Assembly: GCA_030426805.1 (NCBI GenBank)
Contig: JAUHXU010000003.1
Coordinates: 186,001-250,000 of the forward strand
Length of the DNA: 64,000 nt
Origin: a bacterium
GTDB taxonomy: Bacteria > Planctomycetota > JAFGQW01
Reading direction: 5' to 3'
A program made the translations under genes and the position numbers. Below the pieces are notes generated by a model. It was not told the DNA's origin. It ran no database searches and was given only the letters and a program-made list of their open reading frames with translations. Positions 1 through 64,000 of the stretch are shown piece after piece. Position 1 is the first letter of the stretch; the number at the start of each line of letters is the position of its first letter.

Positions 1-1
1 A

Positions 2-253
2 ACGATCGAATACAGCACCGAGTTGTTCGAGGCCGCGACCGTTCGCCGGTTGTTCGAGTGCATGGAGCAAGTGCTTCGCACCGTGATCGACGCGCCGGAC
101 ACGCGCGTCGGCGCGCTGATCGCCGCGATCGACGAGACGGAACGCACGCACGATGCCGAGCGCGAGGCGAGCGCGAAGCAGTCGATGCGCGCGAAGCTCG
201 GCCGCGTCCGCCGTCGTGCCATCCGCCCGTCGTCGCCGGAGCAGTCGTCATGA
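2..253 (+). CDS. C-terminal end of an NRPS protein (partial)
   Basis: Only the last 83 codons lie in the window; the gene starts upstream. The visible start has a Y-S-T-E-L-F strand, then a helix of about 20 residues ending near a V-G-A-L turn. This is how condensation or epimerization domains of nonribosomal peptide synthetases normally end. About 35 charged, strongly basic residues follow. The stop overlaps the start of the aminotransferase gene by 3 nt (ATGA), so the two are probably co-translated and belong to one biosynthetic operon. The type of the truncated domain (C, E or Cy) cannot be told from this piece. Confidence 0.75.
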   Translation, partial: TIEYSTELFEAATVRRLFECMEQVLRTVIDAPDTRVGALIAAIDETERTHDAEREASAKQSMRAKLGRVRRRAIRPSSPEQSS

Positions 254-1284
254 CCGGCGGTGGCAGCTACGACGCGGGGATCCAGCACGGCAAGGAGCGC
301 CTGCTGTGCCTCCACCGCAACGAGAACCTGTTCGTCGGGCCGGACTGGATCGTCGAGCGCGCGCGCGACGTCGCGGCCTCGATCGACGTGCGCTCCTACC
401 CGGATCCCACCGCGTCGACGCTGCGACGCAGGCTCGCCGAGCACCACGGCGTCCCGGTCGAGCACGTGTTCGTCGGCAACGGCTCCGACGAGGTGCTGGC
501 CCTGCTGTTCGCGACGCGACGCGATCGCTACGACGCGATCTCGATGCTCGACGTCTGCTTCAAGGTCTACCCGATGCTCGCCGCGCGCCACGGCTACGCC
601 GCGCGAACGCTGCCGGGCGACACGTTCACGACCGGGCGCATCGACACGCCGACGGACTTCCGCGGCTTCGCGGTCGTCGACTCGCCGAACTCGATCACCG
701 GCGTGCACATCGCACCCGACGACGTGTTGGCGCTCGCAGCCGACCCGGCGGCGTTCGTCGTGTGGGACAACGTCTACGGCGAATACGCCGGTGACCGAAT
801 CCCGGCGGACCTCCCGGCCAACGTCGCGGTCGTCCGGAGCTTTTCGAAGTTCTACGCGCTCGCCGCGCTGCGCGTCGGCTACTGCATCGCCGATCCGTCG
901 GTCGTCGCGGCGCTCGACGCGCGGCGCGACGTGTTCAACGTCAACGGGTTCGCCCAGGCGATGGCCGTCGACGCCCTCGCGCGCCACGACACCTTCGAGC
1001 GCCATCGCACCGAGATGATCGCGTGCCGGCACGACCTCGTGGGCCTCCTCGAGGCCCGCGGGTTTCGCGTGCAGCCGCCGGCCGGCCACTTCGTCTACGC
1101 GGCCCATCGCGAGATCGACGGACCGGAAGTGCAGCGCCGCCTGATGGACCGCGGCGTCGCCGTACGCCATTTCTTCGACCCGCCGGTCGCTGCGCCGTGG
1201 GTGCGCATCACGGTCCCGCCGCGCGCCGGCATCGACCAGTTGACCGAAGCCCTCGACGACGTGCTCGCGGCGACGCGCGGGTAG
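250..1284 (+). CDS. PLP-dependent aminotransferase, HisC-like (class I/II)
   Basis: A 344-residue fold-type I aminotransferase of the usual HisC length. The PLP lysine is K200 in the S-F-S-K motif followed by A-L-R-V-G-Y. The PLP pyridine and hydroxyl contacts sit around D173 and Y176 (W-D-N-V-Y), and the Y-P-D-P and G-N-G-S-D-E segments near the N terminus are typical of histidinol-phosphate aminotransferase relatives. The ATG at 250 overlaps the upstream NRPS stop. The next gene, an alpha-keto-acid methyltransferase, starts 15 nt downstream. In such pairs the aminotransferase converts a keto acid to an amino acid, so a role in making a beta-methyl amino acid for the adjacent NRPS is more likely than histidine synthesis. 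No other his gene is present. The substrate is inferred, not shown. Confidence 0.85.
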   Translation: MTGGGSYDAGIQHGKERLLCLHRNENLFVGPDWIVERARDVAASIDVRSYPDPTASTLRRRLAEHHGVPVEHVFVGNGSDEVLALLFATRRDRYDAISMLDVCFKVYPMLAARHGYAARTLPGDTFTTGRIDTPTDFRGFAVVDSPNSITGVHIAPDDVLALAADPAAFVVWDNVYGEYAGDRIPADLPANVAVVRSFSKFYALAALRVGYCIADPSVVAALDARRDVFNVNGFAQAMAVDALARHDTFERHRTEMIACRHDLVGLLEARGFRVQPPAGHFVYAAHREIDGPEVQRRLMDRGVAVRHFFDPPVAAPWVRITVPPRAGIDQLTEALDDVLAATRG

Positions 1285-1299
1285 TTTGGAGCCTCGACG

Positions 1300-2280
1300 A
1301 TGTCCGGTGAAGCCGCTCGCCTGTTCAACGCCGCGATCGACGCGGCGTCCATCTCCGCCCTCGACGAGGTCGGCTTCTTCGACGCGCTGAAGGCGGACGG
1401 TCGCCTCGACCTCGACGCCTACTGCACGGCCGAAGACCTCCACCGCCCATCGGTCGAGGCGATGCTGCACGGCTTGCAGTGCTTCGACGTCGTGACGCTC
1501 GCCGACGACCGCGGCTCGGTCGTGCCGGGCGCGGCGTTCGACGACGTCTTCCGCAACAAGGGCTACTTCCTGTGGATCGTGCGCGGCTACGGCCGGATGC
1601 TCGAGAACTTCGGGACGATCGTTCGCAACGGCGCCCGGACCGGCGACTACTACGAACGCGACGGCGCGTTCATCGCCCGCGCAGGCAAGGACTACGGCGG
1701 CCAGTTCGTCGACGCCGACTTCGACGCGGTCCTCGCGCAGGCGGCGTTCGCGAAGGCCGCCGACCTCGGCTGCGGGAGCGCGGGCCGGCTGATCGGCCTG
1801 CTGAAGCGGGATCCGGCACTGCGCGGCGTCGGCGTCGAGCGCAACGCCGGCGCGGTCGAGGTCGCCCGCGGCCTCGTCGCCGACGCGGGCCTGTCCGATC
1901 GACTCGAGATCGTCCACGCCGACGTCGGCGCGCTCGAGGCGCACCCGGCGTTCGCGGACGTCGATCTCGTCTTCTCGTTCTTCATGGCGCACGACCTGTG
2001 GCCCCGCGACAAGTGCAAGGTCGCGCTCGACAACATCCACGCGGTCTTCCCGAACACCGCGCGCTTCCTGCTCTGCGACACCTACCGTTCCGATGCGCCG
2101 GCCTCGCCGGACTACCCGATCTTCACGCTCGGCTTCGAGGTGACGCATGCGATGATGGGACAGTACATCCCGAACGTCGCCGAGTGGCTCGACCTCTTCC
2201 GGGACACGAACTGGTCGGTCGCCGGGCAGCACCCGATCGGTATCGCCTACAGCTGCGTGTTCGACCTCCGGAGAAGCTGA
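1300..2280 (+). CDS. SAM-dependent C-methyltransferase, MppJ-like (alpha-keto acid beta-methylation)
   Basis: A 326-residue class I methyltransferase with an N-terminal helical dimerization region (about 1-140) and a Rossmann domain carrying the SAM motif D155-L-G-C-G-S. H231 in A-H-D-L-W-P-R and H283 in T-H-A-M-M-G lie 52 residues apart. In MppJ, the phenylpyruvate C-methyltransferase of mannopeptimycin biosynthesis, the two iron-binding histidines (H243 and H295) have the same spacing and similar surroundings. The motif F-T-L-G-F-E just before H283 also fits my recollection of that family. The expected reaction is methylation of the beta carbon of a 2-keto acid, followed by transamination by the upstream enzyme. 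The gene lies between the aminotransferase and the NRPS with gaps of 15 and 3 nt. The substrate (phenylpyruvate, 2-oxoglutarate, keto-arginine or another) cannot be decided from sequence alone. The MppJ comparison is from memory. Confidence 0.75.
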   Translation: MSGEAARLFNAAIDAASISALDEVGFFDALKADGRLDLDAYCTAEDLHRPSVEAMLHGLQCFDVVTLADDRGSVVPGAAFDDVFRNKGYFLWIVRGYGRMLENFGTIVRNGARTGDYYERDGAFIARAGKDYGGQFVDADFDAVLAQAAFAKAADLGCGSAGRLIGLLKRDPALRGVGVERNAGAVEVARGLVADAGLSDRLEIVHADVGALEAHPAFADVDLVFSFFMAHDLWPRDKCKVALDNIHAVFPNTARFLLCDTYRSDAPASPDYPIFTLGFEVTHAMMGQYIPNVAEWLDLFRDTNWSVAGQHPIGIAYSCVFDLRRS

Positions 2281-2283
2281 CTC

Positions 2284-5200
2284 ATGGGCGAAGCGTTTCC
2301 CCTGTCGCCGCTGCAGGCGCACATCCGGGATCGCGGGGAGGGAGCGCCGCTGACCGTTTCGGGCATCGCGTCCATCACCGGGCCGCTCGACCGCGCGCGA
2401 CTCGACCGCGCGATCGAGGCCGTCGTCGCGGAGCACGAGATCCTGCGCACGACGATCACCGACGTCGACGGGATGCCCGCGCAGGAGATCGGCGACGCGT
2501 CGGTGCTCGAGGTCCACGTCGACGACCACGACGGCGAGACGCTGCTCGCGATCACGGCGCCGGCGGTGTGCGCCGACCCGACCGGCATCGGCGAACTGAT
2601 CGTCGCGATCGCGCGCCACTACGCGGGCGAGACGCCCGACGACGAAGGCCCGATGCAATACGCCGACGTCGCGGCGTGGCAGCTCGACCTGCTCGAAGAC
2701 GAGAGCGACGACACGGGCCGGCGCTTCTGGGCGCGCCGCGCGCTGCCGGCCGACGATCCGCGAACGCCGTACGATCCGACGAGCGCGAATCGCGCATTCC
2801 CCGCCCTCGCGACCGACGACGATCCGGCCAACACGGAGGCCGTGGGGCAACTGGCGAGCGAACTCGGCGTCGAACCGTTCGACGTGTGGCTGACCGCGTG
2901 GGCCGCGGTGCTCGCTCGCGTCGTCGAGCCCGACCGGCAGGGCGAGATCGTCGTCGGCGTCGAGCACGTCGGCCGCGATCTCGACGAACTCCGCGGCGCG
3001 ATCGGCCCGCTCACCCGCCAACTCCCGCACGCGTTCGGCGCGCACGGCGACCGACCGTTCCGCGACGCGGTGCGCGACGTGCATCGCGCACGCGTCGACG
3101 CAGAGAAGTGGGCGCCCTACTTCCGCTGGTCGCCGACGTCCGATGCCGAGCGGCACGGCTGCGCGTTCGCGTTCACGGTGGTCGACGTGCCCGAGCCGAT
3201 CGAGGCCGATGGCGTCCGCTTCGCGATCGAGCACCTCGGCGGCACGGTCGATCGCAACCGCTTCCGGCTCTCGCTGCTGCGGATGGGCGCGGACGTGCAG
3301 AGCTGGATCCTGCGCGGCGGCGACACCGACGACGACAAGGCCGACGACGATGCGCTCCGGCTGCTCGACGCGTGGGGCGCGCTGCTCGCCGGCGCGCTCG
3401 CCGACCCGTCGACGCCGCTCGACCGCTTGCCGCTGCTGAGCGACGATGAGTACCAACGCCTCGTCGTCGACTTCAACGAGACCGACGCGGACTATCCCCG
3501 CGTCTGCATCCACGAGCAGATCGAAGCTCAGGTCGACGCGACACCGGACGCGGTCGCGATCCGCGCCGGGGACCGCGCGATCCCCTACGCCGACCTCGAC
3601 GCGGCCGCGAATCGACTCGCGCACCATCTGCAGTCGCTCGGCGCGAAACCGAACGCGCTCGTCGCGATCGCGCTCGACCGGTCGCCGGAGATGGTCATCG
3701 CGATCCTCGGCGTGCTGAAGAGCGGCGCCGCCTACGTGCCGATCGACCCGGACTACCCCGAAGACCGGATCCGGTTCGTGCTCGAACAGACCGGCGCGAC
3801 GATCGTGCTCACGCGCGAGGCGTACGCCGGCTTCTTCGCCGGCGCCGAGCACGTCGTCTGCTTCGACCGCGACGCCGACGCGCTCGCCGCCTGCTCGGCC
3901 GACCGCCCGACGGCCGCGGTGACGCCGACGGACCTCTGCTACGTGATCTACACGTCGGGCTCGACCGGCCGGCCGAAGGGCGTGATGATCACCCACGAGG
4001 GGCTCGTGATCTCGAACCAGGCGCGGATCGCGTTCTTCGGCGAACCGGTCGGCACGTTCCTGCTCTTGTCGCCGCTCGCGTTCGACAGCTCGGTCGTCGG
4101 CATCTACTGGACGCTGTTGACCGGCGGCACGCTGCTGCTCGTGCCGAAGGCCGCGCAGCAGACGCCGGACCGCCTCGCGCAGACCGTCGCCGACGAAGGC
4201 GTCACGCACCTGCTGACGCTGCCGTCGTTCTACGCGCTCGTCCTCGAGCACGGCACCGCCGAGTCGCTCGCGTCGCTCCGCTGCGCGATCGTCGCCGGCG
4301 AGGCGTGCCCGAAGAAGCTGATCGAACAGCACCGCACGATGCTGCCCGACGCCGGGATGTTCAGCGAGTATGGCGCGACCGAGACGACCGTGTGGGCGAG
4401 CGGCACCGACTGCCTCACGCAGACGCTGAACTTCGCCGCGCTCGGCACGCCGATCGAAAACGCGCAGATGTACGTCGTCGACGAGAACCTCGTGCCGTTG
4501 CCGGTCGGGGTCCCCGGCGAGGTGTGCTTCGGCGGGCCGGCGATCGCGCCGGGCTATCTCAACCGACCCGACCTGACCGAGGAACGGTTCGTGCCCGACC
4601 CGTTCCGCGAGGGCGGCCGCCTCTATCGTTCGGGTGACCTCGCGCGCCACGTCGCGACGGGCGAGATCGAGTTCCTCGGCCGCATCGACAACCAGGTGAA
4701 GATCCGCGGCTTCCGCGTCGAGCTCGAGGAGATCGACGCAGTGCTGACGCAGCACGAAGATCTCCGCGAGGCGATCGTCGACGCGCGTGCGGCGTCCGAC
4801 GACGGCGTGTCGAAACGGCTCGTCGGCTACGTCGCGCCACTGCCGGGCAAGACCCCGTCGATCGATGCGCTGAAGAGCTTCCTCGCCGAGACGCTCCCCG
4901 ACTACATGGTGCCGTCGCAGTGGGTCGTGCTCGCCGAGCTGCCGAAGACGCCGAACGGCAAGGTCGACCGCCGCGCGCTGCCCGATCCGGAACACGCGAT
5001 CGGCGAAGGCTTCGAGGCACCCGCGAACGACGCGGAGCGCACGCTCGCGACGATCTGGTCGGCCCTCCTCGGCGTCGATCCGATCGGCCGCCACGACAAC
5101 TTCTTCGAGCTGGGCGGCGACTCGATCCTGTCGATCCAGGTCGTCGCACGCGCGAAACAGGCCGGTCTCGCAATCACCGCGCGCGACGTCTTCGAGCACC

Positions 5201-8200
5201 AGACGATCGCGGCACTCGCCGAGTGCGCCGGCGGCACGGTCGCGCCGACGACCGCCGAGCAGGGTGCGGTGACCGGCGACGTTCCGCTGACGCCGATCCA
5301 GCACTGGTTCTTCGAGCGCGAACTCCCCGAGCCGCACCACGCGAACATGTCGCTGTTGTTCTGCGCGAACGAAGCGATCGACGTCGACGCGCTCCGCCGC
5401 GCGGGCCAGGCAGTGCTCGACCACCACGACGCGTTGCGGATGCGGTACGCGCACTCCGACGGCGCGTGGCACCAGACGATCGCGGACGCCGAGACGGTCG
5501 TCGTCGAGACGGTCGACGGCGCGGACACCGAAACGATCGAATCGCGCGCCGCCGAGGTCCAGGCCTCGCTCGACATCGCCGACGGCCCGCTGCTGCGCTT
5601 CGTCGTGTTCAACGCAACGACCCCGGAGCCGCGCGTGCTGATCGCGGTGCACCACCTCGTGTTCGACGGCGTGTCGTGGCGCATCCTGCTCGAAGACCTC
5701 GAGGCGGCCTACCGCGGTGGTGCGCTCCGTCCGAAGTCGACGTCGTTCAAGGCGTGGGCCGAGCGGCTCGGCGCCTTCGCGCACGGCGAGGCCGACGGCA
5801 CGATCGACCTCGACGCTGAACACGATCACTGGCTCGCGCCGATCGGCGACGTCGCGACGCTCCCGACCGATCGCGACGCGCCCGCCGAGGACCACACCGT
5901 CGGCACGCAGCACATCCTGTCGCGCACGCTCGACGCGGCCGCGACCGACGCGTTGCTCCACGACGTGCCGCGCGCCTACCGGACGCGCATCGACGACATC
6001 CTGGTCACCGCGCTCCTGCGCACGCTCGCCGAGTGGACCGGCTCGAATCGGATCCACCTCGACCTCGAAGGCCACGGCCGCGAGGAGATCGTGGACGGTG
6101 TCGACCTGTCGCGCACGATCGGCTGGTTCACGACGACCTACCCCGCCGTGCTCGACCTGCCCGCGGGCGACAATGCCGGCGACGCGATCGAGTCGGTGAA
6201 GGCGCAGCTCGGGGCGATCCCGAACCGCGGCATCGGCTACGGGCTCTTGCGCTACCTGCGCGACGACGACACGGCACGCGCGCTCGCCGAGCAGCCGGCC
6301 GCCTCGATCAACTACAACTACCTCGGCCAATTCGACCAGGTGATGGCGGAGTGGCTCCGCCCCGCACCCGAGTCCGCCGGCCCGGACTTCAGCCCGCGCC
6401 AGCCGCGCAGCCACGTACTCGAAGCGTGCGGCCTCGTCGTCGACGGTTGCCTGCGGATGGACTGGACCTACAGCGACCGGCTGCACGACGAGGCGACGAT
6501 CGCGCGGCTCGCCGATGCGTTCACCCGCCACCTCCGCGCGTTGATCGTGCACTGCACGGGCTCCGGCCGGATCGTCGGCGCCGACGCGGCGGACCTCGGC
6601 TGGACCGACGCCGACGTCGACGCGGTGACGCGCGCGGTCACCGCTGCCCACGGCGGCACGACCGACCGCGTCGAGGACGTCTACCCGGTGTCGCCGCTGC
6701 AGCAGGGGCTCCTCTTCCACGCGCTCGCCGAGCCCGACCACGACACCTATTACGAGGGCTTCACGTGCACGCTGCGCGGCCCGGTCGACGTCGACGCACT
6801 CCGCGGTGCGTGGCAGGCGGTCGTCGACCGCTACCCGATCCTGCGCACGGGCTTCGTCTGGGAGGGCGTGCGTCGGCCGGTACAGGTCGTCGAGAAGCAA
6901 GTCGCCGTCGTCGTCCGTGAACTCGATTGGCGCGACGTGCCGCCGAGCGAGCGCGCCGATCGCCTGGCCGCGTTCAACCGCGCCGAGCGGCGCGACCGCT
7001 TCGACCTGACGCGCGCGCCACTGATGCGCGTCACGCTCATCCGCCACGACGACGACACGCACACGTTCGTCTGGGGCTTCCACCACCTGATCATGGACGG
7101 GTGGAGCATGTTCATCGTGCTCGAGGAGGCGTTTCAGAACTACGACGCGCTCGCGGCCGGCGAGAGCATCGCTCGCCCACGCCCGCCGGCCTACCGCGAC
7201 TACATCCGCGAGGTCGCGCGTCGCGACACGACCGACGCGGAACGGTTCTGGCGCGAACGCCTCGCGGGCTTCACCGCGCCGACACCACTCGTCGTCGACC
7301 ACGAGCCGACCGCCCCACCGGCGCAGGGGCTCCGGCAGCGCAAGCTCTCCGCCGACGCGACCGCGCGCCTCGAAGCGTTCGCCCGCGAGCATCGACTGAC
7401 GATGAACGCGATCGTCCAGGGCACGTGGGGGCTCTTGCTCCACCGCTACGCCGGCACGGACGACGTCGTGTTCGGCGCGACGTCGTCGGGACGGACGAGC
7501 GGGCTGGCCGGCGTCGAGGCGATGGTCGGGCTCTTCATCAACACGCTGCCGGTCCGGATGCGGATCGACCCGGAGCGGCCGGTCGTCGAGTGGCTTCGCG
7601 ACACGCAGGTCGAGCAGGCCGAAGCCCTCGAACACGACGCCGTATCGCTCGGTGAAGTGCAGTCGTGGAGCGACGTCGCGCCCGGCCAGCCGATGTTCGA
7701 GACGATCTTCATCTTCGAGAACTACAAGAAGGACACGCCGATCGAGGCGATGAGCGACGCGCTCTCGATCGACGACGTCGACTGGGACGAGTCGACGAAC
7801 TTCGCGATCCGCGCCCACGCGATGCCCGGCGAGCAGATCGAGCTGAGCCTGCTCTACGCGATGGAGCGCCTCGACGCGGCAACCGTCGACCGGATCGCCG
7901 GCCACTGGATCGCGCTGCTCGAACAGGTCGCGGCCGATCCGGCGCGCGCGATCGCCGACCTGCGGATCGTCGCGGGCGACGAACGCGACGCGCTGCTCGC
8001 GACCGCGCGCGCGACGAAGTCGTTCGACACGACCGGCCGCGCGATCCACCACCGCTTCGAGGCGCACGTCGACGCGCGGCCCGACGCGACTGCAGCGGTC
8101 TGCGGCGACGCATCGCTCACCTACGCCGAGTTGGAAGCCGCCGCGAACCGCCTCGCGCATCGGCTGCGGTCGCTCGGCGTCGAACGCGGCGCCCGCGTCG

Positions 8201-10869
8201 GACTCGCGACCGACCGGTCGCTCGACACGGTCGTCGGCATCCTCGGCATCTTGAAATCGGGCGCGGCCTACGTGCCGATCGACCCGACCTACCCGGCCGA
8301 CCGCGTCCAGTTCATGATCGAAGACAGTGACGTCCACGCGATGGTCACGCAGCGCGCGTTCGCCGCGCAGGTGCCGCACGGGCGCACGATCGTCCTCGAC
8401 GCCGACGACCTGTCGGCCGAACCCACGACGCGGATCGATACCGGCGTCGGCGACGACGACCTCTGCTACATCATCTACACGTCGGGCTCGACCGGGCGCC
8501 CGAAGGGGGTGATGCTCCCCCACCGCGCGCCGATCCGACTGCTCGAAGCGACGCACCACTGGTTCGGGTTCGACGAGACCGACGTCTGGTCGATGTTCCA
8601 CAGCTACGCGTTCGACGTGTCGGTGTTCGAGTTGTGGGGCGCGCTCGCGCACGGCGGCGCGATCGTCGTGATCCCGTACGAGGTGAGCCGCACGCCGGAC
8701 GACTTCCACCGCGTGCTGCGCGATCGCGGCGTGACGGTGCTGAGCCAGACGCCGTCGGCGTTCTACCAGATCGACCGGGTCGACGAGCAGCGCGGCGCAC
8801 CGGACGAGCTCGCCGCACTCCGCTGGGTGATCTTCGCCGGCGAGGCGCTCGACTTCGCACGTCTCGCGTCGTGGTTCGACCGGCACGGCGACGAGCAGCC
8901 GCAGCTCGTGAACATGTACGGCATCACCGAGACGACCGTGCACACGACGTTCCGGCGCGTCACGGCCGACGACGTCGCGTCCGGCCGGCGCGGGCGCATC
9001 GGGGTGCAGATCCCGGACCTCGACCTGCACGTGCTCGACGAGCGGATGGAGCCGGCGCCGATCGGTGTCGTCGGCGAGCTGTACGTCGGCGGGCCCGGCG
9101 TCGCGAACGGGTATCTCAACCGCGCCGAACTCACCGCCGAGCGCTTCCTGCCCGATCCGTTCCGCGGTGGCGACGCGCGGCTCTACAAGTCCGGCGACCT
9201 CGCGCGGCGCACCGACGACGGTGACCTCGAGTACGTCGGCCGCAACGACCACCAGGTGCAGCTCCGTGGCTTCCGCGTCGAGCTGGGCGAGATCGAGAGC
9301 GCGCTCGCGACCCACGGCGCGATCCGCGAGGCGGTCGTGCTCGCGCGCGAGGATACCCCGGGCGACGTGCGGCTCGTCGGCTACGCGATCGCGACCGGGG
9401 ACGCGCGGCCGACGATGACCGACCTCCGCGCGCATCTGCTCACGACGCTGCCCGACTACATGGTCCCGGTCGCGGTCGTGTGGCTCGACGCGTTCCCGCT
9501 GACCGGCAACGGCAAACTCGATCGTCGCGCGCTCCCGAGCCCCGACCTCGGCGCCGCGGTGGACGCCGACGCCTACGTCGCGCCGCGCACGCCGAGCGAA
9601 ACGACGCTCGCGGCGATCTGGGCCGACGTGCTGGGGATCGAGCGCGTCGGCGTGGACGACAACTTCTTCGAGCTCGGCGGCGACTCGATCCGGACGATCC
9701 AGATCGTGTCGCGCGCGACCGAAGCCGGACTCACGCTGACGCCGATGCAGCTCTTCCGCCACCAGACGGTCGCCGAACTCGCGCGCCTCGCCGACGACGC
9801 GGCATCGGCAGCACTACCGCTCACGCCGGCGCAGGCGGTCGCACGCCCCGGCGCCGCGCGGGCGATGCTGCTCGACGTGGACGGCGTCGACGCCACGACG
9901 CTCGAACGCGCAGTCCGGGCGCTCCTCGATGCGCACGAAGGACTCCGCGTCCGGATCGCCGACGAAGGCGTGACGATCGCGTCGACACCCGGCGACGTGG
10001 TCGTCCGACGGCTCGACGCGCCGGACGTCGATGGCCTCCGCGCGGAACTCGACCCGGCGGCGGGTGACCTCGTTCGCGCCGCGCTCGTCGACGGCGGCGT
10101 ACTCCTCGTCGTCCACGACACCGGCGCCGACGACGCGTCGTGGCCGCTCGTCGTCGCGGATCTTCGGCGCGCGATCGCCGGCGAGCCACTCGAACCCGCG
10201 CCGTTCTCGGCATGGGCGCGGACGCTCGCCGACGTCGACGCGCCGGCCCTTCCCGAGCCGTGCGACCACACCGACGCGTGCATGCGGCCGCTCGACCCGA
10301 CCGACGCCGACGCACTCTTCGGCGATGCGAACGATGCCTACCGCACCGCCCCCCTCGACCTGCTCGCGGCGGCCGTCGCGCGCGCCCACGACGCGGCGCT
10401 CGCGATCGAGCTGACCGCCGACGATCTCCGCTCGCTCGACGGCTCGTCCGCGCCGGCACGAACGAGCGGCGCGTTCGCCCCGCGCATCGCAGTCGGGTTC
10501 GACGCCCCGAACGACGACCTCGCCGCACACGTGAAGGCGACGAAAGAACGCCGCCGCGCACCCGACGACATCGCGCCGAACGCCGACGTCGCGCTCGCCG
10601 CGCTCGACATCCCCGGCGTCACCCGCGTGTGGGCAACGACTGCAGCCCCGATCGCGATCACTGCAACGCGCGAGGCGCTCCACGCGACGTTCGGCCCGAC
10701 GGCGATCGACCGCCCCGCCGCCGAGCGCCTTCTCGCCGCGACCGCGGACGCATTACGCGACGTCCTCGCCCACTGCCGCGACCCGCAAGCCGGCGGCCTC
10801 ACCCCGTCGGACTTCCCCGACGCCGGCCTCGACCAAGGTCAACTCGACGACCTCCTCGGCCGGCTGTAG
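2284..10869 (+). CDS. Two-module nonribosomal peptide synthetase (C*-A-T-E-C-A-T-E*)
   Basis: A 2861-residue NRPS. Domains in order: a degenerate N-terminal condensation domain (about 1-395; H-H-x-x-x-D-G replaced by A-P-A-V-C-A-D at 92-98); adenylation domain A1 (about 406-905; T-S-G-S-T-G near 557, K893); carrier T1 (S947); a complete epimerization domain (about 1000-1440; H1123-H1124...D1128, N-Y-L-G-Q-F-D at 1345-1351); a condensation domain that follows an E domain and so is probably D-C-L type (about 1463-1905; H1600-H1601...D1605-G); A2 (about 1920-2425; K2411); T2 (S2468); and a degenerate C/E-like tail (about 2510-2861; H-D-T-G-A-D at 2611-2616). There is no thioesterase. My reading of the ten specificity positions gives DSVLIAEVWK for A1 and DVFSIAMVHK for A2; the M-V-H-K ending of A2 recalls threonine-type codes. 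The start follows the methyltransferase stop by 3 nt, with a GGAG about 10 nt upstream. Confidence 0.95.
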   Translation: MGEAFPLSPLQAHIRDRGEGAPLTVSGIASITGPLDRARLDRAIEAVVAEHEILRTTITDVDGMPAQEIGDASVLEVHVDDHDGETLLAITAPAVCADPTGIGELIVAIARHYAGETPDDEGPMQYADVAAWQLDLLEDESDDTGRRFWARRALPADDPRTPYDPTSANRAFPALATDDDPANTEAVGQLASELGVEPFDVWLTAWAAVLARVVEPDRQGEIVVGVEHVGRDLDELRGAIGPLTRQLPHAFGAHGDRPFRDAVRDVHRARVDAEKWAPYFRWSPTSDAERHGCAFAFTVVDVPEPIEADGVRFAIEHLGGTVDRNRFRLSLLRMGADVQSWILRGGDTDDDKADDDALRLLDAWGALLAGALADPSTPLDRLPLLSDDEYQRLVVDFNETDADYPRVCIHEQIEAQVDATPDAVAIRAGDRAIPYADLDAAANRLAHHLQSLGAKPNALVAIALDRSPEMVIAILGVLKSGAAYVPIDPDYPEDRIRFVLEQTGATIVLTREAYAGFFAGAEHVVCFDRDADALAACSADRPTAAVTPTDLCYVIYTSGSTGRPKGVMITHEGLVISNQARIAFFGEPVGTFLLLSPLAFDSSVVGIYWTLLTGGTLLLVPKAAQQTPDRLAQTVADEGVTHLLTLPSFYALVLEHGTAESLASLRCAIVAGEACPKKLIEQHRTMLPDAGMFSEYGATETTVWASGTDCLTQTLNFAALGTPIENAQMYVVDENLVPLPVGVPGEVCFGGPAIAPGYLNRPDLTEERFVPDPFREGGRLYRSGDLARHVATGEIEFLGRIDNQVKIRGFRVELEEIDAVLTQHEDLREAIVDARAASDDGVSKRLVGYVAPLPGKTPSIDALKSFLAETLPDYMVPSQWVVLAELPKTPNGKVDRRALPDPEHAIGEGFEAPANDAERTLATIWSALLGVDPIGRHDNFFELGGDSILSIQVVARAKQAGLAITARDVFEHQTIAALAECAGGTVAPTTAEQGAVTGDVPLTPIQHWFFERELPEPHHANMSLLFCANEAIDVDALRRAGQAVLDHHDALRMRYAHSDGAWHQTIADAETVVVETVDGADTETIESRAAEVQASLDIADGPLLRFVVFNATTPEPRVLIAVHHLVFDGVSWRILLEDLEAAYRGGALRPKSTSFKAWAERLGAFAHGEADGTIDLDAEHDHWLAPIGDVATLPTDRDAPAEDHTVGTQHILSRTLDAAATDALLHDVPRAYRTRIDDILVTALLRTLAEWTGSNRIHLDLEGHGREEIVDGVDLSRTIGWFTTTYPAVLDLPAGDNAGDAIESVKAQLGAIPNRGIGYGLLRYLRDDDTARALAEQPAASINYNYLGQFDQVMAEWLRPAPESAGPDFSPRQPRSHVLEACGLVVDGCLRMDWTYSDRLHDEATIARLADAFTRHLRALIVHCTGSGRIVGADAADLGWTDADVDAVTRAVTAAHGGTTDRVEDVYPVSPLQQGLLFHALAEPDHDTYYEGFTCTLRGPVDVDALRGAWQAVVDRYPILRTGFVWEGVRRPVQVVEKQVAVVVRELDWRDVPPSERADRLAAFNRAERRDRFDLTRAPLMRVTLIRHDDDTHTFVWGFHHLIMDGWSMFIVLEEAFQNYDALAAGESIARPRPPAYRDYIREVARRDTTDAERFWRERLAGFTAPTPLVVDHEPTAPPAQGLRQRKLSADATARLEAFAREHRLTMNAIVQGTWGLLLHRYAGTDDVVFGATSSGRTSGLAGVEAMVGLFINTLPVRMRIDPERPVVEWLRDTQVEQAEALEHDAVSLGEVQSWSDVAPGQPMFETIFIFENYKKDTPIEAMSDALSIDDVDWDESTNFAIRAHAMPGEQIELSLLYAMERLDAATVDRIAGHWIALLEQVAADPARAIADLRIVAGDERDALLATARATKSFDTTGRAIHHRFEAHVDARPDATAAVCGDASLTYAELEAAANRLAHRLRSLGVERGARVGLATDRSLDTVVGILGILKSGAAYVPIDPTYPADRVQFMIEDSDVHAMVTQRAFAAQVPHGRTIVLDADDLSAEPTTRIDTGVGDDDLCYIIYTSGSTGRPKGVMLPHRAPIRLLEATHHWFGFDETDVWSMFHSYAFDVSVFELWGALAHGGAIVVIPYEVSRTPDDFHRVLRDRGVTVLSQTPSAFYQIDRVDEQRGAPDELAALRWVIFAGEALDFARLASWFDRHGDEQPQLVNMYGITETTVHTTFRRVTADDVASGRRGRIGVQIPDLDLHVLDERMEPAPIGVVGELYVGGPGVANGYLNRAELTAERFLPDPFRGGDARLYKSGDLARRTDDGDLEYVGRNDHQVQLRGFRVELGEIESALATHGAIREAVVLAREDTPGDVRLVGYAIATGDARPTMTDLRAHLLTTLPDYMVPVAVVWLDAFPLTGNGKLDRRALPSPDLGAAVDADAYVAPRTPSETTLAAIWADVLGIERVGVDDNFFELGGDSIRTIQIVSRATEAGLTLTPMQLFRHQTVAELARLADDAASAALPLTPAQAVARPGAARAMLLDVDGVDATTLERAVRALLDAHEGLRVRIADEGVTIASTPGDVVVRRLDAPDVDGLRAELDPAAGDLVRAALVDGGVLLVVHDTGADDASWPLVVADLRRAIAGEPLEPAPFSAWARTLADVDAPALPEPCDHTDACMRPLDPTDADALFGDANDAYRTAPLDLLAAAVARAHDAALAIELTADDLRSLDGSSAPARTSGAFAPRIAVGFDAPNDDLAAHVKATKERRRAPDDIAPNADVALAALDIPGVTRVWATTAAPIAITATREALHATFGPTAIDRPAAERLLAATADALRDVLAHCRDPQAGGLTPSDFPDAGLDQGQLDDLLGRL

Positions 10870-10872
10870 CCC

Positions 10873-10966
10873 TCAAACGCGATTCTGTCCCTCAACGCTG
10901 ACAGATTCGCGTTTGAAGCGCTTCAAACCAGAATGTGTCAGCGTTGAGGGACAGATTCCGGTTTGA
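10873..10966. repeat. 94-bp palindromic element, copy 1
   Basis: An almost perfect inverted repeat lies 3 nt after the NRPS stop. The symmetry centre is between 10920 and 10921, inside GAAGCGCTTC. Each arm carries a CTGTCCCTCAACGCTGAC block (reverse complemented in the right arm) bounded by TCAAAC and GTTTGA. The 68-nt core (10886-10953) recurs at 39365-39432 with two mismatches, so this is a dispersed repeat and not only a local terminator. It has no T-tract. It may act as a transcription stop, a REP-like element or a small non-autonomous mobile element. Confidence 0.8.
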
Positions 10967-11098
10967 AAGCGCCCACAACAGCTGCTCGGTCACCCCCGCA
11001 TGACGGGACCCGCGAGGACCCGCGGTGCGGATCGACGGCGTCGGGTTCAGGCGGTAGACTGACCGACTGTCCTTGAAGAGCCTGGAAGAGGAGGGAAC

Positions 11099-12628
<1,530 letters not shown>

Positions 12629-12633
12629 GACGA

Positions 12634-12705
12634 GACCGCGTATCGATGCGGTCGCTTCGGTGAACGTGCCGCAGCGAGCGAGCATGCTCCCGTGCCAAGG
12701 CACGG
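12634..12705. terminator. Two hairpins after the AbgT gene, possible terminator
   Basis: Two stem-loops follow the transporter stop: GACCGC (12634-12639) pairs with GCGGTC (12648-12653), and CCGTGCCAAGGCACGG (12690-12705) is a 16-nt palindrome. There is no T-run, so intrinsic termination is uncertain. Confidence 0.3.
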
Positions 12706-12838
12706 CCCTCGCGACAGAAAACTGGGACGCGTCCGGATGTTTCGTCGGAAAGGGGCACTGCACCCTCCCACTACCGGGTTGAGCGGGAGCCGCCGGCCCC
12801 GCGCATCCGACTGAATCCGCACAACCCAGGAGATAACC

Positions 12839-14047
12839 ATGCACCGCATCGCAGCTTTCGCGCTTCTCGCTTCCATCGGCGCTTCGACGCTCACGGCCCA
12901 GATGCCGGACAAGCACTTGATCATCACGTCGCACCTCGGCGTCTTCTCCGTCGATCGCACGACGGGCGTCGCGACGACGATCGCGACCGAGAGCAGCTCG
13001 CTTCGGTTCTACAAGACCCGAATGGACGTCGGGAACGACCGCATGATGACGCTGTTTACGCCGGTCGCCGGCGCGAACAGCTACCTGATTCGCGTCTACC
13101 CGAGCGGCGCCCAGACGACCATCGCCTCGATGTCCGGCACCGCGAACGACCTGACCATGGACCAGGACGGGCAGTGGCTCATCACGACGACCGAGGGCCG
13201 TCTCTACCGCACGCAAGGCATCCTCAACAATCGCACCGTCACGACCGTGATGAGCGGTCTGGGCACGGCCCGCGGCCTGTGCCTCGACCAGGACACCGGC
13301 GACTACGTCATCGGCACCTATAGCTCCGGCACCGGGCGGATGCTGCGCATCGACCGCCAGACGCTGAACATCACGACGCTCAAGGCGAACCTCCCGCAGA
13401 TCACGTCGATCGAGCACAACCAGCGCACCGGCCACTTCACCGCGGTGTCCGGCAACACGACCTACATCGTGAACCGGGTCGGCGGCACGGTGACCACGAT
13501 CTCGCGTGCCGGCTCCTCTGTCGCCTACGTCGACGACATCACGGGTCACACGTTCATCGCCGGCGGTTCCACGATCACCGAGTACGACCCGAACTACCAG
13601 GTCGTGCGCTCGCACTTTCCTCCTTCGATCGGTTCGGTCACCGGCATGACGATGTTCGGCTCGCAGGTCCTCGCGCCGGCGACCAACGCCAGCTCCGCGG
13701 GCGGCAACAACTACCGCGTCGTGGGCTACTTCCCGGACTCCAAGAACGCCAACTACGTGTGCGCCATGAGCTTCAGCGGCATGAGGCCCGGCTTCGACGT
13801 GGCGTCGACGCGCCGCATCAACATCGTGCCCGACGCGGTCTTCTTCGCGACGTTCAACGGGCTGCCGCTGTTCACGAAGAACTTCCGCGGCACCACGAGC
13901 TCCGTCGGCTTCTTCTTCGCCGAGTTCCTCCTGCCGGTCGTCCCGAGCTCGACGCCGCCGGTCACGTTCACCGCTGTCGCGATCAACCCGAGCAAGCCGG
14001 GCGGACTCGACATCGCATCGTCCTGGACCGTCAAGATCGAGAACTGA
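12839..14047 (+). CDS. Secreted NHL/SMP-30-like propeller protein, family member a
   Basis: A 402-residue protein with a signal peptide (residues 1-21, ending T-L-T-A-Q). The body has repeated strands of the kind seen in NHL or SMP-30 propellers: a repeat with D-R-T-T-G-V-A-T-T-I, then L-T-M-D-Q-D-G-Q, then L-C-L-D-Q-D-T-G-D-Y-V. From about residue 306 it ends in the C-terminal domain shared by six proteins in this window (M-R-P-G-F, then D-A-V-F-F-A-T-F). A paralogue at 25118-26314 keeps the same blocks. AGGAGATAACC before the ATG is a good ribosome binding site. A rho-independent terminator follows at 14074. The function is unknown; an extracellular or periplasmic location is inferred from the signal peptide. 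Confidence 0.8.
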   Translation: MHRIAAFALLASIGASTLTAQMPDKHLIITSHLGVFSVDRTTGVATTIATESSSLRFYKTRMDVGNDRMMTLFTPVAGANSYLIRVYPSGAQTTIASMSGTANDLTMDQDGQWLITTTEGRLYRTQGILNNRTVTTVMSGLGTARGLCLDQDTGDYVIGTYSSGTGRMLRIDRQTLNITTLKANLPQITSIEHNQRTGHFTAVSGNTTYIVNRVGGTVTTISRAGSSVAYVDDITGHTFIAGGSTITEYDPNYQVVRSHFPPSIGSVTGMTMFGSQVLAPATNASSAGGNNYRVVGYFPDSKNANYVCAMSFSGMRPGFDVASTRRINIVPDAVFFATFNGLPLFTKNFRGTTSSVGFFFAEFLLPVVPSSTPPVTFTAVAINPSKPGGLDIASSWTVKIEN

Positions 14048-14073
14048 GTCCGAACGAACGAGTGATTCACGAG

Positions 14074-14108
14074 AAGGTGGCTCCGCGAAACGCGGGGCCA
14101 CCTTTTTT
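14074..14108. terminator. Bidirectional rho-independent terminator
   Basis: A stem AAGGTGGC...GCCACCTT with an inner CCGCG/CGCGG stem and an AAA loop spans 14074-14103, followed by a run of six T. It lies between the convergent secreted-protein gene and methyltransferase gene and can serve both, since the A-rich left edge gives U residues on the other strand. Confidence 0.85.
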
Positions 14109-14143
14109 CGGGTACCAGCCGATCGCGATCCTCGAGTGCGCCC

Positions 14144-14812
14144 CTACCGCATCCCGACGGTCAGCAGCGTTCCCGCGTCGATGCGCCAGCGATCGCCGGT
14201 CTCCGACGCGGGCAGCGTCAACCGCTCCTGCTCGATGTCGCGGAAGCCCGCTCGTGCAAACGCATCGCGCCATTCGGCCTCGCCGAGCAGGTTCATCCCG
14301 ATCCCGACGTCGGTCGGCCACGTGTGGCTCGCCGGGTTCTCCGTGTAGTAGTTCAACGCGCACGCGAAGCGTCCGCCGGGCCGCACGACCGAGTGCACGC
14401 GGCGAAGCGCGCCGTCGAGGTCGTCGATGTAGTAGAACGCCTCCATCGAGAACACCGCGTCGAAGCCGCGCTCCGGCAGCGCAACCTCCAGGATCGATCC
14501 GGTGATGAAGGTCGCGTTCGCGAGGTCCTCGGCGCGCGAGGTCGCGTGCGCGATCATCTCCGGCGCGAGATCGATTCCGAACGCGCGCCCCTCCGGTGCC
14601 GCCTCCGCGGCCCAGCGGACCGCGTATCCGTTGCCGCAGCCGATGTCGAGGAACCACTCCGCGGGCCCGAGTCCGAGCCGTGCGAACGCGCGACGCGCCG
14701 TCGGCGCGTGGTCGGCTTCCATGCCCTCGGCGCGGCCCCGTCGCGCCCAGTCGTCGAATACTTCGCGCACGCGTGTCGGCGGGCGTGCGGGGTCGTTGTG
14801 GTCGGTCTCCAT
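14144..14812 (-). CDS. Class I SAM-dependent methyltransferase
   Basis: A 222-residue methyltransferase with SAM motif I as D-I-G-C-G-N-G-Y at about residues 56-63, an acidic loop G-I-D-L-A-P-E-M after strand 2, and the R-P-G-G-R-F post-III motif near 149. The length and order fit the UbiE/Methyltransf_11 group of small-molecule methyltransferases. The substrate is unknown. It is a single-gene unit divergent from the gene at 14912 and convergent with the secreted protein gene. The start at 14812 is the only ATG that keeps the full N-terminal helix. A TACACT hexamer lies 11 nt upstream, so the leader may be very short. No link to the NRPS genes is visible. Confidence 0.85.
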   Translation of the reverse strand: METDHNDPARPPTRVREVFDDWARRGRAEGMEADHAPTARRAFARLGLGPAEWFLDIGCGNGYAVRWAAEAAPEGRAFGIDLAPEMIAHATSRAEDLANATFITGSILEVALPERGFDAVFSMEAFYYIDDLDGALRRVHSVVRPGGRFACALNYYTENPASHTWPTDVGIGMNLLGEAEWRDAFARAGFRDIEQERLTLPASETGDRWRIDAGTLLTVGMR

Positions 14813-14911
14813 GCCGATAGGATAGTGTATCCACCGCCTTGCCTTGCCGGCCGGAACGGTCGATCATGCCTCGTGGCCTTCTTGCTCGAACCCCGCACCT
14901 GAGGAACCCTC

Positions 14912-16651
14912 GTGGCGCTGTCCCGATCCGCGACCATCGTGATCCCGCTGGTATGCGCCGTGCTGATCGGCGTCACGTATATGATCCTCGGTCCGTCTGA
15001 CGGTGGGTTCGCTCCGGTCGCGCCGAATACGCCGAACACCGAGCCGGCGCCGACCGGGCCGACGCCAACCGGACCGTCGTCAACCGGACGGGCCCACACG
15101 ACCGACCCGGACAACAACGGCACCGCGGGTTCCGGCGCCGGCAACGCCGACGATCCCGAAGCGAAGGATCCCGAGGTTCTGATCCCGCCCCCGCCGATCC
15201 GCAAGGAGCTCACTGTCGACGTCGGCTGGACCGCACCCGCGCCGGACGCGCCGGGCGGAGCGGACGTTCCGCGCGTCGGGCCGCCGCCGATCGCACCGCT
15301 GCCGCGCGACAAGGTGTTCGAGTGCTCGATCGTCGTCGAGACCGATCCAGGCGTGCAGCCGCCGGTCCAGATGCGCGTGATCAACGGTCCGCCGTGGGGC
15401 GAGGCGCTGTTCTCGCCGGAAGCCGACGGCAAGACCTTTCTCTTGCGGGATCCCTACGGCGCGGACGGGCCGCGGATCGTCCGCTTCGAGATGGACCTCG
15501 CCGGCCAGAAATTCGTCGAGCGATTCCTGCCAGCGGGCGTCGAGCACACCGTCTTCCGGATCGGCCGACCGGCGACGCTTCAGGTCAAGGTCCTCTCGCC
15601 CGGCAACCGAACGTCGATGGGCGCGATCGAGGTCGACGGGAAACACCAGCAGGGATCCGGCGTGCTCACGATTCAGGGCGTCAACGCCGGCAACTCGGTC
15701 GTCCGGGTCGCCGCGAAGGGGTACACCTGGCTGCGTCGCGTGCTCGAGACGCCGGGCGGTCCCTACGAACTGATGGTCGAGGATGCGGCCGAACTGCGGC
15801 TGCGCGTCGTCCGCAGCGGCGACGGCGGCGACGCGCGCAAGTTCTGGGCCTGCGCGGTGCCGAGCCGCGGCGGTGAGGGCGCGGGATTCTACGCAGCCGG
15901 CCGCGACTACTTTCGAGAGCAGGACGACGAAGACGGCATGTTGTCGTTTCTCAACCTCCCGCAGGGTTGGAGCGGCACGATCGTCGTCTGGCATCCGCTG
16001 TATGCGACCCAGGCGCTTCCGACCGCGTTGTTCCGCAACACCGACCGGATCATCCGGCCGGAACCGCGCCCTATGGTCGACGTCGCGATCGTCGACGCAA
16101 GGACGAACAACGGTATCGCCAACGCGATCGTGCAGACGTCGGCGGACGCAAACACCGTCTACGACGCGATGGTCGCGAAGTCTCTCGTGTTCGCGCCGCG
16201 CGACAAGTGGCGTCAACCGGCGCCATACCTCGGGTTCCCGATCGTCGCACGCGAAGAGAATCCACCCGGCGGCGCGACGATGCGCCTACATGTCGATCCG
16301 CTGATCGAATCGCTCGACGTGCTCGCCCAGGCGCCAGGGTACGCACCGTCGCTTCGACGCGACGTCAAGGTCGCGGGTGTGCGTCAAATCCAGTTCCGCC
16401 TCGAGCCGCTCGGCCCGGAGCAGGCCGGGACGATCACGCTCGCGCTACCCGAGCACGTCGCGTCCGAAGACGTGACGCTGCCGGCGATCTATCGCCGGTT
16501 CGTACGGACCGATGGCGACGCGCGCACCCTGACGCTGGAGCGCCTCGTGCCGGGGCGATACCGTCTGCGGTTCCCGGGCGCCGAACCCGCGCTGGACGTC
16601 GTCGAGGTCGACGTCGGCCCGGGCGAAACGAAGCGCGTCTCACTGCGCTGA
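14912..16651 (+). CDS. Membrane-anchored protein with carboxypeptidase-regulatory-like domains
   Basis: A 579-residue protein with an N-terminal hydrophobic segment (about 8-27) and then a low-complexity linker rich in proline, threonine and glycine (about 30-110). The rest is beta-rich with no catalytic motif that I recognise; segments such as V-D-V-A-I-V-D-A-R-T-N-N-G-I-A-N-A-I-V and the closing L-V-P-G-R-Y-R-L-R-F-P-G resemble carboxypeptidase-regulatory-like or Cna-B-like sandwich domains. The GTG at 14912 is preceded by GAGGA 6 nt upstream. It would sit in the envelope with the bulk outside the cytoplasm. Its similarity to the exterior part of the sigma-factor fusion at 35660-39088 is one of fold type only. 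Function unknown. Confidence 0.65.
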   Translation: MALSRSATIVIPLVCAVLIGVTYMILGPSDGGFAPVAPNTPNTEPAPTGPTPTGPSSTGRAHTTDPDNNGTAGSGAGNADDPEAKDPEVLIPPPPIRKELTVDVGWTAPAPDAPGGADVPRVGPPPIAPLPRDKVFECSIVVETDPGVQPPVQMRVINGPPWGEALFSPEADGKTFLLRDPYGADGPRIVRFEMDLAGQKFVERFLPAGVEHTVFRIGRPATLQVKVLSPGNRTSMGAIEVDGKHQQGSGVLTIQGVNAGNSVVRVAAKGYTWLRRVLETPGGPYELMVEDAAELRLRVVRSGDGGDARKFWACAVPSRGGEGAGFYAAGRDYFREQDDEDGMLSFLNLPQGWSGTIVVWHPLYATQALPTALFRNTDRIIRPEPRPMVDVAIVDARTNNGIANAIVQTSADANTVYDAMVAKSLVFAPRDKWRQPAPYLGFPIVAREENPPGGATMRLHVDPLIESLDVLAQAPGYAPSLRRDVKVAGVRQIQFRLEPLGPEQAGTITLALPEHVASEDVTLPAIYRRFVRTDGDARTLTLERLVPGRYRLRFPGAEPALDVVEVDVGPGETKRVSLR

Positions 16652-16719
16652 CCGGATCCGCGAAGATCGACGGTCAACCCGTCGCTCTCACCACGGCGCC
16701 AGTCGTTGCACCACACCGC

Positions 16720-16748
16720 TTGTCGCTACACCGCCTCCCCGTTACACT
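16720..16748 (+). promoter_or_regulatory. Probable sigma-70-type promoter
   Basis: TTGTCG (16720-16725), a 17-nt spacer, and TACACT (16743-16748). The predicted start near 16755 leaves about 25 nt before the ATG at 16781. This is a pattern match only. Confidence 0.4.
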
Positions 16749-16780
16749 CCGTCGATCGAGACAGCGGAGCCGATAGCACG

Positions 16781-17803
16781 ATGCCACACTACGAGGTCCA
16801 TCCCGAAGACGAGATGCAGCTGTACCTGAAGGGTCTCGGTCGCAACGACGACGAGACGTTTCGCGAGTACATGGATACCGGCTTCGGCATTCGCTCCGCG
16901 ATCCGCGAGTTGTTGCAACGCGTCGGCCGCCCGCTCGCTCGAGTCGACTCGATGCTCGACTTCGCGTCCGGGCACGGTCGCGCGACGCGGTTTCTGCTCG
17001 AGGACGTGCCGGTCGATCGACTGACGATCAGCGACCTCTACCCGACCGCTGTCGCGTTTCAGCGAGAGTCGTTCGGCGTGCGAGCATTCGAGTCGCATAT
17101 GGACCCGGACGCGCTCGAGATCCCGGACCGTTACGACGTGATCACGTGCATCTCGCTATTCACGCACCTGCCGGAGTCGCTGTTCGAGCGCTGGCTCGGC
17201 AAGCTGCTCGCGGCGTGTCGCGACGACGGCGTGTTGTTGCTCACGACGGTCGTGCCGGATCAGCCGGGCGAGGACTACGAGTTCGAGGGCTATAGCGAGT
17301 CGCGCTCGATCGACACCGAGCTCTACGGTACGACGCGCGTATCGTTCGCCTGGGTCGATGACCTCCTCCGGCGCTCGTTCCCGGGGCGCGCAATCCTCGC
17401 CTACGCGCCACGCGGCCTCGTCGGGCATCAGGACATCTACGTGATCGGGCCCGCCGGCCCGGCGCTTCAACGCGTCGATCGGCTCGCGACGCCGCGCGTC
17501 GAGCTGGACCGGATCGACATCGAGGGGGACCGGCTGTTGCTCGCCGGCTGGGCGAGTTCGCTGACGCAACCGGCACCGGTCCGCACGATCACGATCCGGA
17601 TCGACGACCGCGACGACTGCGAGGTCCACTACGGACTCGAGCGCCCCGACGTCGTCGACGCGATCGGCAACCCCGGTGCGCTCAAGTGCGGTTTCCACGC
17701 AACGATGCCCTACGACGACTCAATGCGCGACGCGGTCGTGTCGATCGAAGTCGACGTACCCGGCGAGTTGCCGCGTCGCCGTCACTGGCGCGGAATCGGT
17801 TGA
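16781..17803 (+). CDS. SAM-dependent methyltransferase with C-terminal extension
   Basis: A 340-residue protein. Residues about 50-180 form a class I methyltransferase core, with motif I as L-D-F-A-S-G-H-G-R-A-T-R and an I-T-C-I-S-L-F-T-H-L-P motif where UbiE-like enzymes hold the substrate-facing helix. From about residue 235 a second, beta-rich region follows with no recognised motif (L-L-L-A-G-W-A-S, then C-G-F-H-A-T-M), perhaps a glycan-binding or dimerization domain as seen in some glycosyltransferase-associated methyltransferases. I chose ATG 16781 over an in-frame ATG at 16706 because a promoter-like element lies between the two. The gene stands alone between two secreted-protein genes. 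The substrate is unknown. Confidence 0.75.
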   Translation: MPHYEVHPEDEMQLYLKGLGRNDDETFREYMDTGFGIRSAIRELLQRVGRPLARVDSMLDFASGHGRATRFLLEDVPVDRLTISDLYPTAVAFQRESFGVRAFESHMDPDALEIPDRYDVITCISLFTHLPESLFERWLGKLLAACRDDGVLLLTTVVPDQPGEDYEFEGYSESRSIDTELYGTTRVSFAWVDDLLRRSFPGRAILAYAPRGLVGHQDIYVIGPAGPALQRVDRLATPRVELDRIDIEGDRLLLAGWASSLTQPAPVRTITIRIDDRDDCEVHYGLERPDVVDAIGNPGALKCGFHATMPYDDSMRDAVVSIEVDVPGELPRRRHWRGIG

Positions 17804-18055
17804 GCGATCAGCGCGCCGCCCCTCGGGCAGCAGCGGCTACCCGGGATCATCCCATCCTGCCTCGACCGAAGCCCTGACCGGACCGGGTTCCCGTTCGAGC
17901 GGTGATCGACGTCACGCCTTCGACACGTGCGTCACCGCGCCGCAACGATCGAGCGCCCACCGAATCACGCGCTGGGTCCACCGTGCTCGGAACGGCACGC
18001 GGCACGTCGCTTGCTGGGTGGGTGGCGACCGTTGGCCATTTCCGAGGAACCATGC

Positions 18056-19339
18056 ATGCAAACGATCAAGATCACGCTGGTGGCGGTTGCACTTGCGATG
18101 TCGAGCGACGTCGTGGCCGCACAGCTCGCGCCGGCGGACTACTTCATGCCGGGTGGAAGTCCCTCGTCTTCGCCTCACTGCTACGGGATCGCCGCGCTCT
18201 ATCGCGTCACTCCGACCGGCCTCGTAACGACACTCCAGAGCGTGGCCGGGCGAGTGGGGTGCTGGCCGCAAGCCCACCCCGTGGTCGACCCTGCGACAAA
18301 CACGATGGCGTCGGGGGTCGCCGGCGCCTTCTACCGGTTCGATACGTCGACAAACACGTTGCTCACGCAGCGATGGCTTCCACTCGTCTCCGGCGCGACA
18401 CGTCATCACGCGCTGGGAATCACCTGCATCAGCTACGGGACCCTGACGCAGATGAGCTACGACCTGTCGACGATTACGACGATCGGCACGCTCCCCGGCC
18501 AGACGCCCGTGGCGCCGATCTTGCATGGTCGGGACCTGTGGTCGGGCGACTACATCGTGTCCGACCTGTCCGGTACCATTCAGCTCGTCTCTCACGATGC
18601 ACGCGTTGCGCGACGGATCGGCGCGTACGCCGCCACGCCCGCGAGGATTCCTCCCATCGTCGTCCAAAGCCACATCGACGGCGACTTGCGGGTCGTCTCC
18701 GTGGGCAGCACTACGAACACGTTGTGGACACGAATCGACCCACGAACCGCTCAGTCCACGACACTCGCGACGTCCAGCGCAGGGATCATCGCGGCGACGT
18801 TCGAGTCGTCCTTCGGCAGCGGCGTCATCGAAGCGGTCTCGGCGGTGAGTTCCGCGTACTCCATCGCGACGCTGACGAGCAGCGGCGCGTTGATCGCAAC
18901 GCGGCCGATCAACGGTGCGCTGTTGGCGCTGCCGTCTGCGATGGTGCGAGCCGACGGCGGCGGTCTGATCGCGCAGCGTGTGTCGTCGCCGAATCGCTGG
19001 AGCCTGCGGCTACAATCGCGCACGGACGTCGGACGCGGCTACGTGATCGCCCTGTCCGCCACGGGGTTTTCGCCGGGAATCCGGGTCGGCGCGCGCACGG
19101 TGCCCCTCGTGCCGGACCCGCTCTTCGCGCTCTCGCTGAGCAACGGACTCGGGGCACTCTACACCGGGGGAATCGGCGTGCTACCGGCGACCGGGATCGC
19201 GACCGCGGTGCTCGATCTCCGTCGCTTCGGCAACGCGCTCTCCGGCGCGCGGATCTGGGCCGCAGCAGCAATCCTCGACCCGAACGCACCGAACGGTCTC
19301 GCGCGAGTCACGCGACCGGAAGTGCTGATCCTCGACTGA
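18056..19339 (+). CDS. Secreted propeller-like protein, family member b
   Basis: A 427-residue secreted protein with a signal peptide (M-Q-T-I-K-I-T-L, cleavage near V-V-A-A-Q at 22). The middle has serine- and threonine-rich beta strands with repeated T-T-L and T-I-G-T-L blocks like member a, but less regular. The last 100 residues (from about 325) are the shared C-terminal domain: G-Y-V-I-A-L-S, P-G-I-R-V-G, then V-P-D-P-L-F-A-L. GAGGA lies 7 nt before the ATG at 18056; a second ATG 4 nt earlier is out of frame. It precedes the SBBP protein gene by 104 nt in the same direction. No enzymatic motif was seen. Confidence 0.7.
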   Translation: MQTIKITLVAVALAMSSDVVAAQLAPADYFMPGGSPSSSPHCYGIAALYRVTPTGLVTTLQSVAGRVGCWPQAHPVVDPATNTMASGVAGAFYRFDTSTNTLLTQRWLPLVSGATRHHALGITCISYGTLTQMSYDLSTITTIGTLPGQTPVAPILHGRDLWSGDYIVSDLSGTIQLVSHDARVARRIGAYAATPARIPPIVVQSHIDGDLRVVSVGSTTNTLWTRIDPRTAQSTTLATSSAGIIAATFESSFGSGVIEAVSAVSSAYSIATLTSSGALIATRPINGALLALPSAMVRADGGGLIAQRVSSPNRWSLRLQSRTDVGRGYVIALSATGFSPGIRVGARTVPLVPDPLFALSLSNGLGALYTGGIGVLPATGIATAVLDLRRFGNALSGARIWAAAAILDPNAPNGLARVTRPEVLILD

Positions 19340-19443
19340 CCCACTCCTTGGACCGCCCCGGTCACGTCGCAGATCCGAGCGCGCGTCGCGGAGGCCCGGT
19401 ATACTCCGCACTGGGTTCGGAATCGGGTCGATGGAGGGTAGCC

Positions 19444-21915
19444 ATGCTTCGTCTTGCGATCACCGTCGCGCTTCTTCTCGCCGTCTCCGCGACGCTCGCA
19501 CCGGGGCAGTCGTCCCCCGGCGCCCCGGTTCGGAATCCGCTCGTCTTTCTCGAAAGCGGCGGGCGCATCGGCGGCGACACGTCGCACCTGCTGCACGCGG
19601 CTGACCGCACGCTCTTCTTCACGCCACGCGGCGTCACGTTCTCGCTCTTCGACCCCAGAGGGGAACGCGACGACGGATGGGCCTACCGGCTGGAGTTCGT
19701 GGGCGCGCGGCACGCTGCACCCGAAGTCGAAGCGTCGACGACGACGCGCTACAGCTACTTTCGCGGTGATCGAAGCAACTGGCGGACCGGGCTGCGCGCG
19801 TACCGCCGGCTCCGATACCGCGACGTGTGGCCGGACATCGATGTCGTCTTCCACACCGCGAATGGCCGCCTCGAGTACGACGTCGTCGTGCGGCCCGGCG
19901 GCGATCCGAGCGAAGCCGCGTTTCGCTACGTCGGCGTGGACGTTGCCCTGCGCGACGACGGCCGGCTCGCCGTCAATGCCGGCGGCCGCCGTTTCGAGGA
20001 CAGCGCGCCGATCACGTATCAGCAGGTCGATGGCCGCAAGCAGCCCGTCCCGTCGCGCTATCGCGTTCACACCGCTGAGCCCGACACGTTCGAGTTCGGT
20101 TTCGACGTCGGCGACTACGATGCCGCCCTCCCACTCGTCGTCGATCCGATCTTGCCCGTCTACTGCGGCTACATCGGTGGCGTGAACGACGACGACGCCT
20201 TCGGTTGCGCGGTCGATGCGAGCGGCTGTCTGTACGTGATGGGGCGCACGTTCAGTGGACCGACCAGCTTTCCGGCGACGACAGGGCCCCTCCTGAACCT
20301 ACGCGGATCGTCCGATGTGCACGTGGCGAAGGTCGCCGCCGACGGGAAATCGCTCGTCTACTGCGGATACATCGGGGGAAGCGCCCACGACACCGGATAC
20401 GGCTTGGCCCTCGACGCGCAGGGGCGCGCCTACGTGGTCGGCTATACGCGAAGTGGGGACTTCCCGGTCGTGCAGGGCCCCTATCTCCGGTTCAACGGTC
20501 AAGACGACGGGTTCGTCGTGCGCGTGAACGCCGCCGGCACGTCGCTCGACTATTCCGGATTCATCGGCGGCACGGCGAACGACTTCGCATCGAGCGTCGC
20601 CGTCGACGCGACGGGCCGCGCCTACGTTTGCGGCGCGACGAAGAGTAGCGAAGCGTCGTTTCCCGTCAAAGTCGGGCCGGTGCTTCGGCACCGGGGCGAT
20701 TACGATAGCTACATCGCATGCGTTGCGCCCGACGGCCGGCAGTTCGAGTGGTGCGGCTACGTCGGAGGCGCGCAGCGCGACCAGGCGTGGGGGATCGGGC
20801 TCACGACGGGCGGTGCCGCCGTGATCGTCGGGGCGACGACGAGTAGCGAGAGCACGTTCCCCGTCCGCCTCGGGCCGGACTTGACCTACAACGGGGGACG
20901 CGACGCGTTCGTCGCGATCGTCGCGAACGGCGGTGGCACGATTCTCGGTTGCGGCTACATCGGCGGAGGCGATCTGGACGACGCCCGCGCGGTCGCCGTG
21001 GACAGGAACGACGACATCTACCTCACCGGGTTCACACGCAGCCTGCGGGACGATCGCTTCCCGGTGCGGGTCGGCCCGCGGTTCCTGCCGGGCGGACCGA
21101 AGAGGCGGTCCATGGACGGCTTCGTCGCGAAGGTGAGCGGGGGCTCCGGGCAACTCGTCTACTGCGGCTACATCGGTAGCGAGGGGACCGAGACCGGCAA
21201 CACCATCGCGGTGAATGCGCGCGGGGAGGCCTACGTCGGGGGCTACGCGTCCGGCTCCCGGGCGTTCCCGCTGATCGTCGGACCGGTGTATCCGAACGCC
21301 GCGCCGAGCGGTTTCGTCGCGCGTGTCGCGGCCGACGGCAGCCGCTTTCATTCGATCGGACGATTCGGCGGCAACGGCTACGACGACGTCCGCGGGATCG
21401 CGCTCGACGCGACCGAGAACGTCTACATCACCGGCTACACGAGGTCGACGACGCCGAGTTTCCCCGCCGTGGTCGGGCCCGATCTGACGTTCAACGGGGG
21501 CCAGATCGGCGACGCGTTCGTGGCGAAACTCGAGCAAGTCGTGCTCGACGTGAACGGCACGCCCCGACCCGGCCGGATCGTAGCACTCGACATGATCGCG
21601 TCCGGCGATGCGGGACGCGCCTATCAAGTGGCGACGGCGCTCAACACGGGCCGCATTGCGATCGGTTCGCGCACGATCGGGCTCGCGCCGGACCCGTTGT
21701 TCGTCGCGACGATCAGCGGTACGCTCGGTCAGGTCTTCCGCAACTACAGCGGCACGATCGGTAGTGCGGGACGAGCCAGCGCGTCCATCCGAATCCCGCC
21801 ATCGACGGCCCTGATCGGCGTCGACTTCCACTCGGCGTTCGTCACATTCGACACCGCCGCGCCGTTCGGCGTGCAATCGGTGTCGAACGTCCGGTCGTTT
21901 CGCGTGATCCGATGA
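19444..21915 (+). CDS. Secreted SBBP-repeat beta-propeller protein
   Basis: An 823-residue protein with a signal peptide (1-22). Residues about 30-235 match the N-terminal region common to SBBP proteins (Y-S-Y-F-R-G, V-W-P-D-I-D-V-V-F-H, then L-P-L-V-V-D-P). Seven repeats follow, each opening with a variant of Y-C-G-Y-I-G-G and closing with G-x-T-x-S-x-x-F-P-V-x-x-G-P; they start near residues 240, 302, 375, 435, 503, 575 and 637. The shared C-terminal domain begins near 724 (D-P-L-F-V-A-T). Such proteins are extracellular propellers of unknown ligand. GGAGG lies 6-10 nt upstream of the ATG. A second protein of this type is at 45540-48002. A large ORF on the opposite strand is a shadow. Confidence 0.85.
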   Translation: MLRLAITVALLLAVSATLAPGQSSPGAPVRNPLVFLESGGRIGGDTSHLLHAADRTLFFTPRGVTFSLFDPRGERDDGWAYRLEFVGARHAAPEVEASTTTRYSYFRGDRSNWRTGLRAYRRLRYRDVWPDIDVVFHTANGRLEYDVVVRPGGDPSEAAFRYVGVDVALRDDGRLAVNAGGRRFEDSAPITYQQVDGRKQPVPSRYRVHTAEPDTFEFGFDVGDYDAALPLVVDPILPVYCGYIGGVNDDDAFGCAVDASGCLYVMGRTFSGPTSFPATTGPLLNLRGSSDVHVAKVAADGKSLVYCGYIGGSAHDTGYGLALDAQGRAYVVGYTRSGDFPVVQGPYLRFNGQDDGFVVRVNAAGTSLDYSGFIGGTANDFASSVAVDATGRAYVCGATKSSEASFPVKVGPVLRHRGDYDSYIACVAPDGRQFEWCGYVGGAQRDQAWGIGLTTGGAAVIVGATTSSESTFPVRLGPDLTYNGGRDAFVAIVANGGGTILGCGYIGGGDLDDARAVAVDRNDDIYLTGFTRSLRDDRFPVRVGPRFLPGGPKRRSMDGFVAKVSGGSGQLVYCGYIGSEGTETGNTIAVNARGEAYVGGYASGSRAFPLIVGPVYPNAAPSGFVARVAADGSRFHSIGRFGGNGYDDVRGIALDATENVYITGYTRSTTPSFPAVVGPDLTFNGGQIGDAFVAKLEQVVLDVNGTPRPGRIVALDMIASGDAGRAYQVATALNTGRIAIGSRTIGLAPDPLFVATISGTLGQVFRNYSGTIGSAGRASASIRIPPSTALIGVDFHSAFVTFDTAAPFGVQSVSNVRSFRVIR

Positions 21916-21976
21916 CCATCTCGCCGCGGCCGGCGTCGCCGCGTGGGGGTCGATGCTCGTCCCGTAGCCGGTTCGG

Positions 21977-24895
21977 TCACGACACGCGTCGGCCGGTCCA
22001 GCGTGGCAACGACACGAGCCCCACGATCGCGACCAGCGCGAGCGTGATGCCCAGCACCCAGCGACGCGGCGCGAAACGCAGCGTCACGACGTGCTCCCCC
22101 GCCGCGACCGGGATCGCGCGAAACGCGTAGTTGGCACGGAGGATCGGTGCCTCGGCGCCATCGACGCGAGCGGTCCAACCCGGATAGAACGTGTCGAGCA
22201 CGACGAGAAAGCCGTCGGCCGGGAACGAGACGCGCCACTCGAGGACCGCACCGTGCGACGACTCGCGGGTCGGGGACACCTGCGGTGGCGGCGCGTCGAC
22301 CGGAGGGCTCCCAGCGCCCGGATGGTCGGCGGACGCGACCCACACCGTCGCGCCGTCGCCGGTCGCGAGCGCGTCGAGGATCTCGTCCTGCGTGTCGCGC
22401 GTGCCGAGGGAGTAGACGCCGAAAGCGCGCGGCATCGCGTCGGGATTCTCGTACACGAGCACACCGGATCGCTCGTCGTCGAACCGCTGCACGAGCCCGG
22501 TCGGCTCGAGATAGGCCGCCTCGAGCGCCGCGTTTTCGACGCCGATGCTCAGCGAGACGCGCCGCGCCCCGAACCGCGACAGGTCGATGCGCACCTCCAG
22601 CGCCTCCGATCCCCCTGCCGTCGCCGACGCGAGCAGTGTCGCCGGCTTCCAGGAGAGCCCGACCTCCAACCGTCGCGACGCGTCGACGGAGCCCGTGATC
22701 GCGAGCCGACCCCGATCGGCATCCGGCAACGCGACGATGCCGTTGCGATCGAACCGTGCCGTCCGTCGACGATACGTCGACCCGTGCGCGGCCGATGCGA
22801 CGTCGACGCGACTGCCGTTCCACGTCACGTCGCGGATCTCGATCGCTCGCGAACCGGACCGGAACGCGAGATACGGGAGTCGCCCCGCCGCCGGCCGACT
22901 CCCCTCCAACGCCAAGTCGATCGTCGGCCCGGTCCCATGCGCGATCGTCGACAGCAGGCCGCCGGCATCGTCGAGCGCCCACACGCGGAGCGCGCCGGCG
23001 CGAGAGCGGTCGCGAGGCCGACCGCGCAAGACGAGGGTCGAACGATCGGCGCGAACCGGCACCGTGACGTCGCGTCGACCGGCGCGAAGCAGCGGCGTCG
23101 GAAACCCGTTCTTCGCGACGAAGCAGTGACGCACGCCGAGGAGCGTCAACGCCCGCTTCGGCACGCGCGAATCGTCGCGGATGTTCGGGAAGTAGTCGTA
23201 GGCGCGCGGGCTGTCGAAGAGCCGGCCGACCAGATCCGAGTAGATCCGAGGCTTCAGGGCGGCCGAGTAGCGCACGTCGCGCAGGCCGAACGCCGCGGCC
23301 GTGTTCGGGTAGAGCACCTTGTCGGGGGAATAGACGCGATGCGTCGCCGCGTCTGCCTCGACGGCACGGACGAAGTCGGGTTTCTCGAAGAGCGGGCCAC
23401 GCGCCGGATACACACGCGGGACGCTCCGCACCGCCTCGACGCACGGAACGAGCGCGACGAGAATGCTCGCGCCCCACGCGGTCCGCGCACGACGTCCCCG
23501 GCCCGCGAGCCCCCACGCGATCGCGAGACCGGCGACGACCGCACCGAACGCGAGCAACGGCGGCGACGCGTTCGCGGGCGTCGGCGCCAAGTTGAACAAG
23601 CCCGTCGCCCGCAGCCCGCCCGTGCGCCACAGGATCCAGTGCACGACGAAGATCGCGACGACGAGCAGCACCGCGATCGGCAGCCACGTCATCGCACGCG
23701 GGTTGCGCCGTCGGATTGCGTCGACACCGAATGCGGCGAGCAACGACGGAAACAACGCCAGGTAGGGCACGAGATACTTGTTCAGGTGGATCTGGTTCAG
23801 CACCGGCACGCGGGACAGTTCGCGGACGATCGGCACGCCGAAATAGACGCAGTAGACGACGACGAGCGCGAGCGCGCACGGGCCGACGATCCGGCGCGGA
23901 CCGACCGCGACCCCGACGACCGCGAGAATCCACCCACCGGACGCGATGCCGTACATCCCTCCGATCTCGCTCAGTTCGAGGCCGGTGTACGCCGACGCGT
24001 AGAAGCCGGGGACGAGCGTCGCGATCGCGAGTGGCCACGGCATCGCCTGCACGTGCGACACGGGCTCGTGGCTGTGGGTCGCGAGGGAGACGAACTCGAG
24101 GAACGGCAACAGCTGCGGCATCGCGAGGAGGCCGCCGCACGCGAACACCGTCACGACACGACACACCGCTGCGACGCGCGGCACTCCGGCGCCGAGGATC
24201 CGGACCGCCGCGTAGCCGCCACCGACGACGCACGCCAGGAACGACGACTCCGGGTTGCCGCCGACGAGCACGACGAAGACGCAGAGCGCCGCCCCGACGA
24301 TGTGCCGGCGCGCGCCGCGACACACCGCGCCGTCCAGCGCGAAGAGCAGCATCGGCACCATGCACTCGACCGCCGCGTTCGACAGGTTGCAGCCGGTGAC
24401 GAGGTAGCCGCAGAGCTGGTAGAAGACTCCGCCACAGAACGCCGCCACGATGCCGAGGCCGAGCGCGCGCAGGAGGAAGTAGGCGCCGACGCCGGCGATC
24501 AACAGGCGGCAGAGGTAGGCGAGGTCGATCCCCACTTCGAGCGGCTCGACGAGGAACAGCGCGTTCGGCGGGAACAGCAGTCCGGGCAGCAGACCCGCGA
24601 AGTAGGGCAGGCCGCACGCCTCGTGCGGCGACCAGGTCGGCACCTCGCCGTCGCGGAGGGCGGACAGCCGATACGGCAACGACGCCTCGTGGATCCAGCC
24701 GGGCCCGTACGGATCGAACAGCGGAACCGGCGCGGTCGGCGGTGTCGCGGGCTGGACGAACGGGATGTGGGGTGCCGACGCAATCGTGCGCCCCCCGAAC
24801 ACGACGCCGGGGAACGCGGCGACCAATACCGCAGCGAAGGCCACGATCGCCGCAGCCCCCTCCCGCCATCGCAAGACCCACCCGACCGGTGTCAT
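21977..24895 (-). CDS. YfhO-like multi-pass membrane protein
   Basis: A 972-residue protein with about 12 transmembrane segments in the first 520 residues and a soluble beta-rich region of about 400 residues before a final membrane helix near the C terminus. The early motif D-P-Y-G-P-G-W-I-H and the sequence L-P-Y-R-L-S-A-L-R-D-G-E-V-P-x-W-S-P are typical of the YfhO family, which is related to GT-C glycosyltransferases and is implicated in glycosylation of envelope polymers. The ATG at 24895 has a GGGAGG upstream. It is convergent with the SBBP protein gene and divergent from the secreted protein gene at 25118. The donor and acceptor are unknown. Confidence 0.8.
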   Translation of the reverse strand: MTPVGWVLRWREGAAAIVAFAAVLVAAFPGVVFGGRTIASAPHIPFVQPATPPTAPVPLFDPYGPGWIHEASLPYRLSALRDGEVPTWSPHEACGLPYFAGLLPGLLFPPNALFLVEPLEVGIDLAYLCRLLIAGVGAYFLLRALGLGIVAAFCGGVFYQLCGYLVTGCNLSNAAVECMVPMLLFALDGAVCRGARRHIVGAALCVFVVLVGGNPESSFLACVVGGGYAAVRILGAGVPRVAAVCRVVTVFACGGLLAMPQLLPFLEFVSLATHSHEPVSHVQAMPWPLAIATLVPGFYASAYTGLELSEIGGMYGIASGGWILAVVGVAVGPRRIVGPCALALVVVYCVYFGVPIVRELSRVPVLNQIHLNKYLVPYLALFPSLLAAFGVDAIRRRNPRAMTWLPIAVLLVVAIFVVHWILWRTGGLRATGLFNLAPTPANASPPLLAFGAVVAGLAIAWGLAGRGRRARTAWGASILVALVPCVEAVRSVPRVYPARGPLFEKPDFVRAVEADAATHRVYSPDKVLYPNTAAAFGLRDVRYSAALKPRIYSDLVGRLFDSPRAYDYFPNIRDDSRVPKRALTLLGVRHCFVAKNGFPTPLLRAGRRDVTVPVRADRSTLVLRGRPRDRSRAGALRVWALDDAGGLLSTIAHGTGPTIDLALEGSRPAAGRLPYLAFRSGSRAIEIRDVTWNGSRVDVASAAHGSTYRRRTARFDRNGIVALPDADRGRLAITGSVDASRRLEVGLSWKPATLLASATAGGSEALEVRIDLSRFGARRVSLSIGVENAALEAAYLEPTGLVQRFDDERSGVLVYENPDAMPRAFGVYSLGTRDTQDEILDALATGDGATVWVASADHPGAGSPPVDAPPPQVSPTRESSHGAVLEWRVSFPADGFLVVLDTFYPGWTARVDGAEAPILRANYAFRAIPVAAGEHVVTLRFAPRRWVLGITLALVAIVGLVSLPRWTGRRVS

Positions 24896-25117
24896 GCAGC
24901 CTCCCTCGCGCGGGCACCCGCTGCCCCTGCGCGGTGCATTCTACGGACGGGACCGGGGCGGTCCAGGGACGGGTGCACGGCCATCGACGCGGCCCGGCGG
25001 CAAAGAATCCGGAAAACCCATAGGGACGCCGGCACCCGTTTCCGCGGGAGGGATCGAGGCGGCTCCGGAACCGAGCCGCGGCCCCACATCATCGATTTCG
25101 CTCACGGAGATTCCCCG

Positions 25118-26314
25118 ATGAAGATGCTCTCCTGCGCCGCCGCGATGCTGGCGCTCGTCTCGCTCGCCCCGCTCGGCGCCGCCCAGCGGGGCTTCGACCA
25201 CTACCTCCTCGCCCAGGGCAACACGATGCTGAAGGTGAACCCGTCGACCGGTGTCGCGACGACGCTCGCGACGCTGTCGAGCGGCTCGTATGACAACGTG
25301 ACGATGGGAACGGGCAACCAGTATGCCCATGCGCTCGTGGTCAACGGCTCGACGAGCTACATCGTCCGCCTGCACCCCAACGGCGGCCAGACGACGCTCT
25401 CCTCGATCCCGACGAGCGGCCGCGCCAACGGCATCACGATGGACCAGGACGGCCGCTCGATCGTCTCGCTGAGCGACGGTCGCATCCTGTCGGTCTGGCT
25501 CGGCTCGAAGACGACGATCGCCCAGAGCGCCGGCATCTCGCCGAACGCGGTGTGCATGGACGACGACACCGGCGATTACGTCGTCGGTCGCTACCTGAAC
25601 TCGTCGAGCGGCAACCTGATCCGCGTCGACCGCGCGTCGGGCACGATGACGACGTTCGCCGGCACGCCGGGCGTCACCGGCTGCGACCACGACCAGTGGA
25701 CCGGCCGCTTCGTGATCACGACCCGCGCCGCGCCGCAGCTCCGGGTGCTGAACCGCAACGGCACCGTCCACACGACGAAGGCGTTCACGCACGACCTCGA
25801 AGGCGTCCAGGTCGACGACATCACCGGCCACGTGCACGTCTACGGCGGCGGCTTCCTCTACGAACTCGACGAGGCCCTCGGCACGGTGCGCACCCACGGC
25901 TCGTTCGGGTTCAACTCCGGCATGACGCTCTACGGCGCCCGCCTCATCACCGGCAACGGCACCGGCAAGCCCGGCAGCGTCTACACGGTGGACGGCGGCT
26001 TCACGAACCACCCGAACCAGTTCTACGCCGCGTCGCTCGGGATGAGCGGCCTGCGCCCCGGCTTCACGAGCGGCTCCGGCGCCCGGATCAACATCGCGCT
26101 CGACCCCCTCGTCTTCGCGACGATCGGCGGCCGTCTGCCGCTGTTCACGCAGCGCTTCGGCGCCTACACCGACGCGAGCGGCACGTTCAACGCCCGCTTC
26201 ACGATCCCCGACATCGGCAAGCCCTACCGCCTGACCTTCTCGACGAGCGTGCTCGACACGAGCGTCCCGGGCAACATCGTCCCCGCCCCGTCCCTGACGA
26301 TCAACGTCCGCTGA
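25118..26314 (+). CDS. Secreted NHL/SMP-30-like propeller protein, family member c
   Basis: A 398-residue paralogue of the protein at 12839-14047 with a signal peptide (1-22, ending G-A-A-Q). Shared blocks include V-A-T-T-L-A-T, I-T-M-D-Q-D-G-R, V-C-M-D-D-D-T-G-D-Y-V and V-D-D-I-T-G-H. The shared C-terminal domain starts near 301 (L-R-P-G-F, A-L-D-P-L-V-F-A-T). I chose ATG 25118 because it directly begins the signal peptide; the long open frame upstream is a GC-rich artefact. The last about 105 nt are duplicated at 35412-35506, beyond the two kinase genes. Function unknown; the product is probably exported. Confidence 0.8.
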   Translation: MKMLSCAAAMLALVSLAPLGAAQRGFDHYLLAQGNTMLKVNPSTGVATTLATLSSGSYDNVTMGTGNQYAHALVVNGSTSYIVRLHPNGGQTTLSSIPTSGRANGITMDQDGRSIVSLSDGRILSVWLGSKTTIAQSAGISPNAVCMDDDTGDYVVGRYLNSSSGNLIRVDRASGTMTTFAGTPGVTGCDHDQWTGRFVITTRAAPQLRVLNRNGTVHTTKAFTHDLEGVQVDDITGHVHVYGGGFLYELDEALGTVRTHGSFGFNSGMTLYGARLITGNGTGKPGSVYTVDGGFTNHPNQFYAASLGMSGLRPGFTSGSGARINIALDPLVFATIGGRLPLFTQRFGAYTDASGTFNARFTIPDIGKPYRLTFSTSVLDTSVPGNIVPAPSLTINVR

Positions 26315-26319
26315 TCGAC
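26210..26319 (+). repeat. Direct repeat flanking the kinase pair, left copy
   Basis: The 3' end of the secreted-protein gene plus five bases after its stop. The right copy is at 35412-35506. Outside a 15-nt gap the two differ at about 4 of 95 positions. The repeats bracket a segment of about 9.1 kb that holds both kinases. Confidence 0.85.
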
Positions 26320-26650
26320 ACGATCCGGGCAGCGGGTCGACCGAGCGTTACGACGCGGACGCTGTTGTGGGCACGGAGTGTATCGCGAGCGTCGCGGTCC
26401 CGCGGGCGCTCGCGGAGCCGACGTATCCGGTGATTGCCGCCAATCGAGAGGAGGGACAAGGCCTCGGCGTGGAGGTACGCTTCGACGGCCCGATCATCTG
26501 CGGCGATTGTCCGAAAGACGCTGCCATCCCGTAGTTGCCCCGGCGCCATCCCGTGCAGCTTGGAAGGCCAGGATCGAGCCCTGCCAGAACCCGCGAGTCG
26601 AGCGGTTTTTTTTGCGCATGATGCAGCGCTGGCCCTGCAGAAATCCCATC
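26315..26650. other. 336-bp leader region before the kinase operon
   Basis: No gene is supported here. The only striking element is CCGC-(7 nt)-GCGG at 26591-26605 followed by eight T (26606-26613), an unusual run for this GC-rich sequence. It may be a weak terminator or attenuator in the kinase leader. An in-frame ATG at 26618, just after the T-run, is an alternative kinase start. Confidence 0.4.
26591..26613 (+). terminator. Weak hairpin with T8 tract
   Basis: A 4-bp GC stem with a 7-nt loop is followed directly by eight T. The stem is short for a true intrinsic terminator. Its place 38 nt before the chosen kinase start would also suit an attenuator. Confidence 0.3.
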
Positions 26651-29600
26651 ATGGACACGATGGACAAGGCAGGACGACACGACACCTCACACGGCGAGAG
26701 CACGGGCTCCGCATCGGTCGACGCTCGGGCCGAGGCGTTGGTCGCCGGGTATCTCGAGGCTGTCGAGGAGCATCTCGAGAACGAGCGACACGCACTCCTC
26801 GAAGCCCACCCCGACAAGGCCGGCGCGATCCGCGACGCGATCGAGGCGCGCCGGGTAGGCGGCGGTGCCGGCGTTTCGGGCAGTGACGGGGCGTCCGACC
26901 GCATCGGTCGCTATCAACCGCTCGAGGAACTCGGGCGCGGCGGGCAGGGGCTCGTCTACCTCGCCGAGGACACTCACTTGGGCCGCGTCGTGGCGCTCAA
27001 GGTCCTGCGCGGATTCGGCCCGCTGTCCGAACAGCTGATGGAGCGCTTCAAGCGCGAAGCCGAGGTGACCTCGAAGCTCGATCATCCCGGTATTTGTCGC
27101 GTGTACGACGCCGGCGTCACCGGGGGCGTGCCATACATCGCGATGCAGTTCATCCGCGGGACGACGCTGGCGGACACGATCCGCAACGCGAAGTCGAGCG
27201 CCACGCCGGAGCCGTCGATCGCGAGCTACATCGACTTCGACGACGAGGCCCTCCTGGAGTCGCTCGACTCCGACGAGGCGGCGCCGGCGTCCACGGGCAA
27301 GACGACCCGGGCAGACGTCATGACCGTGATCCGCATCATCGAGCGAGCGGCGCGGGCGCTGCACGTCGCACACGAGGCCGGGATCATTCACCGCGACATC
27401 AAGCCCGGAAACATCATGATCACGCCCGCGGGAGAGCCCGTGCTTCTCGACTTCGGCCTCGCGGGCGAAGAGGCCGACGAACTGGCTCTCACACAGACCG
27501 GCGACATCTTCGGGACGCCTGCCTACATGAGCCCGGAGCAACTCGAAGCGCACCGCATCCGCCCGGATCGGCGCACCGACGTGTTCAGCCTTGCAGTGAC
27601 GCTGTACGAATGCGTCACGCTTCGGCGCCCCTTCGAGGCGCCGACTCGCCACGGTCTGTATCGCGCGATCCAGAACGACCATCCGCCCGACGTCCGCCGC
27701 ATCAACCGGGCAATTCCGGCGGACCTCGCGGTCGTGCTCGAGAAGGCGCTCGAAAAGGACCGCGACCAGCGGTACGCGACGGCACTCGAGTTCGCCGACG
27801 ATTTGAAACGCGTCGGCGACACGCTGCCGATTGCGGCCCGGCCCGTGTCGCGAGCCGGGCGTTTGGTCCGGTGGGCGAAGCGTCGACCGGCGCTGGCGGC
27901 CCTCGTCGTCGTGCTGCTCGTGGGTGCGCCCACACTCGCATCGCTGATCGCCTACGCGATCGCGAAGCAGCCCGAGATCGCCGAGGCGGAGCACAAGCGC
28001 CTGCGCGACGAGATCGAGGGGTATCTCGAAGCCGGCTTCGCCGAGATCGGCCACGGCGATCGACGCGTCGCGATCGAGCGATTCGACGATGTGCTCGCGC
28101 TCGATGCGTCGAGTCCGGAGGCGATCGGCGGCAAGGCGCTGGCGTTGATCGGCGCCAATGAGCACGAGGCTGCGCTCGCGATTCTCGGGTCCGCAGACAC
28201 GGGGACGGACGCGTCCGGTGCGCTCGATGGCATCCGCGCAACCGCGCTGCGCGCGCTCGACCGCGCCGACGAGATCCCGCCCGCCGACGACACGCGCCGG
28301 GCCCGGTCGGCGTTGGCAGTGTTCCTCGGATCGTTGCCCCTGATGAACCATTGCGAGCGTCAATCGAGTCGCGACGTCTTTCGACGCGCCGCCGAGGGCT
28401 TCTCGAACGCGGCGATGATGGCGCCTCGTGCCCGCCTTCTCTATCACGCCCAACTGCTGCACGCGTTGGGGCATCTTCTGGAAGTCGATCGGAAGCGGGG
28501 CACGACCGACCCCGAGTTGACGGAGCAGATCCGCAACGAAGTCAGCGCGATGTTGACCCTGTGGCCGGACTCCGCGCGTGCCCATATCGTTGCGGGCCGC
28601 GCGCTGCGTTCAATCGACGCCGAACGCGCCGCGGGCCTGCTCGAGCGCGCGATCGCGCTCGATGCCACCGACGACGAACCGCGTGTCTACCTCGGTGGCA
28701 TCTACGTCACGCAGGGGCGCTTGGACGAGGCGATTGCGGTGGTGGAACAAGCCATCGCGATTCGCGGGACGCCGATCGCGTATGCCAACCTCGCCGACGC
28801 CTACGAGAAACGGGACGGCGTGGATGCGGCGATTCGGACGTTGCGTGAAGGCCTCGATGCATGTCCGAAGAACGGGCGAATCCAGGGCCGACTCGCTCAG
28901 CTGTTCGAGAAGCAAGGCGAGGAGGCCCGTGCGCTGGCGGCGGTCGAGCAGGCGTGTCGTTGGGCGCCGGACGACGCGCGCTTGCGGCACAACTACGCGC
29001 ATGCCCTCGCCGAATCCGGCGAACATCGCCGAGCCGTCGAGGAGTATCGCGTCGCACTGGCGCTGGACCCTCACCTCGCGATGTCGAGCTTCGGGCTCGG
29101 CAATGCGCTGGTGGCGCTCGGTCGAGACGACGATGCGATCGCGGCGTTCGAGCGAGCGATCGAACTCGATCCGGGGCACGCTGCCGCCCACGCCAACCTC
29201 GGGCCGCGATTGTTGGCGCTCGGACGAAACGACGAGACGATCGCACTCGCGAAGCGGGCAATCGAACTCGACCCGTCGATCCCGGTTGCACACGGCGTAC
29301 TGGCGCGGGCGCTCGCGTCAACGGGAGAGCTCGATGCGGCGCTCGCGGCGGCTCTGCGGGCCACCGAACTCCACCCAAAGAGCGGCGCGGCTCACTTCAG
29401 CCTCGGCTTCGTGCGTGTCGCAATGGCCGACTACGACGCCGGTGCCGCGGCATACGCGTTGGCCTGCAAGTTCGAGCCTGCCGAGCGCGAGTATCACCAC
29501 AACCACGGGTACGCTCACGCGCGTGCCGGCCGTCACGATGCGGCGATCGCGGCGTACCGAGAGGCACTCGACTGCGACGGTGACTTCGCGAAGGCGCACA

Positions 29601-31144
29601 ACAGTCTTGCCCTAGCCCTTCAAGCGCGCGGCGATCGCGAGGCGGCGGTCGAGAGCTTCGAGCGCGCGATCCGGCTCGCACCGAAGGCGGGCTACGGCGC
29701 CAACCTGGGGCATCTGCTCGCCGTGATGGGGCGTCCAGACGATGCGATCGAAGTACTCGAGAAGACGATCGAGCGCAACGCGACGCTGGCGATCGCGCAC
29801 AGTTACCTCGGCAACGCGCTGGAGGCGAAAGGACAGCTCGAGGACGCGATCCGGGCTCAGCAGACGGCGGTCTCGCTCGATCCAACTAGCGCACCCGCAC
29901 ACAACAACCTCGGCAACGCATTGCGCAAGAGCAAGCGGCTCGACGAGGCGTTGGCCGCATACCGCAAGGCGGTCGAGTTGGATTCGGCACTGGGCTTGGC
30001 GCATCTGGGGGCGGGGCTCGTATTGCGGGATCAGCGCAACCTCGAGCTCGCTCGGGAGGCGCTCGGTCGCGCCGTCAAGTTACTGCCCAACCGTGCCGAC
30101 GTGCATTTCCAATACGGGCTCGCACTCGTTCGCACGGGTCGACGCGCCGCGGCGGCTCGGCACTTTGCGGCGGCGGCGAGGCTTCGCCCGTCGTTCGTGG
30201 ATGCCCATCAGAATCTGGCGTTCGCGTCGTTGGAACTCGAGCGAAACGACGATGCGATCCGGGCCGCGCGTGCAGCGCTCGAACGGCGTCCACGATTCGA
30301 GCACCACTACATCATCGGGACGGCGCTCGTCCGCAAGGGCCGCGTCGCGGACGGCGTGGCTGCGCTACGCGCCGGGCTCGCGATGACACCGCATCCGATG
30401 GGCTACAACGCCCTGGGTGCGACGCTCTGCGATCATGCCCGTGACTACGCCGGGGCGATCGCCGCGTTCGAGCAGGCGATCGAGCGCATGCCGAACAACC
30501 CGTTCCTCCATCGGAATCTCGCGCGTGCGCTCCGCTGCGACGGCCGCATCGACGACGCGATCGCCGCCTACGAGCGCGCCGAGGCGATCGCCACCGACGC
30601 GATGACGAAGCAGTTGCTCGCGGACACGCGCGCGCTCGCTTCGATCGAGGCCCGGCTCGCCCGCCGAGGCAACGACGACTCGGAGCCGAAGACCGCGGCC
30701 GAGGCGTTCCGCTTCGCCGAGGCCGCGGCGCTGCGGGACCGACACGCCGACGCGGCACGGTTCGCGATCGAGGCCGTCTCGACGGTCGACTTCGCTGCGA
30801 GCCCCGACGGTCTGTTGCTGAACGAGGTGTATGAGTCCGCGGCGATCGTACTGCGCGCCGCCGAATCGGACGGCGTCGATGCCGCGACACGGACCCGTTG
30901 GCGACGCAGCGCGATCGGCTGGCTGACGCAATTGCTCGCGGCCCACACCGCGCGCTTCGCCGAGTCGAGCGGTCCTCGCCACGTCCTCGCGTCGGCGCTC
31001 CGGGTCTGGCGCAATGATCCGGCGTTGCGGGCCGTCCGGGGCAACGGCATCGCTCGACTTCCCGAGACCGACGGGGCTGCGTGCGAACGCATTTGGACCG
31101 ACGTCGACGCGTTGCTCGCCCGGATTCGTGAGGAGATGCGATGA
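26651..31144 (+). CDS. Transmembrane Ser/Thr protein kinase with TPR tail (first of pair)
   Basis: A 1497-residue receptor-like kinase. After an 84-residue acidic N-terminal region comes a Hanks-type kinase domain (about 85-375): glycine loop L-G-R-G-G-Q-G, K117 in V-A-L-K-V, catalytic D249 in H-R-D-I-K-P-G-N, D267-F-G, and M-S-P-E-Q in the activation-segment end. A basic stretch and one membrane helix (about 414-440) follow. The remainder, about 450 onward, is a long array of tetratricopeptide repeats (Y-x-N-L-A-D-A-Y, A-H-N-N-L-G-N-A-L and similar). The kinase would be cytoplasmic and the TPR array outside. The start is ATG 26651; ATG 26618 is an alternative. The stop overlaps the next kinase start by 4 nt. 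All catalytic residues are present, so activity is expected. Confidence 0.9.
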   Translation: MDTMDKAGRHDTSHGESTGSASVDARAEALVAGYLEAVEEHLENERHALLEAHPDKAGAIRDAIEARRVGGGAGVSGSDGASDRIGRYQPLEELGRGGQGLVYLAEDTHLGRVVALKVLRGFGPLSEQLMERFKREAEVTSKLDHPGICRVYDAGVTGGVPYIAMQFIRGTTLADTIRNAKSSATPEPSIASYIDFDDEALLESLDSDEAAPASTGKTTRADVMTVIRIIERAARALHVAHEAGIIHRDIKPGNIMITPAGEPVLLDFGLAGEEADELALTQTGDIFGTPAYMSPEQLEAHRIRPDRRTDVFSLAVTLYECVTLRRPFEAPTRHGLYRAIQNDHPPDVRRINRAIPADLAVVLEKALEKDRDQRYATALEFADDLKRVGDTLPIAARPVSRAGRLVRWAKRRPALAALVVVLLVGAPTLASLIAYAIAKQPEIAEAEHKRLRDEIEGYLEAGFAEIGHGDRRVAIERFDDVLALDASSPEAIGGKALALIGANEHEAALAILGSADTGTDASGALDGIRATALRALDRADEIPPADDTRRARSALAVFLGSLPLMNHCERQSSRDVFRRAAEGFSNAAMMAPRARLLYHAQLLHALGHLLEVDRKRGTTDPELTEQIRNEVSAMLTLWPDSARAHIVAGRALRSIDAERAAGLLERAIALDATDDEPRVYLGGIYVTQGRLDEAIAVVEQAIAIRGTPIAYANLADAYEKRDGVDAAIRTLREGLDACPKNGRIQGRLAQLFEKQGEEARALAAVEQACRWAPDDARLRHNYAHALAESGEHRRAVEEYRVALALDPHLAMSSFGLGNALVALGRDDDAIAAFERAIELDPGHAAAHANLGPRLLALGRNDETIALAKRAIELDPSIPVAHGVLARALASTGELDAALAAALRATELHPKSGAAHFSLGFVRVAMADYDAGAAAYALACKFEPAEREYHHNHGYAHARAGRHDAAIAAYREALDCDGDFAKAHNSLALALQARGDREAAVESFERAIRLAPKAGYGANLGHLLAVMGRPDDAIEVLEKTIERNATLAIAHSYLGNALEAKGQLEDAIRAQQTAVSLDPTSAPAHNNLGNALRKSKRLDEALAAYRKAVELDSALGLAHLGAGLVLRDQRNLELAREALGRAVKLLPNRADVHFQYGLALVRTGRRAAAARHFAAAARLRPSFVDAHQNLAFASLELERNDDAIRAARAALERRPRFEHHYIIGTALVRKGRVADGVAALRAGLAMTPHPMGYNALGATLCDHARDYAGAIAAFEQAIERMPNNPFLHRNLARALRCDGRIDDAIAAYERAEAIATDAMTKQLLADTRALASIEARLARRGNDDSEPKTAAEAFRFAEAAALRDRHADAARFAIEAVSTVDFAASPDGLLLNEVYESAAIVLRAAESDGVDAATRTRWRRSAIGWLTQLLAAHTARFAESSGPRHVLASALRVWRNDPALRAVRGNGIARLPETDGAACERIWTDVDALLARIREEMR

Positions 31145-34100
31145 CCGCCGCGCGCGATCCCGACCGAGTGGATCCGGCCATCCTGGCCCTCGTCTCCGAC
31201 TACTTCGAGCGCGCGGATCGCTTCACCCGCGACGTGTTCGCGAACGGCTGTGCGGCGAACCCGAACGAGTCCGCGGCGATCCAGCAGCAGTATGACGCCC
31301 TCCGGCGTGCCGGCCTGCTGACCGCGGACGCGATCGACGGACCTCGGCCCGATCCGTGGACGAGTGGTGCGCGGGAGTCGCACCTCGATCCCGACGCCGG
31401 GCCCGCGTTCGATGTGATCGGACCCTATCAACCGTTGAAGGAACTCGGCCGCGGTGGCCAAGCGGTCGTCTATCTGGCCGAGGACGTGCGGCTGAACCGT
31501 CCCGTTGCCCTCAAGGTGATGAAGAGCCTCGGCCCACTGTCCGAGACGATGATGCGTCGATTCCGCCGTGAAGCCGAGGTCGCGTCTCGACTCGATCATC
31601 CCGGGATTTGCGCGGTGTACGACGCCGGCGTGACCGACGGAATTCCGTACATCGCGATGCGCTTCGTCGAAGGGCAGACGCTCGCCGACTGTATCGACGC
31701 GGGGAAGAAGCGCAGGCGAAGCGACGGGTCCGGGGCAGACGGTTCGATCGCGCTCGGGTCGTCGACGAAGGGGGAGATCCAGCAGATCCTGAAGACGATC
31801 GAGCGCACAGCGCGTGCACTCCACGTTGCGCACGAGGCGGGGATCATCCACCGAGACGTGAAGCCCGGCAACATCATGCTCACGCCGACCGGTGACCCCG
31901 TGCTGCTCGACTTCGGTCTCGCAGGCGACGAGGACGGCGGCCTGATGACGCTGACCGCGAGCGGCGAACTCCTCGGCACGCCGGCCTACATGAGCCCGGA
32001 GCAGTTGATGGCGAGACGAATACGGCTCGATCGCCGAACGGACGTCTATTCTCTCGGGGTGACGCTGTTCGAGTGCCTCACGTTGTCGCGGCCGTATCGA
32101 GCGACGACGCGAGAGGCAATCTACGAGGCGATCCAGTTCAAGGATCCGCTCGACATCCGAAGGCTCAATCCGGCGTTGCCCGAGGACCTACGCGTGATCG
32201 TCGAGACGGCGCTCGAGAAGGACCGCGATCGTCGCTATCAAACCGCCGAGGACCTTGCCGAGGATCTCCGTCGTGTCCGGGAGCACGAGCCGATCTCCGC
32301 CCGCCGCGTCAGTGCGATCGGCCGGGTGTGGCGATGGGCAAGGCGTCGTCCGGTGGTCGCAGCGCTCTGCGGCGTTCTCGCGGTGGGCGTGCCGGCGCTT
32401 GCGGCGGTGGCGAGCTACATCCTTGCGACGCGGCCCGCGGTGCTGCAGGCCGAACGGCTTGCGGTCGATGCGACGGTCGAGCGATTGCTCGCCGTGGGAT
32501 ACGACGAACTGAACCACGGCGACAAGCGCGTCGCGCTCGAACGCTTCGACGCTGCGGCCGCGCTGCGGCCGGCAATGCCGGCGGCGATCGCCGGCCGCGT
32601 CTCGGCGCTGCAGAACCTCGGGCGCCACGACGAGGCACTTGCAGCCCTCGAATCTCCCGAGCTGGACGCGTCGCGGGATGCGATCTGGTTGCGTTCGCTC
32701 CAGGCGTCAGGCCTTCACGGCCTCGGTCGACACGACGAGGCCAAGGCCACGATGGCGGGCGTCGACCGGTCGGATCCGACGGCGTTCGATCTGTTCACGC
32801 AGGGGCGCGCCATCTCCAGTCGATGCAGGTCGATCACCGACCCGAGCCGGTTTCTCGCTGCGCACCGACTGATGCGCCGTGCGATCCTCGTCGCGCCGCG
32901 CGCGCGGAACCTCTACCACTTCGAGCTTGCGCATATCGCCTTCCACTACGCAGACGAGCGCCTCGCTCGGCAAGCCGTGGATGCGATCGACGCGTTGTTC
33001 CCGAGCTCGCCGATCGGATTGGTCGCGGCCGCGAGGTGCGCGACCGTGTTCGATGACGAACGGGCGAAGGAACTGTTCGACCGGGCGGAGTCGCTTGCCG
33101 CGGACGACGTCGATGCGTTGCGGTTCCTGGCCAATGCGCTCGGTGTCGCGTATCGGCCGCGCGACGCGGTTGCGCAATGGCGCCGGGTGATCGCGTTGGA
33201 CGAGGCGCGTGAGCACGACTACCGAAGCGTCGTGCAATGCTGCTGCGATGCCGGCGACTATGCGTCCGCCGTGGCCGCAAGCCGGCGCTGGATCGAGCGG
33301 CTCGGCGAATCGGAGGGCGCCTGTATCCACTTGGCGGGTTCGCTTCTGGAACTGGAGCGCTTCGAGGAAGCCGAGCGCGCAGCGAAGCGCGCGGTGGCGC
33401 TCGCGCCCGATTCACCGGACGCGATTGCGACGCTCGCCCATCTCTACTTCCGATGGGATCGAGACGAGGCGATGCGAACGGACGCGGTCGCGCTGTCGGA
33501 GCGTGGCCTCGCCACGCACCCCGATTCGTCCGAGCTCCTGAGGACGCTCGGGAATCACCTGGTCTCGCACGGGCAACCCGAACGCGGGGTGGCGTTGCTG
33601 GAGCGAGCGGTGCGAGCGGATCCCCGGTCCGCAACGACGCACGGCGACCTGGCGCGGGCGTTGCGGGACCGGCGGCGCTTCGACGAGGCCGTCGTGCATG
33701 CGCGGCGCGTAGTCGGGCTCACCCCGGGTTACGGTGACGCCCACGACTTGCTGGGACAGTGCCTGCAGTTGGCCGGCGACTACGAGGGCGCGATCGAGTC
33801 TCTTCGCACGGCGATCGAGTGCGAGCCGGACGTCAGCGAATACCATCGCCACCTCGCTTGGTCGCTGTTGGAGTCCGAGCGAAGCGACGAGGCGCTCGTC
33901 GCGGTTCGTCGAGCGGTTGAACTCGATCCGACGAACGCGAAGGCGCATGAGAGCCTGGGCCTCATCCTGCAACGAGGCGGGGACAAGGCGGGTGCGGAGT
34001 CGGCGGTGCGTCGATCGATCGAACTGGACCCCTCGGCCACCGCATATCAAGCGCTCGCGGAAATCCTGGTGGCGGCCGGGCGCCGAGACGAAGCAGTCGC

Positions 34101-35355
34101 CGCGTATCGCACCGGGCTCGATCACGAGCCGCGAGGCGCGTGGGGGACCCTCCACCGCGATCTCGGGATCCTGCAGTGCGATCGGCTTCGGGACTATCCA
34201 AACGCCCTTCGGAACTTCGAGAAGTGGATCGAGTACGAGCCGGACAGTGGATGGGCGCGCGCGTGTCTCGGCCACGCGCTTCGTGGACTTGGCCGGCATC
34301 GCGATGCCGCCCGTGCCTATCGAGAGAGCCTCGAACGTCGGCCGGCCCACGAGGCGACACTGATGAGCCTCGGCGTAGTCGAATGCGATCGGCTCGGCGA
34401 GTTCGACCGCGCGGTCCGCACGTTTCGCGCGTGCATCGACGTGAATCCACGCAACGAGCACGCCCACTACAATCTCAGTCTGGCGTTGGGTCGTGCCGAG
34501 GGCCTCGCGGCTGCGATCGGCGCGCTTCGAGCGGCGCTCGAGCATTGCCCGAAGTCCGCCATGGTGCATGCGCAACTCGCCAAGTGTCTGCGGGCAAACG
34601 GACAGAATACGGAGGCGATCGAGATGGCCGCGCGGGCGATGGCGCTCGCCCCGGAGGACGTGTCCTATTGCCTGACACTGGGCAGTATCCTGTTGAACGC
34701 GGCTGCCGACGGCTCCGCGTCGGATCGCCAGCGCTTCCTCGAGCGGGCGGTCGGTGTGTTCGAAGGCGCGGTCGCGATCGCACCGAACGACGCGTGGGTG
34801 CACCAGTCACTCGGGATCGCGCTCGAACAAACGGGTGACGGCGACGGTGCGCTCGTCGCGTATCGACGCACGATCGAGCTCGATCCACAACGTGCAGAGG
34901 CGCACTGCAGCGTCGGGCGAATCCTCGCCGCGCGGGGCGACTCCGCTCGAGCACTCGCTGCCTATCGCCACGGACATGCGCTCGGCGCGAAGCAGCCGGG
35001 TTGGCGCCATCCGTCGGCGGATTGGGTGCGCGCCCAAGAGCGCGAGGTGCTTCGGGTCGTTGCACGACTCGCCAGGGAAGGTCTCCCCAATGACGGCGAC
35101 GCTACTTCGCCGGATGCGATCGAAGCGCGCGGCCGCGCCGCCGCCTACTTCGACGTCCTGATCGGTGGGTGGCGTGCCGAGGTGGCCGAGCCGGGTGACC
35201 ACGCGCGGATCGCGGCGGCGCTGCGGCGAGTGCTCGCCGACGAACGGTTGCTCGCGCTTCGAGACGACGATGTGCGCGTCCCCGTGTCCGAGCGAGAACA
35301 GTGGCGGCGGCGATTCGCGATTGCGGAGGAGGTGCTCCGCACGGCTCGCAAGTAG
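31141..35355 (+). CDS. Transmembrane Ser/Thr protein kinase with TPR tail (second of pair)
   Basis: A 1404-residue paralogue of the preceding kinase, starting inside its stop codon (ATGA), so the two are translationally coupled. Layout: N-terminal region (1-92), kinase domain (about 93-380) with L-G-R-G-G-Q-A, K125, catalytic D239 in H-R-D-V-K-P-G-N and D257-F-G, a membrane helix (about 404-430), and TPRs to the end, including repeated A-I-E-L-D-P units. The kinase parts of the two are very similar, the TPR tails much less so, which suggests tandem duplication followed by divergence of the sensing part. Partners and ligands are unknown. The gene ends about 55 nt before the remnant of a secreted-protein gene. 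Confidence 0.9.
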   Translation: MTAARDPDRVDPAILALVSDYFERADRFTRDVFANGCAANPNESAAIQQQYDALRRAGLLTADAIDGPRPDPWTSGARESHLDPDAGPAFDVIGPYQPLKELGRGGQAVVYLAEDVRLNRPVALKVMKSLGPLSETMMRRFRREAEVASRLDHPGICAVYDAGVTDGIPYIAMRFVEGQTLADCIDAGKKRRRSDGSGADGSIALGSSTKGEIQQILKTIERTARALHVAHEAGIIHRDVKPGNIMLTPTGDPVLLDFGLAGDEDGGLMTLTASGELLGTPAYMSPEQLMARRIRLDRRTDVYSLGVTLFECLTLSRPYRATTREAIYEAIQFKDPLDIRRLNPALPEDLRVIVETALEKDRDRRYQTAEDLAEDLRRVREHEPISARRVSAIGRVWRWARRRPVVAALCGVLAVGVPALAAVASYILATRPAVLQAERLAVDATVERLLAVGYDELNHGDKRVALERFDAAAALRPAMPAAIAGRVSALQNLGRHDEALAALESPELDASRDAIWLRSLQASGLHGLGRHDEAKATMAGVDRSDPTAFDLFTQGRAISSRCRSITDPSRFLAAHRLMRRAILVAPRARNLYHFELAHIAFHYADERLARQAVDAIDALFPSSPIGLVAAARCATVFDDERAKELFDRAESLAADDVDALRFLANALGVAYRPRDAVAQWRRVIALDEAREHDYRSVVQCCCDAGDYASAVAASRRWIERLGESEGACIHLAGSLLELERFEEAERAAKRAVALAPDSPDAIATLAHLYFRWDRDEAMRTDAVALSERGLATHPDSSELLRTLGNHLVSHGQPERGVALLERAVRADPRSATTHGDLARALRDRRRFDEAVVHARRVVGLTPGYGDAHDLLGQCLQLAGDYEGAIESLRTAIECEPDVSEYHRHLAWSLLESERSDEALVAVRRAVELDPTNAKAHESLGLILQRGGDKAGAESAVRRSIELDPSATAYQALAEILVAAGRRDEAVAAYRTGLDHEPRGAWGTLHRDLGILQCDRLRDYPNALRNFEKWIEYEPDSGWARACLGHALRGLGRHRDAARAYRESLERRPAHEATLMSLGVVECDRLGEFDRAVRTFRACIDVNPRNEHAHYNLSLALGRAEGLAAAIGALRAALEHCPKSAMVHAQLAKCLRANGQNTEAIEMAARAMALAPEDVSYCLTLGSILLNAAADGSASDRQRFLERAVGVFEGAVAIAPNDAWVHQSLGIALEQTGDGDGALVAYRRTIELDPQRAEAHCSVGRILAARGDSARALAAYRHGHALGAKQPGWRHPSADWVRAQEREVLRVVARLAREGLPNDGDATSPDAIEARGRAAAYFDVLIGGWRAEVAEPGDHARIAAALRRVLADERLLALRDDDVRVPVSEREQWRRRFAIAEEVLRTARK

Positions 35356-35408
35356 CGACCGTCGGGGTTCACGCACACCAGCGGTTTGACCCTCTCGTCC
35401 TCGTCGCA

Positions 35409-35501
35409 GCGGACGTCGGCAAGCCCTACCGCCTGACGTTCTCGACGAGCGTCCCCGGCAACATCGTCCCCGCCCCGTCGCTGACGATCAACGTCCGCTG
35501 A
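35409..35501 (+). pseudogene. 3' remnant of a secreted propeller gene
   Basis: This stretch encodes the last 26 or so residues of the protein at 25118-26314 (D-V-G-K-P-Y-R-L ... L-T-I-N-V-R and stop), lacking five residues (L-D-T-S-V). There is no start, signal peptide or propeller in frame. Nucleotide identity to the intact gene is about 96%, so the duplication is young. It forms the right-hand direct repeat around the kinase pair. Confidence 0.85.
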
Positions 35502-35506
35502 TCGAC
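35412..35506 (+). repeat. Direct repeat flanking the kinase pair, right copy
   Basis: Matches 26210-26319 with a 15-nt deletion between two ACGAGCGT copies and about four substitutions. The match continues five bases past the stop codon, which shows that the duplicated unit was DNA and not just a conserved coding end. Confidence 0.85.
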
Positions 35507-35530
35507 GGCGCGCGCGGGCGAACCGCCCGA

Positions 35531-35638
35531 TCAGCGACCCGTGAACTCGTCGGCGCCGATATCCACGCGGCCGTTGACGATTCGCGGGTCGCCGTCGATG
35601 TCCGTCGGCGGCACTCCACGCCGCACCGTCGCCGCGAA
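35531..35638 (-). pseudogene. C-terminal remnant of a choice-of-anchor / beta-helix surface protein
   Basis: Read on the minus strand, this gives 35 codons and a stop, with the motif D-I-D-G-D-P-R-I-V-N-G and V-D-I-G-A-D-E-F. That motif is the usual end of right-handed beta-helix proteins with a choice-of-anchor Q-type tail. An in-frame TAG lies directly upstream and no start is available, so only the tail survives. With the facing remnant at 35409-35501 it makes a small gene graveyard between the kinases and the sigma factor. Confidence 0.6.
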
Positions 35639-35659
35639 CTAGCCCGGCGCTGCCGCGCC

Positions 35660-38600
35660 TCAGTCGAGCGTGATCCGGACCGTGTTCGTGCCGGGCCGGA
35701 TGCGCACGGTGCGCCGGTCCGCGGCGTGACCATCCGCCGCGGACTCGATCACGTACTCCCCCGGGACGAGCACGAGCGGCGCGAGCCGTCCGTCCGATCC
35801 AGTGACGGTCAGCGCCCGCCGCGCGCGGAGCCACTCCGCGTTGAACGCCTCGCGACTCCCCTTTCGGTTCTTCTCGAGCCAGGCGTCCCAGATCCGGCGG
35901 TAGAGCAGGCTGGAACTGCCGTTCATCACGATCGACGCACCGTCGGGCCGGTTGATCGTGACCGTCGCGCCGGCGATCGGGCGATCGCGGCGATCGGTGA
36001 CGGCGACCTCGACCGGTGCCCGTGCTCCGACGACGACGGAGACACGATGCTCCGCGCGCGCCGCGACGTCGACGACCAGCGTCCCCTCCGCGCTCGTGCC
36101 GTCGTGGAGCGACGCGGTCGCGACGAGCAGGAAGCGGCCGGGCGGGAGCGGCCGCACGTCGATCTGCCCCGTGTCGTCGATCTGTGCATTCCGGACCCAC
36201 CGCGCCGGGTGCACGCCGAGATCGTACAGCGTCAGCGAACCGTGATACCGGATCGACCCGGTGCGCGAACGAACCTCCCCGACGATCGAAGCCCCGGGCC
36301 AGACCCTGAGCTCGATCGGTTCCGGGTCGCCGGTCTGTGGAACGACGAACGGATGCTCGTCGGAGCGCTGGCCGTCCATCGTCTCCGCGACGAGTGTGTA
36401 GCGTCCGGGCTCGAGCGGGAACCGGAAGCGACCGTCCAGTTCTGTGAACCGACCAGTCGGGCGCGGGAACCGAATCGGCTTTCGTCGCTCGTCCCCCGCG
36501 GGCACGGACGCCCCTCGTAGCCGGAACTCGATCACCGGCTCGCCGGTCGCACCGGCGAGGATCCGACCGCGCACGACGCGCTGCTCGGCCATCTCGATCC
36601 GCACGTCGTCACGACCGGGCTGGATGCCGCGCGCGAACGCACGCTCGTGTCCGTCGCGCTTCGCGACCAGGTAGTACGTCCTCTCCGGCGTGAGCCCGCG
36701 CACAACGAACCGCCCCTGGTCGTCCGTCGCGGTCTGCCGCATCCTCGGCGGGCGCCCGCCGAAGTTCGCGAGCAGCTCCGCGCCTGCACTGCACGCGGCC
36801 CGCACGACGACGCCCTCGAGCGGGCGCCCCTGCGTGTCGACCACCTCGCCGGCGATCGTCGGGCCGAGCTGCAACGTCAGGTCGACATCGGTCCGACGAC
36901 CCGCGGCGACGCGGACCCCCGTCCGGGACAATCCGGTCAACGGCGAGTCGTACTCGAGCGGCGTGCCGGGCGGCAACACGTAGACGGTGTACTCGCCCGG
37001 CGAGACGGCCGGGAGCTCGTACTCGCCACCGGTCGCCGAGAAGGTCTCCGCACGGAACGCCCGGTCCTCGAACAGGCTCACGCGCGCGCCGACCACGGCC
37101 TCGCCGCCGGAAGTCCGCACGCGGCCGCCGACACTCCCTGCTCGCGGCAGCCGCACGACGATGCCGTCGTGGCTCGCGCCGGTCGTCCGAAACGGCTCCG
37201 ATACGGCCCAGCCCAGTCCGTCCTTGAGCGCATGGATGCGCCGCTCCGCGTCGCTCCGCCGGGTCCGCCACGCGAAGCGTCCGTCGTCGTCGGTCAGTGC
37301 CGGCGGGTAACGCATTCGCGACGAAACACTCCAGGGCCCGACGACAAACGAGGCCGTGCCGACGCGAGCGCCGGCGACGGGTTCACCGTCCGCGCCGACC
37401 ACCCGCCCGCCGATCACGACGCCCGGCTTGAGCTTCACGTCGTGCCGCCCGGTCTCCCGGCGCGCCAGCTGGCGGGCGTGGGGCGCGTAGCCCTCGGCGA
37501 GGACCCGGATCTCCTGGTACAGAAACGGCGTCGCTTCGATGCCGGTGAGTTCGTAGCGCCCGTCCGCGTCGGTGATCACCGGCGGCCGATCGCGACGCAG
37601 CGTCGAGACGAGGGCACCCGCGACCGGTTTGCCCGTCTCCTCGTCGGTGACCCGCCCCGCGATACGGATGCCGCGCCGCACGACCACATCGAGACGCGCT
37701 TCCGCGCCCGCACGGACCTCCGCAACGCGGCCGGCATCGCCGATCTCGGGCCGCGCGCGGGGCACGACGCGCACCCGATAGCGGCCCGGCCGAAGCGCGC
37801 CGAACCGAAACCCGCCGTCCGTTCCGGACCTCGTGACCGCGACCGGCGGCCTCGTCCACGCGAACTCCAGCGTGCCGTACTGTTCGAGCTGCTGACTCGG
37901 CCGCCATGGGTAGAGGGCGACGATCGCGTCGACACACGGCGACCGGTCGGGCGCGCAGATCAACGTACCCGCGAGCGCGCCGGGCGCGCCCAGCGTGAAG
38001 TCCGCCCGCGTGAACGGCTCGACGACCCGCCGATCGGTGTAGTGACCGGCCGCGGAGACCTCGACGACGAGCCGGACGCGCACCGGCTTCAACGCATACC
38101 CGCCGTCCCGGTCGGTCGTCGTGGACAGCACGGCAGGGAGTATCGTGCCGCCCGGGACGAGGCGAAGTGCACGCACCGACGCGCCGGCGATCGGTGCGCG
38201 CGACGCATCGACGACACGTCCGACGATCGCACCGCGCGCGACGTCGAGCGCGACCGGCGGCGCGACGACGGGCGCCTTCTCGGGGACGACGGGCGCGGAG
38301 TCGGCCGGTCGCTCGGGCGCGTCCGCGGGACTCGCGCCGCGCTCCTTCGGCGTCTCCGCGACGATCGGTCGCGAGGCGGTCTCGCCCGCCGGCGGCGTCG
38401 GCGGCTCCTGGTCGGTGTCCGGCCAGAGGACGAACGCGGTCCCGCACACGAGTGCGACGACGACCGCGGCGAGCTTGAGCTTGGTGCCCATCAGCAGTGC
38501 TCCAGTCACGACGGAAGATCCGGCCGCGGCGCTCGTCGCACCGCCCACCGCGGCGACGGACGAGAGCGCGGCCCGCCACGACGATCGATCCTCGAACCCG

Positions 38601-39088
38601 TCGTCGAGTCGGGCCCGCAGCTTCTCCAGGCCGCGCAGGATCCGCTTCTTCACCGTCTCGACCGGGACGCCGAGCTCGGCCGCGATCGCCCTCGGCGGGA
38701 GATCGCGGAAGAACCGGTACAGCACGGCTGACTGATACGGCTCCTCGAGTGAGAAGACGGTCTCCACGACGCGACGCCGGATCTCCTCGTGCTCGCGGAG
38801 TTCGCTGAGCGCCGGTAGGCGGACCGGACGCGCAGCAACGCACTCGTGCTCCCGCCGGCGCCCCGCGGAGCGCTCGCGCATCAGCACGAGGTTCCGAACG
38901 ACCCGCTCGAGCCACGCCTTGAACGAGCCGGCGCGCGCCGGCGGGCGCTCGAGCGCGGTGACCCAGGCATCCTGGACGATGTCCTCCGCCAGGTGCTCGT
39001 CCGCGACCAAGTGGCGGGCGAGCGCGCGCACCCTCGCATCGTTCGCCAGCAAGTCCCGCACGACGATATCGGGTCGGTTGACGCTCAT
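35660..39088 (-). CDS. ECF sigma factor fused to a membrane segment and carboxypeptidase-regulatory-like domains
   Basis: One uninterrupted 1142-residue frame. Residues about 10-75 are sigma region 2 (L-A-E-D-I-V-Q-D-A-W) and 105-160 region 4 (V-P-V-E-T-V-K-K-R-I-L-R-G-L-E-K-L-R), as in ECF sigma factors. An alanine/glycine-rich stretch and a membrane helix follow (about 175-222), then a proline-rich linker, and from about 285 roughly eight beta-sandwich repeats of the carboxypeptidase-regulatory type (G-A-I-V-G-R-V-V-D, G-G-R-V-V-G-A-D-G-E-P-V-A-G-A-R-V). The expected topology is sigma inside and repeats outside, so the protein is both promoter-recognition factor and envelope protein. Activation could need proteolytic release. 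ATG 39088 is preferred; TTG 39100 is possible. No separate anti-sigma gene is nearby. Confidence 0.85.
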   Translation of the reverse strand: MSVNRPDIVVRDLLANDARVRALARHLVADEHLAEDIVQDAWVTALERPPARAGSFKAWLERVVRNLVLMRERSAGRRREHECVAARPVRLPALSELREHEEIRRRVVETVFSLEEPYQSAVLYRFFRDLPPRAIAAELGVPVETVKKRILRGLEKLRARLDDGFEDRSSWRAALSSVAAVGGATSAAAGSSVVTGALLMGTKLKLAAVVVALVCGTAFVLWPDTDQEPPTPPAGETASRPIVAETPKERGASPADAPERPADSAPVVPEKAPVVAPPVALDVARGAIVGRVVDASRAPIAGASVRALRLVPGGTILPAVLSTTTDRDGGYALKPVRVRLVVEVSAAGHYTDRRVVEPFTRADFTLGAPGALAGTLICAPDRSPCVDAIVALYPWRPSQQLEQYGTLEFAWTRPPVAVTRSGTDGGFRFGALRPGRYRVRVVPRARPEIGDAGRVAEVRAGAEARLDVVVRRGIRIAGRVTDEETGKPVAGALVSTLRRDRPPVITDADGRYELTGIEATPFLYQEIRVLAEGYAPHARQLARRETGRHDVKLKPGVVIGGRVVGADGEPVAGARVGTASFVVGPWSVSSRMRYPPALTDDDGRFAWRTRRSDAERRIHALKDGLGWAVSEPFRTTGASHDGIVVRLPRAGSVGGRVRTSGGEAVVGARVSLFEDRAFRAETFSATGGEYELPAVSPGEYTVYVLPPGTPLEYDSPLTGLSRTGVRVAAGRRTDVDLTLQLGPTIAGEVVDTQGRPLEGVVVRAACSAGAELLANFGGRPPRMRQTATDDQGRFVVRGLTPERTYYLVAKRDGHERAFARGIQPGRDDVRIEMAEQRVVRGRILAGATGEPVIEFRLRGASVPAGDERRKPIRFPRPTGRFTELDGRFRFPLEPGRYTLVAETMDGQRSDEHPFVVPQTGDPEPIELRVWPGASIVGEVRSRTGSIRYHGSLTLYDLGVHPARWVRNAQIDDTGQIDVRPLPPGRFLLVATASLHDGTSAEGTLVVDVAARAEHRVSVVVGARAPVEVAVTDRRDRPIAGATVTINRPDGASIVMNGSSSLLYRRIWDAWLEKNRKGSREAFNAEWLRARRALTVTGSDGRLAPLVLVPGEYVIESAADGHAADRRTVRIRPGTNTVRITLD

Positions 39089-39479
39089 CACCCTATACAA
39101 TGCCGCAGCCCGACGATCGGGGACAACTCCGAAGCGTCGAGGCCTCGACCACGCGACCTTGCCGCGCCGAACCGGAGGGGGAAGCCGCTACGAAGTGAAC
39201 TCAGTGCACTCTTCGAGGGGTCGCCCGCGTTGCTCGCAGCCGTGATCTTCCTCGCGCGTGGCGACCGCGATCCCGCGGCTCGCCGCAAGCACCCCTTCGC
39301 CAAAGCCCCCCAACCGACCGCATCGCGCAACACGCAGAAGCGGGAACGCGTTCAGCGGCAGATTTGTCCCTCAACGCTGACAGATTCGCGTTTGAAGCGC
39401 TTCAAACCGGAATGTGGCAGCGTTGAGGGACACATTTGGATTTGAAGCACGGGTCGCCGCACGGCCCGGGGCGCGTCGG
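39089..39479. other. 391-bp gap with a dispersed palindrome
   Basis: No gene is supported. The right half carries the second copy of the palindromic element (39351-39445). The left half (39110-39340) should contain the promoter of the minus-strand sigma-factor gene, but no convincing hexamers were found. Confidence 0.5.
39351..39445. repeat. 95-bp palindromic element, copy 2
   Basis: Same element as 10873-10966, with the symmetry centre between 39399 and 39400 in GAAGCGCTTC. The 68-nt core (39365-39432) differs from copy 1 at two positions, while the outer arms are more diverged. It lies 35 nt past the 3' end of the SEC-C gene. Copy 1 is also directly downstream of a gene, so both sit at gene ends. 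Confidence 0.8.
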
Positions 39480-39953
39480 TCACCCCGACAGCGACTCGCC
39501 GGCGCAGCACTTCTTGTATTTCTTGCCGCTGCCGCACGGGCACGGGTCGTTGCGGCCCAGCTTCGAGCCCGGGCGGCGGATCGGCGCGGGCCCGCGCGAC
39601 GCGGTGCGGTAGGCGCCGCGCAGCGCACGGACGAAGCGCCCGAGCGACGCCCCGCCGCCGATTCGCCCGGCGCGCTCCATCTCCTCGAGGAACGCCGCGA
39701 CGGTGTCCGGGACCGCATCGTGCGCCGTGTCGGGCAGGTCGAGCCGGCTGACCCGATCGACGAGCGCACTGCGGAGATCCGCCTCCTCGATGTCGCCGAG
39801 TTCGACGTCGCGCACCGCGCACGCGCGGACGATCGCTTCCCGCACGACCGCATCGGCGTGCGCCTTCGCCGCGGCCGGCAGCGCAGCGAACGACGTCGTC
39901 TCGGCGAAATCGCCGATCCACCCGTCGAGGCGTTCGAGATCGTAGGGGTTCAT
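39480..39953 (-). CDS. SEC-C metal-binding motif protein
   Basis: A 157-residue protein, helical through residue 120, ending in a SEC-C zinc-binding motif ([14 protein letters not shown]) like the one at the end of SecA. Stand-alone SEC-C proteins are common and mostly uncharacterised; some bind ribosomes or SecB-type partners. The ATG at 39953 begins M-N-P-Y-D-L-E-R-L; the longer open frame upstream runs into the divergent promoter region and looks non-coding. The gene is divergent from the secreted protein at 40111 and shares a 157-bp intergenic region with it. Confidence 0.75.
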
Positions 39954-39994
39954 ACCGGCAGCGTGACGCTCGTCTCGATCGGCGTCAACCGCTC

Positions 39995-40009
39995 GGGAAA
40001 CGTTTTCCC
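39995..40009. promoter_or_regulatory. Palindrome with central CG, possible operator
   Basis: GGGAAACGTTTTCCC lies in the divergent region between the SEC-C gene and the secreted-protein gene. It is a near-perfect inverted repeat around CG, like LacI-family operators. No such regulator is encoded in the window. Confidence 0.25.
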
Positions 40010-40110
40010 TCGCCCCCCGCGACGCTTCCGAGCCCGGCCGCCGGTTTGCTACCTTCGAGTCGTGGCGCCTCGCAGGCGCCGGAACGACCGACACGTGGAG
40101 AGACGAGACG

Positions 40111-41325
40111 ATGAAGTGGATCGCGCGAACCGCGGTCGTGGTCGCAGCGCTGTGCGCGCTGCCCGCGAACGCCCAGGTCACCGGGGACACCGTCCTCACG
40201 AACACCGGCGGGCTCTACGGCAACGCGCTCGTCGCGATGGGCCGCTGGGGCGGCATCACGACGATCTATCCGCTGCCGGGCGGACCGGTGGGCGGCACGA
40301 CCGTCAACCACATCGGCAACGAGGTGTTGATCGTCGCGGGCACCGACCTGTTCGGCGTCAACAGCGGCGTGATCCGCACGCTGGCACGCAACTTCCCGAC
40401 GCCGCTCAAGGACGTCGTCGTCGATGAGGACAACACGTTCATCGTGGCCGGCGGCACCGCGCTCTACGGCGTCAATCCGGTCGCGTCGACGCGATCGACC
40501 GTCGCGGTGGGCTTCGGCGACGCACGGCAACTGATGTGGCACGGCGGATCCGGCGCGATCTGGGTCGTGGACGGCAGCGACGACACGATCTACGCGCACG
40601 CACGCGACGGTTCGCGGTCGACGATCGCGACGATCCCCGGCATCCGCTGCCTCGAATGGGATCGCTACACCGGAAACGCGTTCGTCGGCGTGCCCGGCGC
40701 TCTCCTGTCGGTGACGCCGAGCGGGCAGGTCACGACGCTCGACCAGAACAAGCCGGGCCTGTTTTCCCCGTCCGACATGTTCCTGCGCTCCGACCGCACG
40801 TTGATCGTCACCCAGGACTCGACGTCGAGCACGGTCACCGGCGTCTACGCCTACTACGGTCGCACCGGGCGCTACAACCGCCCCTATCACGAGGAGACGT
40901 CGGCCGCGACCGGCATCAACCCGGTCGGCATCACGGTCGACCACTTCCGCGAGCTCGCGCCGGTCGGCACGATCGTGCAGGTGGGCGGCACGCACCAGTT
41001 CCAGGCGAACTTCTCGCGCTTCGGCTTCAAGTCGTTCTACACCGCGATGAGCTTCAGCCACCTGCCCGGGTTCCACGTCGGCTACTTCCACATCCACCTC
41101 GACTACGACCCGATGTTCCAGGCGACGTTCAACCAGCCGGGAATCCTGCAGGGCGGCGTGGGCGTGCTGAGCCAGCACGGCACCGCGCGGATCACCCTCA
41201 AGGTGCCGAACTTGAAGCCGCTCGCCGGGATCCGGCTCTTCATGGCGACGCTCGTCGTCGACCCGAACCGCTTCGGTGGCGTGGGCGAGGTCTCGAACCC
41301 GGTCGCGTTCACGATCCAGCCGTAG
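40111..41325 (+). CDS. Secreted propeller-like protein, family member d
   Basis: A 404-residue exported protein: signal peptide 1-22 (A-L-P-A-N-A-Q), then repeated short beta units ([24 protein letters not shown]) consistent with an NHL-type propeller. From about 308 it carries the shared C-terminal domain ([17 protein letters not shown], and V-S-N-P-V-A-F-T-I at the end). It is more diverged from members a and c than they are from each other. It lies 60 nt upstream of the NRPS-like C-T gene in the same direction. Function unknown. Confidence 0.75.
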
Positions 41326-41385
41326 CGGACCGGCGCCGCGACCCGTGCTATTGGGTTCGTGGCGCCCTTCGCCCCCCAACGAGCG

Positions 41386-43092
41386 ATGAACAAAGAGAAC
41401 GTCGAAGCGATCTATCCGGTCCCCGCCGCGCACCAGCCGATGCTGTTCCACGCGATCCGCGGCGGTGACGACCGGGGGTTCCTGCACTACGGCTGCGTGA
41501 TCGACGGCGCGTTCGACCCGGACGCGTTCCGCGCCGCATTCGAGCACGTCGTCACCCGCCACGCCGCACTGCGCACGTCGTTCCACTACGAAGGGCTCGA
41601 CCAGCCGCTCGCGGTCGTCCTGAAGCGCGCCCCGCTCCCGGTGGACGTGCTCGACTGGCGCGACCGACCCGCCGACGAGCACCGGTCCGCCCTCGACGCG
41701 TTTCTCGCCGAGGACAAGGCGCGCGGGTTCGACCTGACGAAGGCGCCGCTGATGCGCCTCACGCTGATCCGTCTGAGCGACACCGCGTGGCAAGAGGTCT
41801 GGAGCCTGCACCACCTGCTGGTCGACGGCTGGTCGGCGTTCCTCGTGCTCGGCGAGTTGTTCGCCGCGTACGATCGCCTCGCGCACGGCGAAGCCGTCGA
41901 CGACGCACCGGCGCGCCCCTACCGCGACTTCGCGCAGTGGCTGGGCCGACGCGACGCCGCGCGCGCCGAGGCGTGGTGGGCCGAAGCACTGGCCGGCATC
42001 ACGGAGCCGACGCCGATCGACGCGATCGCCGGCCCCGCTCGCGCGACCGACGCGATCCGCCCCGAGCGGCTCGACGTCACCCCGGCGACGACCGAGGCGC
42101 TCGAGGCGCTCGCGAAGCGCGAACAGCTGACGCTCAACACGATCTGCGCCACCGCGTGGGCCCACGTGCTCGCGAGCTACGCCGCGCACGACGACGTCGT
42201 GTTCGGCACGACCGTCTCCGGCCGCCCCGCGGACCTCCCCGGCGTCGAGCGCATGGTCGGCGCCTTCACGAACACGGTCCCGGTGCGCATCGCCCTCGAT
42301 CGCGGCGAGTCGCTCGCGAGCGGACTGCGGCGCGTGCGCGACGAACAGCTCGCGATGCGCGAGCACGAGTGGTTGCCGATCGCCGAGATCCAGGCCGCGA
42401 GCGAGATCCCCGCGCGGCACACGCCGTTCGAGACGCTCTACCTCTACCAGAACTACCCGTGGGACGGCTCGCTCGCCGATCTCGTCCGCGACTGTGACGT
42501 CCGTGACTTCCGCTGGGACAACACGACCGACGTCCCGCTGACCGCCGTCGCCCTGCGCGACGCGACGCTCGAACTGTGGATCCACCACGACGCCAACCGG
42601 ATCACCGCCGACGCGGCGCGCGCGATCCTCGCCGACTGGTCCGCGACGCTCGACGCGATCGCGGCCGACGCCCGGACGTTCGCCGACCTGCCGGCAGCGA
42701 CGCGTGGCCCGGCGGCCGAACGCCCCGCGGACACGGCCGCACCGCCCGCCGACGCATCGCCCGCTCCGGCGCCCGGCGATGCGTTCGTCGAACCGCGCAC
42801 CGACGCCGAGCGCCTCGTCGCGGAGCTGTGGCGCGAGACACTCGGTGTCGACGACGTGTCGATCCACGACAACTTCTTCGACCTCGGCGGCTCGTCGGTC
42901 CTGCTGATGAAGGCGGTCACCCAGCTCGAGAAGGAGCACGGCTTCAAGCTCAACCCGTGGGAGATGGTCTTCCAATCGCTCGAACAGGTCGCGACCGTGT
43001 GCGACGAACGCATGAAGGCGGTCGCCGCGAGCGGGGGCCCGCCGAAACGCGGCCTCGCCGGCCGCCTCTTCGGTCGCAAACGAAAGTCGTGA
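41386..43092 (+). CDS. Stand-alone NRPS condensation-carrier (C-T) didomain protein
   Basis: A 568-residue protein. Residues about 5-430 are a condensation domain with the intact catalytic motif H142-H143-L-L-V-D-G-W and the N-T-V-P-V-R motif. A linker rich in alanine and proline (about 435-465) leads to a carrier domain whose phosphopantetheine serine is S504 in D-L-G-G-S-S. The basic tail ends R-K-R-K-S. No adenylation domain is present, so its carrier must be charged in trans or receive a chain from another protein. It is the first gene of a tight operon with two hydrolases and a polysaccharide deacetylase. I chose ATG 41386; a GTG at 41359 would add nine residues. The product could belong to the NRPS cluster at 1-10869 or form a lipid or glycan amide; this is inference. 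Confidence 0.85.
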   Translation: MNKENVEAIYPVPAAHQPMLFHAIRGGDDRGFLHYGCVIDGAFDPDAFRAAFEHVVTRHAALRTSFHYEGLDQPLAVVLKRAPLPVDVLDWRDRPADEHRSALDAFLAEDKARGFDLTKAPLMRLTLIRLSDTAWQEVWSLHHLLVDGWSAFLVLGELFAAYDRLAHGEAVDDAPARPYRDFAQWLGRRDAARAEAWWAEALAGITEPTPIDAIAGPARATDAIRPERLDVTPATTEALEALAKREQLTLNTICATAWAHVLASYAAHDDVVFGTTVSGRPADLPGVERMVGAFTNTVPVRIALDRGESLASGLRRVRDEQLAMREHEWLPIAEIQAASEIPARHTPFETLYLYQNYPWDGSLADLVRDCDVRDFRWDNTTDVPLTAVALRDATLELWIHHDANRITADAARAILADWSATLDAIAADARTFADLPAATRGPAAERPADTAAPPADASPAPAPGDAFVEPRTDAERLVAELWRETLGVDDVSIHDNFFDLGGSSVLLMKAVTQLEKEHGFKLNPWEMVFQSLEQVATVCDERMKAVAASGGPPKRGLAGRLFGRKRKS

Positions 43093-43099
43093 GGGACCG

Positions 43100-43897
43100 G
43101 TGATCGAGCCGAGCTACTTCCCCGCCGGCGATCGCTCGCTCTTCGGCTGCGCCCAGGCGCCGCTCACGACCGCGTCCGGGCTCGGCGTCCTGCTCTGCTA
43201 CCCGATCGGCGACGAGTACATTCGCTTCCACCGCGCGTGCCGCCAGCTGACGATCCGCCTCGCCCGGGCGGGACACGCGGTGCTCCGGTTCGACTACTCC
43301 GGGACCGGCGATTCGAGCGGCGACCTCGAAGACGCCCGCGTCGACGCGTGGGTCGACGACGTCGCGGCCGCCGCCGAACGGCTCCGCGCGATGCCCGGCG
43401 TCACGCGCGTCGCCGCATGCGGCCTGCGCGTCGGCGGCACGCTCGCGATGCTCGCGGGGGCGCGCGGCACCGCCTTCGACGCGCTGTGCTTGTGGGACGC
43501 GGTCCACGACGGCGCGGCCTACGTCGACGAACTCGTGCGACTGCACGCCGCGATGGTCAAACAGTCGCACGTCATCCCGCGACCCGACGAGACGCCCGCC
43601 GGCGTGACGGAGATCGTCGGCTTCCCGTTCGCCGATGCGCTCCTCGACGACCTGCGTGCGATCGACGCCGGCGCGATGCAACGCGCACCGGCGCCACGCG
43701 CCGCGCTGATCGAGAGCCACGCCGACGCGCCGTCGGCACCGCTGCAAGAACGCCTCGCCGCGCTCGGAACCGACGCCGCACTCGAACCCGTGCCGATGCC
43801 CGACTTCTGGCGTTGGGTCGAGGACTACGACAAGGTGCTCGTGCCGAACCCGGTGCTGACTGCGATCGTCGCCTGGGCGCAAGGGCTCGCCTCGTGA
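43100..43897 (+). CDS. Alpha/beta hydrolase-like protein, exosortase-A-associated hydrolase 2 type
   Basis: A 265-residue alpha/beta-hydrolase fold protein. The H-R-A-C-R-Q-L and F-D-Y-S-G-T-G-D-S-S-G segments are intact, but the nucleophile elbow reads G108-L-R-V-G-G, with arginine where a hydrolase would have serine. The same G-L-R-x-G form is known to me from the exosortase-A-system-associated hydrolase 2 family, so the change is probably ancestral and not a mutation. Whether such proteins hydrolyse anything is unclear. The GTG start at 43100 is preceded by GAGGGA; the stop overlaps the next start (GTGA). No exosortase gene or PEP-CTERM protein is present in the window. Confidence 0.7.
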   Translation: MIEPSYFPAGDRSLFGCAQAPLTTASGLGVLLCYPIGDEYIRFHRACRQLTIRLARAGHAVLRFDYSGTGDSSGDLEDARVDAWVDDVAAAAERLRAMPGVTRVAACGLRVGGTLAMLAGARGTAFDALCLWDAVHDGAAYVDELVRLHAAMVKQSHVIPRPDETPAGVTEIVGFPFADALLDDLRAIDAGAMQRAPAPRAALIESHADAPSAPLQERLAALGTDAALEPVPMPDFWRWVEDYDKVLVPNPVLTAIVAWAQGLAS

Positions 43898-44766
43898 TCG
43901 CCGAGCGGACCTTCGTCTTCGGCGACCCGGCCACGCAAGTCGCGGTCGTCACCGAGCCCGACGCGCCCCGCGACGACCTGCCGGCCGTCGTACTGCTCAG
44001 CTCCGGCATCATCCATCGCCCCGGCCCGAACCGACTCTACGTTCGGATCGCGCGCAGTCTCGCAGCGCGCGGCTACCGGGTGATGCGCTTCGACTTCTCC
44101 GGTATCGGCGACAGCGGCCAACGGCGCGACGCGACGCCGTTCGTCGAGCGAGCGGTCGGCGAGGCGCGCGAGGCAATGGACCGGCTCGAGCGCGAGTGGG
44201 GGGTGACCCGCTTCGTCCTCACCGGCCTCTGCTCGGGCGCCGTCGTCGCGTATCGGACCGCGCTCGTCGACCCGCGCGTGGTCGGCGGCGGCCTGATCAA
44301 CGGCGGCGGCTTCTTCATCGGCACCGACACCGAAGCGGTCGTCGAGGCGACGCTCGCTCGGCACTACAAGCGCATGACGTTCTCGAGCTCGTTTCGCGCG
44401 AAGAACTGGAAGAAGGCGCTGACCGGCGGGGTCGACTACCGTGGCATCCTCGTCAACGCCGCGCGCGCACCGCTGCGGATCCTCGCGAGCCTGAAGCCGA
44501 AGACCACGGCGTCGTGGAGCGACGGCACCGACGAGTTCACCGCGCTCGATGCACGCGGCGCAAAGCTGTTGATGATCCACTCCGAGGGCGACGACGGGCT
44601 CGACTACGTCGACGTCGTGCTCGGCGAGAAGAAGCAGCAGTGGATCGACCGCGGCGTGCTCCGGTTCGAGGTCGTGCCGGCGGCGAACCATACGTTCACG
44701 CTGCTGTGGAGCCAGCGCCGGCTGCTCGACCGCCTCGACGCGTGGTTCGCGGAGACGTGGGGCTGA
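43894..44766 (+). CDS. Alpha/beta hydrolase, exosortase-A-associated hydrolase 1 type
   Basis: A 290-residue alpha/beta-hydrolase fold protein. It has R-F-D-F-S-G-I-G-D-S-G and a nucleophile elbow G111-L-C113-S-G-A, with cysteine in the nucleophile place, which is the form I associate with exosortase-A-system-associated hydrolase 1. It also has a late acidic region (E-G-D-D-G-L-D-Y) and a histidine in A-N-H-T-F-T that suit the rest of a triad. The start is a GTG overlapping the upstream stop, and its own stop overlaps the deacetylase start, so the four genes are one translationally coupled operon. The likely role is in processing an acylated or peptide-linked envelope polymer; the substrate is unknown. 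Confidence 0.7.
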   Translation: MIAERTFVFGDPATQVAVVTEPDAPRDDLPAVVLLSSGIIHRPGPNRLYVRIARSLAARGYRVMRFDFSGIGDSGQRRDATPFVERAVGEAREAMDRLEREWGVTRFVLTGLCSGAVVAYRTALVDPRVVGGGLINGGGFFIGTDTEAVVEATLARHYKRMTFSSSFRAKNWKKALTGGVDYRGILVNAARAPLRILASLKPKTTASWSDGTDEFTALDARGAKLLMIHSEGDDGLDYVDVVLGEKKQQWIDRGVLRFEVVPAANHTFTLLWSQRRLLDRLDAWFAETWG

Positions 44767-45524
44767 TGGTCGCGCACGCGCTCTCGATCCTGACGTTCCA
44801 CGCGATCGACGACCGCGCGAGCCCGATTTCGTTTCCGCCCGCGGCCTTCGAGTCGGGCCTCCGCCACCTCGCCGACGCCGGCTGGTCGACGATCCGTCTC
44901 ACCGACGCGGTCGAGCACGTGCGGCGTGGCGCGGCGTTTCCCGACCGCCGGATCGTCATCACGTTCGACGACGGCTACCGCTCCGTGCACGACGTCGCGT
45001 TCCCGCTCCTCCGCGAGCACGGGATGACCGCCACCGTCTTCCTCCCCACCGGCGAGGCGCCCGACACCGGTGACGGCTCCCGACTCCCGGCGATGGAGGA
45101 ACGCGAGATGCTGTCGTGGGGCGAGATTCGCGAGATGGCCGCCGCCGGTATCGACTTCGGCGGGCACACGATGACCCACCCGTTCTTGACGCAGGTCGAT
45201 CGCGCGCGGCTCGAACACGAGGTGCGCGGCTGCCAGGCGGTGATCGAAGACGCACTCGGGCGACCGGCGTCGACGTTTGCCTACCCCGACGGACGTCACG
45301 ACGTCCAGGCGCGCACGATCGTCGCCGACCACTACGACTGCGCCGTGTCGACCCGCCTCGGTCAGGTCACCGCCGACAGCGACCCGTTCGCGCTCGAACG
45401 CATCGAGACGTTCTACTTTCGCCGCCCCAAGGACTTCGCCCGCCTGACGTCCCCACGCCTCGGCGCCTACCTTCGCCGCCGCGCGTTCCCACGCGCGATC
45501 AAGCGGCTGCTCCGCGGCGGCTGA
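44766..45524 (+). CDS. Polysaccharide deacetylase (NodB homology, CE4)
   Basis: A 252-residue carbohydrate esterase family 4 protein. Motif 1 is T66-F-D-D-G-Y with both aspartates, and motif 2 is H134-T-M-T-H138-P, which together form the metal site. A Y-P-D-G motif follows near residue 175. The enzyme should remove N-acetyl (or similar) groups from an envelope glycan. No signal peptide is obvious, so it may act in the cytoplasm on lipid-linked intermediates, as in several exopolysaccharide pathways. It is the last gene of the C-T / hydrolase operon, starting within the preceding stop (TGATG). A 15-nt gap separates it from the convergent SBBP gene. Confidence 0.85.
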   Translation: MVAHALSILTFHAIDDRASPISFPPAAFESGLRHLADAGWSTIRLTDAVEHVRRGAAFPDRRIVITFDDGYRSVHDVAFPLLREHGMTATVFLPTGEAPDTGDGSRLPAMEEREMLSWGEIREMAAAGIDFGGHTMTHPFLTQVDRARLEHEVRGCQAVIEDALGRPASTFAYPDGRHDVQARTIVADHYDCAVSTRLGQVTADSDPFALERIETFYFRRPKDFARLTSPRLGAYLRRRAFPRAIKRLLRGG

Positions 45525-45539
45525 ACCGGCCGCGTCCGA

Positions 45540-48002
45540 TCACGGCACGATCGTCACGACGTGGGCATTCGAGATCGCGCGAATTCCCAGCGGCGCGCGC
45601 GGCGCGAGCGTGACGAACGCGGTGTGCACCGCTTGCCCGACGAGCGCGGCCATCGCGGGCACTCGGATGCTGGCCGTGGCGTTTCCGGCAGCGTCGGCGG
45701 TGCCCGCGTAGCCGACGAACAGACTCGGCAGCGCGCTCGCCATCGTCGCCGCGAACAGACCGTCGAACCCGATCGGGACCTGGCGCCAGCCGACCGGAAC
45801 CGAACCGGGTCGTAGCGACGACACGAGGCGATACGGAACGTTCGCGTCGCCCGCGCTGAACGCGAGCGCGACGGTCGTGCCGGGCCGGGCGGTCGACGGG
45901 CCGCGAAGGTCGGCGAGCGCGATCCGGGCGACGAATCCGTCATCGCCGCCCGCGAGCGTGCGCCCGATCGCACCGGTCGTCGTGGGCAGGTCGGTCGACG
46001 TCGTGTCCCCGACGATCACGACCTCGCCGGTCGCGTCGGCCGCGATCGCGCGCGGCGTCTCGTCACCCGAACCGCCGAAGTAGGTCGCGTGCAGCAGCGT
46101 CGCCCCCGCCGCGTCGAGCCGCACGACGAACGCGTCCTGCATCCCGCCCGCGTATCGCGGCGCGAGCGCCCCCGCGGTCACCGGAAAATCGGTCGACGGG
46201 GTGATCCCCGCGACGGTCACGACGCCGAGCGGATCGATCGCGACCGCATGTGCGCCCTCGTACGCACTCGGAAAAAACGCGCTGCCGCCGACGAACGTCC
46301 CGTAGACGAGCGAACCGCCGCCGGGCGCGATTCGGGCGACGAAGGCGTCGTGGCTGCCGCGCAACGACGTCTGATACGCACCGGGTGTCGTCGGGAAGCC
46401 GGGCGACCACGTCGTGCCGACCGCGTAGATGTCGCCGAACGGGCCGACGACGAGGTCGCACGTGCAATCGTCGGCCGTGCCGCCCAGGAACGTCGAGAAG
46501 ACGACGCCGCCGGTGCGCGTCAGCTGCACGACGTAGGCGTCGGTCAGCCCTCCGTAGGTGCGGTCGAACGCGCCCGCCGTCGTCGGAAAATTCGTGGACC
46601 ACGTCTCGCCGCCGAACGTCACGGCGCCCGACGGATCCGTCGCGATCGCGTAGCCACGCTCGGTGAACGGGCCGCCACAGTAGGTCGAGAAGACGAGCGC
46701 GCTCGCGTCGGCCGCCAACCGGGCGACGACCGCGTCACCGCCTCCGCTGTGGTTCGCCTGAGCCGCGTTCCGCACCGGAAAGTCCGGCGACCACGACGTC
46801 CCGACGACGAGTGTCTCCCCGTTCGGATCCACGACCGCGTCGACGAGATGCTCGGAGCCGCTGCCGCCGAGGTAGGTCGAGAACACGAGCGACGAACCCG
46901 TCGGGTCGAGCCGCGTGACGTAGGCGTCCTGAAAGCGGAGCGTCGACTGCACGACACCGGCGGTGACCGGGAAGTCCGCCGAGTCGGTCTGGCCGACGAC
47001 GGTGACACGCCCCTGCGTATCGACGGCGCCGCCGAGACCGTGGTCGTTGAGGCTGCCGCCGAGCAACGTCGCCCAGCGGAGGGTTCGGCCGTCCCGCGCG
47101 AAGCGAGCGACGACGACGTCCTCGTTGCGCAGCGTGCGCGAGTAGGCCCCGGGCGTCGTCGGGAACGCGGCGCTCGCGGTCGTTCCGATCACGATCACGT
47201 CGCCCCCGGCGAGCGGCAGGACCTCGTCGAACCGATCGAGCGCCGCGCCGCCGGCGTAGGTGCCGAACACGAAGCGCGGATCGATCGTGAGCGCGCGCGA
47301 CGGATCGCGCGTCGGTGCCGCGAACCCGAACGTGCACCCGTCGATCGTGAACCGAACCGGCACGTCGACCCGGCGGCCGTCCGCCAGGGTCTGCCACGCG
47401 ACCGGCGCGGTCATCACGAGCGGCCCCGCGGGAGTGTGCAACACCAAGGCACCGTCGGTCCGCGACTCGAGCGTCTCGACGCCTTCGCATCGCACCGACA
47501 GCGCCGAGACCCGCGCGCCCGCCGCGACGGTCACGTCGTACTCGATCCCGCCCGTCGCCGCGCCACGAAACCGCACGTCGACGCCGGGCCGAACGGACCG
47601 GTAGTGGACCGACGCACACGTTCGCGCGCGCCGACGCCAGCGATCGCGATCCCCGACGAGGTGGTGCACGACGCCCGGCAACGGCGCATCGGGCTCGAGC
47701 CGGGGCGCGCGGTCTCCACCGAGCGCGAGACGGACGACCGCATCGGGTCCGACCGGGTCGGGGTTGCGCAAGTCGAGCGAAACCGCGGCACGCTCCAGGC
47801 GCACCGTCACACCGGCGCTGCGCGCGACCCAGCGCGCCTCGGGCGACCACTGGCCGCGGTTCTCGACGAAGACCGAACCGGACCAGCCCGCCGGCCGTTC
47901 GGCGGCGGGCACCGGCGGCACCCCCCGTGTGACCGGCGCCGGGCGGCGCTGCGCGACGACGATCGACCCGACGAGACACAAGAGCAGCGGAACAGCGCGC
48001 AT
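45540..48002 (-). CDS. Secreted SBBP-repeat beta-propeller protein (second)
   Basis: An 820-residue protein with a signal peptide (1-17, G-S-I-V-V-A-Q) and the N-terminal SBBP-associated region (F-V-E-N-R-G-Q-W at about 46-53, Y-R-S-V-R-P-G-V-D-V-R-F near 133). Seven propeller repeats follow, each opening with a form of V-F-S-T-Y-L-G-G and containing D-F-P-V or F-P-T-T. From about 720 comes the C-terminal domain shared with the other secreted proteins (F-D-G-L-F-A-A-T, A-F-V-T-L, I-S-N-A). It is likely extracellular; the ligand is unknown. Long ORFs on the opposite strand here are shadows of the GC-rich codon pattern. Confidence 0.85.
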   Translation of the reverse strand: MRAVPLLLCLVGSIVVAQRRPAPVTRGVPPVPAAERPAGWSGSVFVENRGQWSPEARWVARSAGVTVRLERAAVSLDLRNPDPVGPDAVVRLALGGDRAPRLEPDAPLPGVVHHLVGDRDRWRRRARTCASVHYRSVRPGVDVRFRGAATGGIEYDVTVAAGARVSALSVRCEGVETLESRTDGALVLHTPAGPLVMTAPVAWQTLADGRRVDVPVRFTIDGCTFGFAAPTRDPSRALTIDPRFVFGTYAGGAALDRFDEVLPLAGGDVIVIGTTASAAFPTTPGAYSRTLRNEDVVVARFARDGRTLRWATLLGGSLNDHGLGGAVDTQGRVTVVGQTDSADFPVTAGVVQSTLRFQDAYVTRLDPTGSSLVFSTYLGGSGSEHLVDAVVDPNGETLVVGTSWSPDFPVRNAAQANHSGGGDAVVARLAADASALVFSTYCGGPFTERGYAIATDPSGAVTFGGETWSTNFPTTAGAFDRTYGGLTDAYVVQLTRTGGVVFSTFLGGTADDCTCDLVVGPFGDIYAVGTTWSPGFPTTPGAYQTSLRGSHDAFVARIAPGGGSLVYGTFVGGSAFFPSAYEGAHAVAIDPLGVVTVAGITPSTDFPVTAGALAPRYAGGMQDAFVVRLDAAGATLLHATYFGGSGDETPRAIAADATGEVVIVGDTTSTDLPTTTGAIGRTLAGGDDGFVARIALADLRGPSTARPGTTVALAFSAGDANVPYRLVSSLRPGSVPVGWRQVPIGFDGLFAATMASALPSLFVGYAGTADAAGNATASIRVPAMAALVGQAVHTAFVTLAPRAPLGIRAISNAHVVTIVP

Positions 48003-48056
48003 CGGTCACCTCCGCCGCCGATCCTATGGGACAGCCGCCGCGCGCGCCAGCGTTCG

Positions 48057-50021
48057 TCAGCCCGAAGTCGAGCCGGCGTATCGTGCGCGCTCGTGCGCCG
48101 CGGTCGCCGCGACGAGCGCGGGGAGTCGGGGATGATCCGGCCGAGTCGCCCGTGCCCGGGCCAACAGCTCCCGCGGCGTCTCGTGCGGGTGCCGGCGGAT
48201 GCCGCAGCGGCGCGTCGCACGGGCCCACGCGAGGACCGGCGCCGGTGTGCCGCGACGACGCCGACGCCGGAAGATCCACACCGACGCGACCGCAAACACG
48301 ACGGCCAGCGCGATGGACACCGCAGCCCCGAGCGGGTGTGCCCGGACGGCGTCCACGCCGCGTCCCGGCAACCCGGCGACCCACCCGAGCAGCGCGGCAC
48401 GACGCTCCGCGTCGAAGCCGGCGACGCGCTCCCACGCGCCCCCGAACCACGCCTCCGCCGACGCGAGCCACCCGCTCGTCGCGGCCGTCGCGGCGTCCGC
48501 GGCCGGCGTCGGGTCGACGATCGTCCAGCCGCGCGCTCGATCGAAGACTTCGACCCACGCGTGCGCCGCCCCCGACGTCACGAGGCACGCCCGCTCACCG
48601 GCCGGCCACGGGTCGATGCGATAGCCGGTGACGAGCCGACTCGGAATGCCCTCGCTCCGAAGCATGATCAAGAGCGCCGACGCGAAGCGCTCGCAGTGCC
48701 CGCCCCCTTCGCCACGGATGAACGCATCGAGCGTCGGTGCGGCACCCGGCTCGCCGGGCGCGACGTACGGATGATTGGCCGCGAGGTGCGCGCGGAGTCG
48801 CTCGACGCGCGCCGCCTGCGTCGCAGCGCCGACGTCGCCGAGGAGGCCGCGTGCGAGCGCGCGCGCGGTCGTCGATGCATCGGGAGGCAAGGCGAGGTGG
48901 GTCGCCAGTCGATCGTCGGCGACCGGTGTGATCGCGGCGTCGGAACGCGGTGCGATCGCGACCGAGTAGCGAAACGAGTACCGGCGGCGGAGTCGACGCA
49001 CGTGGCGAAAGGTGCGATCGTCGGCGACGTCGATGCGACGCCACGGTTCGCGGTTCTCGACCCGCAGCTCGGTCGCCGCGAGGGGTGCGAACAGGTGCGT
49101 CGGCACCGGCCCGATCAGCGTGACGTCCACGCGCGCCTCCGGCGACGGCCCGTCGCTCGTCCACGCGCGCTCCCCGACCGCCCGCCACGGCCGAACGACC
49201 GCGACCGGGTCCCGAGTCGCGACCCACTGGCGTCCGTCGAAGTGATCCTGAGTGGCGCCGCGCCAATAGAGTGGAACCGCCTCCGACGAGCCGCCGCGCA
49301 GCCGAAGCTTCATCACGACGCGCTCGCTGCCGTCGACCTTCCCCCCGGCCTGCGTGTCGATCCGGTCGGTGAACTCGACGCGCGTCAGCGTGCCGTTCTG
49401 GTCGATGCGGAGATCGCCGAGCAGTCCACGACGCTTGAAGTCGCGCGGCATGAAGAGAAACACCGCGAACGTGAGCGCGGTGACGACGGCCCCGCGAACG
49501 AGCCCGCCGGTCACGCAGCGTCGCACGAGCCCGGGCCGGTCGGTCGCGCCGATCCGCACGAGCGCCCAGAACTGCAGCGCGATCGTCAACGCGAACGCGT
49601 ACGCGACGAACAGCGCGCAGTAGACCGCGTCGACGACGAGGAAGCTCGTCATCACCGTGATCAGGAACGAGTTGAAGTAGAGCAGGTCCGGGCGCTGCTC
49701 GTCGGAGAGGTTGTTCAGCAGGTGGACCTGGCAGAGCGCCGCGAGGAGCAACCCGTCTTCGAGCAACCGGTCGATGCCCGTGCTGCTCACGTGGTGTACG
49801 AGCAGCGCGAAGGCGCCGACCACCGCGAGGTTCCACGCGATGCGATAGGCAAGCCACCGCGTGAGCGACCGAAGCCACGGCCCGGCGAGCGTGCAGGCGA
49901 CCAGCGGCACGAGCCACGACGCACTCGCCCGTTCGCTCTGCGCGACGAACGCGAGGTTCAGCAGGACCAGCGCGACCATCGACGCGCGCTGCGCGCGAAC
50001 GAGCTGGGTGGCAGCGCTCAT
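48057..50021 (-). CDS. Transglutaminase-like membrane protein (TgpA type)
   Basis: A 654-residue protein with several N-terminal membrane helices (within about 10-190), a periplasmic transglutaminase-core domain, and a C-terminal helix (about 560-580) followed by a cytoplasmic tail. The triad is complete: C443 in G-G-G-H-C-E-R-F, H487 in A-A-H-A-W-V-E-V, and D503 in I-V-D-P-T-P. This layout is that of TgpA/DUF3488 proteins, whose genes go with MoxR and DUF58 genes, as here. The ATG overlaps the stop of the DUF58 gene by 3 nt (ATGA). The role is probably in envelope maturation or stress; the substrate is unknown. Confidence 0.9.
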   Translation of the reverse strand: MSAATQLVRAQRASMVALVLLNLAFVAQSERASASWLVPLVACTLAGPWLRSLTRWLAYRIAWNLAVVGAFALLVHHVSSTGIDRLLEDGLLLAALCQVHLLNNLSDEQRPDLLYFNSFLITVMTSFLVVDAVYCALFVAYAFALTIALQFWALVRIGATDRPGLVRRCVTGGLVRGAVVTALTFAVFLFMPRDFKRRGLLGDLRIDQNGTLTRVEFTDRIDTQAGGKVDGSERVVMKLRLRGGSSEAVPLYWRGATQDHFDGRQWVATRDPVAVVRPWRAVGERAWTSDGPSPEARVDVTLIGPVPTHLFAPLAATELRVENREPWRRIDVADDRTFRHVRRLRRRYSFRYSVAIAPRSDAAITPVADDRLATHLALPPDASTTARALARGLLGDVGAATQAARVERLRAHLAANHPYVAPGEPGAAPTLDAFIRGEGGGHCERFASALLIMLRSEGIPSRLVTGYRIDPWPAGERACLVTSGAAHAWVEVFDRARGWTIVDPTPAADAATAATSGWLASAEAWFGGAWERVAGFDAERRAALLGWVAGLPGRGVDAVRAHPLGAAVSIALAVVFAVASVWIFRRRRRRGTPAPVLAWARATRRCGIRRHPHETPRELLARARATRPDHPRLPALVAATAAHERARYAGSTSG

Positions 50022-50962
50022 CGTGCCGTCCCCGGACCGAGGCGCAACGCACCCGGCGACACCGGCGGCGGCGCCGCCCCGCCGACCGGCAGCGGTTCGG
50101 CGGTCGCGAGCGCCTCGAAGAGCCCGCGCCACGGGCGTTGCGCATCGCCGAACGACGTCGACGCACCCTGGGTGTGCAGCGTGAGGACCGACTCGTCTTC
50201 GCGCGATGCGTGCGCGAGGGCCGCGACGACGCCGAGGTTGTGCTCGAGCGTCGGTTCGTCCGTTCGGCGATCGAGCACGATCTCGCGGCCGCTGCCTCGA
50301 CCGGCTTCCCACTCGCTGACGACCGGCGCGCCGCGTCGCGCCGTCGCGCGCCAGTGCACGCGACGCGGCGAGTCACCGGGCCGATACTCGCGGACGCCCG
50401 CGGGTTGCACCGTTCCGGCATGCCCCCCGGTCGCGGCCGCATCGTCGCCGGCCCCGACGCCCGTCGCACTCGACGCATCGGGCACCGGTGCGGGGTAGAC
50501 GATCAGTGCGCCGTCGAACGGAATCCGTCGTCGCGCACGGATGAAGCCGAACGGCCACGTCGAGACGAGCCACGCGCCGGTGATCTCGGTGCGCCCGCGC
50601 GGCCGCGCCGGGATCGCCCCGGTGAATGCGGTCTGCCCGTCCACGAAGGGGATCGGCCAGCGAAGCGCTCCCCGGTCCGCCAGGGAGACGACGACCTCCA
50701 GGCCGAACCGCCGCCGTCGGCCGCCGTCGACGACACCGCGCACGAAGCTCGACGTGCCGGACGCGAACGGCTCGGGCACCGCGATCGCCGCGTGCACGCC
50801 GCGCACGTTTCGCCACGACGACCACGCATCGAAGGCGACGACGATGCTCAGGAACACGAGCAGCAGGAAGTAGAGATTCGCGTACGGCGACGCGAAGAAC
50901 GACGCGACGAGCACCGCGTAGAATGCGGCCCCGCGCAGCGCGAGCCCGCTCGGTCGCGTCAC
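50018..50962 (-). CDS. DUF58 family membrane protein
   Basis: A 314-residue protein with two close N-terminal membrane helices (about 7-45) and a beta-rich part. It then has the DUF58 signature R-E-Y-R-P-G-D-S-P-R-R-V-H-W near residue 210. DUF58 proteins are the usual partners of MoxR ATPases and are linked to VWA-type, metal- or chaperone-dependent complexes. The GTG start at 50962 overlaps the MoxR stop (GTGA). The longer open frame upstream lies inside the MoxR gene and is not coding. It is the middle gene of a three-gene operon with MoxR and the transglutaminase. Confidence 0.9.
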   Translation of the reverse strand: MTRPSGLALRGAAFYAVLVASFFASPYANLYFLLLVFLSIVVAFDAWSSWRNVRGVHAAIAVPEPFASGTSSFVRGVVDGGRRRRFGLEVVVSLADRGALRWPIPFVDGQTAFTGAIPARPRGRTEITGAWLVSTWPFGFIRARRRIPFDGALIVYPAPVPDASSATGVGAGDDAAATGGHAGTVQPAGVREYRPGDSPRRVHWRATARRGAPVVSEWEAGRGSGREIVLDRRTDEPTLEHNLGVVAALAHASREDESVLTLHTQGASTSFGDAQRPWRGLFEALATAEPLPVGGAAPPPVSPGALRLGPGTAR

Positions 50963-51894
50963 AGCGTGACGGCGACGTCGTCGAGGATCGCCGCGAGATG
51001 CTCGGCCGCGTCGCCACCGCCGGTGAGCACGATGCGATGTGCGAGCACGGGACGCGCGAGACGCTTGAGGTCGTCGGGGACGACGTAGTCGCGACTCTCC
51101 ATCCGCGCGAGTGCGCGGGCGGCACGCACCCACGCGATCGCCGCGCGTGGGCTCACACCGAGCGCGATCGCGTCGTGGGAGCGCGTCGCCGTGACGACGC
51201 GGTGCGCGTAGTCGGCGAGTGCGTCGCTGACCGTGACCGCGTCGACCGCGGCCATCCACCGTCCGAGCGCACCGGGCGCGAGCGCCGGGCGAAGCGCATC
51301 CACGCGCGACGCCGGATCGTCGCCTTGGTAGAGGGCCTGCTCGCACGCCGCCGACGGGTAGTCGACCGTGACGCGAATCAGGAAGCGATCGAGCGCCGCC
51401 TCGGGCACCGGGAACGTGCCGTGAAACTCGATCGGATTGCGCGTCGCGAGCACGAAGAACGGATCGGCGAGCACGGTCTCGTCACCGTCCACCGAGACCC
51501 GCCCGCGCTCCATCGCTTCGAGCAGGCACGAGAGCGTGCGCGGGCTCGTCCGGTTGATCTCGTCGGCGAGCACGACGTTGGCGAACAGCGGCCCGCGGAC
51601 GAACTCGAACCGGCCGACGTCGGGGCGCCACACCGACGAGCCGACGATGTCCGACGGCATCAGGTCGTTGGTGAACTGGATCCGCTTGAAGTCGAGACCG
51701 AGCACACGCGCGATCGTCCGCGCGAGCAGCGTCTTGCCGGTCCCCGGAATGCCTTCGATCAGCACGTGTCCACGCGACAGCACCGCGACGAGCAGGTCGC
51801 GCAGTGTGTCGTCGTCGATCGCGACGACGTCACGGACCGCGGCAGCGATTCCGTTGACGACGTCGGTCAGGTCGGTCTCGATCGTCAGGCTCAT
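50959..51894 (-). CDS. MoxR-type AAA+ ATPase
   Basis: A 311-residue AAA+ ATPase of the MoxR family: Walker A G-I-P-G-T-G-K-T-L-L-A at about 52-62, Walker B V-V-L-A-D-E-I-N-R near 117, sensor 1 near A-T-R-N-P-I, and the C-terminal lid. MoxR proteins act as chaperones that assemble or remodel protein complexes, often with DUF58 and VWA proteins. The ATG at 51894 has GAGGGG 8-13 nt upstream. It is the first gene of the operon MoxR / DUF58 / transglutaminase, divergent from the glycosyltransferase gene at 52013. Confidence 0.93.
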   Translation of the reverse strand: MSLTIETDLTDVVNGIAAAVRDVVAIDDDTLRDLLVAVLSRGHVLIEGIPGTGKTLLARTIARVLGLDFKRIQFTNDLMPSDIVGSSVWRPDVGRFEFVRGPLFANVVLADEINRTSPRTLSCLLEAMERGRVSVDGDETVLADPFFVLATRNPIEFHGTFPVPEAALDRFLIRVTVDYPSAACEQALYQGDDPASRVDALRPALAPGALGRWMAAVDAVTVSDALADYAHRVVTATRSHDAIALGVSPRAAIAWVRAARALARMESRDYVVPDDLKRLARPVLAHRIVLTGGGDAAEHLAAILDDVAVTL

Positions 51895-51966
51895 GTCGGG
51901 ATCCCCTCGAGTTACTTCGGCAAAGCGCCGAAACGGCTGTAGGAGGCCCGTCCGTGCCCGGTGGGC

Positions 51967-51975
51967 TGCTATACT
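51967..51975 (+). promoter_or_regulatory. Extended -10 promoter element
   Basis: TGCTATACT (TG-n-TATACT) lies 38 nt before the GTG of the glycosyltransferase gene, in the divergent gap. No good -35 hexamer was found, which is acceptable for an extended -10 promoter. Confidence 0.35.
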
Positions 51976-52012
51976 GCGTACCGCTTGCCAAGCCCTCTCG
52001 AGACGACCCCGC

Positions 52013-53233
52013 GTGACGCCTCCCCGCCGACGGATCTGCATGGTGACGACGTTCTACCCGCCGTACAACTTCGGCGGCGACGGCATCTTCGTCGAGCGGC
52101 TCGTCCTCGAGCTGGCCGAGCGCGGGCACCACGTCGAGGTGATCCACTGCGTGGATTCGTATCGCGTCGGGGGCGGCCCGGAGCCGACGCGCGGCTATGC
52201 CGAGCACGAGAACGTCGTCGTCCACGGGCTGCGCAGTCGCTTCGGCGCGCTCTCGCCCCTGGTCACCCAGCAACTCGGCGTGCCGGGCCTCAAACGGCGC
52301 GCGATTCGCGATGTGCTGGGGCGCGGCTTCGACGTGATCAATTACCACAATGCGTCGCTCGTCGGAGGCCCCGGCGTCCTTGCGTACGGCGACGCGATCA
52401 AGCTCTACACGATGCACGAATACTGGCTCGTGTGCCCGACGCACGTGCTCTTCCGCTATGAGCGCGAAGCGTGCACGCGGCCGACGTGTCTTCGCTGCCA
52501 GCTCGTGCACCGGCGTCCGCCACAGCTGTGGCGCTACACCGGCGCGATCGCGCGCGGCGTTCGCCACGTGGACGCGTTCATCGCGCCCAGCCGCTTCAGT
52601 GCCGACCGGCACGCCGGACTCGGCGCGCGCATCGAGTACCTGCCGAACTTCGCACCGCCGATGCCGGAGCACGCGACCGACGCGACGACGGACCCGCATC
52701 CGGAGGGCCCCTACTTCCTCGCCGTCGGACGACTCGAGAAGCTCAAGGGGCTGCAGGACGTGATCCCGCTGTTCAAGCGGTTCGATCGGGCGACGCTGCT
52801 GATCGCCGGTGACGGCGACTACCGCGGGACGCTCGAGGCGCTCGCGGACGGGTCCCCGCGCGTCCGCTTCCTCGGTCGCAAGACGAGCGACGAACTCACC
52901 GCGTTGTTTCGTCACGCGGTCGCGGTCATCATGCCGTCGATCTGCTACGAGAACTTCCCGCTCGTGACGATCGAGGCCTTCCAGCAGCGCACGCCGGTGA
53001 TCGTTCGCGATCTCGGCGGCATGCCGGAGGTCGTCCGGAACTCCGACGGCGGCCTGACGTTTTCCGACGAGGCCGAACTCGCACGCGCGATGACGACGCT
53101 GCTCGACGATCGCGCGCTGCGTGATCGACTGGGCGAGAACGGCCATCGGACCTACCGCGAGCAATGGACGGCCGACGTCTATCTCGAGCGCTACCTCGGC
53201 CTGATCGACGAATTGGAGGTCCGTCGCCGATGA
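52013..53233 (+). CDS. GT4-family glycosyltransferase
   Basis: A 406-residue GT-B glycosyltransferase. The N-terminal domain opens with T-T-F-Y-P-P-Y-N-F-G-G-D-G, the sugar-acceptor loop of many GT4 enzymes. The C-terminal domain has F-L-A-V-G-R-L-E-K-L-K-G and the E-x7-E motif (E-N-F-P-L-V-T-I-E), which binds the nucleotide sugar. A cysteine-rich patch (C-P-T...C-T-R-P-T-C-L-R-C) near 140-165 is seen in some members. The GTG at 52013 gives the expected R-I-C-M-V-T-T start; an internal ATG at 52040 would cut the first strand. The stop overlaps the next gene by 4 nt. It probably adds a sugar to a surface polysaccharide or lipid carrier. Confidence 0.9.
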   Translation: MTPPRRRICMVTTFYPPYNFGGDGIFVERLVLELAERGHHVEVIHCVDSYRVGGGPEPTRGYAEHENVVVHGLRSRFGALSPLVTQQLGVPGLKRRAIRDVLGRGFDVINYHNASLVGGPGVLAYGDAIKLYTMHEYWLVCPTHVLFRYEREACTRPTCLRCQLVHRRPPQLWRYTGAIARGVRHVDAFIAPSRFSADRHAGLGARIEYLPNFAPPMPEHATDATTDPHPEGPYFLAVGRLEKLKGLQDVIPLFKRFDRATLLIAGDGDYRGTLEALADGSPRVRFLGRKTSDELTALFRHAVAVIMPSICYENFPLVTIEAFQQRTPVIVRDLGGMPEVVRNSDGGLTFSDEAELARAMTTLLDDRALRDRLGENGHRTYREQWTADVYLERYLGLIDELEVRRR

Positions 53234-54774
53234 ACGACAACCGCTCGTCTTCGACGCCTTCCACCCCGCCGCTCGGCGCCGCGGCACTGATCGCCGGCCT
53301 CGCGGTCGCGGCCGCGCTGTTCGCGCTGTTCGTCGTGGGGCAGCGCTACTGGATCGACGACTCGTTCATCTCGTTTCGCTACGCGCGCAACTGGGTCGCC
53401 GGCAACGGGCTCGTGTTCAACGCCGGCCTGCCGCCGGTGGAGGGCTACACGAACTTCCTCTGGCTCGCGCTGACGAGCCTCGGCATGCGCCTCGGGTTCG
53501 ACGCGATCCACGTCGCCCAAGCGCTGTCCGTCGTCGCACAGGGCGTCACGTTGATGCTGACCTTCGCGCTCGCGCGCTCGTTCGCCGGCACGCGCCCGGC
53601 CGCACACGCGTTGATCGCGCCGCTGTTGCTCGTCGGGCAGGTGTCGTTTCTCGTCTACCCGATGACCGGGATGGAGACGACGTTCTTCACGATGCTCGTC
53701 ACTGCGGGCGCCGTGCTGCTCGCGCGGGGTCGGCATCGCACGATCGGCGGGCGCATCACGACCGGGCTCGTACTCGCGGCGCTCTCGACGGCGCGCTTCG
53801 ACGGCTTCGTGCTCGCGTTCCTGCTGATCGGGGCGCGCTGGCTCGTCGATCGCGACCTCCGGTCGGCGATCGCGGTCGCGTGCGTGATCGTCGTCGCGCT
53901 CGCCGGATACCACCTCTGGCGGCTCGGCTTCTACCCGACCGCGCTGCCGAACACGTTCCATGCGAAGACGCGCGGCCTCACCGCCGAGAAGCTCTACGCC
54001 GGCGTGCGATACGTCGGCGGCTGGGTCGTGCTCGTCGCGCCGGTCCTCGCGGTGCTCGCGACGATCGGCACGGGCACCGGCATCCGAGGGGCGGCGCGCG
54101 GATCGCGTCCACTCGTGCGGATGCTCGGCATCGTCGTCGCGGTGCAAGTCGTCTACGTGATCGTCGTCGGCGGGGACTGGATGCCGCACAAGCGGTTCCT
54201 CGTGCACGTCGGACCGCTGATCGCCGTGCTCGCCGGTGAGGGACTGATCGCCGTGCTGCGCCACATTGGTGCGTCGCGCGTCGTGACCGCCGGACTCGTG
54301 TTCGTCGTGTTCGTCGCGACGCTCGCGCCGTGGCTCGACAATCGCTCGCTCGACGGCGATCGCTCGAAGTTCTTCCAGCCCGAAGACGCGCGCACGATCG
54401 GCGAGTTCCTCGATCGCGCCCGGCCGGCCGACGACGTGATCGCGATCGAGTGGGCCGGCATCCTGCCGTTCCACTGTCGCCAGACCGTGCTCGACACGTT
54501 CGGCATCACCGACCGCGCGTTCGCCGAGAGCGACCGCCGGGCCGATGCGCACGGGCGCTGGATCACGGTCGAGGACCTCGTCGCCCGCGCGCCGGACCTC
54601 GTCGTACCCGCATGCGCGGTCTACCCGAGCGCCGAGGCTGCGCGCGCGGCCGTCGCCCCGGGCGGCGCGAGCCACTACCGCGCGGCGCTCTACCCGAAAG
54701 TCCTCGAGCACGGCTACCGAGTCGAGGTCTTCGAGGTCGCGCCGGGCGCGTTCTGGGCTGCCTACGTGCGGTAG
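53230..54774 (+). CDS. GT-C-type membrane glycosyltransferase (AftB-like)
   Basis: A 514-residue membrane protein with about 9-10 helices and a soluble C-terminal portion (about 395-514). The first periplasmic loop has W-I-D-D-S-F-I-S-F-R-Y-A and V-E-G-Y-T-N-F-L-W, the D-D signature of GT-C glycosyltransferases that use polyprenyl-phosphate sugars, close to AftB-like arabinofuranosyltransferases in the residues I can compare. It starts within the stop codon of the GT4 gene (ATGA), so both act in one glycan pathway. The sugar donor is unknown. The start M-N-D-N-R-S-S-S precedes the first helix directly. Confidence 0.8.
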   Translation: MNDNRSSSTPSTPPLGAAALIAGLAVAAALFALFVVGQRYWIDDSFISFRYARNWVAGNGLVFNAGLPPVEGYTNFLWLALTSLGMRLGFDAIHVAQALSVVAQGVTLMLTFALARSFAGTRPAAHALIAPLLLVGQVSFLVYPMTGMETTFFTMLVTAGAVLLARGRHRTIGGRITTGLVLAALSTARFDGFVLAFLLIGARWLVDRDLRSAIAVACVIVVALAGYHLWRLGFYPTALPNTFHAKTRGLTAEKLYAGVRYVGGWVVLVAPVLAVLATIGTGTGIRGAARGSRPLVRMLGIVVAVQVVYVIVVGGDWMPHKRFLVHVGPLIAVLAGEGLIAVLRHIGASRVVTAGLVFVVFVATLAPWLDNRSLDGDRSKFFQPEDARTIGEFLDRARPADDVIAIEWAGILPFHCRQTVLDTFGITDRAFAESDRRADAHGRWITVEDLVARAPDLVVPACAVYPSAEAARAAVAPGGASHYRAALYPKVLEHGYRVEVFEVAPGAFWAAYVR

Positions 54775-54802
54775 TGTAGACTTCGCGCGAGGAGGTCGCC
54801 GA

Positions 54803-55624
54803 ATGCGCCTACGCTGTCTCGTGCTGATCACCGCGACGTTCGCCGCCGGCTGCACGTCGCCGTCCGGATGGACGCTGACCGAACACATCCCGACGCCGTC
54901 CCCCGTGCGGGTGCAACTCGAGCAACGGGAGACACCGGACCCCGCGGAACCGCCCTACGCGCACCCCGCGGCGGGCCTCGACGTCGCGCTCGCCGACTAC
55001 TTCCTGAACACGACCTACGAACGCCGTGGGAAGCGACGGCCGGCGGTGCACGCTGATCGCGCGCCGATCCTCGCCCGCGCGATCGCCGACGCGCTCGCGA
55101 TGGCCGGACCGAGCACGCGGGTGCGCTTCTCGGTCGACAATCCCCCGCCGTCGCTCGGCGTCTTCAACCCGGGCGGCACGACGCGCGGCGTCGTGTTCGT
55201 TCGGCCGGCCGGCACGCTGAACATCGTGTGCGACGTCGTCGACGATGCGATCGAGTTCGAGGACGACACGTGGGCCGATCCGGTCGACGTGGCGCTCAGT
55301 CGCGGCAGGATCGTGCCGCCACCCGGCAGCCGACGCCACGTCGCGCGCGCGGGCGAGCCGACCGAGTTCTGGATCGAGATGGCGGTCGAGGCGCGACCGG
55401 TCGCGGTGGACACGCCGCCGACGGAAGCGGCCGCCGCAGCCGAGCCGACCGACCCGCCAGCGAAACCGACCGCGGCCCCCGTCGACCCGAAGCCGACGCC
55501 GGCGCTCACCGACACGCAAATCGTCGAGCGCCTTCGCTACCTCGACGAGTTGCGCGGACGCGGTGCGATCTCCGCCGAGGAATACGAGCGCCAGCGCAAG
55601 GCACTGCTCAACGGGTCGCGGTGA
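54803..55624 (+). CDS. Lipoprotein with SHOCT-like C terminus
   Basis: A 273-residue lipoprotein: the signal peptide ends in F-A-A-G-C, so C16 would be lipidated. The middle is beta-rich without a recognised fold. A proline/threonine/alanine linker (about 205-235) joins it to a short helical end, L-R-Y-L-D-E-L-R-G-R-G-A-I-S-A-E-E-Y-E-R-Q, which is a SHOCT-type motif. A full GAGGAGG stands 8 nt before the ATG, the strongest ribosome binding site in this half of the window. The start of the protease gene follows directly. Function unknown. Confidence 0.75.
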   Translation: MRLRCLVLITATFAAGCTSPSGWTLTEHIPTPSPVRVQLEQRETPDPAEPPYAHPAAGLDVALADYFLNTTYERRGKRRPAVHADRAPILARAIADALAMAGPSTRVRFSVDNPPPSLGVFNPGGTTRGVVFVRPAGTLNIVCDVVDDAIEFEDDTWADPVDVALSRGRIVPPPGSRRHVARAGEPTEFWIEMAVEARPVAVDTPPTEAAAAAEPTDPPAKPTAAPVDPKPTPALTDTQIVERLRYLDELRGRGAISAEEYERQRKALLNGSR

Positions 55625-55626
55625 CG

Positions 55627-57297
55627 ATGCATGCCGCGATCGGTCGCACACTCGCGCTCGCCTGCGTCCTCTGGGCGGGCGCCGCGGCCGACGCGCAGGT
55701 CATCGGCGTCCGCCTCAACCCCGAGCGTGACTTCCGCGCCCTGCAATCGCCGGTCAAGAACCAGCGCGGCCGCGGGACGTGCACCGCGTTCGCGATCACC
55801 GCGGCGCTCGAGACGTTTCCGGGCGTGCCGCACGACCTGAGCGAGCAGTCGATCCACGGCCTCGCGAAGTTCGAGCAGGTGCGCGCCTCGCGGATCGCCT
55901 ACCTGCTGTCGCGCGACGGGAAGGTCCTCGAGTCGCTCGACGCCGACGGCTTGCCGTCGTTCGAGCCGTACGCGCAGGTGCTGCGCGAGTACGGCGTCAC
56001 GCGGGAGTCGGTGCTCCCCTACAACCCCGACGGCGTGGTCGTCAGCGAAGCACTGCGGCGCGCCCTTCCGTCGGCGGCGGCGGACGCGCTCGCACGCGTC
56101 GTCTACCGGCGCGGCCAGATGACGCGCGCGTTGCGCGATCGGATGGCCGCGATCGCGAAGTACCGCGTGCCGCAGGTCGAGTTCGTCCCGTTCGCGACGC
56201 TCCGCACGATCGCGAATCCGGCGAAGCGCCTCGCCGCACTCGACGCGTCGACCGAGCGGCTCAAGCGCTGGTTGCGCACTCCGGCCTACGGGCACCAGGC
56301 GATCCCGATCGCCTACGTGATGCACAACGAACTCTGGGGGCGCTACGCGTACGCCGACGAGACGCCGGTGTTCACGCTCGCGCCGATGCTCGCGAAGGCT
56401 GCCGAAGAGCGCACGCGCCGCGCGGCGGCGAAGGACACGGCGGCGGTGCCATCGCAATTCGGCCAGCATGCGGTGACGATCGTCGGCTACACCGAGAACA
56501 TCCGGCGATTCGTACCGACCGTCGCCGATGCCGACGCCAAGCAAGGCTATTGGATCGTCAAGAACTCGTGGGGCCCCCACTGGGGCGGCGCCGGCGGTTA
56601 CGGCTTCATCGGCCTCGACTACCACCGCGCGTGCGCGAGCCAGGCGATGCTGATCGGTCGCGTCGAGATCGACTTCCGCAAGATCGCGGTCGACCTCTCG
56701 GGGCTGATGATCCAACCCGGCGCCGAGGCGAAGACACCGGAGCGGATCCTCCACACGTTCACGAGCGCCGACATCCATCTGAAGGTGCAGCCGAGCGCGT
56801 TTTGGCGGATCGTGTCGCAGAAGGGACTGCTGATCGGCGCGCGGCGCTCGGTCACGCTGTCGACGTCGGTCGACGAAGCGGTCGAGCCGGACATCCGCGG
56901 CGTGCGCTACCGGATCGTCTACCGCGAGGGCGAGGTCGCCCCCGATGGATCGATCGCGTGGTCGCCCCGGCGCGCCGTGACGAGTCCGTTGATCACCGGT
57001 GGCATCGGTGCGAACGACCGGCCGCGCGACCACGCGTTCGCATGGACGGTCTCCGACGCCGCGCTGTCCGACGTCGCGAAGCGGTTCGGGGCCCGTCGAC
57101 ATCGCGGTCACCTCGACCTGCGCATCCTCGCGGCCTACTACGGCACGAAGGTCGGCGGCGGCCTCGAAGTGCGCACCGGGCGCTTCTTCGCGACGCGCTA
57201 CGACGGCGGCGTGATCGGCGCGCGCGACCTCGGCGAAGACGCCGCGGGACGCATCGACGCGCGGCTCGCGGCGCGACTGTTCGCTGCCGATCGCTGA
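55627..57297 (+). CDS. Secreted papain-like (C1) cysteine protease
   Basis: A 556-residue protein with a signal peptide (about 1-22). The catalytic cysteine is C52 in V-K-N-Q-R-G-R-G-T-C-T-A-F; H281 in Q-H-A-V-T-I-V-G-Y and N313 in V-K-N-S-W-G-P-H-W-G-G complete the papain triad. There is an insertion of about 150 residues between the cysteine and histidine parts, and no inhibitory propeptide is obvious before C52. A C-terminal domain of about 210 residues follows the protease; its fold is unknown. ATG 55627 is used; a GTG at 55621 overlapping the lipoprotein stop is possible. It should act outside the cytoplasm. The neighbouring lipoprotein may be a partner. Confidence 0.85.
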   Translation: MHAAIGRTLALACVLWAGAAADAQVIGVRLNPERDFRALQSPVKNQRGRGTCTAFAITAALETFPGVPHDLSEQSIHGLAKFEQVRASRIAYLLSRDGKVLESLDADGLPSFEPYAQVLREYGVTRESVLPYNPDGVVVSEALRRALPSAAADALARVVYRRGQMTRALRDRMAAIAKYRVPQVEFVPFATLRTIANPAKRLAALDASTERLKRWLRTPAYGHQAIPIAYVMHNELWGRYAYADETPVFTLAPMLAKAAEERTRRAAAKDTAAVPSQFGQHAVTIVGYTENIRRFVPTVADADAKQGYWIVKNSWGPHWGGAGGYGFIGLDYHRACASQAMLIGRVEIDFRKIAVDLSGLMIQPGAEAKTPERILHTFTSADIHLKVQPSAFWRIVSQKGLLIGARRSVTLSTSVDEAVEPDIRGVRYRIVYREGEVAPDGSIAWSPRRAVTSPLITGGIGANDRPRDHAFAWTVSDAALSDVAKRFGARRHRGHLDLRILAAYYGTKVGGGLEVRTGRFFATRYDGGVIGARDLGEDAAGRIDARLAARLFAADR

Positions 57298-57300
57298 TCG

Positions 57301-58707
57301 ATGGGCGCGCCGACACTCTCCTCGAGCCTGCGGCGACTCGCGCCCTGGGCGGTCGTCTTCGTGCTGATGCACGCCGGCATGACGCCGCCGACCGCGTTTC
57401 CCGGCGGCGCGGCGAACGCGTTGTCCCGGATGGCGACGATGCGGGCGATGGAGCACGGCACATTCGCGATCGACCCGTGGGTGTCGTGGATGATGGACCC
57501 CGACACGCCGCACGCAGTGCGCGGTGAGGATTGGGCGCAGACGCCGGACGGTCACTTCTACTCGAACAAGGCGCCGGGCAGCGCGTTCGTCGGCTTCCCG
57601 CTGTTCGCACCCCTCGACCGCGGCGAAGGCCAACCGCCGCCGTGGCTGCACCGCGTGCTCGCCGCGGCGTTCCAGATCGCGCCCTACCTGGTCGTCGTCG
57701 CGCTCGCGCTGACGCTGCTCCCGGCCGCGGCATTCGCCGGCGCGGCGTTTCACTTCACGGCGCTCGCGCTCCTGTTCGGCAACACGGCCGCCCTCTACAT
57801 GGGGTGCTATTTCGGGCACGCGCTGACGGGCTGGCTCGTGCTGGCGGTCGCCGTCGCGTTGCTCCGCGACCGTCCGGCGCTCGGCGGACTCGCCTACGGG
57901 TTCGCGCTTCTCAGCGACTACAGCGTCGGCCTGTTGCTGCCGGGGTTGCTCGTCGCGTTCGTCGTGCGCAACGGCCGGTCGGTGCGCTGGCTCGTCCCGT
58001 TCGCGCTCGGCGGTGTCGTGCCTGGGGCGCTGTGGGTCTGGTATCACACCGCGGCGTTCGGCGGGCCGTTCGCGATCGCCAACCACTTCCAAAACCCGAT
58101 GTTCCAGGACACGAAGGCGTCCGGGACGAGCTTGTGGGGCATCTTCGACTTGTCGTTACGCGGCGACGTCGTGGGCGAATTGCTCGTCGGTTCGCGACGC
58201 GGCCTGCTCGTCACGCAACCGTGGATGCTCGTCGCGGTCGTCGCGGCGGTCGCGCTCGTCCTTCGTGGAAAACACCGCGCCATCGCGGTGTTCGGCGTCG
58301 TCGGGTTCGGCGCGCTGTTCGTGATGAACGCGTGCTTCGGCGCGTGGCACGGGGGCTGGTGCCCCGGGCCGCGCTACATGAGTGCGATCTTCCCGGCGCT
58401 CGCGCTGCTCGCCGGGCTCGCCTACGCCGAGGCCGGTCGACCGGTCCGGATCGCGCTGTGGCTCGGGCTCGCGGTCGCGGTGCAGCTCGCCGCGCAGGTC
58501 TTCGCGACCCACGTGCTCCCGGCACGCGACGAGGCGCTGTGGATGTGGCAGTGGGCACGGATCACCCGCCTGGACGCCGGCTGGACGTCGCTCGCGAAGC
58601 TCGTCGGGTTCTGGGCGTGTGTCGCCGCCGCCACGGTGTGGGTCGCGCGACGCGAGCGCGGGGACGCACTATCCTTGGAGGGTCCCACCGGAGGATCCTC
58701 ACGATGA
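57301..58707 (+). CDS. Multi-pass membrane protein of unknown function
   Basis: A 468-residue protein with about ten membrane helices. The first loop contains H-G-T-F-A-I-D-P-W-V and the motif Y-S-N-K-A-P-G-S-A-F, which resembles a family of GT-C-like or O-antigen-ligase-like membrane proteins in which the early periplasmic loop carries the S-N-K-A-P-G block. The last loops have C-P-G-P-R-Y-M. No catalytic residues can be assigned with confidence. The start is 3 nt after the protease stop and the stop overlaps the next gene (ATGA), so the genes from 54803 to 59501 form one rightward operon. Confidence 0.65.
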   Translation: MGAPTLSSSLRRLAPWAVVFVLMHAGMTPPTAFPGGAANALSRMATMRAMEHGTFAIDPWVSWMMDPDTPHAVRGEDWAQTPDGHFYSNKAPGSAFVGFPLFAPLDRGEGQPPPWLHRVLAAAFQIAPYLVVVALALTLLPAAAFAGAAFHFTALALLFGNTAALYMGCYFGHALTGWLVLAVAVALLRDRPALGGLAYGFALLSDYSVGLLLPGLLVAFVVRNGRSVRWLVPFALGGVVPGALWVWYHTAAFGGPFAIANHFQNPMFQDTKASGTSLWGIFDLSLRGDVVGELLVGSRRGLLVTQPWMLVAVVAAVALVLRGKHRAIAVFGVVGFGALFVMNACFGAWHGGWCPGPRYMSAIFPALALLAGLAYAEAGRPVRIALWLGLAVAVQLAAQVFATHVLPARDEALWMWQWARITRLDAGWTSLAKLVGFWACVAAATVWVARRERGDALSLEGPTGGSSR

Positions 58708-59501
58708 CGACACGACGCTTCGTGCTTCTCCTGCTGCCGCTTCTCGCCACCGGCTGTGCGGTCGACTCGGAACTGCACCTATCCGATCGACCGGCGCCCG
58801 TCTCGCCGCACGCGCGGATCACGCTGCTGACCTCGCGCACCGAGCCGGCTCCGCCGCGAGAGCGCGAGACCGACGGCGACGAGCGTGCCGAAGAGGCAGG
58901 CCGCTCGGACGCGTCCCCCGCCACGACGGTCCCGCACGCGAGCCTCGACCTCACGGCCGACTGGGCGGTCGGCGAGGACGACGTCATCGTCGGGGCCGGA
59001 CGGACGCTCGCGTTCGGACGCTCGGTCTATCCGGGGCCGACGTCCCTCGAGGCGCGCTTCGAAACGCTCGCGATCGGCGCCTCCGGTCGCGGCGGCTTCA
59101 CGATCGCCGACCTCGTCGAGATCGAAGGCATCCTCGGCGTCGAATACGTCGACCTCGACGTGCGCCTGAAACAGGCGGGCACACGCGAGAGCGAATCCTA
59201 CTCGGCGATCGCCGCAGTCGCCGGCGCCCAGGCGGGACTCCGGCTCCTGCCGCAGCTCGGCATCTTCGGCCGCTGGCAGCAGAGCGCCGGTTTCGCACTC
59301 GACGACGACGACATGCACCGCGAGGAGGGCGCCGTCTTCCTCGAGTTCACGCCGGTGCGCGGCGTCGGCCTCATCGGCGGATGGCGCTGGACCGAAATCG
59401 AGTTCGACGAGGGCCTCGCCCGCCTCTTCTCGGTCACGACCCCCGGCGAGATCCGCGCCCGCCTGTCCGGCGCATTCGTCGGCTTGCACCTGACGTTCTG
59501 A
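58704..59501 (+). CDS. Putative outer-membrane lipoprotein
   Basis: A 265-residue protein with a signal peptide ending in L-L-A-T-G-C (lipidated C18). A charged linker (about 40-75) precedes a glycine-rich beta region with alternating polar and hydrophobic residues (I-E-G-I-L-G-V-E-Y-V-D-L-D-V). It ends in a strand with a terminal phenylalanine (V-G-L-H-L-T-F). That ending is typical of beta-barrel outer-membrane proteins, so a small barrel with a lipid anchor, or a false lipobox, is possible. GGAGG precedes the ATG by 10 nt. It is the last gene of its operon, next to the repeat-rich gap. Function unknown. Confidence 0.6.
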   Translation: MTTRRFVLLLLPLLATGCAVDSELHLSDRPAPVSPHARITLLTSRTEPAPPRERETDGDERAEEAGRSDASPATTVPHASLDLTADWAVGEDDVIVGAGRTLAFGRSVYPGPTSLEARFETLAIGASGRGGFTIADLVEIEGILGVEYVDLDVRLKQAGTRESESYSAIAAVAGAQAGLRLLPQLGIFGRWQQSAGFALDDDDMHREEGAVFLEFTPVRGVGLIGGWRWTEIEFDEGLARLFSVTTPGEIRARLSGAFVGLHLTF

Positions 59502-59579
59502 GTCGCGGCGGCTCGCTGCAATCTCCGTCTCGGGATCGAGAGCGTTCGGGGGAGGTAGCGGCGCCCGTAGGGTTTGAGT

Positions 59580-59748
59580 GCGCTTGGCGCGCGGATTCTG
59601 CACCACTCAAGCGGCATGTTTGCGCTTGGCGGGCCAGTATTGCACCAACACGCGTGCGAAACGCCGCCGGGGACGCCGATCGGGTGCAGCATCGCCTCGC
59701 CAAGCGCACGCATCGCGCCAACCGGTGCAGGATCGGCCCGCCAAGCGC
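59580..59748. repeat. Four-unit inverted-repeat module, copy 1
   Basis: A 25-nt unit, roughly GCGCTTGGCG-n-GC-n5-TGCACC, appears four times: forward at 59580-59604 and 59622-59646, reverse at 59683-59707 and 59724-59748. Spacers are 17, 36 and 16 nt, so the module is symmetric and could fold as nested stems. Confidence 0.85.
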
Positions 59749-59769
59749 AGCGATCGAAGGCGCCGCAGG

Positions 59770-59871
59770 TCGCTACAGCGAATCTGACGCGAAACGGGAC
59801 AAGATCGCCGCAGCGAGGGGTCGCTCGAGCGAATCTGACGCGAATCGGGTCAGATCCGGCGCAGCGACCTT
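59770..59871 (+). repeat. 51-bp tandem duplication
   Basis: Two adjacent 51-nt units begin TCGCT and contain GCGAATCTGACGCGAA and a later CGCAGCGA. They are similar but not identical. A shortened piece of the unit (GATCCGGCGCAG) recurs at 60368, just after module copy 2. Confidence 0.7.
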
Positions 59872-59897
59872 CCGTGGATACAACGCAAGCCCCACCA

Positions 59898-59979
59898 CCT
59901 CCCCGGAGAGTCCCTCACCGTCGGCGTCGGCCGCACCCCGCAAGTGCCGGCGTCGGCGGTGAGGGGTTCGGAGGGGAGG
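59898..59979. repeat. Long imperfect hairpin
   Basis: CCTCCCC (59898-59904) pairs with GGGGAGG (59973-59979). Inside, the arms at 59912-59936 and 59944-59965 pair over about 20 bp around a short loop. It lies between the convergent genes and could end transcription from either side. Confidence 0.65.
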
Positions 59980-60185
59980 CCCCGGAAGAGCTCTGAGCCG
60001 GAGCGCAGAGGCTGTAGTCCAACGCGCATTTCAACGCTGCAATCTCCGTCTCGGGATCGAGAGCTTTCGGGGGGCCTCCCCCTCCGCCCTGTCCCCGCCG
60101 ACATCGATCCAAGCCGCGTTGGGTGCGATCGACGTCGACGGTGACAGGGCTTCGGGGGAGGTGGCGGCGCCCGTTGCGTTTGAGT

Positions 60186-60354
60186 TCGCTTGGCGCGCGG
60201 ATTCTGCACCACTCACGCGGCATGCTTGCGCTTGGCGGGCCCGTATTGCACCAACACGCGTGCGAAACGCCGCCGGGGACGCCGATCGGGTGCAGCATCG
60301 CCTCGCCAAGCGCACGCATCGCGCCAACCGGTGCAGGATCGGCCCGCCAAGCGC
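60186..60354. repeat. Four-unit inverted-repeat module, copy 2
   Basis: Same four units at 60186-60210, 60228-60252, 60289-60313 and 60330-60354, with the same spacers as copy 1, 606 bp away in direct orientation. The two copies differ at only a few positions. Confidence 0.85.
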
Positions 60355-60393
60355 GCCGATCGAATCAGATCCGGCGCAGGGAGGTTCCGGTGG

Positions 60394-62067
60394 CTACTTG
60401 GATCGGGCGACGAAGATCGTGCCGTCGCCGAGGGTGCCCGGGAAGTGGCGCACGTGGGTGTAGTGACGCTCGATTCGGTCGAGCAGCTCGGGGTAGACGC
60501 GGTGCATGTCGCGGATGAACGAGTAGACGATCCACACGTTGCCGTGGGTGCGTTCGAGGGCGTCGATCTCGGCGAGTGTCGTCGGGAACGGCATCGTCGG
60601 GGCGTAGTAGTTTCGGTAGGCGATGCCGGCCCAACCGACCGCGCACACGACGTCGTTCGATCCCATCTCCGCCCGGACGAACGCGAGCGCGCCGCGGTAG
60701 TCCTGCTTCGGGTGGCGGTAATTCCGGACGAGCATCGCCGACGAACCGACGATCAGCAGCGCAACCGCGATACGCCATGCGGCCGCCGGCTCACCGGTCC
60801 GACCGAGCGCACGCCACCCGGCACCGACGAGCACCCACACGCCGCGCACCGCGAACAGCAACGCAAACGGCAACACGTAGAGAAACGCGCGCGGATAGAC
60901 GCCGAAGTTCAGCGACAAGTTGACGACGACGTTCAGCACGACGGGCAGCACGAGCAACACGTTGATGAACGGGCTCTGTCGCCAGTAGCTGACCCACCCG
61001 ACCGCACCCACCGTCGCGCCGACGACGAGCGCGACCACGCCAGCCACCGACCCGCCCGTGAACCCGCGCCAGATCACCGTCGCGAGCGCGCCGAGGTCGT
61101 GCCAGCCGTGGCTCGGCTGGCCGTGCGTGAACGTCTCGACCATCGCCGGCAGCGCGAGGCCGTAGCCGACCAGGCACCCGAGGCCGATCCCGATCGTGCT
61201 GGCGACCACGCGCCGCGTGATCGGCGCACGCCCCCCGGACGCGGGTCGCCACCGACGCATCAGCACGGCGTAGGCCGGCACGTGGGATGCGAGCAGGAAC
61301 GCGGTGTTCAGCAGGCTCAACGCCCCGAGCGTCGACGCGACGGCGTAGCCGACCCAGGCGCCCGACCGATTGCGGGCGAGCCCCCGGAGCAGCCAGCCGA
61401 GGCCGAGGAGCGAGAAGAGGATCATCCCGCTGTAGCCGCGCGCATTCTGCGAGAACCACACATGGTGATACGAAACACAGAGCAGCGCCGCGGCGGCGAG
61501 CGCCTCGCCTTCGCGGGTGAACGCACGACCGAGCCAGTAGAGCGCCGGCACCGACGCGACGCCGAAGAGCATCGCCGGCAGCCGCACCGACCATTCGTGC
61601 TCGCCGAACACCTCGATCGACGCCCAGCCGAGAACCGTGTTCAGCATCTGCTGATTCGGCGCCGGGAACGTGTGGAGGATCTCCGGCAACCCGAGCCGCA
61701 TGTATTCGCGGACGGTCGTGATCTCGTCGAGCCACAGGTCGCTGTCGAGTCGCCAGGCGCGCAGCACGGCCGCGATCGCGGTCAACGCGAACAGTGCGCG
61801 CCACGAGATCGGCGCGGTCCACTCGGGCGACACGTGCAGTCCCGACGCCGACGACGGCACGCCGGGGTGACGCCACCAGCGCTCGGGCGAGACGCCGAGC
61901 GCGATCAAGAAGACGCCGAGCGCGACGAGTGCGGTGTCGAGGATCGAGACGCCGAGGGCGATGCGATCCGCGTCCGGCGCGGTCGGATCCGCGACGAACC
62001 ACCCGGTGCGAATCGTGAGCCCGAGCACGCACGCGAGTCCGCCGGCGAGGCAAGTCGGGAGTCGCAT
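60394..62067 (-). CDS. GT39-like membrane glycosyltransferase
   Basis: A 557-residue membrane protein with about 12 helices. The first large periplasmic loop has D-L-W-L-D-E, the acidic GT-C signature of dolichyl/polyprenyl-phosphate mannosyltransferase-like (GT39/PMT-2) proteins, and G-E-H-E-W-S-V-R-L-P follows as in that family. A soluble C-terminal region of about 110 residues ends the protein. The ATG at 62067 has GAGG 7 nt upstream; a GTG at 62082 would add five residues. It is divergent from the SGNH-like gene and convergent with the operon that ends at 59501. Donor and acceptor are unknown. Confidence 0.8.
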   Translation of the reverse strand: MRLPTCLAGGLACVLGLTIRTGWFVADPTAPDADRIALGVSILDTALVALGVFLIALGVSPERWWRHPGVPSSASGLHVSPEWTAPISWRALFALTAIAAVLRAWRLDSDLWLDEITTVREYMRLGLPEILHTFPAPNQQMLNTVLGWASIEVFGEHEWSVRLPAMLFGVASVPALYWLGRAFTREGEALAAAALLCVSYHHVWFSQNARGYSGMILFSLLGLGWLLRGLARNRSGAWVGYAVASTLGALSLLNTAFLLASHVPAYAVLMRRWRPASGGRAPITRRVVASTIGIGLGCLVGYGLALPAMVETFTHGQPSHGWHDLGALATVIWRGFTGGSVAGVVALVVGATVGAVGWVSYWRQSPFINVLLVLPVVLNVVVNLSLNFGVYPRAFLYVLPFALLFAVRGVWVLVGAGWRALGRTGEPAAAWRIAVALLIVGSSAMLVRNYRHPKQDYRGALAFVRAEMGSNDVVCAVGWAGIAYRNYYAPTMPFPTTLAEIDALERTHGNVWIVYSFIRDMHRVYPELLDRIERHYTHVRHFPGTLGDGTIFVARSK

Positions 62068-62111
62068 CGGGAGACCTCGCACACGAACACCGGAGCGCGC
62101 GTCGCGCTCGC

Positions 62112-62140
62112 TTGACGCACATTCTCTGGTATCAAATAAT
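62112..62140 (+). promoter_or_regulatory. Sigma-70-type promoter of the SGNH-like gene
   Basis: TTGACG (62112-62117), a 17-nt spacer, and AATAAT (62135-62140), each one base from consensus. The expected start near 62147 leaves a 14-nt leader holding GAGGA. It stands out as an AT-rich patch. Confidence 0.6.
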
Positions 62141-62160
62141 CGCCGCTCGAGGAACCTTCA

Positions 62161-63390
62161 TTGCCTGACCCGACACCCGCCGCCCCGTCGACACGACCCG
62201 CCCTCGCCCTCGCGGCGCTGTTCGGCATCGTCGCGCTGCTGCTCGCGCCGCCGGTGCTCTCGCGCGCGATCTCGCTCGACTGGCAACTCGGCGACATGCG
62301 CGTTCCCGCGTGGATCGCCGCCGCTGCCTGCGCGACGATCGCGCTCGCGCTCGTCGCATTTCGCGGGCTGTTCGGACGTGTCTGGGCGCGCGTGTTCCCG
62401 ACGCGGAAGCACCTCGCGTTCAAGCTCGGCGCGATCGCTTTCTCGCTCGCACTCGCCGTCGTGATGGCCGAGGTCGCGTTCCGGATGATCGGCTACCCGT
62501 TCCACTCGTCCTGGACACCGTCGGAGTTCGCGATCGCACGCTTCGACGAGGAGATCGGCTGGTCCTACAAGCCGAACACGCGGGCCGTGCAGCCGTTCGG
62601 CAAGGACGAACGGGACGTCGCGATGCGGTTCGACGCGATCGGCGCGCGCGTCCCGGACGAACCGCCCCCGGCCGCGGAGCCGCCGCGAAAGCCGACGGTC
62701 GTCTTCGTCGGCGGGTCGTTCACGATGGGACACGGCGTGACCTACGAGGAGTCGTTCGTCGGTCGCGTCGCCGCCGCGCTCGCGCCGCGCTACGCCGTCG
62801 TCAACCTCGGCGTGCAAGGCTTCGGCACGGATCAGTCGTGGCTGCTCTTCGAGCGCCACGCCGACGCGTTCGACGTGAAGGCGGTCGTCTACACGTTCAT
62901 CAGCGACCACGTCGCCCGCAACGACAACCACGACCGCCGCCTGCTCTTCCGGCAGGGCCGATTCCTCGGAACGAAACCGCGCTTTCGCCTCACCGACGAC
63001 GGCGGGCTCGAGCAGATCCACCGGCCGATTCGCTACGAGGACTACCCCTACTCGCGCGTCCTCGCCGCGATGCAGCTGTCGTTCATCCACCGCGGCCCCG
63101 CCCCATCGATCCCGCTCACCCGGGCGCTGATCCGGGCGATCGACGACGCGGCCTCGCGGCGCGGCGCTCGCTTCCTCGCCGTGCACTTCCATCAGGCCCG
63201 GCCGAGTTCGGCCCGCGGCGACCTCGTCTTCGACGGACTCGACGGCTTCCCGATCGTCGATACGCGCACCGACGCGCCGGCGGACTGGCCGAAGTGGATC
63301 ATCCCCGGCGACGACCACCCGACGCCGCGAGCACACGCGCGCGTCGCGACGATGATCACCGCCGCGCTGTCCCGGCTCGGCATTCGCTGA
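62161..63390 (+). CDS. Membrane-anchored SGNH-hydrolase-like protein
   Basis: A 409-residue protein with three hydrophobic segments at the N terminus (about 12-30, 43-62 and 80-102) and an extracytoplasmic SGNH/GDSL-type domain. The nucleophile is S186 in G-G-S-F-T, block II-III is G-V-Q-G-F-G-T-D-Q, and the D-D-H386-P-T-P-R-A-H motif supplies the last catalytic residues. Members often remove or transfer acetyl groups on glycans. The start is TTG 62161: GAGGA lies 7 nt upstream and a strong promoter ends 20 nt before it, and no ATG precedes the first hydrophobic segment. It is divergent from the GT39-like gene, so the two may serve one surface glycan. Confidence 0.75.
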   Translation: MPDPTPAAPSTRPALALAALFGIVALLLAPPVLSRAISLDWQLGDMRVPAWIAAAACATIALALVAFRGLFGRVWARVFPTRKHLAFKLGAIAFSLALAVVMAEVAFRMIGYPFHSSWTPSEFAIARFDEEIGWSYKPNTRAVQPFGKDERDVAMRFDAIGARVPDEPPPAAEPPRKPTVVFVGGSFTMGHGVTYEESFVGRVAAALAPRYAVVNLGVQGFGTDQSWLLFERHADAFDVKAVVYTFISDHVARNDNHDRRLLFRQGRFLGTKPRFRLTDDGGLEQIHRPIRYEDYPYSRVLAAMQLSFIHRGPAPSIPLTRALIRAIDDAASRRGARFLAVHFHQARPSSARGDLVFDGLDGFPIVDTRTDAPADWPKWIIPGDDHPTPRAHARVATMITAALSRLGIR

Positions 63391-63490
63391 CCCGTTTCGA
63401 GCCGGAGCGCCGCGCCGATTGACGGTCGCTCGCGAAGGTCGTAAGCTCGGGATTGGCAATGTGTTCAGGTCGTCATGAGAGCGCGACTGC

Positions 63491-64000
63491 ATGGGTATCG
63501 ATTCGAGCCGCTGGTTCGCGCCGCCCTCCCCCGATCCGGGCGGTCCGCGACTGATCTGCCTTCCCTACGCGGGCGGCGGCACCGCGATCTTCCGCGACTG
63601 GCCGGCGGCGCTGGCCGGCGTGGTCGTCTGCCCGGCGCGACTGCCGGGTCGCGAAGCGCGTTTCGGCGAGCCGGCGGTATCGCACATCGACCCGCTCGTC
63701 GACGCGTTGGCCGATGCACTCGCGCCGTGGACCGATCGCCCCTACGCGCTCTTCGGCCACAGCATGGGGGCGATCGTCGCGTACGAACTCGCGCGACGCA
63801 TGCGTGATCGCGGGCAGCCCGCACCCAGCCACCTGTTCGCCGCCGGCCGACAAGCGCCGCACATCCCCGAGCCGGAGCCGATGTGCCACGAGCTGCCGGA
63901 CGACGAGCTGGCGGCGGAACTCCAGTCGCGCTACGGCGCGACGACCGCATTCGAACACCCGGAGCTGGTCGAGCTGATGCTGCCGACGCTCCGCGCCGAC
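63491..64000 (+). CDS. Type II thioesterase (partial, runs off the window)
   Basis: An open frame of 170 codons from ATG 63491 to the window end, with no stop. It has the type II thioesterase layout: L-I-C-L-P-Y-A-G-G-G near residue 22, the P-G-R-E-x-R block, and the catalytic elbow G-H-S91-M-G-A. These stand-alone enzymes clear wrongly loaded carrier proteins of NRPS and polyketide synthases. It suggests that another NRPS or PKS locus continues to the right, or that this gene serves the NRPS proteins at 1-10869 and 41386-43092. Ribosome-binding signal upstream is weak (GAGA). Confidence 0.85.
   Translation, partial: MGIDSSRWFAPPSPDPGGPRLICLPYAGGGTAIFRDWPAALAGVVVCPARLPGREARFGEPAVSHIDPLVDALADALAPWTDRPYALFGHSMGAIVAYELARRMRDRGQPAPSHLFAAGRQAPHIPEPEPMCHELPDDELAAELQSRYGATTAFEHPELVELMLPTLRAD

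Follow-up and report, generated by a model that had tools for sequence, protein, structure and literature searches.

An operon predicted to make and use beta-methylated histidine in a planctomycete genome

The beta-carbon methylation of alpha-keto acids is best represented, for the purpose of this work, by MppJ, the phenylpyruvate beta-C-methyltransferase of the mannopeptimycin pathway. Two further keto-acid C-methyltransferases, SgvM (alpha-ketoleucine) and MrsA (2-ketoarginine), act on aliphatic keto acids; in SgvM the metal ligands are H244 and H296, likewise 52 residues apart as in MppJ, and a metal-enol step was proposed for this enzyme (PMC10502145). On the side of peptide assembly, the adenylation code DSALIAEVWK is listed among the histidine codes in a 2025 survey and also accepts the beta-hydroxy form (PMC12283262). 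The ergothioneine and ovothiol pathways (EgtD, EgtB/OvoA) comprise N-methylation and sulfur addition, with no methylation of the beta carbon. beta-Methylhistidine is described as a synthetic amino acid for locking side-chain angles (PMC3116161), and no natural biosynthetic route to it was found in the literature searched.

An operon is described here that lies in a 64-kb stretch of planctomycete DNA (the window, which belongs to a draft genome that is 90.8% complete). This conserved gene set very probably serves to methylate a keto acid and to incorporate the unusual amino acid formed from it into a small peptide. It is likely that this amino acid is a beta-methylated histidine, which the operon would both make and use; its substrate, order of steps and product are what we infer from protein families, active-site residues, adenylation codes and conserved gene order, all read from sequence.

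Operon layout and the MppJ-type methyltransferase

The first gene of the operon begins 5' of the window and encodes a stand-alone condensation protein; its stop (253) and the start of the aminotransferase gene (250) overlap by 4 nt. Features are provided in window coordinates.

1-253, + strand: 3' end of the stand-alone condensation protein gene (516 aa; whole gene C6:184703-186253, that is, -1297 to 253; Pfam Condensation match C6:184772-186118)
250-1284, + strand: HisC-like PLP aminotransferase (344 aa; ATG at 250; Schiff-base lysine K200 in SFSKFY)
1300-2280, + strand: predicted MppJ-type metal-dependent alpha-keto acid beta-C-methyltransferase (326 aa; H231 and H283 as metal ligands; F228, Y262 and Q288 as residues of the subfamily)
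2284-10869, + strand: NRPS (2861 aa; Cx-A1-T-E-C-A2-T-Ex)
2284-3453, + strand: Cx, condensation-like domain of the NRPS (APAVCAD in place of HHxxxDG)
3484-4998, + strand: A1, adenylation domain (code DSVLIAEVWK; predicted substrate beta-methylhistidine)
5404-6648, + strand: E1, epimerisation domain (HHLVFDG intact)
6670-7998, + strand: C2, condensation domain (HHLIMDG intact)
8056-9516, + strand: A2, adenylation domain (code DVFSIAMVHK; closest to domains with DFWN(I/V)GMVHK)
9814-10866, + strand: Ex, C-terminal epimerisation-like domain (degenerate, VHDTGADD)
11099-12628, + strand: AbgT-family transporter (Pfam PF03806, 646 bits), directly 3' of the NRPS gene
41386-43092, + strand: C-T protein lacking an A domain, with two alpha/beta hydrolases encoded behind it (43100-44766)

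The order aminotransferase, methyltransferase and NRPS, with gaps of 15 and 3 nt, had been noted in an earlier sequence-only reading and agrees with these coordinates. That reading had proposed a beta-methyl amino acid formed via an alpha-keto acid, which is supported here at the level of the family; its pathway stands as far as it was given and was incomplete, since the amino acid, the upstream condensation gene and a second locus were missed. The AbgT-family transporter is a possible exporter, and the C-T protein with its hydrolases could supply a later condensation and release step of the same line, the pathway membership of both being uncertain. An extension of the pathway further downstream was dropped, as the genes scanned at 12.8-26 kb are unrelated or without assignment.

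The best solved match of the methyltransferase is MppJ (phmmer against 4KIB, E 1.1e-59), at about 35% identity and over query residues 6-323, near full length. The two histidines previously picked out as metal ligands, H231 (FMAHDLWPR) and H283 (FEVTHAMMG), 52 residues apart, align with MppJ H243 and H295 in this comparison, and the match is not due to chance because neither varies in any of the 87 proteins aligned. The positions of MppJ R127 (R120 in YYERD here) and D244 are each conserved in 86 of the 87. An AlphaFold model of the enzyme (pLDDT 93.7; input of 25 family members) has as its best PDB match in Foldseek 4kic_B, an MppJ complex that contains SAM and a phenyl keto acid, at TM 0.93 and rmsd 1.6 A; SgvM and MrsA come next, with O-methyltransferases behind these. 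By sequence and modelled fold the enzyme is a true MppJ relative, in agreement with the family first assigned to it. It is like MppJ in fold, in the spacing of the metal histidines, in R127, D244 and W99 and in its NRPS neighbour, whereas MppJ H98, M240, T274 and V300 are replaced by L, F, Y and Q; residues of the subfamily differ from the MppJ half at these positions, among others. Also unlike MppJ, the window enzyme is paired with a HisC-like aminotransferase, a histidine-type A domain lies downstream and the predicted substrate is imidazolepyruvate. SgvM and MrsA share the overall fold and, as predicted for the window enzyme, the keto-acid chemistry, but only 18-24% identity in the structural match.

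Related loci in other genomes

Relatives of the methyltransferase were sought in one genome per species (84,980 species), which gave 80 loci. Nine of these, at about 51% methyltransferase identity, come from Planctomycetota, KSB1 and one further bacterium, and in all nine the methyltransferase directly precedes an NRPS module with an A1-type domain. The condensation gene is kept in seven relatives (44-47% identity) and the aminotransferase in six (48-56%), while some of the other stretches end too early to tell; in three loci both genes are found in opposite orientation and therefore move as a unit. Beyond the common module the lines diverge: KS-AT-KR-ACP-C occurs in L022 and L030, L025 has a KS start, and L021 continues with C-A-T and then KS-AT. 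The constant core is the methyltransferase, the aminotransferase, the condensation protein and one amino-acid module. Only 2 of 392 genomes from the phylum of the window have the methyltransferase, which makes it rare there. Sulfotransferase-family genes adjoin the cassette in two KSB1 relatives (L020:6782-7798 and L021:4692-5699), which suggests a sulfated product in these organisms.

A second locus, encoding an NRPS and an SHMT-like protein, is located about 750 kb from the cassette (C6:943815-948984; L097:11815-16984). Its NRPS has a partial C-A-methyltransferase-T organization with the code DMYHLGMMDK, the methyltransferase lying inside the A domain, and its condensation domain carries a truncation that is conserved. 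Because homologous pairs of NRPS and SHMT-like protein (44-50% and 56-60% identity) share the methyltransferase neighbourhood in L017, L025 and L030, it is probable that a single pathway is divided between two locations in the window genome. For two of the plasmid domains nearest to the DMYHLGMMDK domain the codes were determined, and they resemble neither this code nor one another.

In the methyltransferase tree the window protein, the nine cassette relatives and three cyanobacterial proteins form one group (support 92/92), and this group is nested in a set of 17 (support 100/97). Here the methyltransferase usually has a HisC-like aminotransferase as its neighbour, which is mostly not the case in the MppJ part of the tree. 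In Roseofilum halophilum BLCC-M91 a HisC gene (321 bits, cut-off 276.5) follows the methyltransferase, and two EgtD-type histidine methyltransferases are encoded 5' of it on either side of an OvoA-type sulfoxide synthase (581 bits, cut-off 400), so that a sister methyltransferase and its HisC are located in an operon of the ergothioneine/ovothiol kind; neither EgtD nor OvoA was found in the window cassette. The operon-like run (L023:6526-13325) comprises EgtD, the OvoA-type protein, EgtD, the MppJ-type methyltransferase, HisC and a 2OG-Fe(II) oxygenase-like protein, and is a candidate pathway to a C-methylated thiohistidine. Both Calothrix homologues of the methyltransferase are likewise followed by HisC-like genes, with a Calothrix partner at 303 bits, above the hisC cut-off of 276.5. 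Upstream of the Calothrix pairs lie differing flavin oxidases (L026:7696-9120 and L028:7182-8783), one cytokinin-dehydrogenase-like and the other pyridine-nucleotide-disulphide-oxidoreductase-like.

The predicted amino acid and competing explanations

The code of A1, DSVLIAEVWK, has nine of the ten residues of DSALIAEVWK, the difference being a valine at code position 239. Code positions were located with the GrsA PheA core as a guide, the spacing of which matched the published numbering between 235 and 517. All nine relatives in which the methyltransferase lies beside the module have DSVLIAEVFK, two positions off the histidine code. Of the 77 other A domains encoded close to MppJ relatives, not one has the pattern DS.L.AEV. 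When a plasmid collection was searched with the whole A1 domain, five of the six top records read carry exactly DSALIAEVWK (Methylocystis twice, Caballeronia twice and Trichormus) and the sixth does not; these neighbours are called histidine-activating from their own code only. Unlike DSALIAEVWK modules, its nearest plasmid relatives by whole-domain search, the window module has the valine at 239, a preceding dead condensation-like domain and an adjoining methyltransferase gene. A1 is predicted to load beta-methylhistidine.

The top NCBIfam model of the aminotransferase is hisC (TIGR01141) at 178 bits, below the curated cut-off of 276.5 and hence outside HisC membership; cassette relatives score 190 and 201 bits, also below it. 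The Schiff-base lysine is retained in all aligned aminotransferases. Counting against the beta-methylhistidine reading, the enzyme is the best hisC match in its own genome and therefore could double as a histidine-biosynthesis enzyme; counting for it, no HisC-like aminotransferase was detected at E 1e-15 in the one other genome of the same family. It is predicted to be a histidine/imidazolepyruvate transaminase.

Given the A1 codes, their plasmid neighbours, the HisC-like aminotransferase and the Roseofilum operon, beta-methylhistidine formed via imidazolepyruvate is the most likely amino acid. In the proposed route the aminotransferase would convert histidine to imidazolepyruvate, which the metal held by H231 and H283 would bind, favouring the enol; SAM would then methylate the beta carbon of the enol, and the aminotransferase, or another one, would restore the amino group to yield beta-methylhistidine. 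A1 would load this residue, E1 would invert its alpha carbon and C2 would join it to a second, threonine-like residue. The latter follows the whole-domain plasmid search, which places A2 beside domains with DFWN(I/V)GMVHK, a code that we take to be that of threonine; the codes of A2 and of the second locus had no match in the literature searched. Neither the Cx of the window nor that of any of the eight aligned relatives has HHxxxDG, and Cx is probably not catalytic. The stand-alone condensation protein probably acts in trans and would form the bond that Cx cannot, as suggested by the two travelling together, although its motif is FHxxxDG in the window versus HHxxxDG in seven relatives.

The enzyme could instead be an MppJ-type keto-acid beta-methylase with another substrate, such as phenylpyruvate, in which case A1 would load plain histidine and the beta-methyl residue would enter at another module or pathway. 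MppJ itself uses phenylpyruvate (4kic/4kif complexes), DSALIAEVWK serves plain histidine, and HisC-like enzymes accept other aromatic amino acids and can be promiscuous. However, the histidine-code module is the sole constant partner across Planctomycetota and KSB1 while the other modules vary, the subfamily and the MppJ half have different residues at MppJ positions 98, 240, 274 and 300, and the Roseofilum operon is composed of histidine enzymes, which together make this alternative unlikely.

It is considerably less probable that the gene set is a decaying remnant that yields no product in the window genome, whatever its role in the relatives. The degenerate Ex, the FHxxxDG of the condensation protein, the absence of a thioesterase domain from the 2861-aa NRPS in the domain scan, the division of the pathway over two loci and the long branch of the methyltransferase are in line with such decay. 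Against it, all cassette reading frames are open, the motifs of A1, E1, C2 and the methyltransferase are retained and a phosphopantetheinyl transferase is present in the genome; the loss of the Cx motif is not recent decay, since it is common to all aligned relatives. That the enzyme is an ordinary small-molecule O-methyltransferase with a retained fold is hardly credible and was rejected: Pfam matches it to generic methyltransferase models only, but the top match by both phmmer and Foldseek is MppJ, keto-acid C-methyltransferases lead the fold matches and both metal histidines are invariant, the opposite of the sequence result that the earlier sequence-only reading had named as refuting its own proposal.

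A possible imidazolepyruvate lineage and the wider subfamily

Extending the beta-methylhistidine reading beyond the window, we tentatively propose, with rather less than even confidence, that the enzymes on this branch of the MppJ family form a lineage dedicated to the beta-C-methylation of imidazolepyruvate. It would feed beta-methylhistidine to at least two chemistries, namely the peptide and peptide-polyketide lines of Planctomycetota and KSB1 and the EgtD/OvoA-type operon of cyanobacteria such as Roseofilum, leading to C-methylated thiohistidine. If the beta-methylhistidine reading holds, both a natural route to this amino acid and an enzyme at hand for making it would be new. The range of substrates of the keto-acid C-methyltransferases, which already serve as biocatalysts, would grow by one, and a chemically specific prediction would be available for planctomycete and KSB1 genomes. 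Such compounds could be traced by a methyltransferase that has Q at MppJ position 300 and is encoded next to an A domain with DSVLIAEV.

In the actinobacterial sister loci HisC-like genes also adjoin the methyltransferase, and the stretch covered there has no A domain of the histidine type; for this reason other keto acids may be substrates in the wider subfamily. Three Streptomyces plasmids (L014, L015 and L016) encode MppJ-type methyltransferases in which MppJ position 300 is T, adjoining genes for a thiamine-diphosphate enzyme and acyl-CoA dehydrogenases and with no aminotransferase annotated nearby; there the methylated keto acid may be used without conversion to an amino acid.
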